From Flavobacteriaceae bacterium (GTDB lineage: Bacteria; Bacteroidota; Bacteroidia; Flavobacteriales; Flavobacteriaceae), in the NCBI GenBank assembly GCA_027081505.1, contig JALWKK010000048.1, positions 1 to 33,087 on the forward strand: a DNA stretch of 33,087 bases. The letters run 5' to 3'. Made by a program: the position numbers and the translations under genes. The notes beneath the pieces are model-generated. The model saw only the letters and a program-made list of their open reading frames with translations. It did not search any database and was not told where the DNA came from. Shown here piece after piece: positions 1 to 33,087 of the stretch; the first letter of the stretch is position 1, and each line of letters begins with the position of its first letter.

Positions 1-42
1 TAACTATTTTCATTCTGTAACGGCATTAACCCTTTCAAAAAC

Positions 43-67
43 ATAAAATAGTTTTGGACTATTTTAT
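43..67. repeat. Perfect 10-bp inverted repeat (ATAAAATAGT-TTTGG-ACTATTTTAT)
   Basis: Direct reading; hairpin upstream of the terminator-like hairpin at 91-124. Confidence 0.6.
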
Positions 68-90
68 ATTAAGAATAGGTATAAAATAAG

Positions 91-124
91 AAATCCCCGT
101 CATTTTTTGACGGGGATTTTTTTG
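91..124 (+). terminator. Rho-independent-like terminator: AAATCCCCGTCA / TGACGGGGATTT followed by a T-run
   Basis: 12-bp stem with short T loop and T-tract on the + strand; also lies just 3' of the minus-strand tRNA. Confidence 0.75.
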
Positions 125-198
125 CTCCTCCTCTTGGGCTCGAACCAAGGACCCTCTGATTAACAGTCAGATGCTCTAACCAACTGAGCTAAGGAGGA
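125..198 (-). tRNA. tRNA-Asn (anticodon GTT)
   Basis: Reverse complement TCCTCCTTAGCTCAGTTGGTTAGAGCATCTGACTGTTAATCAGAGGGTCCTTGGTTCGAGCCCAAGAGGAGGAG forms a full cloverleaf: 7-bp acceptor TCCTCCT/AGGAGGA, anticodon loop CTGTTAA, T-loop TTCGAGC. Confidence 0.96.
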
Positions 199-280
199 AG
201 TTATTCGCTTTTAGCGGATGCAAATATAATTTATTTTTTATCTGCAACAAAGATTTTTAAAAAATTCTTATCATCTTTTT

Positions 281-1609
281 TTATCCGCCAAATAACCAGC
301 GATATATATCGTTACCATTGGCTAATAGTACCAAAACAATTAAAAATACGAATCCGGCTATTTGAGCATATTCCATTACTTTTTCATTGGGTTTTCTTCC
401 GGTAATAATTTCATAGAGCAAAAACATCACATGACCACCGTCTAATGCCGGAATAGGTAAAATATTCATAAATGCCAAAACAATTGATATAAAAGCTGTG
501 GTTTCCCAAAAACTTAGCCAATCCCAAACCGGCGGAAACATATTACCTATAGCTCCAAAACCACCTACTTGTTTTGCACCTTTAGCGGTAAACACAAATT
601 TAAACTGGCTAATATAGTCGTTTAAAGTATCAATACCATATTGCACTCCTTTTATAATACTTTCGCCTAAACCATAGCTAATGTGTGTGGTTGCACCAAG
701 TATGTCTTTTGCAAAATTGGATACTCCGATTTTTCCGTCTTCGGTTGGAGTAACCTGTAGCGTATCTAAGATATTATTTCTGGAAATTACAACAGTTATT
801 TTTTTGTTTTTCTCTTTGCTAACAGCTTTTGTAAATTGGTTCCAGTAAGCCGTTTTTTTGCCGTTTACCGAAATTATTTTATCTCCTTTTTTCAATCCCG
901 CTTTTGCAGCCGGAAAATCGGGCAAAACAGTGTCTATTACGGCTTCTCTAATAGGCTCAAAAGGTCTCAACGCATCTTTCTCAAAGAGTTGTTGTCCTAT
1001 ATCTTCGGGTATATCAATTATTTGTTTGGTTCCGTCATTGTGTTGAACTTCTACCGTCTTTACATCTCTTAAAAACAGATAACGGTTTATATCCATAACA
1101 TTTTCAAGAGGTTTTCCGTTTACTGCTAAAATTCTATCTCCGTCTTTAAAACCATAAGGTTTAATAACTTCCGAAACGGCAAATCCGTGTGGTAATTTAT
1201 CGTTGGTAATTACATCCTTTCCGTAAAAATAAAGGATGCCGGCATAAATAACAAAAGCCACAAGCACATTAACGGTAACTCCACCAAGCATAATGATAAG
1301 ACGTTGCCAAGCGGGTTTGCTTCTAAACTCCCACGGTTTTGGGGGTTGCGCCATTTGTTCTTTATCCATACTTTCATCAATCATCCCGGCAATTTTCACA
1401 TAACCTCCAAGTGGCAACCAACCTATTCCGTAAACGGTTTCGCCTATTTTCTTTTTAAAAAGTGAAAATTTCACATCAAAAAACAAGAAGAATTTTTCAA
1501 CTCTGGTTTTAAAAATTTTGGCGGGTATAAAATGTCCTAACTCATGTAAAATAATAAGTAAGGACAAACTCAATAATAATTGAATGGCTTTAACTACAAA
1601 CGGACTCAT
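281..1609 (-). CDS. rseP: RIP metalloprotease RseP (site-2 protease, M50) with PDZ domains
   Basis: HELGHF zinc motif, PDZ-like segments (GDRILAVNGKPL, AGLKKGDKIISVNG), C-terminal LPIPALDGGH motif. Confidence 0.95.
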   Translation of the reverse strand: MSPFVVKAIQLLLSLSLLIILHELGHFIPAKIFKTRVEKFFLFFDVKFSLFKKKIGETVYGIGWLPLGGYVKIAGMIDESMDKEQMAQPPKPWEFRSKPAWQRLIIMLGGVTVNVLVAFVIYAGILYFYGKDVITNDKLPHGFAVSEVIKPYGFKDGDRILAVNGKPLENVMDINRYLFLRDVKTVEVQHNDGTKQIIDIPEDIGQQLFEKDALRPFEPIREAVIDTVLPDFPAAKAGLKKGDKIISVNGKKTAYWNQFTKAVSKEKNKKITVVISRNNILDTLQVTPTEDGKIGVSNFAKDILGATTHISYGLGESIIKGVQYGIDTLNDYISQFKFVFTAKGAKQVGGFGAIGNMFPPVWDWLSFWETTAFISIVLAFMNILPIPALDGGHVMFLLYEIITGRKPNEKVMEYAQIAGFVFLIVLVLLANGNDIYRWLFGG

Positions 1610-1702
1610 ACGGTGTTATAAAAAATAATAAGCGCAAAAATAAAAACTTTAAGGTATTTAAAGCCTTTTGTTGTTAATTTATTAACATTTTTTTGGGCGT
1701 TT

Positions 1703-1850
1703 CCCCCGACAACCATAGGTGTCGGGGGTCGGGCTATTCACTATATCCCTAATGGCATACTTTATAACTTGTATTTTTATAGCATAAAATAAACCATAGT
1801 AAAAAATAATATTTTAAACAAAAAGCCATTAGGGGATGCCGTTGCTATCC
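1703..1850. repeat. Composite palindromic repeat: CCCCCGACA-8nt-TGTCGGGGG hairpin followed by ATCCCTAATGGC ... GCCATTAGGGGAT inverted repeat
   Basis: Stems read directly at 1703-1711/1720-1728 and 1745-1756/1825-1837. Confidence 0.65.
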
Positions 1851-1882
1851 CTAACGCAAATAGCGCAAACAGAACTTTTTGT

Positions 1883-2062
1883 TTAATTTTTGATAAAACG
1901 CTTTGTTACCGTTCCGCTTTGCGTTGTTAGTTTCACAAAATACATTCCCGATTGCAGTTTACTAATATTTATTTGTTTTTTATCTTTCCAATGTTGAACC
2001 AAAACACCTTGCAGTGTAAATAAATCGATGCTTTTTAGCTTGATGAATTCCGGTTTTTTGAT
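1883..2062 (-). pseudogene. Orphan C-terminal fragment of a T9SS type A sorting domain (CTD)
   Basis: Minus-strand translation IKKPEFIKLKSIDLFTLQGVLVQHWKDKKQINISKLQSGMYFVKLTTQSGTVTKRFIKN*, the second half of a T9SS CTD (LxSGMYFVKL...VTKRFIK); the YPNP-type first half is absent. Confidence 0.8.
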
Positions 2063-2063
2063 G

Positions 2064-2132
2064 TAATACCAAAAACATCTATTTTTTAATTCAATTTATT
2101 TCGGGCTATAAAATTACTCCTTTTGGTATAAG
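2064..2132. mobile_element. Short (internally deleted?) copy of a MITE-like palindromic element
   Basis: TAATACCAAAAACA...AATTTATTTCGGGCTATAAAATTACTCCTTTTGGTATAA matches both ends of the longer element at 22233-22399. Confidence 0.65.
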
Positions 2133-2187
2133 ACAATTTGTAACAAAAATTACCTTGACTTTAGTATAATTTTTTGACCTTTGCCGT

Positions 2188-2862
2188 ATGTTACGATACA
2201 TTTTTAAATACAAGTTTTTTTGGGTTTTCTTTTTCGTGCTTTCCGGTATAATTATTACAATGATATACCAAGTAATTAAACCACCGGAAGTACTGCCCGT
2301 TTACCAACCTGCTCAGGTTTCTAAAGAATTGGTAGATAGCACCATACAACATATTAAAAAATATCATACTATTTCCGATTTTAAGTTGATTAACCAAAAC
2401 GGAGATACTGTTACGCAAAACAATTATAAAGGTAAAATTTATGTAGCCGATTTCTTTTTTACGACTTGCCAAACCATATGCCCTAAGATGACCGATAATA
2501 TGGCAAAAATTCAAGAAGCCATAAAGAATGACCCGGATGTTATGTTACTTTCGCATACGGTAACTCCTACAATAGACAGTGTACTACAACTTAAAAAATA
2601 TGCCTTGCAAAAAGGGGTTATTGATAGCAAGTGGAATCTGGTAACAGGAGATAAAAAACAGATTTATGATTTGGCTCGAAAATCGTATTTGGTTGCCAAA
2701 GATGTGCCTTATAGTCCCAACGATTTGGTACATACCGAAAATTTTGTTTTAGTCGATAAAAAGAAACGCATTAGAGGATTTTATGATGGTACAAATCCCG
2801 ATGAAATAGAGAAATTGCTACACGACTTGAAGGTGTTAAAACAAGAGGATAGTAGAAATTAA
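2188..2862 (+). CDS. SCO1/SenC family protein (copper/thiol-disulfide protein)
   Basis: Thioredoxin-like fold signature FTTCQTICPKMTDNM (CxxxC), conserved later His (DLVHTENFVLVD), N-terminal membrane anchor. Confidence 0.92.
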   Translation: MLRYIFKYKFFWVFFFVLSGIIITMIYQVIKPPEVLPVYQPAQVSKELVDSTIQHIKKYHTISDFKLINQNGDTVTQNNYKGKIYVADFFFTTCQTICPKMTDNMAKIQEAIKNDPDVMLLSHTVTPTIDSVLQLKKYALQKGVIDSKWNLVTGDKKQIYDLARKSYLVAKDVPYSPNDLVHTENFVLVDKKKRIRGFYDGTNPDEIEKLLHDLKVLKQEDSRN

Positions 2863-3350
2863 TTTCTACCTAAAAAAGAGCTGTCAAAACCCAGAGGTAA
2901 TAAGGCTTTAATTGAAGGAGCCTTAATTATTTTTCCGGTTTCACCCATAAAATAAACAGACATAGGTCTCTTTTGTTTTATTTCGTATTCGGCTAAAGAT
3001 TGTCTGCAGGCACCACATGGAGCTACAGGAGTAGTTACAATTTTATCTGAAGATTTAACGGTAATAGCCAATGCGGTAATAACGGCATTGGGAAAAGTGG
3101 CACCGGCATAAAATACGGCTACTCGCTCTGCACATAACCCGGATGGATAAGCTGCATTTTCTTGATTACTTCCTTGTATAATTTTGCCATTATCTAAAGT
3201 AATGGCGACTCCTACTTTAAAATGAGAATAAGGCGCGTAAGCTATATCTCTGGCTTGTTGCGCCTTATTAAAGAGTTTTTGTATCGAAACGGGAAGTTCT
3301 TCTAAAGAATCATAGACTTCTAAATGTGTTTCGACAGTTATTTTTTTCAT
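2859..3350 (-). CDS. cdd: Cytidine deaminase
   Basis: YSHFKVGVAI, NAAYPSGLCAERVA and PCGACRQ zinc/catalytic motifs. Confidence 0.95.
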   Translation of the reverse strand: MKKITVETHLEVYDSLEELPVSIQKLFNKAQQARDIAYAPYSHFKVGVAITLDNGKIIQGSNQENAAYPSGLCAERVAVFYAGATFPNAVITALAITVKSSDKIVTTPVAPCGACRQSLAEYEIKQKRPMSVYFMGETGKIIKAPSIKALLPLGFDSSFLGRN

Positions 3351-3359
3351 GAATAAATT

Positions 3360-4505
3360 TTAATATTCATCGTATTCATCGTCTCCTATGTTAAAAGTTA
3401 ACCCAAATCGAAGCGTTCCTTCAAGCGGGCTTCTTACTTTGGAAGTAGAGAACAAATACGAAATATCTATGTTGATAGTAGTATATTTAAAACCTGCACC
3501 AAATGTAGCATATTGTCTGGCTCCTTTTTCCGGGCTTTCATGGAAATAACCTGCCCTAAATGCAAAAGAATCTTGATACCAATACTCGGCACCCAATGCC
3601 CAGGTGAATTCTTTTAACTCTTCGCTAAAACCGTCGGGAGCATCGCCAAATGATGAAAACATCCCGCTAAAAAAATTTTGGTTATAATAATCGTCTAAAC
3701 GATCTATGGTGCCGTCTTCGTTAGAATCGCTGGGAGTTGGTACCAATAACTTATTTACTTCAAGGTTTACGCCTACTTTGTTATATTCATCTAAGATAAA
3801 ATCAAAACCGGCACCCAGTCCTAAATTGATAGGTAAGCTGCTTTCTTGACCTAATTCGTCGTATTTCAGTTTGGGACCCACGTTTGAAATGTTAAATCCG
3901 GCACGCCACCTTCCGTCAAAATCGTTATAAGCAATTTCTTCACTTTGGTAATATCCGGAGACATCTACGGCAAACGAACTGGCAGCCGAAGCATCCTCAA
4001 TTGACGCTTGAATTCTAAGGTCAGAACGAAGGTACCTTCCGGTAACAGCCATCGAAAAGCGTTCACTTAAACGTAAGGCATAAGTTAAGTCAAAAAATAA
4101 TTCGTTTGGTTTAACCAACAGCGGTTGTTGGTCCGGGGTGTCTCTTAGTTCAATTTCTCCCAGACTAAAGTAACGAAAACTTCCGGCTACGGCACTTTGT
4201 TCATTTAGGCGGTTAAAATAGGTTACATTTCCCAGAAATACGTCGTTAACTAATTTACTTAAGTAGGGAGTGTAAGTTACTCCTACTCCTTGTTTGGATA
4301 AAGAAAAGGCATATTTTGCAGGATTCCATTGTTGCGAAAATGCGTCGGCAGAGGTAGCTACACCAATATCTCCCATACCTGCTGCTCTGGGGTCACCGGC
4401 TATTAGTAAAAAAGGAACTCCGGTTGTAATAACCCTATTGTACTCTTGTGCATTTGTTTTGACAAAAACAAAGAGTAGTAAACTTGCAATAATTATTTTT
4501 TTCAT
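3360..4505 (-). CDS. porV: T9SS outer membrane protein PorV (LptO)
   Basis: Signal peptide, TGVPFLLIAGDPRAAGMGDIGVATSAD N-terminus, beta-barrel character, adjacency to porU. Confidence 0.93.
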   Translation of the reverse strand: MKKIIIASLLLFVFVKTNAQEYNRVITTGVPFLLIAGDPRAAGMGDIGVATSADAFSQQWNPAKYAFSLSKQGVGVTYTPYLSKLVNDVFLGNVTYFNRLNEQSAVAGSFRYFSLGEIELRDTPDQQPLLVKPNELFFDLTYALRLSERFSMAVTGRYLRSDLRIQASIEDASAASSFAVDVSGYYQSEEIAYNDFDGRWRAGFNISNVGPKLKYDELGQESSLPINLGLGAGFDFILDEYNKVGVNLEVNKLLVPTPSDSNEDGTIDRLDDYYNQNFFSGMFSSFGDAPDGFSEELKEFTWALGAEYWYQDSFAFRAGYFHESPEKGARQYATFGAGFKYTTINIDISYLFSTSKVRSPLEGTLRFGLTFNIGDDEYDEY

Positions 4506-4528
4506 AACGAGGTTATATATAGTTTCGA

Positions 4529-4536
4529 CAAATATA
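4529..4536 (-). promoter_or_regulatory. Putative Bacteroidota -7 box TATATTTG upstream of porV
   Basis: TAnnTTTG match about 24 nt before the porV start on the minus strand. Confidence 0.5.
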
Positions 4537-4547
4537 ATTTTTAATTT

Positions 4548-7500
4548 TTAAAGGATAACGAGTTTTTCAAATTTTTCGACACGCTTATTGGTTAACGTAG
4601 ATTTTACGGTAATCTTATAAATATATACACCTTTTCCTATTTTATCACCAAAGTCATCTCTTCCGTCCCAAGTAATATCTCTGGATAGAAACCCGTCGGT
4701 AGTTATAATTTGATTTTTTGTCCATACTACTTTTCCGGTGACGGTAAAAACTTGTATTTGTACTTCAAGCGGTTCGAACGGGCGATTGTGGTTAAACCAA
4801 AACTCGGTATAGTTTGTAAACGGATTGGGGTAATTAAGGACACGTGTTATTTTAAGTTTATCATCACCGGCTACGACAAATTGTATTTCGGCGGTGGCCG
4901 AGTTATTGTACACATCCCAAGCTTTAAGTGAAAGTGTATGCAGTCCTTCCTCAAGGTTTCTTAATTTGTAATTAAGAGTGCCTTTAGTATAATCATCGGT
5001 TTCGGCTTGGTAATACTCGTTTAAGTTATACGGATTGGTTTCATCTCCGTCTAAAATAGCTACAATGTCATGACCTATCCCGCCTATGGTATTGATTCCG
5101 TTTTCATCCTCTATTTTTGCTAATAAAACGGGTGAATCATTTGTTATTCCTCCCGAAACAAAACTTTCATCATTCATAAATAGCCGAATGGTAGGACCTA
5201 TGTTGTCTTCGGGGGCATCTTCATTTAACCCGCCTACTTTGATATCTACATTAAAACCTATTTGGTCTTCCAGCGCATTGGTACGTTGTGCATAGAGACT
5301 TACTCTACCTTTGTCAACAGGTATTCTAATGTCTCTTGGAACAACAAATTCAAACTCAAACTTCCCATTGGTAACTGATGATTTACCATTAAAAATTATC
5401 TCTCCCAAAGTGGTGAAGTTAAGTTTTAAAATATTATTGGTGTTTCCATCGTTGTCGTAATCATTAGCATTATCTCTTACTCCGTCATTTGCAAGTGTTT
5501 GTCGTTGTATTTCTTTATCAAAAACTTTTGCCTCTAAAGTTCCGTTATAATTAGAAATTAAATTACCGTTTTCGTCTTGTATTTCACCTTCAAATTTTAC
5601 TTTACTTAATGCTTTAAGAATGGTTGTAGATTGTGCTATGGGTTGATTATTAAGTTTGGTAAGAATTATTCTAGGTTTTGGAAAAGCCAAATGCATTGCG
5701 GGATCACCCAGATAAAAAACCACTCTGCGTAGCGAACCATTTATTTCGTTTTTGGAGAGTCGGAGTGCTTCAGCAGGAGGAACCGGAATATTTTGGTTGT
5801 AACCAAAAAGATGCGGGGCAATAACTCTGTTAAACTCTACTCCAAGTGAGACCGAGATGGAGCGCGTGGTAGTAAGCATTGAAATGGCACCACCATTTTT
5901 ATTCCAAAAAGTAAGTTCGCCGGCTGTTGTACGTGTAGGTAAATCAAACTTGGTAAATTCACAAGTTACGGTAAGAATACAAGGTAAATTATCTATATTT
6001 TGAAACTCTTGAGCCATTGTTTTGGTAAAAATAAACTCTTTAGCCAACCCGTCTTCTCCTCCATGTCCAAAATAATTAACAACTAAAGCACCTACTTCAA
6101 TAGCATCATCGATAGCATCATTTACTGTTGGATATCTGTCTCCTCCGGCAGAACTTTCTTGTTTGAAAGCATCCGAATGTATTTTCTTTACATTTAAAAA
6201 AGGTTTATTTGCTAAAATTTCGTCACTTAAATCGTCTAAGTTTTTTTCAATATCTCTGTATTCCCAAGCGGCATCTACATCGTCTGATATAATCACAAAA
6301 TTATTTCGCCAGTTTCCATATGAGGCTTTCGACTCATAGTTTATTATTTTATCAACCAATGCGTTTGCCAGGGGTACTTCGTCAACAACGATTCTTCCTA
6401 TGGCTAAATCCAATCTGTCTATATCCGGGCTTTGACCAATGGTTCCTTCGTTACTATCTAGGTTTCCATAAAAATCATCACTCATAAATGAAGTTACCGT
6501 ATTTGTACTGCTTAATGTATGAAAAGTAGGAACAACATTGTTGTTTCCGGGCAATCTGTTTTTGTAATCTACAGATGTGTCACCAAAAAGGCAGAGGTAT
6601 TTTATTCTTTTAGAGGGTTCCGAAGCATTTTCGTAAACATACCTTATAAAATTTCGTATTGCTCCTATGTCTTGCTTACCAGTACTAAACTCGTTGTAAA
6701 TCTGATTTGTGGTGATAACTTTTATATTTAAACCATCAATGTTTTTTCTGTGATTTGCCAATCGTAATGCGGGTTGTAATAAAAAAGGTGCGGTTATAAT
6801 AATATAGTCTATATCTTTAAAGTTGCCTGAAGCATCTGTAAAAATAGTGCCTTTTAAGTTCTGATTTGGGATTACATCTTTTTTTGCTCTTTCGGGCGAA
6901 TAAAAGTCGACTGGGTTTAAGGCGATATACTTTTTTAGTTCTCCCATTTGTGCTTTAAATGAAACGGTTGATTGATTGGTTATTGTTTTTGAAGAAATAG
7001 CTGTAAAATCTGTAACATCCCATATTTGTGTAAATTGAGAGGCGTTAGCGAGTTGGTATTCTCCAATTCCTGTTTGGTTAACCGCTTCGTTATATTGAAA
7101 AGCCAGTTGTTTTCCATCAACACCCTTTAGTTGTCTAAGTACTTCAATTTTAAAATAATCTAAATACCCTACACTGGCAGGGTTTCCGGAATTGTTATAG
7201 GCTAAATCTACTGTTATGGTTTCATTCCCAGAAGGTATGGTTACCGTTTGTTGATTAGTACTTAGTAATGTGTTTCCGCTTAAAGGGCTAAATGTTAAGG
7301 GAGGAATAGCTGCGCCATTTACTGAAATTGCTAAAGATGTAACAGATTCGGATACTGCTCCGGCTTTAATTGTAAAATTAATGTTAGAGCCACTTACAAT
7401 GTTTGGGAAAGTAAATTCGTAGGATTGTTCCGGCTCAATGTCAAATCGATTTCCAAACCATCGTCTTCCTACTTTTGCAGGAGTTTCTTCATCCTCTTCT

Positions 7501-8417
7501 TGAAAAGCATAATCGTTAAATTGCGTTATTATAGTCGAAGCATTGCCCGTTGGTTCTTGCATAGGTTGTACTCTTTTGCCCGGCGCACCGTCAGCAGTAA
7601 TAAAATAAAAGGCTTCGTCGCTATACGGATTTAAATTGGTGTCGCTTTCAGCATCGTATCCTTCGGTTCCAATAGCGTAAAATAATATATAATCTCCATT
7701 ATCAAAAGAGCCGTCTTCTTCACCTATTACTTGTATTGCATTTTCGGGAGGATCAAAATAAAAATTATCTGCGTTTAGTAAGGGGAGTGGCTTTCCGCCA
7801 TTTCCATAAATTTTTATGTTTTTAGGATTTATACTCCCTACGTTCATCCCTAATTTTTTCAAAAAATTTTCAGTAATTTTATAAACACCGGTTTTAGAAA
7901 CTTTAAACTGATACCAGCTTCCTGTTGACAGGACAGAGTTAACAATAGAGGGAACTCGACTATCATTTCGTTCTATAGTTTCTGAATATTTAATAGAAAA
8001 TGAAACTATTTTTTTAAAAACCTCGTTTTCTTTAATAATAGGAGAGAGTGAGATCGAAGTGTAAATTACGCCTCTTGCGATACCGCTTTTAATAGAAAAA
8101 TTCGGTTTGTTCGAAATTATTTTAGGATTAATTTTTTTTATTTCGGAAGCTGTTAAATTTTGATAAACAACAGCAGATACTTTTAATGAGTTTGGGTCTG
8201 CCAAAGCATTATCTTTCCATTGTTGAGAAAAAAAACAAAGTTCTTTGTTTACCCACAAGTGGCTTGTTTCTGCCGTTTTTTTGTCGGAAAACGATTCTTT
8301 AACCTCTTTGGAAGAAGTGTTAAAATCACTCCAATCAATATAAACAGTGCGCTCTTGTGCAGTAGTTACAAGCGCAAACAAAATAAAAATTGAAATAAAA
8401 ATATTTTTTTTCATCAT
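4548..8417 (-). CDS. porU: T9SS C-terminal signal peptidase PorU (gingipain-like C25 family)
   Basis: C25-like catalytic segments NYFGHGGEDG and LTVTCEFTKFD, C-terminal YPNPFTNYTEFWFNH...GKGVYIYKITV domain, synteny with porV and gldJ. Confidence 0.95.
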   Translation of the reverse strand: MMKKNIFISIFILFALVTTAQERTVYIDWSDFNTSSKEVKESFSDKKTAETSHLWVNKELCFFSQQWKDNALADPNSLKVSAVVYQNLTASEIKKINPKIISNKPNFSIKSGIARGVIYTSISLSPIIKENEVFKKIVSFSIKYSETIERNDSRVPSIVNSVLSTGSWYQFKVSKTGVYKITENFLKKLGMNVGSINPKNIKIYGNGGKPLPLLNADNFYFDPPENAIQVIGEEDGSFDNGDYILFYAIGTEGYDAESDTNLNPYSDEAFYFITADGAPGKRVQPMQEPTGNASTIITQFNDYAFQEEDEETPAKVGRRWFGNRFDIEPEQSYEFTFPNIVSGSNINFTIKAGAVSESVTSLAISVNGAAIPPLTFSPLSGNTLLSTNQQTVTIPSGNETITVDLAYNNSGNPASVGYLDYFKIEVLRQLKGVDGKQLAFQYNEAVNQTGIGEYQLANASQFTQIWDVTDFTAISSKTITNQSTVSFKAQMGELKKYIALNPVDFYSPERAKKDVIPNQNLKGTIFTDASGNFKDIDYIIITAPFLLQPALRLANHRKNIDGLNIKVITTNQIYNEFSTGKQDIGAIRNFIRYVYENASEPSKRIKYLCLFGDTSVDYKNRLPGNNNVVPTFHTLSSTNTVTSFMSDDFYGNLDSNEGTIGQSPDIDRLDLAIGRIVVDEVPLANALVDKIINYESKASYGNWRNNFVIISDDVDAAWEYRDIEKNLDDLSDEILANKPFLNVKKIHSDAFKQESSAGGDRYPTVNDAIDDAIEVGALVVNYFGHGGEDGLAKEFIFTKTMAQEFQNIDNLPCILTVTCEFTKFDLPTRTTAGELTFWNKNGGAISMLTTTRSISVSLGVEFNRVIAPHLFGYNQNIPVPPAEALRLSKNEINGSLRRVVFYLGDPAMHLAFPKPRIILTKLNNQPIAQSTTILKALSKVKFEGEIQDENGNLISNYNGTLEAKVFDKEIQRQTLANDGVRDNANDYDNDGNTNNILKLNFTTLGEIIFNGKSSVTNGKFEFEFVVPRDIRIPVDKGRVSLYAQRTNALEDQIGFNVDIKVGGLNEDAPEDNIGPTIRLFMNDESFVSGGITNDSPVLLAKIEDENGINTIGGIGHDIVAILDGDETNPYNLNEYYQAETDDYTKGTLNYKLRNLEEGLHTLSLKAWDVYNNSATAEIQFVVAGDDKLKITRVLNYPNPFTNYTEFWFNHNRPFEPLEVQIQVFTVTGKVVWTKNQIITTDGFLSRDITWDGRDDFGDKIGKGVYIYKITVKSTLTNKRVEKFEKLVIL

Positions 8418-8630
8418 AATAAATAACGTCCCAAAGATACACTTAGTATCAATATTCGCTTAGTAAATTATTTTTTATAAATTTGCCATACTAAATTTAA
8501 CCTATTTGCGTTTCTAAGAGGGTCTGTTGAAAAAATACGACAACCTTGACATTACAAATATTGTAAAATATTATTGCGAATTTACCGTTAATTACTATAT
8601 TGCGAACCCAATTTTTCATAACTGAAAACT

Positions 8631-10301
8631 ATGAACTTTAAAAAAACCTTAGTATTACAACTTGTTATTGTAGTCATTGCAACTTCTTTTATGGTGAGTT
8701 GTAAAAAATCCAGAGACTACAAAAGTAGCTCCAGAGCCACCGGGTGGAAATTTAATTCTAAAGAAGGAGGCTTTAAATACAACACCAATTATAAAGAACA
8801 AGAAACCGGTCCGGGACTTGTATTTATAGAAGGAGGAACCTTTACCATGGGTAAAGTGCAAGATGATCCCATGCACGATTGGAATAATTCTCCCAATCAG
8901 CAACATGTACAGTCTTTTTATATGGATGAAACCGAAGTGACTAATTTAATGTATCTTGAATACTTAGATTGGTTAAAAAAAGTATTCCCTCCGGAAGATG
9001 AGCAGTTTAAAAATATTTATAACGGAGCATTACCCGACACATTAGTTTGGAGAAACCGTTTAGGCTTTAATGAAGTGATGGTAAACAATTACCTTCGTCA
9101 TCCCGCCTATGCCAATTATCCGGTTGTTGGAGTAAGTTGGGTACAGGCTGTTGAGTTTAGCGACTGGCGTACAGACAGAGTAAACGAACTTATTCTTGAA
9201 GAAGAAAGTATTATTGCTCGTGGCGCAAGATATAAAACCAAACCCGGAGAGATTTTTAATACGCAAACATATTTGGCAGCACCTACCAAAACCTATGGTG
9301 GCAATGATTCAATAACCCGAGGTGGTAAAAAGTCTCAAATGTTAGCAAAAAAGAGCAAAGACAGCTCAGATTTATACGTACAACGAAGAGACGGTTTACT
9401 ATTACCCTCTTATAGACTGCCAACCGAAGTAGAATGGGAATATGCGGCATTAGGATTGGTTGGTCTTAGAAATTACAATGTTTATCGTGGGCGAAAAAAA
9501 TATCCTTGGGACGGACAATATACGCGTTCGGGAAAAAGACGTACCAGAGGTGATCAACTAGCCAACTTTAAGCAAGGTGATGGAGATTATGGTGGAATTG
9601 CAGGTTGGAGTGATGATGGTGCCGATATTACTGCCGAAATAAAATCGTACCCACCAAACGATTTCGGATTATACGATATGGCTGGAAATGTTGCCGAATG
9701 GGTTGCCGATGTTTATAGACCTATCGTTGATGACGAGTTTAATGATTTTAATTATTATAGAGGAAACGTTTATACCAAGTTTGCCATTGATGAATATGGA
9801 CAAATAAGTATCGTAACCCCAGATGATATCGTATATGATACATTGAGTAACGGAAAAATTGTAGCTCGCTATTTACCGGGAGAAATAAAAGAAGTTCCGG
9901 TAGATGAAGAAGAAACCTATTTAAGAACAAATTTTGACACAAGTGATAATCGCGATTATAGAGACGGCGATAAGCGTTCTTCAAGATATTACCAATCTTT
10001 TGCTGATGAAGAAGAAACAGACGACAATAAGCGTATGTACAATGCTCCTAAACATTTTGTTTCTACCGATAGCACAGGTCGTTTAGAAAGAAAGTATGAT
10101 GAGTCCACCAACAGAACTACGCTTATAGATAACAATGTACGTGTTTATAAAGGAGGTTCTTGGAGAGATAGAGATTACTGGTTAGATCCGGCTCAGCGAC
10201 GTTACTTCCCTCAAGATATGGCTACAGACTATATTGGATTTAGAAATGCAATGTCACGCGTAGGTTCAAAATCTAAAAAAGGAAAAAGACCAAGGCATTA
10301 A
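8631..10301 (+). CDS. gldJ: Gliding motility lipoprotein GldJ (FGE-sulfatase fold)
   Basis: Lipobox SFMVSCKKS, FIEGGTFTMG, RLPTEVEWEYAALG, YDMAGNVAEWVADVY, KGGSWRDRDYW...IGFRNAM; divergent from porU. Confidence 0.94.
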   Translation: MNFKKTLVLQLVIVVIATSFMVSCKKSRDYKSSSRATGWKFNSKEGGFKYNTNYKEQETGPGLVFIEGGTFTMGKVQDDPMHDWNNSPNQQHVQSFYMDETEVTNLMYLEYLDWLKKVFPPEDEQFKNIYNGALPDTLVWRNRLGFNEVMVNNYLRHPAYANYPVVGVSWVQAVEFSDWRTDRVNELILEEESIIARGARYKTKPGEIFNTQTYLAAPTKTYGGNDSITRGGKKSQMLAKKSKDSSDLYVQRRDGLLLPSYRLPTEVEWEYAALGLVGLRNYNVYRGRKKYPWDGQYTRSGKRRTRGDQLANFKQGDGDYGGIAGWSDDGADITAEIKSYPPNDFGLYDMAGNVAEWVADVYRPIVDDEFNDFNYYRGNVYTKFAIDEYGQISIVTPDDIVYDTLSNGKIVARYLPGEIKEVPVDEEETYLRTNFDTSDNRDYRDGDKRSSRYYQSFADEEETDDNKRMYNAPKHFVSTDSTGRLERKYDESTNRTTLIDNNVRVYKGGSWRDRDYWLDPAQRRYFPQDMATDYIGFRNAMSRVGSKSKKGKRPRH

Positions 10302-10323
10302 TTTCAGATGTTTCTTAAAAACT

Positions 10324-10355
10324 AAAAACCACTCCGATAGAGAGTGGTTTTTTTT
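10324..10355 (+). terminator. Rho-independent terminator after gldJ
   Basis: AAAAACCACTC-CGATAGA-GAGTGGTTTTT plus T-tract. Confidence 0.85.
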
Positions 10356-10359
10356 GTAC

Positions 10360-10647
10360 TTAAGTTTTGCAAAAAAAATACTGCAAAACACTTGCTATTG
10401 TAAAAAAAAATGAAAAAAATAATAATACAGTGCTAAGAAGCAACCACTTTTCTTTTTTATTCTTAATAAAGAATTGTAAACTCAAAAAAATAAAAATTAG
10501 TTGGGCTATTAAAAAAGGAATGGTAGCAAGCTCTTTTATAACAGCAATTAGCACAAAATCTATTTTAAAATAGTTAATAAGGTAAACCATAATAAAATAC
10601 CCAACGATTATTAAATTGAAAGTAGTGAGTTGTTTGGGCGAAAACAT
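10360..10647 (-). CDS. Hypothetical small membrane protein (about 3 TM)
   Basis: Hydrophobic 95-aa ORF immediately downstream of the M24 aminopeptidase on the same strand. Confidence 0.6.
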   Translation of the reverse strand: MFSPKQLTTFNLIIVGYFIMVYLINYFKIDFVLIAVIKELATIPFLIAQLIFIFLSLQFFIKNKKEKWLLLSTVLLFFSFFFTIASVLQYFFCKT

Positions 10648-10658
10648 AGCTGTTTTTT

Positions 10659-11951
10659 TTAGCTGTTCATCAAATCCTCAATCTCATTTGCCTCAATAGG
10701 AATGTTTCGCATTAAGTTAAAGGGTTCTCCGGTTTTTTGAATTACAACATCATCTTCAATTCGAACACCAAATCCTTCTTCGGGGATATAAATTCCGGGT
10801 TCTACCGTAAAAACCATTCCGGCTTTCATAGGCTCCCATAATAATCCGTAATCATGAGTGTCTAATCCTATATGGTGCGAAGTGCCGTGCATAAAATATT
10901 TTTTATAAGCAGGCCAATCCGGATTTTCATTTTGTACATCGGCTTTTGTGATAAGGCCTAGGTTTATTAATTCTGAAGTCATAAGCTTACCTACTTCTAT
11001 ATGATATTCTTTCCAAAGTGTTCCCGGTACCAATAGTTTTGTAGCTTCATTTTTCACTCTTAACACAGCGTTGTACACATCTTTTTGCCGTTTTGTATAT
11101 CTTCCGTTTACCGGTATGGTGCGAGTCATGTCGCTGCTATAATTAGCATATTCTGCGCCAACATCCAATAGGATTAAATCTCCGTCTTTACATTCTTGGT
11201 TATTTTGAATGTAGTGTAGCACATTAGCGTTTTTTCCACTGGCTACAATGGGTGTATAAGCAAAACCTTTTGAGCGGTTACACAAAAATTCGTGCATAAA
11301 TTCCGCTTCAATCTCATATTCCATTACACCGGGTTTTACAAAATTTAAAATCCGTCTGAAACCTTTTTCGGTAATATTACAAGCAGTTTGTATAAGGTCA
11401 ATTTCAATAGGATCTTTTACAGCGCGAAGACGTTGTAAAATAGGATTGCTTTTTGCTACGCTGTGAGCGGGATATTTTTCTTTTAGCCATTTGGTAAAAC
11501 GTGCTTCTCGTGTTTCGGTTTCTACATTGGCACGATAATGTTCATTCGTATTAATATAAACCGTTTCACTTTGTGCCATTAGCTCGGCAATAACTCGTTT
11601 CATATCTTGTAACCAGTAAACGGTTTTAATTCCGCTGGTTTTAAAGGCTTTTTCTTTGGTTAGTTTTTCTCCCTCCCAAACAGCAATGTGTTCATTGGTT
11701 TCTTTTAAAAAAAGAATCTCGCGATGTTTTTCATCAGGTGCATCGGGAAATAATACCAATACGCTTTCTTCTTGGTCTACACCGCTTAGATAAAAAATAT
11801 CTCTGTGTTGCTCAAATGGTAAAGTGCTGTCTGCCGAGATAGGATAAATATCGTTACTATTAAAAAAGGCAACACTTTTTGGCTTCATTTGAGCCATAAA
11901 GTTTTTTCTGTTTTTAATAAAGAGTGCTCGGTCAATAGGAAGATATTTCAT
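10659..11951 (-). CDS. pepP: Xaa-Pro aminopeptidase (M24B, PepP-like)
   Basis: Aminopeptidase P N-domain (RALFIKNRKNFMAQMKPKSVAFFNSND) and M24 metal ligands (LLDVGAEYANYSSDMTRT, HGTSHHIGLDTHD, FTVEPGIYIPEEGFGVRIEDDV); start set to internal ATG at 11951. Confidence 0.93.
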   Translation of the reverse strand: MKYLPIDRALFIKNRKNFMAQMKPKSVAFFNSNDIYPISADSTLPFEQHRDIFYLSGVDQEESVLVLFPDAPDEKHREILFLKETNEHIAVWEGEKLTKEKAFKTSGIKTVYWLQDMKRVIAELMAQSETVYINTNEHYRANVETETREARFTKWLKEKYPAHSVAKSNPILQRLRAVKDPIEIDLIQTACNITEKGFRRILNFVKPGVMEYEIEAEFMHEFLCNRSKGFAYTPIVASGKNANVLHYIQNNQECKDGDLILLDVGAEYANYSSDMTRTIPVNGRYTKRQKDVYNAVLRVKNEATKLLVPGTLWKEYHIEVGKLMTSELINLGLITKADVQNENPDWPAYKKYFMHGTSHHIGLDTHDYGLLWEPMKAGMVFTVEPGIYIPEEGFGVRIEDDVVIQKTGEPFNLMRNIPIEANEIEDLMNS

Positions 11952-12021
11952 GGTAATGGATGATTTTGTTTCAGTATCAAAATTACCATAAAAATTCAAA
12001 CAAAAGGAGGTTAAGAATAAA

Positions 12022-12216
12022 TTATTTGTCTAATTTTTTAAACTTTTCGGAGGCTAGTAAGAGTAACATTAATACAATTACACACAAGCCGGCAACAATG
12101 GTGCTTAATGCAATAAGACTATCTCCTTGAAATAGGTGAGAAAAATCTAAGTGCGTAGCATTAAAACCAATAAGAAGTACAGCAATGACGATGAAGATGT
12201 AGCTAATGATTTTCAT
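12022..12216 (-). CDS. Hypothetical small membrane protein (2 TM)
   Basis: 64-aa hydrophobic ORF beginning MKIISYIFIV, directly after the marC-like gene. Confidence 0.55.
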   Translation of the reverse strand: MKIISYIFIVIAVLLIGFNATHLDFSHLFQGDSLIALSTIVAGLCVIVLMLLLLASEKFKKLDK

Positions 12217-12226
12217 ATAAATTTGT

Positions 12227-12814
12227 TTAATTAAAAAGTTCTTGAATATTTGAGGTAAAAAGTTTGATAGCAATCGATAGAAGTACTACACCAAATATTT
12301 TTCTAATGATGATAATTCCGTTTTTACCAATAGCTTTTTGAATGTTTTTGGAAGTTTTTAAAACAATATACACAAAAACAATGTTAATTAGTACTGCCAA
12401 AATTATATTTTCGGTATGGTATTCGGCTCTAAGCGATAGTAACGTAGTTAAACTTCCCGGACCGGCTAAAAGCGGAAAAGCCAACGGAAAAACCGAAGCC
12501 AACTTAGCACTGTTTTCTCCGTCTTCTTCTTTAAAAAGTGTGATTCCGAGAATCATTTCTAATGCCAAGAAAAATAAAATTAAAGCACCGGCTACGGCAA
12601 ATTCGTGAACGTTTATGCCAATTAAATTAAGTATTCGCTCTCCCAGAAATAAAAATACAATCATTAGTACAGTTGCAATAATTGAAGCTTTTTCAGATTG
12701 AATATGTCCTACCTTTTCTCGTAACGAAACAATAATGGGAATGCTGCCTATGATATCAATCACGGCAAAAAGAATCATAGTAGCGGTAAGTATTTCTTTG
12801 AAATTAAAATTCAT
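12227..12814 (-). CDS. MarC family integral membrane protein
   Basis: Six-TM pattern with DIIGSIPIIVSLRE and FPLAFPLLAGPGSLTTLLSL motifs. Confidence 0.9.
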   Translation of the reverse strand: MNFNFKEILTATMILFAVIDIIGSIPIIVSLREKVGHIQSEKASIIATVLMIVFLFLGERILNLIGINVHEFAVAGALILFFLALEMILGITLFKEEDGENSAKLASVFPLAFPLLAGPGSLTTLLSLRAEYHTENIILAVLINIVFVYIVLKTSKNIQKAIGKNGIIIIRKIFGVVLLSIAIKLFTSNIQELFN

Positions 12815-12862
12815 AACGAGTTATAAAGCGCAAAATTAACTATTAAAAACACAATAAAATAG

Positions 12863-12870
12863 TATTTTTG
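12863..12870 (+). promoter_or_regulatory. Putative -7 box TATTTTTG 4 nt before the DUF3109 gene start
   Basis: TAnnTTTG consensus match. Confidence 0.5.
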
Positions 12871-12874
12871 CCAA

Positions 12875-13438
12875 ATGTTTCAGTTAGGAAAAACCATTGT
12901 GTCGGAAGACATTATCGAAAAAGAATTTGTTTGCAATTTACACGCTTGCAAAGGAATATGTTGTGTAGAAGGGGAAGCAGGTGCGCCACTAACCAAAGAA
13001 GAAGTTAAAATTCTTAAAGACATATATACTAAAGTAAAACCTTTTTTACGACCGGAAGGAATTAAGGCAATTACCGCACAAGGCACGTCTGTAACATCTG
13101 TTTTAGACGAGCCGGAAACCCCTTTGGTAAACGGTAAAGAATGTGCCTACGTAACTTTTACCGATAACGGAATAGCCGGCTGCGGGATTGAAAATGCCTA
13201 TAATGCAGGTAAAATAGATTTTCAAAAACCAATTTCTTGTCATTTGTATCCGGTACGAGTACAAGATTATAGCGAGTTTGCAGCTGTTAATTATCACAAA
13301 TGGCAGATTTGCGACGATGCGTGTACTTTAGGAAATGAATTGCAGATGCCGGTTTATAAATTTGTAAAGGATGCGCTCATTCGTAAGTTTGGGAAAAATT
13401 GGTATTTAGAATTAGAGAAAGTTGTTGGTAATATGTAA
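12875..13438 (+). CDS. DUF3109 family protein (Cys-rich, YkgJ-like)
   Basis: EFVCNLHACKGICCVEGEAGAPLTKEE, KPISCHLYPVRV and WQICDDAC cysteine pattern. Confidence 0.9.
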   Translation: MFQLGKTIVSEDIIEKEFVCNLHACKGICCVEGEAGAPLTKEEVKILKDIYTKVKPFLRPEGIKAITAQGTSVTSVLDEPETPLVNGKECAYVTFTDNGIAGCGIENAYNAGKIDFQKPISCHLYPVRVQDYSEFAAVNYHKWQICDDACTLGNELQMPVYKFVKDALIRKFGKNWYLELEKVVGNM

Positions 13439-13442
13439 AAAA

Positions 13443-13470
13443 AAAACGCCTCAACTTCGAGACGTTTTCT
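13443..13470. terminator. Terminator-like hairpin between convergent genes
   Basis: AAAACGCCTC...GAGACGTTTT imperfect stem flanked by A- and T-rich runs. Confidence 0.55.
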
Positions 13471-13493
13471 TGTAAAATAGAAAAAATTTCTTA

Positions 13494-13874
13494 CTAATTT
13501 CCTCCTATTTTTTCTTTTAACTTGTTTGAAGCTTTATCCACTTCTTCGCCAACTTTTTCTTTGGCATCATTCACCATTTCCTCACCTGCTTTTTTAGCGT
13601 CGTTCACCATCTCTTCACCTGCTTTTTTAGCGTCGTCTACCATCTCTTCACCGGCTTTTTTAGCATCGTCCACTATTTCTTCGCCTGCTTTTTTGGTATC
13701 ATTCACCATTTCTTTACCTACTTCAGTAGTTTTGTCGGTTGTTTCTTTTACAGTTTTTTCCACTGTGTTGGTGGCATCTCCGGCAGCATCTTTAGCTTTG
13801 TCGACAGTTTCTCTACAAGAGTAAATAGAAGCAATCATACAAAGTGATGCAAAGGATAAAAATAATTTTTTCAT
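13494..13874 (-). CDS. Small lipoprotein with tandem 11-aa amphipathic repeats (DDAKKAGEEMV)
   Basis: Lipobox-like signal (MIASIYSCRE), followed by DDAKKAGEEMV-type repeats. Confidence 0.8.
   Translation of the reverse strand: MKKLFLSFASLCMIASIYSCRETVDKAKDAAGDATNTVEKTVKETTDKTTEVGKEMVNDTKKAGEEIVDDAKKAGEEMVDDAKKAGEEMVNDAKKAGEEMVNDAKEKVGEEVDKASNKLKEKIGGN
13573..13704 (-). repeat. Tandem 33-bp repeat, about 4 units, encoding the 11-aa repeats
   Basis: Units begin at 13573, 13606, 13639 and 13672 (ACCATYTCTTCACCTGCTTTTTTAGCGTCGTYC). Confidence 0.85.
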
Positions 13875-13993
13875 AGTATAAATAGATTAGTGATTAATAG
13901 ACTTCAAAAATACTTAATTTTTTAACAAATCGGATTTTCAATAAGGCTAAATGTTAATTTTTTTTAACAAATGGAATTTTGGTGTCAATTATA

Positions 13994-14006
13994 TGGAATA
14001 GTTCCA
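13994..14006. promoter_or_regulatory. Putative operator palindrome TGGAA-TAG-TTCCA upstream of the XRE/S24 regulator
   Basis: Perfect inverted repeat 11 bp upstream of the TATATTTG box; extra half-site TGGAA at 13972-13976. Confidence 0.5.
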
Positions 14007-14016
14007 AAAAAAATGG

Positions 14017-14024
14017 TATATTTG
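14017..14024 (+). promoter_or_regulatory. Putative -7 box TATATTTG, 3 nt before ATG 14028
   Basis: Exact TAnnTTTG match. Confidence 0.55.
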
Positions 14025-14027
14025 AAT

Positions 14028-14795
14028 ATGAATTCGTCAAACTTACTTGCCGCACAACGATTTAAAGAAATTAGAGAAGAAAATCGCTATACGCAACAGT
14101 CCTTTGCACAACTTCTGGATATTGGTGTTTCTACCGTTGATATAGAACGAGGAAAAACCAAAATTTCCGGTAATGTGGTGGTACAATTGCTAAAACTTTT
14201 TAATATTAATCCGTTGTGGTTGTTTGGTGAAAGTGATGAAAAATATACATTAAAAAGAAAAACAGATGTAAGTCCTAAAGTTATTTCCATCACTTCAGCC
14301 AATGAAGATACCATACTATTGGTAGATCAAAAAGCCGCTGCCGGTTACCCGCAAAATATTCATGATACCTCATTTTATCAAAATTTAAATTCTTTTACCT
14401 TACCGTTACCGCAATATCGCAATGCAACGTATAGGGCTTTTCAAGTAGAAGGTGATAGTATGATGCCCAACATACGACCGGGCGATTGGGTGCTGGGAAG
14501 AGCCGTTTCAAATCTAGACGATGCTTCCCATAATAAAATTCATATTGTGGTTTTACAAGATTCGGTACTGGTAAAAAAAATTATAAAAACCGAAACACCC
14601 AACAAAGTAAATCTTGTTTCTATTAATTCGGCTTATCCGGTACTTGAAGTAGATACTCATACCATTCAAGAATTATGGCAAGTAAACAGCCGAATTACGT
14701 TTGGAGTAGAAGAACCGCATGAAAGTATTTTGCTAAAACAATTACAACAGTCTATGGAGGAGTTAAAGGGGCAGATTAATTTAATAAAAGGTTAA
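14028..14795 (+). CDS. XRE-type HTH regulator with C-terminal S24 LexA/CI-like peptidase domain
   Basis: HTH RFKEIREENRYTQQSFAQLLDIGVSTVDIERGKTKIS; S24 motif FQVEGDSMMPNIRPGDWVLGRAV with downstream VLVKKI; start assigned to MNSSNLLAAQRF. Confidence 0.9.
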   Translation: MNSSNLLAAQRFKEIREENRYTQQSFAQLLDIGVSTVDIERGKTKISGNVVVQLLKLFNINPLWLFGESDEKYTLKRKTDVSPKVISITSANEDTILLVDQKAAAGYPQNIHDTSFYQNLNSFTLPLPQYRNATYRAFQVEGDSMMPNIRPGDWVLGRAVSNLDDASHNKIHIVVLQDSVLVKKIIKTETPNKVNLVSINSAYPVLEVDTHTIQELWQVNSRITFGVEEPHESILLKQLQQSMEELKGQINLIKG

Positions 14796-14797
14796 AA

Positions 14798-14829
14798 AAA
14801 ATGGACAGTTAAATTTAACCATCCATTTT
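14798..14829. terminator. Bidirectional terminator-like palindrome between convergent genes
   Basis: AAAATGGA-CA-GTTAAATTTAAC-CA-TCCATTTT. Confidence 0.65.
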
Positions 14830-14855
14830 AAATTTATAGTTTTAAGAGAAAGTAA

Positions 14856-15320
14856 CTATTCTACTAATTTACATTCTTTTAAAATAACGGTAAACATCAT
14901 TCCTAAAACTTTCCCATTAACTTTAACGGTTTGTCCTTTTTTCAGGCTTTCAATGGTTGCCGATTTATCAAAAAAGCACTGTACTTCTCCAAATCGGTCA
15001 TCTGTTTTTAATGTAAGATAGGGTTTGCCGTCAATATCTTTGTTGATGTCATTAACAACACCTTCTACGGTTAAAAACTTTCCTTTGTACTCACTGTCCG
15101 CTTTGTCTATGTCTTCTTTGTAATTTTTGAACAGTTCTGCAGCAGAAATAGAAATAGCTTCTTCTTTTTCTGATTTTTTTGGACTTTCTACAGTTTTAGA
15201 CTCTTCTGTTGTGCTAGTAGCGTTTTTATTTTCGTCAGCGTCGTCACCACTTCCAATAGCGATAAAAACGAAAAATGCTACTAAAAAAAACGATAATAAA
15301 TGTTGTGTTCTTTTGTTCAT
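14856..15320 (-). CDS. OB-fold protein with N-terminal membrane segment (tRNA_anti-like family)
   Basis: EYKGKFLTVEGVVNDINKDIDGKPYLTLKTDDRFGEVQCFFDKSATIESLKKGQTVKVNGKVLG is OB-fold-like. Confidence 0.75.
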   Translation of the reverse strand: MNKRTQHLLSFFLVAFFVFIAIGSGDDADENKNATSTTEESKTVESPKKSEKEEAISISAAELFKNYKEDIDKADSEYKGKFLTVEGVVNDINKDIDGKPYLTLKTDDRFGEVQCFFDKSATIESLKKGQTVKVNGKVLGMMFTVILKECKLVE

Positions 15321-15760
15321 GTTGCTTGTAGTTTTAAATTAATAGATTTGTTAAAAATATATAATGGTAGGAATATACCTATAATATAAAATACAATGTC
15401 GATAATGTCAAACGTTCCGGGTACTATATTAAACAATTGACCAAACTCAAAACCTAACGCTAAAACAGGTACAATAAATATCCAAAACACACTATGTTTT
15501 GATATAGTATTATTCCAAACATACAGAATTAAACTAATGTATGAAAAAATCCAAAGACCATCGGGTAAAGAAAATAAAAACCAATCGGGTAAATCTTTAA
15601 AAATAGGATTTATCTGCTCTCTTAGTTTGTGCAAAAAGTTTAAAACACCTAAACCGTTTAACCATTCAAACATTTTTAATGTTTCAACTCTAAACAGTAG
15701 GTAAATTAAGCCGCCAATGAGCAAAGTAGTTACATGACCAATGACTAACTGTTTTTTCAT
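15317..15760 (-). CDS. Hypothetical multi-TM membrane protein (VanZ-like topology)
   Basis: 147-aa hydrophobic ORF; overlaps the start of the OB-fold gene by 4 bp. Confidence 0.65.
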   Translation of the reverse strand: MKKQLVIGHVTTLLIGGLIYLLFRVETLKMFEWLNGLGVLNFLHKLREQINPIFKDLPDWFLFSLPDGLWIFSYISLILYVWNNTISKHSVFWIFIVPVLALGFEFGQLFNIVPGTFDIIDIVFYIIGIFLPLYIFNKSINLKLQAT

Positions 15761-15764
15761 TTTG

Positions 15765-15772
15765 CAAATATA
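15765..15772 (-). promoter_or_regulatory. Putative -7 box TATATTTG 4 nt before start 15760
   Basis: Exact TAnnTTTG match on the minus strand. Confidence 0.5.
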
Positions 15773-15789
15773 TACATATTTTTTTAAAA

Positions 15790-17037
15790 TTATAACAATT
15801 TAAGGTTTTCAATAAAATCAACTATTTTTCGGGTGGCACCAGTATTATTTTTAATATAATCTTTGGCAATTTTACCTGCTTTATTTCTAAAATTATCATC
15901 ATTTACCAAACGGTACAAAATAGCCGAGCAACCCAAAGGAGTTTTTACCGAAAACAAACTGCCATTTTCCAGCAAATTCTTAGCCTCCGGGAAATTTTCA
16001 TAATTTTTACCAATAACAATCGGAACACCAAAAGTTGCAGGTTCTAAAATATTATGCAATCCTGTATTACCCATAGCGCCTCCTACATAAGCAATATCTG
16101 CATAGCTGTATATTTTGGTTAACAATCCTACGGTATCAATGATAAACACATCAAAATCCGATAAATTTTTATCCTCTTTTTCTGAAAATAACACCGTTTT
16201 CTTTGTAATTTTACTACGTAAATCTGCTATTTTAGAAGCCGAAATTTGATGCGGAGCAATAATAATTTTTACACCCTTACTCGTATTGATATAATCTATT
16301 AAAACAGCCTCATCTTCTTGCCAAGTGCTTCCGCAAACCAGGCATAGTGCGTCTTTTTTAAAATCTTCAATAAAAGGTAATTTATTGTTTTTTTGTGTCT
16401 GTAACAAAACCCTGTCAAAACGAGTGTCGCCACTTATACTTACGCGGGTTAAATTAATTTTACCCGAAAGCGATTTAGAATGTTCATCTTGCACAAAAAT
16501 ATGCGTAAACTTCTGCAAAGCGTTTTTTAAAAACCTTCCGTACGGTTTAAAAAAGATTTGGTCGTCTCTAAATAAAGCCGAAATTAAAAAGGAAGGTATT
16601 TTGTTTTGATGAAGCGTATTTATATGATTTACCCAAATTTCGTATTTCACAAAAACAGCTATTGTAGGATGCACGAGTTGTAAAAACCGGTCGGTATTTT
16701 TTTTGGTATCCCAAGGAAGATACACTACCACATCGGCTATAGAATTATTTTTTTTTACCTCATAACCCGAAGGCGAAAAAAAAGTAACAACCAATTTGTG
16801 TGTAGGAGCTATTTTTTTTAATTCTTCCATCACCGGCACACCTTGTTCGTATTCACCCAACGAAGCACAATGAAACCAAATGGTTTTATCCGATGCCGAA
16901 AGTTTTTCGGAAAGTAAAGAAAAAGTCTCTTTTCTGCCCGAAACAAAAAGTTGCATCTTTGAGCTGAAAAATTGAGAAATCCACACCGGAACCCAAGCAA
17001 TACGTATTAATACCGAGTAGATAAAATTCATAAACAC
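15790..17037 (-). CDS. waaA: 3-deoxy-D-manno-octulosonic acid transferase (KdtA/WaaA)
   Basis: WFHCASLGEYEQGVPVMEELKK, VVTFFSPSGYEV, YVGGAMGNTGLHNILEPATFGVPIVIG. Confidence 0.95.
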   Translation of the reverse strand: MFMNFIYSVLIRIAWVPVWISQFFSSKMQLFVSGRKETFSLLSEKLSASDKTIWFHCASLGEYEQGVPVMEELKKIAPTHKLVVTFFSPSGYEVKKNNSIADVVVYLPWDTKKNTDRFLQLVHPTIAVFVKYEIWVNHINTLHQNKIPSFLISALFRDDQIFFKPYGRFLKNALQKFTHIFVQDEHSKSLSGKINLTRVSISGDTRFDRVLLQTQKNNKLPFIEDFKKDALCLVCGSTWQEDEAVLIDYINTSKGVKIIIAPHQISASKIADLRSKITKKTVLFSEKEDKNLSDFDVFIIDTVGLLTKIYSYADIAYVGGAMGNTGLHNILEPATFGVPIVIGKNYENFPEAKNLLENGSLFSVKTPLGCSAILYRLVNDDNFRNKAGKIAKDYIKNNTGATRKIVDFIENLKLL

Positions 17038-17100
17038 TCTTTCTATATCGCTAAAATACGTTTCTTTTTAAAATAGATTGGTAGCCCGATGCAATTTTTG

Positions 17101-17108
17101 TAATTTTG
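17101..17108 (+). promoter_or_regulatory. Putative -7 box TAATTTTG upstream of the DegT-family gene
   Basis: TAnnTTTG match; about 80 nt 5' of the ATG. Confidence 0.4.
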
Positions 17109-17187
17109 AAAGCAGAATTTTTGCTCTTAAAATCAAACTATTAATCTGTTTTACAAAATTAAATCACTCGCTCTTTTGAGCTTTATT

Positions 17188-18333
17188 ATGAAAAAAATAC
17201 AAATGGTCGACCTGAAAGGTCAGTACGAAAAGATTAAAGAACAAGTAAATAAATCGGTGCTGGATGTTATTGAATCTACCGCATACATTAACGGTCCGGA
17301 GGTTCACCAATTTCAAAAAGAACTCGAAGAATATTTGGGTGTTAAGCATGTAATACCTTGTGCCAACGGAACCGATGCACTTCAAATTGCGATGATGGGC
17401 TTGGGATTACAACCCGGCGATGAAGTAATTACCGCCGACTTTACCTTCGCGGCAACGGTAGAAGTAATTGCATTGTTAGGACTTACACCGGTGTTGGTAG
17501 ATGTTAACCCCGAAAGTTTTAATATTGATGTGGAAGCAATTAAAAAAGCCATTACACCTAAAACCAAAGCCATTGTACCGGTTCATTTATTTGGATTAGC
17601 TGCTAATATGGATGAAATTATGAAAATTGCCCGGCAACACAATTTGTATGTAATTGAAGACAACGCACAAGCCATTGGCGGATACTATACCACAAAAACC
17701 GGAAAAAAACTAAAAACCGGAACCATTGGTGATGTGGGTTCTACCTCGTTTTTTCCTTCCAAAAATTTAGGCTGTTATGGCGATGGCGGAGCCATTTTTA
17801 CCAATAACGACGACTTGGCACATACCATTAGAGGAATTGTAAACCACGGAATGTACAAACGCTATCACCATGATGTGGTAGGTGTAAACTCAAGATTAGA
17901 CTCCATACAAGCAGCCATATTAAGAGCTAAATTACCTCATTTGGATAGTTATAACAAAGCCAGAAGAGAAGCCGCAAAAAAATACACCGAAGGATTTTCC
18001 GGCATCGAAAACATTTGTACACCCTCTTGTGGGTGCGATGCACAGCATAGTTGTAATTGTCACGTGTTTCACCAATACACCTTAAAAGTTAAAAACACAG
18101 ACAGAGATTCCTTGGTACAACACTTAAACGAAAACGGAATACCTTGCGGAGTGTATTATCCCATTCCGTTGCATCTTCAAAAAGCCTATGCAGACAGTAG
18201 GTATAAAGAAGAAGATTTTACGGTAACCAATCAGTTGGTTAAAGAAGTTATTTCCTTACCTATGCACACCGAATTAGATGATGAACAAATACAATTTATC
18301 ACACAAACCGTAATTAATTTTGTAACCAAATGA
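17188..18333 (+). CDS. DegT/DnrJ/EryC1/StrS family PLP aminotransferase
   Basis: IPCANGTDALQIAMMGLGLQPGDEVITADFTFAATVEVIALLG, PVHLFGLAANMDEI, VIEDNAQAIGG, TSFFPSKNLGCYGDGG (PLP lysine); start set to ATG 17188 (MKKIQMVDLKGQ). Confidence 0.94.
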   Translation: MKKIQMVDLKGQYEKIKEQVNKSVLDVIESTAYINGPEVHQFQKELEEYLGVKHVIPCANGTDALQIAMMGLGLQPGDEVITADFTFAATVEVIALLGLTPVLVDVNPESFNIDVEAIKKAITPKTKAIVPVHLFGLAANMDEIMKIARQHNLYVIEDNAQAIGGYYTTKTGKKLKTGTIGDVGSTSFFPSKNLGCYGDGGAIFTNNDDLAHTIRGIVNHGMYKRYHHDVVGVNSRLDSIQAAILRAKLPHLDSYNKARREAAKKYTEGFSGIENICTPSCGCDAQHSCNCHVFHQYTLKVKNTDRDSLVQHLNENGIPCGVYYPIPLHLQKAYADSRYKEEDFTVTNQLVKEVISLPMHTELDDEQIQFITQTVINFVTK

Positions 18334-19364
18334 GTAAAATACTGGTAACCGGAGGCTTAGGCTATATAGGTTCGCATACCGTTGTCGAATTGCAAAACAG
18401 TGGTTTTGAGGTTGTAATCGTAGATAATTTGTCCAATTCATCCATAGCTGTATTAGACGGTATTGTAGCCATAACCGGAATAAAACCCCATTTTGTAAAA
18501 ATGGATCTTCGTGAAAAAGATTCGGTAAATAATTTTTTTGAAAAACATCAGGATATCAAGGGAATAATTCATTTTGCTGCCAGTAAAGCGGTAGGAGAGA
18601 GTGTTGAGAATCCGTTGTTGTATTATGAAAATAACATAAATACGTTGGTTTGTGTGCTTCAAAACTGTGTGAAACATGACATTTCAAATTTTATTTTCAG
18701 TTCGTCTTGTACTGTTTACGGCGAACCCGATTCGTTACCCATTTCGGAAGAAGCACCGGTAAAAAAAGCTACTTCGCCTTATGGAAACACCAAACAAATT
18801 AGCGAAGAAATTTTACAAGATACCTGTTCGGTTTCCAACCTAAAAGGTATTGCATTGCGTTATTTTAATCCCATAGGAGCGCACCACTCGGCTTTAATAG
18901 GGGAACTTCCGTTGGGTGTACCTCAAAATTTGGTGCCTTTTATTACGCAAACTGCAATAGGTTTACGAGAGCAACTACAGGTTTTTGGTAACGATTATCC
19001 CACACCGGACGGAAGTTGTATAAGAGATTATATTCACGTAGTAGATTTGGCAAAAGCACATGTGATAGCATTGCAACGCCTGTTATCTCAAAAAAACACA
19101 TCCGATTTTGAAGTCTTTAATATCGGCACGGGAAAAGGAAGCAGTGTGCTGGAAGTTGTAAATGCATTTGAAAAAGTAACCGGAAATAAATTAAATTACA
19201 AAATTGTAGGCAGACGCACAGGAGATGTTGTCTCTGTATATGCAGATACTTCCAAGGCAAATAAAGAGTTGGGCTGGAAAGCCGAAAAAACAATGGAAGA
19301 CGGATTGCTTTCTGCTTGGAATTGGGAACAAAAAATTAGAGGTAAAAAGAAATCTTTTCTTTAG
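18330..19364 (+). CDS. galE: UDP-glucose 4-epimerase
   Basis: GGLGYIGSHTVVEL, FSSSCTVYGEP, SPYGNTKQISEEIL (YxxxK), LRYFNPIGAH; ATGA overlap with the previous CDS. Confidence 0.95.
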   Translation: MSKILVTGGLGYIGSHTVVELQNSGFEVVIVDNLSNSSIAVLDGIVAITGIKPHFVKMDLREKDSVNNFFEKHQDIKGIIHFAASKAVGESVENPLLYYENNINTLVCVLQNCVKHDISNFIFSSSCTVYGEPDSLPISEEAPVKKATSPYGNTKQISEEILQDTCSVSNLKGIALRYFNPIGAHHSALIGELPLGVPQNLVPFITQTAIGLREQLQVFGNDYPTPDGSCIRDYIHVVDLAKAHVIALQRLLSQKNTSDFEVFNIGTGKGSSVLEVVNAFEKVTGNKLNYKIVGRRTGDVVSVYADTSKANKELGWKAEKTMEDGLLSAWNWEQKIRGKKKSFL

Positions 19365-19447
19365 TTTTTCTCCATAAGTCGTATTTACTAATTAGGGCAG
19401 AATGCATCCGTATTTTTTGCCGATAACATTGTTGTAAAAAAAGATCC

Positions 19448-19487
19448 ACTAGGTTTTCTACCTAAGGCAGACAAGCTAAAACCTAGT
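19448..19487. repeat. Inverted repeat ACTAGGTTTT / AAAACCTAGT with 20-nt loop
   Basis: Perfect 10-bp stem in the galE-fabD convergent intergenic region. Confidence 0.7.
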
Positions 19488-19515
19488 AGGTCAAATCCGT
19501 ATCTCTTATTGTTTT

Positions 19516-20403
19516 TTATTCGGCTATTGTTGCTTTTTCTGTGGTAACACTCCGGTCAATTTTACGAAGTAATCCTTGTAGCACATTTCCGGGACCAACT
19601 TCAATAAATGTTGAAGCTCCATCTGCAATCATTTGTTGCATGGTTTGTGTCCATTTTACGGGCGCGGTAAGTTGTTTGATTAAATTTTCTTTAATTGCCG
19701 TTGCATCGGTAACAGCGTTTGCCGTAACGTTTTGATATACCGGACAGATAGGTGTAGAAAAAGGGGTATTTTCTATTGCATTGGCAAGTTCTTCTCTTGC
19801 CGGTTCCATCATTGGGCTGTGAAAAGCTCCGCCAACAGGTAAAAGTAGCGCTCTTCTTGCTCCGGCTTCTTTCATTGCTTCACAAGCATTTTCAACTGCG
19901 GTAACTTCACCCGAAATAACCAATTGTCCGGGGCAATTATAATTTGCAGGTACAACCACTCCTTCTGTTTGTTTACAAATACTTTCGACTACAGAATCTT
20001 CTAAGCCCAGTACAGCCGCCATTGTTGAGGGTTGTAACTCGCAGGCTTTTTGCATGGCTTGTGCGCGTTGCGAAACCAATTTTAATCCGTCTTCAAAATG
20101 CATAGATCCGGTAGCAACCAATGCCGAAAATTCGCCCAGAGAATGTCCCGCAGCCATATCGGGTTTAAAACTATCACTCAGTACTTTTGCAAGAATTACC
20201 GAGTGTAAAAAAATAGCTGGTTGTGTAACATTGGTTTGTTTGAGTTCTTCGGCTGTTCCTTCAAACATTATTTTTGTAATAGCAAAGCCCAATATATCGT
20301 TAGCTTTATCAAAAAGTTGTTTTGCTTCGGTAGAATTTTGATACAGGTCTTTACCCATTCCGGTAAATTGCGCTCCTTGTCCGGGAAAAATGTATGCTTT
20401 CAT
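19516..20403 (-). CDS. fabD: Malonyl-CoA:ACP transacylase
   Basis: FPGQGAQFTGMGKDLY, AGHSLGEFSALVA (GHSLG), GGAFHSPMM, FIEVGPGNVLQGLLRKI. Confidence 0.96.
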   Translation of the reverse strand: MKAYIFPGQGAQFTGMGKDLYQNSTEAKQLFDKANDILGFAITKIMFEGTAEELKQTNVTQPAIFLHSVILAKVLSDSFKPDMAAGHSLGEFSALVATGSMHFEDGLKLVSQRAQAMQKACELQPSTMAAVLGLEDSVVESICKQTEGVVVPANYNCPGQLVISGEVTAVENACEAMKEAGARRALLLPVGGAFHSPMMEPAREELANAIENTPFSTPICPVYQNVTANAVTDATAIKENLIKQLTAPVKWTQTMQQMIADGASTFIEVGPGNVLQGLLRKIDRSVTTEKATIAE

Positions 20404-20469
20404 ATGCTTTAAATTTTAGGTAGCAAAATTAAACTTTTATTTAGGATTGGAAAAGGATGGTTGTTTGTA

Positions 20470-21077
20470 TTATAAATACCTTCTAATTATTTCTGTAACA
20501 GCCGGTAAATAACTTCTCCCGAAAAGATTGAGATGCACTAACAAATAGTATAGTTGCCAGAGTTTGATTCGTTTTTCCCAATTGGATTGTAACGGAAAAA
20601 TTTCGTTATAAAGAAAAAAAACCTCAGAAGGAAAACCGCCAAAGAGTTGCATCATAGCCAAATCTATTTCTCTTGGTGCATAACATACGGCTGGATCTAT
20701 CAAAACCGGTTGTCCGGAAATGGAGGTTAGGATATTTCCGTTCCATAAGCCACCGTGAATAAGCGAAGGGGCTTCGGGTGGTATTATTTTTTCAATATTC
20801 GTAAAAAAATATCTAAATTTGAAAAGTAAATACCTTTTTGTTTGGCAATTTTAAATTGTGGTTCTAACCGTTGATGGATATAAAATTTGGGAGCAGAATC
20901 TTTTGTTGAGTTGTATTGTGGTAAGATTCCTATATAATTATTATGGTCTAATCCGAAGGTTGAAGATGTTGCTTTGTGAAGCACCGTTAATTGCTTTGGC
21001 TTCTGTAGGAAATATTTTGGGTTGTTACCACCAATTATAAGAAATGAAAAGTCGTCAAATTTACGAAACAAAACCAC
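20470..21077 (-). pseudogene. C-terminal part of a fructosamine kinase family gene, frameshifted
   Basis: LTVLHKATSSTFGLDHNNYIGILPQYN...FYIHQRLEPQFKIAK, then after a frame change FFTNIEKIIPPEAPSLIHGGLWNGNILTSISGQPVLIDPAVCYAPREIDLAMMQLFGGFPSEVF...LYYLLVHLNLFGRSYL; frame change at the T7 run near 20805-20811. Confidence 0.88.
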
Positions 21078-21088
21078 TAATAATTTGA

Positions 21089-21096
21089 TATATTTG
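21089..21096 (+). promoter_or_regulatory. Putative -7 box TATATTTG upstream of the DUF1016-like gene
   Basis: TAnnTTTG match about 36 nt before ATG 21133. Confidence 0.45.
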
Positions 21097-21132
21097 TGAA
21101 AATGTGAGACATTGTTTTACAAATTGAGAACT

Positions 21133-22140
21133 ATGAATGAATTAGTTGAAAATAAGGAATATAATGAGTTGATTGAAAATATCGATTCTGTTTATAACAA
21201 AGCGAAAAGCAAAATCATTTCTTCAATTAATGTAGAAATGCTTGATGCTTATTGGAAAATTGGTGAAGATATAGTTAAATTTGAACAAAAAGGGAAATTA
21301 AAAGCTGAATATGGAAAGAAATTGCTAATAAACCTATCCAAAGATTTGTCTATAAAATATGGTAAGGGATTTAGCCGTAGCAACTTACAATATATGCGAC
21401 TTTTTTACATACATTATCCAATTTAACAGACAGTGTCTTGCAAATTAAGTTGGTCTCATTACGTTGAGTTATTATCTATAAATGATGATTTGGAAAGAAA
21501 ATTTTATCAGAAACAAGCAGAAATTGAAAATTGGACGGTTAGAGAACTCAAAAGACAAAAGAAAACAGGACTTTTTCATAGAATAGCGTTGAGCAAAGAC
21601 AAAGAAAAAATTCTTGAAATTGCACAAAAAGGACAAATTATTCAATCTGAACAAGATTTGATTAAAAATCCTTATGTATTTGAATTTCTAGGATTTCCTG
21701 AAAATAAATTGTACAAAGAAAGCGATTTAGAAAATGCCATAATAACAAATCTACAACGGTTTTTATTAGAATTAGGTAAAGGTTTCGCTTTTTTCGGCAG
21801 ACAACAACGTATTACACTTAACAATAGACACTTTTATGTAGATTTAGTTTTCTACCACGCTAAATTGAAATGTTATGTTTTAATAGACCTCAAAATCGGA
21901 AAAGTTGAATACGAACATATAGGTCAAATGAAATTATATCTGGGTTATTATGAAAAAGAAATAAATGATGAAATGGATAACCAACCAATAGGAATAATAT
22001 TATCGGAACAGAAAGATGATATAATGGTTGAATATGCAATGCTTAACGACACATCTAAATTGCTTGTCTCAGAATATCAACTTTATTTACCGGACAGAGA
22101 AGAACTAAAAAGAAAAGTAAAAGAAATAATTGACGAATAA
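21133..22140 (+). pseudogene. DUF1016/YhcG-type PDDEXK nuclease family gene with in-frame TAA at 21424
   Basis: Two same-frame ORFs read through as ...GKGFSRSNLQYMRLFYIHYPI*QTVSCKLSWSHYVELLSINDDLERKFYQKQAEIENWTVRELKRQ...FYVDLVFYHAKLKCYVLIDLKIGK..., a canonical DUF1016 N-domain plus nuclease-domain layout. Confidence 0.88.
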
Positions 22141-22232
22141 GAAGGCGGCAGCAAAGTGTATAGCTAATAGCGGTCAAAGTGCTATAAATGAAAAAAATAC
22201 AGGCAAAACAAACGGCAATGTAAATATGAAAG

Positions 22233-22399
22233 TAATACCAAAAACAACTATATATTAGTCCAATAAATCGTTTCTTTTTACCTGTATCTTCGTTAAAAAT
22301 ACTCGTTATAGCTACGGCTATAACTGTGCTTTTCGCCTTGATACAGAAAAAAATATTCCAATTTATTTTGGACTAAAATACAATTCCTTTTGGTATAAA
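22233..22399. mobile_element. MITE-like nested palindromic element with terminal inverted repeats
   Basis: TAATACCAAAA / TTTTGGTATAA ends; sub-terminal TTAGTCCAATAAAT / ATTTATTTTGGACTAA; inner CTGTATC / GATACAG; central hairpin GTTATAGC-TACG-GCTATAAC at 22305-22324. Confidence 0.75.
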
Positions 22400-22421
22400 T
22401 GCTGAAAATCCCGCAACCAAC

Positions 22422-22580
22422 TCATATACTTGATAGCTTAAAACACTTATTTATCTTTAGAACAACAGATTTTTCTTTGCAGTGAAGTAAAAAAAACTCA
22501 TTGATATCTCCACCGGTAAGCGGTTGAGAATTAAGAAGGGTTAAATTGTTTTTTTGAGCTATGAGGTTTAAAAGATTCAA
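22422..22580 (-). pseudogene. N-terminal fragment of a fructosamine kinase family gene
   Basis: Minus-strand translation LNLLNLIAQKNNLTLLNSQPLTGGDINEFFLLHCKEKSVVLKINKCFKLSSI*, which carries the kinase N-lobe signature (GGDIN...LKIN) missing from the 20470-21077 piece. Confidence 0.75.
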
Positions 22581-22594
22581 AACAAAAATGCGTT

Positions 22595-23077
22595 TTATTT
22601 TCTTTCATAGGTTAAGTAAGTAAAATCAAAATTATGTCTTTCATCTTTAGGATGGTATTTTTCGTTCACCAACTTCCATTTATTTAAATCAATTTCAGGA
22701 AAAAAAGTATCGGCTTCAAAAGTGGCATGAACACGGGTAAGCTCAATTTTATCGGAAATATCCATCGCTAATTTATATATTTCGCCTCCACCGATAATAA
22801 AGGGTTGTTCGTCATTTTTAGCAATTTCCAGAGCTTGTTGAAGTGTGTTTACTACAACAGCGCCTTCTTTTTTATATTTTTTGTTTCGTGTGATGACTAT
22901 GTGCGTACGGTTGGGAAGCGGTTTCGGGAAGGTTTCAAAGGTTTTTCGTCCCATAATAATGTGATGACCGGTAGTGAGTTTTTTAAATCGTTTAAAATCA
23001 TCGGGCAGGTGCCAAACCAAATCGTTGTCTTTACCCAGCTCGTTGTTTTTTCCTGCAGCAGCTATTATGGTAATCAT
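22595..23077 (-). CDS. folA: Dihydrofolate reductase
   Basis: IIAAAGKNNELGKDNDLVWHLPDDFKRFKKLTTGHHIIMGRKTFETFPKPLPNRTHIVITR, FIIGGGEIY. Confidence 0.96.
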   Translation of the reverse strand: MITIIAAAGKNNELGKDNDLVWHLPDDFKRFKKLTTGHHIIMGRKTFETFPKPLPNRTHIVITRNKKYKKEGAVVVNTLQQALEIAKNDEQPFIIGGGEIYKLAMDISDKIELTRVHATFEADTFFPEIDLNKWKLVNEKYHPKDERHNFDFTYLTYERK

Positions 23078-23493
23078 AGATTTTCGGGAGGTTGTTGTTG
23101 GGGTTCGTTTTTTTTTATTTCGGGTAGTGGCATTTGTTTTTCAACTTTTTGTTGAAGTTCTAAGATTCGTTTTTCTTGTTTGGCTTTTAGTTTTTCGAGT
23201 TGTTTGTTTTCCCATTCTTTTCCCATAAACCGGTTCATTACAAAAACATTTAACAGGTGAACTAGAAAAAAGAACGTCCATAATAAAATAGCCCAAACAA
23301 ACCAATTTTTAATAAAAAAATCTTTGCCAATTCCCAGCACCGGATTTATGATTATAAGCAACACCGAACCGGATAGAAACAAGATAAAATGGCGCATTAG
23401 TTTCTTTTTTTGTTTGATGCGCTGTTGTGCGTATTCAAATTGTTCGCGTTGTTCCGGATTTAATAAAGGCTTTTTTTTCTTGTTAAAGAACAT
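23074..23493 (-). CDS. 2TM domain-containing protein
   Basis: Two central TM helices flanked by charged coiled ends (FEYAQQRIKQKKKLMRHFILFL...FMGKEWENKQLEKL); ATGA overlap with folA. Confidence 0.75.
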   Translation of the reverse strand: MFFNKKKKPLLNPEQREQFEYAQQRIKQKKKLMRHFILFLSGSVLLIIINPVLGIGKDFFIKNWFVWAILLWTFFFLVHLLNVFVMNRFMGKEWENKQLEKLKAKQEKRILELQQKVEKQMPLPEIKKNEPQQQPPENL

Positions 23494-23532
23494 AGTTTTA
23501 ACGTTTTGGTATTACAAGATACAAAATAGTGT

Positions 23533-24405
23533 TTAATTGTTTTTATTACGTCGGTTTTTTCTTTTTCTTTCTTCTTTATTATCATCATTTACTCGAAAAA
23601 TGATGGGCAGGGTGTAGATTACACCTACTTCTTTTCCCTTTTGTTTGCCCGGAATCATTTTGGGTAATAGTTTGACAACACGTATGGCTTCTTTTTCAAG
23701 AATAGGATGAGGAGCTCTTGCTCTTATGCCTGTAACATACCCTTCTTTATTAATTTTAAACATAACGGTTATTCGTTGTAATCCGTTTAGTCTTAATGAA
23801 TTAGCAAGTGTTGTGTTAAAGTTTTTGTGTATGACGGTTTTAATATTATCGCTCATACATTTTTTTAACTCTAAATTGGTTTCTTGAAAGCATCCCGGAT
23901 ATTTGGGTACTTGTTCAATTATGGCAAACGGTTGGTCTTCGGGTTCTTTTTGTGTATTGTCATTGGATTTTTTTTCAATTTTATTTTCTGAAAATGAATT
24001 GGAGGCGCTATATTTCTCCGGATTTGAAAAATTCATATCTATGGTAAATTCGTCATAAAGCATTTCGCCCAAATGATTTTTATATGATTGAAGTGGTTTT
24101 ATGCTTCTTATCACACGAATGGTTGCATTTTTTAATACCGGGTCTTCGGTTTGTAAATCTTTAATGTAAAGGTTTCCTATTTGATCTACAAAAACAGCCA
24201 TCTTAACGTTTTTAATCGCTCCTTCTTCCATTTTTAATGAATCTAAAACCGAAACAAATTCATTATAAAGCAGACTTTCCACGCTACTTTTTAAGCAACT
24301 GCTTCGGGCGGCAATCGTAGGGTTTTCGTTACAACCATCAAGGTTAACGATTTGTGAAAATGCAGTTGTGGTAATGAAAGCTGTAAGTAAAATAAGGTTT
24401 TTCAT
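23533..24405 (-). CDS. TonB C-terminal-like domain protein (energy transducer TonB family)
   Basis: VMFKINKEGYVTGIRARAPHPILEKEAIRVVKLLPKMIPGKQKGKEVGVIYTLPIIFRV, plus a second degenerate copy earlier (NVKMAVFVDQIGNLYI...). Confidence 0.82.
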   Translation of the reverse strand: MKNLILLTAFITTTAFSQIVNLDGCNENPTIAARSSCLKSSVESLLYNEFVSVLDSLKMEEGAIKNVKMAVFVDQIGNLYIKDLQTEDPVLKNATIRVIRSIKPLQSYKNHLGEMLYDEFTIDMNFSNPEKYSASNSFSENKIEKKSNDNTQKEPEDQPFAIIEQVPKYPGCFQETNLELKKCMSDNIKTVIHKNFNTTLANSLRLNGLQRITVMFKINKEGYVTGIRARAPHPILEKEAIRVVKLLPKMIPGKQKGKEVGVIYTLPIIFRVNDDNKEERKRKNRRNKNN

Positions 24406-24417
24406 GGTGTTATTTGT

Positions 24418-25242
24418 TTAAATGGCAACTTTCCCTTTAATATGCGGGTGCGGGTTATAGTCTGTTAAGGTAAAATCATCGAAGGTAAAATCAAAGATGT
24501 TTTTAATTTCCGGGTTTAAAATCATTTTGGGCAAGGGTCTGGGTGTTCTTGAAAGTTGCAATTTTACTTGTTCAAAATGGTTGGTATAAATATGAGCATC
24601 GCCAAAAGTATGTATAAATTCTCCGGGTTGGTAATCGCAAACTTGTGCCATCATCAATGTGAAAAGTGCATACGAAGCAATGTTAAACGGAACACCTAGA
24701 AAAATATCGGCACTACGTTGGTAAAGTTGGCACGAAAGCTTGCCGTCTGCCACATAAAACTGAAAGAAAGCATGACAAGGCGGAAGTGCGGCTTTACCGT
24801 TTGCTACATTTTCTGCAAACGATTTACCTGTGTCGGGTAAAACCGACGGGTTCCAAGCACTAACCAGCATCCGGCGGCTGTCGGGATTGTTTTTTAAGGC
24901 TTCAATAACTTGGGTTATTTGGTCTATTTCGTCGCTGTTCCAGTTGCGCCATTGGTGTCCGTAAACCGGACCTAAATCGCCGTTTTCGTCTGCCCATTCG
25001 TTCCAGATACGTACTCCGTTTTCTTGCAGGTATTTTATGTTGGTGTCGCCTTTTAAAAACCAAAGCAATTCGTAAATAATAGATTTAAGATGCAGTTTTT
25101 TGGTAGTTACCATAGGGAATCCCTCGCTTAGATCAAACCGCATTTGATACCCGAAAACACTTTTGGTTCCGGTTCCGGTTCGGTCTGCCTTTAATGTGCC
25201 GTTTTCTAAAACGTGTTTTATTAAATCGTGATATTGTTTCAT
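24418..25242 (-). CDS. thyA: Thymidylate synthase
   Basis: [31 protein letters not shown] (catalytic Cys), [33 protein letters not shown]. Confidence 0.97.
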
Positions 25243-25445
25243 AGTAAGCCTGCTCTAAGCAGTGTATTGATTTTATTAAAATAACTATTTCAGCCCAAAG
25301 AGTAATGAATAATTATCTGGCAATAAAAATACCAAAAAAACCGCTTTTTGTTTAATTTTTTTTACAGAACTAATCAAGAAAGTTATTAACTAATTTTGTA
25401 ATATCACGGATATTTTTTTATATTTAACCATAGAAACCATTAGTT

Positions 25446-26165
25446 ATGAAACAAAAAATATTTTTTTTACTACTGTTCTTCGTGAGTTTTACACAGGCAC
25501 AAGAGATTTATAATCACACTTGGTATTTGTTTCAAATTAATGTAGGAGGAAATGATGTTCCTATTTCTTATAATGAGGAAATTCCTATTGTACAAGCCAA
25601 TTTTACACAGGGAAACCCTGATTTTTTTGAAACAAGTGCCTGTAATTACTACTCAGGAGACGTATTTGTAGATGTTAATCAATCAACTATGCAGTTTGAT
25701 ATTGATTGCACAATGGTTGTTTGTGCAAATCCTAATAATACTGATTTTGACAATGCGTATAGTTACTTCTTTACAGAAAACAACCAAGATGTATATACGT
25801 ACACCACTGCTTATATTGATGGTCCTCCCGGTCCGGATGAGTTTATTTTAATGATTACCAAACCCAACGGTGATTACATCATTTATAGTGATTTACAATA
25901 TTATTTTTCTACACCCGAAAACGCTTTGCAAAATTTACAAATCCTGCCTAATCCGGTAACACAATCATTTGTTATTACGTGAAGCAAGAATGTTGGAGCG
26001 TTACAAATAACTCTTTATGATGTGAATGGAAAAAAAGTAGTACAGACGGCAAACTATGTCAACGGTGAGTCAATTAATATTAATCAATTAAAAACCGGAA
26101 TTTATTTTGTTAGCTTAACAGATGAAAACGGGAATAATTCGGTTAAAAAACTGGTAAAACGATAG
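25446..26165 (+). pseudogene. T9SS-secreted protein whose C-terminal sorting domain is interrupted by in-frame TGA (25980-25982)
   Basis: Signal peptide MKQKIFFLLLFFVSFTQAQ; reading through the TGA gives ILPNPVTQSFVIT*SKNVGALQITLYDVNGKKVVQTANYVNGESININQLKTGIYFVSLTDENGNNSVKKLVKR*, a full type A CTD. Confidence 0.85.
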
Positions 26166-26529
26166 TTGTTTAGAAATTGTTTCCTAAATTTTTGAATGCC
26201 TTTATTCACAAAATTCTTTTAAATATTACAAAGCATTGTCTAAATAATTTTTGTATTGCAATTATTTTTTTCATTGATAAATAGAAATTAGTAGAGTTTT
26301 ACAGCAAAGTCAAGATGACTTCAATAAGCAAGAATATGCCATTTTATCATAGTTTTGTAAAAGGGATTGATTTTTGAAAAGTCACTATCTATGAAATGAG
26401 TATAAACTTTTTTTAAAGCATATTTTACTTAGATGGTTAAAATAAGTTTATGCGAAAACGAAGTGGTTCCGGATGTTTATAAAATTTGGAATTACTTTTA
26501 AAATTAAATAATTGCAAATTTTTAAACAG

Positions 26530-27309
26530 ATGAAACAACCCGTTCAAAAACTAAAATTTACCACTACTATGTGGTTGGTACCGGTTTTACTGGTTTTTAC
26601 AATGGTTGTTTTGTATTGGGCAGCTCAGGTTTTTAAAATAGATTTGCATTATTACGGCATTTACCCTAAGCGGTGGATAGCTTTACGCGGGATTTTTACA
26701 TCACCTTTTATTCACGGAAGTCTAAAACATTTATTTAACAATATGGTGCCACTTTTTGTGCTTACAACGGCACTTTTTTACTTTTACCGAAGTGTTAAAT
26801 GGCGTGTGTTGCTATTAGGAACACTATTAACAGGATTGGCAACATGGGTAATAGGAAGACCTTCGTGGCATATTGGCGCAAGCGGTATTATTTATCTGCT
26901 CACTTCATTTTTGTTATTTAAAGGAATTTTTTCAAAACAATACCAACTCACGGCATTGTCGTTTGCCGTTATTTTTTTGTATGGAGGTTTTATTTGGTAT
27001 GTGTTTCCGGTTGACCCGAAAATATCGTGGGAAGGACACCTTTCGGGATTTTTTGTAGGTTTTTTGTTTGCATTGATTTTTAACGAAAAAACAATTCAAA
27101 ATAAAAAATACGATTGGGAACGGGACGATTTTAATCCGGAAGAAGACCCTTTTATCAGTCAATTTGATGAAGAAGGTAATTTTATTGAAACCCCAAAAGA
27201 AGAACCCTCTGATGATTTGGTTGAAATCAACTCATCGAAAGAAAAACCTCATGTAAAAAAGGTAATCTATACATTTAAAAAAACGGAGCATAAAGATGAG
27301 AAAAATTAA
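26530..27309 (+). CDS. Rhomboid family intramembrane serine protease
   Basis: FIHGSLKHLFNNMVPLFVL, WHIGASGIIYLL (GxSG), WEGHLSGFFVGF (catalytic His); start set to ATG 26530. Confidence 0.92.
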   Translation: MKQPVQKLKFTTTMWLVPVLLVFTMVVLYWAAQVFKIDLHYYGIYPKRWIALRGIFTSPFIHGSLKHLFNNMVPLFVLTTALFYFYRSVKWRVLLLGTLLTGLATWVIGRPSWHIGASGIIYLLTSFLLFKGIFSKQYQLTALSFAVIFLYGGFIWYVFPVDPKISWEGHLSGFFVGFLFALIFNEKTIQNKKYDWERDDFNPEEDPFISQFDEEGNFIETPKEEPSDDLVEINSSKEKPHVKKVIYTFKKTEHKDEKN

Positions 27310-28034
27310 AAACGTTGTCTAACGGCTTCATAAAGAAATGCCCCACACGCCACCGAAACATTCAACGAATTAATTTCGCCCAAGAGCGGTAATGCTGCTT
27401 TTTCATCTACTAATTTGAGTACGCCCGGAGAAATTCCTTTTCCTTCCGATCCCATAACAACAGCTGTTGGTACCGTAAGATCGACATCGTAAACCTTTTT
27501 TGTTGCATGCTCGGCTGCAGCAACGGTTTTAATCCCCGAAGCTTGTAAATAATAAATAGCATCTTTACTATGATTTACTTTACAAATTGGAATTTTAAAA
27601 ATAGCGCCGGCTGAAGTTTTAACGGTATCTGCTGTTACAGGAGCACCTCCTGATTTAGGTATAATGATTGCCGATACACCGGTACATTCGGCAGTTCTGA
27701 TAATGGCTCCAAAATTACGAACGTCGCTTATTTGATCTAACAACAAAAACAATGGGGTAGTGGTTTTGGCAGTCACTTCTTTAACAATTTCTTCTAACGA
27801 ATAAAAATTTATTGGTGATAGCGTAGCCACAATACCTTGATGATTTCCTCCTTTAGCAAGGCGGTTTAGTTTTTCGACAGGAACAAAATTTATAGTTGTT
27901 TCCTTGTTAGAAAGCGATTGGATTATTTCATTAATAGCAGGATGGTGTCTGTCTTTTTGAATAAAAAGTTTGTCTATTATTTTTCCGGATTTTATTGCTT
28001 CCTCAACGGGATGGATGCCAAAGGTAAAATTCAT
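27306..28034 (-). CDS. rlmB: 23S rRNA (guanosine-2'-O-)-methyltransferase RlmB-like (TrmH/SpoU family)
   Basis: FGIHPVEEAIKSGKIIDKLFIQKD, LDQISDVRNFGAIIRTAECTGVSAIIIPKSGGAP, VVMGSEGKGIS, INSLNVSVACGAFLYE. Confidence 0.93.
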   Translation of the reverse strand: MNFTFGIHPVEEAIKSGKIIDKLFIQKDRHHPAINEIIQSLSNKETTINFVPVEKLNRLAKGGNHQGIVATLSPINFYSLEEIVKEVTAKTTTPLFLLLDQISDVRNFGAIIRTAECTGVSAIIIPKSGGAPVTADTVKTSAGAIFKIPICKVNHSKDAIYYLQASGIKTVAAAEHATKKVYDVDLTVPTAVVMGSEGKGISPGVLKLVDEKAALPLLGEINSLNVSVACGAFLYEAVRQRF

Positions 28035-28091
28035 AATAATGCGATGTTTGCGCAAAGGTAGTTTAAAAGGTTAGTTAAATATACTTTTTTA

Positions 28092-29060
28092 TCATTGATT
28101 ATCCCTTACCAGTGGCATGGTACTACAACGCAATAATCCTTCTTGCTTGGCAATTTCTGCATACGGAACCTCTTCAACTGTAAAACCTTGGTTGCGTAAC
28201 CAAGTATTTAAACGGATGAAGTTTTTTTCGGAAACTACCACATCGGGAGCAATTGAAAAAATATTGCTGTTCATTTGGTACATTTCATCTGCCGTGATAT
28301 GAAAACAATTTTCTTTTCCGAAGAAATTTACCAACCAAAGATATTCGTCTTCTTCTAAAAAACCTTCTTTATGAATGATGGCTTTTCCCATTCCTAAGGG
28401 TTGAAAACAACAATCTAAGTGGAGCGCATTATTTTTTGCAAAGTCATGAAGTTCTTCTACGGTATTTGATTTAGACTTTTCGGGTTGAAATCCTACCGAT
28501 TTTTTTAGGTTGAATGATTTTACTTTTTTGTTTGGAAACAATTCTTGAAGCAGTTTTATAGCCTTCATATTAGTTCGGGCGGTAATGATATTCGGGTAAT
28601 CTTCTTTTTTATAGGTTCCTATAAAAATATATTCGTTCCAAGGCATTACATCACCACCTTCAATGTGGGCATCTTCAGGTAAGGTAATTCGGTTTTCTTT
28701 GGGTATTTGTTGCCAAACGTATTCTATAGCTTGAATTTCTTTATCTCTGTTTGGGAGAATATTTGCTTTAATCAATTTATCTTCGATAACAAAGGCAATG
28801 TCTCGAGCAAAAATTTGGTTATAATTTTTTATTTGCTCAGGTCTGTAAACGGTAACTCCGTATTTTATAAAAATTTCGTTTAGTGCCTCAATTTCTCGAA
28901 TCATTGCCGGCTCAATAGGATAAGTGCCCTTTTTAATATGTTCTGCAGATTTTGGATCGTAGGTTTCTTCAAGTTTTGGCTTTTCTCCTAGCGAGTCTGC
29001 TCTTCCTAAGACTACGGATCGTAATCTGGATACCTCGTCTGTAACGTGTAATTTAATCAT
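28092..29060 (-). CDS. Arginine deiminase/DDAH-like guanidino-modifying hydrolase (amidinotransferase superfamily)
   Basis: Acidic motif EGGDVMPWN, His motif ALHLDCCFQPLG, terminal catalytic-type Cys QEGLLRCSTMPLVR. Confidence 0.85.
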   Translation of the reverse strand: MIKLHVTDEVSRLRSVVLGRADSLGEKPKLEETYDPKSAEHIKKGTYPIEPAMIREIEALNEIFIKYGVTVYRPEQIKNYNQIFARDIAFVIEDKLIKANILPNRDKEIQAIEYVWQQIPKENRITLPEDAHIEGGDVMPWNEYIFIGTYKKEDYPNIITARTNMKAIKLLQELFPNKKVKSFNLKKSVGFQPEKSKSNTVEELHDFAKNNALHLDCCFQPLGMGKAIIHKEGFLEEDEYLWLVNFFGKENCFHITADEMYQMNSNIFSIAPDVVVSEKNFIRLNTWLRNQGFTVEEVPYAEIAKQEGLLRCSTMPLVRDNQ

Positions 29061-29064
29061 AAAG

Positions 29065-29072
29065 CAAATATA
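29065..29072 (-). promoter_or_regulatory. Putative -7 box TATATTTG, 4 nt before start 29060
   Basis: Exact TAnnTTTG match adjoining the gltA terminator T-tract. Confidence 0.5.
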
Positions 29073-29106
29073 AAAAAAAGCATCCGGTTATTAGGATGCT
29101 TTTTTA
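29072..29106 (-). terminator. Rho-independent terminator of gltA
   Basis: Minus strand AAAAAAGCATCC-TAATAACC-GGATGCTTTTTTTT. Confidence 0.88.
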
Positions 29107-29119
29107 GAGTGGGGTAAAA

Positions 29120-30406
29120 TTATCTTTTTGTTATTGGTTTAAAATCTCTTAGGTTTTCACCAATATAAACTTGTCTGGGTCTTCCAATAGGTTCTTTTCG
29201 CAGTCGCATTTCGCGCCATTGAGCAATCCATCCGGGTAGTCTTCCCAGTGCAAACATAGGTGTAAACATTTCGGTAGGGATGCCTAAGGCTCTGTAAATA
29301 ATACCCGAATAAAAATCTACGTTAGGATATAATTTTCTGTCTACAAAATAGGGATCTCTTAGTGCTTCTTTTTCCAATCCTTTGGCAATGTCTAAAATTG
29401 GATCTTCTACTCCTAAATCTGCCAACACTTCATCGGCTGATTTTTTGATGATTTTGGCGCGAGGATCGAAGTTTTTATATACTCTGTGACCAAAACCCAT
29501 TAATCTAAACGGATCGCTTTTGTCTTTGGCTTTTGCCATATATTTTTTGGTATCTCCATCATCTGCTTTTATAGCTTCTAACATTTCAATTACCGCTTGG
29601 TTTGCACCACCGTGCAAAGGTCCCCAAAGTGCATTAATTCCTGCAGAGATGGATACAAATAATCCAGCATGAGACGAGCCTACCATTCGTACTGTTGAAG
29701 TGGAACAATTTTGTTCGTGATCTGCATGTAAAATTAATAGTTTATCTAAAGCATCTACAACTACAGGGTTAAGCACATAATCTTCGGTGGGTTTTTTAAA
29801 CATCATTTTTAGGAAATTTTCTACATAACCTAAAGAATTATCGCCGTAGTCTAGTGGTAATCCGGCTCGTTTCCTGTAAGCCCAAGCTGTTAACACAGGA
29901 AATTTTCCTAAAAGTCTTACTATCGCATTATACATTTCTTCATCGGACTCTACATCTACCGAAGAAGGGTTAAAGGCAACTAAAGCACTTGTTAAGGATG
30001 ATAAAACGCCCATTGGATGAGCGGCTTTGGGGAAGCCATCTATGATTTTTTTTATATCCTCATCGACATGTGCTTGGTCTTTAATATCTGTAGAAAACTT
30101 AATGAGTTGTTCTTCTGTGGGTAATTCACCGAATATGAGTAAATAAGCTACTTCCAGAAAATCTGCTTTTTCGGCTAAATCTTCAATGGCATAGCCTCTA
30201 TACCGTAAGATGCCTTTTTCTCCGTTAAGAAAAGTGATGGCACTCTCACAAGAACCTGTGTTTTTAAAACCGGGGTCTAAGGTGATAACTCCGTTTGTTA
30301 AACTACGTAATTTTTTTATGTCGATAGCTACCTCATTTTCGGTTCCAACTACCAAAGGAAATTCTATTTTTTTCCCATTTATTTCAAATATTGCTGATTT
30401 TGACAT
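29120..30406 (-). CDS. gltA: Citrate synthase
   Basis: LDPGFKNTGSCESAITFLNGEKGILRYRGYAIEDLAEKA, LWGPLHGGANQAVIEML, MGFGHRVYKNFDPRAKI. Confidence 0.97.
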   Translation of the reverse strand: MSKSAIFEINGKKIEFPLVVGTENEVAIDIKKLRSLTNGVITLDPGFKNTGSCESAITFLNGEKGILRYRGYAIEDLAEKADFLEVAYLLIFGELPTEEQLIKFSTDIKDQAHVDEDIKKIIDGFPKAAHPMGVLSSLTSALVAFNPSSVDVESDEEMYNAIVRLLGKFPVLTAWAYRKRAGLPLDYGDNSLGYVENFLKMMFKKPTEDYVLNPVVVDALDKLLILHADHEQNCSTSTVRMVGSSHAGLFVSISAGINALWGPLHGGANQAVIEMLEAIKADDGDTKKYMAKAKDKSDPFRLMGFGHRVYKNFDPRAKIIKKSADEVLADLGVEDPILDIAKGLEKEALRDPYFVDRKLYPNVDFYSGIIYRALGIPTEMFTPMFALGRLPGWIAQWREMRLRKEPIGRPRQVYIGENLRDFKPITKR

Positions 30407-30538
30407 AATTTGTGCTTTTAATTTATTTTACCGTAAAGATACAAAATATTCGTCAATTTTTTAGCAAAAACTAACACTTGTTAGGTGTTTTTTTAACGGG
30501 ATATTAAGTAGATTTTTTTTAAAAATATTTACCGAATA

Positions 30539-32943
<2,405 letters not shown>

Positions 32944-32944
32944 A

Positions 32945-33087
32945 AAAAAAGTTTTACAAAAATACTTTAAAAGTTTTTACAAATTACAAGATGAAGAATA
33001 TAAAACATTATGGCAAAATGCAATTTTCATATTTGATACAAACATATTATTAAACCTATACAGATATCAATCATCTACAAGAGATGG
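32945..33087 (+). CDS. Partial PIN-like domain protein ORF (runs off the right edge; start uncertain)
   Basis: Plus-strand frame KKVLQKYFKSFYKLQDEEYKTLWQNAIFIFDTNILLNLYRYQSSTRD..., with the PIN-like FDTNxLLNLYRY motif; no ATG/GTG/TTG start in frame. Confidence 0.65.

Follow-up and report, generated by a model that had tools for sequence, protein, structure and literature searches.

MITEs are usually seen as deletion remnants, in which the ends are kept for the transposase and the middle is free to decay. Both TNA (IS5 superfamily, IS1031-like) and TWA (eukaryotic PIF/Harbinger) are known 3-bp duplications or targets; IS630 targets TA, and RUP is an IS630-type TA element. A MITE of a Bacteroidota genome that has been described is MITECca01 of Cardinium, which is derived from IS982, is ~240 bp long and was found in one strain, where the parental IS982 is present (PMC9769881). 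The 160-bp element considered here is like MITECca01 in being short, without a transposase, bounded by terminal inverted repeats, located in a Bacteroidota genome and spread in trans, but MITECca01 has no reported phylum-wide core or interchangeable ends (PMC9769881). BrickBuilt and other MITEs of Porphyromonas gingivalis are also Bacteroidota MITEs; in the published description, on which the distinction is based, BrickBuilt contains a minisatellite, unlike the 160-bp element (PMC4596501).

Further afield, Correia of Neisseria and QMITE1/2 of Coxiella are described as MITEs with transcripts that form, or are processed as, hairpins; these families are defined by their own ends, and the parts of the account that deal with them mention no core shared across unrelated ends (PMC10969869). 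QMITE1 is reported there to have derivatives down to 39 bp, a precedent for the 40-bp forms described below (PMC10969869). Likewise SPRITE, a terminator-like repeat of Streptococcus pneumoniae, and RUP and BOX of the same species, belong to a different phylum and are compared with the present element by description, as given in that account (PMC10969869). IS5-superfamily and PIF/Harbinger MITEs have the 3-bp TNA/TWA duplication in common with it. A search of the literature (subscription journals lay outside its coverage) gave no description of such a family. The MITE itself is a known kind of element; what is apparently undescribed is a superfamily that spans the phylum, conserves its core and has exchanged its ends. 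We consider it probable, at roughly 0.85, that the element is a MITE and that it belongs to a modular superfamily.

The element, its copies and its empty sites

The window, that is, the whole stretch of 33,087 nucleotides analysed, is contig C48 of the host genome G000 (a fragmented 2.12 Mb assembly, 78.8% complete), the relatives of which are Flavobacteriaceae. Its features are as follows.

2067–2128, plus strand: 62-bp derivative of this MITE family that lacks the core, with TAA at 2064–2066 and 2129–2131
22233–22235, no strand: left copy (TAA) of the target-site duplication, identical on both sides in 12 of 12 clean copies and single in empty sites
22236–22395, plus strand: MITE of 160 bp, one long imperfect palindrome without an ORF (fold z = -8.85; genome copies; ends and duplication)
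22236–22262, plus strand: left arm, a terminal inverted repeat of 27 nt (TACCAAAAACAACTATATATTAGTCCA), family-specific in sequence
22263–22368, plus strand: 106-bp core common to families with different ends (covariance model R1, 113.8 bits)
22305–22324, no strand: apex hairpin GTTATAGC-TACG-GCTATAAC, terminator-like on both strands (2 sites found, 0.2 expected; family-wide test below)
22369–22395, plus strand: right arm, a terminal inverted repeat of 27 nt (reverse complement TACCAAAAGGAATTGTATTTTAGTCCA)
22396–22398, no strand: right copy (TAA) of the target-site duplication

The near-palindrome runs from TACCAAAA to TTTTGGTA (TACC...GGTA), with TAA on either side. The original prediction described a palindrome nested at four levels, and all four of its inverted repeats are found in the element. 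Its matched inverted ends also stand, except that the outer TAA, which it had included in them, is a direct target-site duplication lying outside the inverted repeat. The 29-nt ends are 83% complementary, with the tips paired at 11 of 14 positions. One strand of the element folds as a single hairpin, as had been claimed, at -44.6 kcal/mol, against a mean of -17.5 (sd 3.1) for 200 dinucleotide shuffles, none of which did as well; the element is also free of ORFs of at least 100 aa. It is thus below the 500 bp taken as the upper size of a MITE, carries no transposase gene, and has the terminal inverted repeats, target-site duplication and dispersed copies with conserved boundaries by which MITEs are recognised.

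Blastn gives 33 matches in the host genome, some of which are one copy read on both strands; they amount to ~18 full or near-full copies at 74–100% identity, together with a tail of partial copies and fragments. Where the ends are clean, the same TWA stands on both sides (seven copies with TAA/TAA, five with TTA/TTA). Queries made of joined flanks identified five loci with empty sites in relatives: L002 (empty in G003 and G005), L003, L007 and L010 (each empty in G005) and L008 (empty in G005 and G012); the L003 site is filled in G003 also. At four of these loci, the empty site carries a single copy of the TWA that is duplicated in the filled one, which exceeds it in length by the element (~160 bp) and a further 3 bp. 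At the fifth, L008 on contig C22, both relatives (L154 and L155) have TTA and the filled copy has TAA/TAA, the result of either a substitution or an unusual target event. Comparison of filled with empty sites shows directly that the element inserts and duplicates a 3-bp TWA as it does so. Because of the matched TWA flanks and the empty sites, the element is identified as a MITE: the palindrome is a real mobile element of 160 bp in flavobacterial genomes. The MITE-like reading offered originally, with its expectation of dispersed copies with conserved ends, is therefore upheld by the copies, the matched duplications, the empty sites and the compensatory stem substitutions described below.

Other repeats occur near some of the copies. 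A separate ~150-bp repeat (..GGATAAAGGGGGAAATCCGGGAAACCCCGACTTAG..) is found at L158 (G000:C59:12788-12940) and recurs more than ten times elsewhere in G000 and G005, at 88–97% identity; the MITE of L010 sits within one copy of this repeat, and the L158 copy is empty. Similar DNA flanks one side of the MITE copies L004, L005 and L015, which suggests insertion beside or into another repeat.

The element was originally placed at the breakpoint of a kinase gene. The adjoining gene encodes a DUF1016/YhcG PDDEXK nuclease, and the 'kinase gene' is therefore a misreading; the gene (21112–22140) consists of two ORFs in the same frame, divided by one in-frame stop at 21424–21426, ~800 bp away from the element, and is either a pseudogene or affected by a sequencing error. 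It ends 92 bp ahead of the element, the other flank of which is a convergent dihydrofolate reductase gene (22595–23077).

A conserved core with arms of unrelated classes

In more distant relatives, the matches are confined to the middle of the element. A pattern scan for the core motif across 84,980 prokaryote species returned 21 loci, all of them with titles naming Flavobacteriaceae, Flavobacteriales, Bacteroidales, Saprospiraceae or Bacteroidetes; in phages, plasmids and viral contigs no match to the motif or the element was obtained. With R1, a covariance model built on the 106-bp core, the core is found in nine of 396 genomes drawn from the whole phylum. Of 400 Flavobacteriaceae genomes sampled, 100 are positive, representing 79 of 237 genera, and a positive genome often has at least nine copies (nine candidates being scored per genome). 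In other genera the E values are of the order of 1e-11 to 1e-19, and the core is present in Saprospiraceae and Bacteroidales as well.

The original prediction had looked to compensatory substitutions in the stems, and these are present. In a structural alignment of 15 representatives, the window's own structure of 35 pairs is retained in 86.7% of cells, with double changes at 21 of the 35 pairs; the best slid control reaches 51.8%, and no shuffle attains the observed values. Conservation extends beyond pairing to the sequence motifs CGTTAAAAA, TAGCTAAGGCTAT and TTTTTTGCCTTGAT and to a non-paired stretch. Columns 54/87 and 41/110 of alignment A3 hold a conserved position that does not pair (31 of the 36 representatives lack a standard pair there) and a T-G pair that is nearly invariant, both of which resist homogenisation of the two arms of the palindrome.

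The terminal arms behave differently. Across 18 representatives they are 25–28 nt long, each pair is self-complementary, and the total length is 157–167 bp (in the few element calls that are shorter or longer, the ends are uncertain). By sequence, the arms belong to unrelated classes, namely TACC(A).., GGG.., GGAAC.., GAGTCTG.., GCACC.. and TACTCATTAC... The TACC.., GGG.., GAGTCTG.. and TACTC.. families nevertheless keep a length near 160 bp and a TWA duplication throughout, and TWA is identical on both sides in 32 of the 52 elements with proposed ends, G-type elements included. When TACC-type representatives are compared with G-type ones, identity is 64% in the cores (the mean for shuffles, taken over all pairs, being 52%) and 45–46% in the arms, which is chance level (shuffle 49%). 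In elements that bear the core, the middle is thus better conserved than the ends.

On a tree of 57 cores, which with 106 columns is coarse, the G-arm class needs five changes by parsimony and at least two if only well-supported (starred) branches are counted. The TACC-armed core of the window belongs to a starred group of ten together with G-armed cores from Saprospiraceae and 'Bacteroidetes bacterium'; other G-armed cores cluster with TACT-armed ones. Different arm classes also occur within one genome (L046 and L037 in G012; L098 and L092 in G159). From these sequence comparisons we infer that arms have been exchanged on a conserved core, at least twice. A related observation is that one 'Bacteroidetes bacterium' contig (L067:4708-5028) carries two core elements ~110 bp apart, with the G-type arms GCACCAA and GGGAGGAGG, respectively.

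The scheme that we favour would have a DDE transposase, supplied in trans, bind the arm tips and cut with a 3-nt stagger at TWA, in the manner of IS5-superfamily or PIF/Harbinger-like enzymes. The palindromic core of 106 bp would be a separate module with a fixed place in the ~160-bp element, and the arms would have been replaced at least twice, presumably as different transposases took control of the element. The core would most likely be conserved for what it does, once inserted, to the host's transcript or DNA; our preferred, if doubtful, candidate is a two-way terminator or RNA hairpin by virtue of which insertions at gene ends can be tolerated. We put forward, tentatively and at somewhat less than even odds, the idea of a phylum-wide mobile 'passenger core', a conserved, structured DNA or RNA module of ~106 bp that survives by taking on new terminal repeats again and again, with a change of transposase each time, and has a selected function of its own, for which termination, a small RNA or a protein-bound hairpin are candidates.

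Alternatively, the likeness of the cores might reflect older common ancestry within one MITE lineage, the ends having drifted with the transposase, with neither exchange nor function. Such a history would account for the clustering of arm classes on the core tree (for both TACC and G, none of 500 shuffles is as low) and for the constancy of arm length and total length. It is nevertheless unlikely: a functionless MITE mobilised in trans should retain its ends and lose its middle, and the opposite is seen; the starred branches cannot be reconciled with fewer than two changes of G-type arms; and single genomes (G012 and G159) hold different arm classes. Replaceable ends around a better conserved middle, as in the modular superfamily that we prefer, are the reverse of the usual picture of a MITE. 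If the core is under selection, roughly one in four of the Flavobacteriaceae genomes sampled would carry a domesticable functional RNA or DNA module or, alternatively, there would be evidence that MITEs can switch transposases.

Derivatives without the core also exist. In the complete genome G253 the arm-tip pattern occurs 103 times, against ten for a reversed control, and many of these sites are 40-bp elements in which the two arms meet directly, without a core, at a common internal junction (TACCAAATTAACAATACGACATTTCAAAATTAAATTGGTA and close variants). They are dispersed over different loci, most of them flanked by matched TWA duplications, and the simplest reading is a single deletion followed by transposition. 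Since these 40-bp forms have spread with TWA duplications of their own, the core is probably dispensable in cis for transposition. Core-less derivatives are found in the window's own genus too. Partial end matches in G000, G003 and G005, considered as possible IS ends, are instead short core-less derivatives or relics.

Terminator or structured RNA as a possible role for the core

At the apex of the window's element, each strand shows a hairpin with T runs after it, giving the two terminator-like sites listed above. Amongst the 57 cores, such sites are present on the plus strand in 25–34 and on both strands in 13–16, depending on the G+C threshold, the corresponding rates in shuffles being 2–11% for one strand and 0.2–1.4% for both. 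With signals on both strands in only 13–16 of 57 cores, termination cannot by itself explain why the core is conserved. The 52 elements that could be placed relative to genes, some of which come from the same or near-identical loci, include 23 between tandem, 12 between convergent and only two between divergent genes, and 13 that overlap an ORF call, often by ~20 bp at the ORF end. This placement agrees with insertion at gene ends and with a terminator-like role, but is no proof of selection for that role.

It could also be supposed that the element is primarily a structured non-coding or cis-regulatory RNA, repeated by chance; the original prediction had offered a structured RNA as an alternative to a mobile element. 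The strong fold (z = -8.85), the maintenance of the 35-pair structure with its 21 double-change pairs above all shuffles and slides, and the strand-specific conserved motifs and mismatches are in keeping with this. The strong fold of the original RNA reading is thus borne out; the reading gains no support from Rfam 15, in which no covariance model matches the core above its gathering score (Flavo-1 had been considered as an identity, and no Rfam family matched), or from wobble pairing, an RNA-specific excess of G-U over A-C having been found nowhere outside the conserved columns. Outside two or three columns, departures from Watson–Crick pairing are about equally G-U and A-C, as is expected for a DNA palindrome, which speaks against pairing in RNA as what mainly constrains the core. 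Covariation alone is not proof of RNA function, since hairpin-templated repair can also introduce compensatory changes into a palindrome. Added to this are the exact insertions with target duplications, which demonstrate mobility, and a gene context that varies, with none constant. A primarily RNA identity is accordingly judged improbable. For the core of the modular element, the lack of a general G-U excess and the possibility of hairpin-templated repair lead us to regard a terminator or insulator function as something that might apply but is rather unlikely, absence of any function as unlikely to a similar degree, and some other RNA or protein-binding role as plausible, although short of an even chance.

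Candidate transposases

The original prediction had envisaged a transposase with matching terminal inverted repeats, an expectation that was disappointed in the host and the relatives searched: no transposase with matching arms was found in G000 (itself fragmented and 78.8% complete), in nine further element-bearing genomes or in G600. An arm-pattern search of G600, in which the copies are nearly identical, gave no IS, the unpaired ends lying mostly at contig breaks. One G600 copy, L254 (G600:C51:23347-23682), is larger by ~170 bp of a different sequence (..AACCCGCTTTATG.AATAGAA..), part of which is also beside another copy, L260. In the complete genome G253, with ~100 arm-like sites against ~10 in the control, no transposase lies between matching arms; pairs of arms spaced by 1.3–3.3 kb were considered as a possible IS, and their ORFs, judged by eye, appear to be ordinary host genes, none of them transposase-like.

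An IS630 of the same genome has been considered as the parent, the element then being an ordinary internal-deletion derivative moved by the IS630 transposase. A fragment of a DDE_3 (IS630-type) transposase does adjoin the element's 46-bp left end on contig C65 (L021:1501-2068), and, apart from the host, G051 and G012 are the only ones of 59 genomes with relatives of that protein at E<1e-30; both bear elements with the same core. This parentage is very improbable, however, given that the element duplicates TWA rather than TA, that the other two relatives of the C65 transposase lack the arms, that G005, with 19 element matches, has no relative of it at E<1e-30, and that the sequence shared at the sole IS630 junction stops inside the core exactly at TA (..CTTTTTA/TTAACC as against ..CTTTTTA/CCTG), as expected if an IS630 had inserted into a MITE copy, which is the most likely reading.

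The 3-bp TWA duplication agrees with the TNA duplication of the IS5 superfamily. Among the DDE_Tnp_1 and DDE_Tnp_1_2 (IS5-type) loci returned from ten genomes, none bears the element's arms. In G012, which belongs to the window's genus, an IS with a DDE_Tnp_1 transposase is flanked by TTA on both sides (L176), which indicates that suitable enzymes exist nearby.
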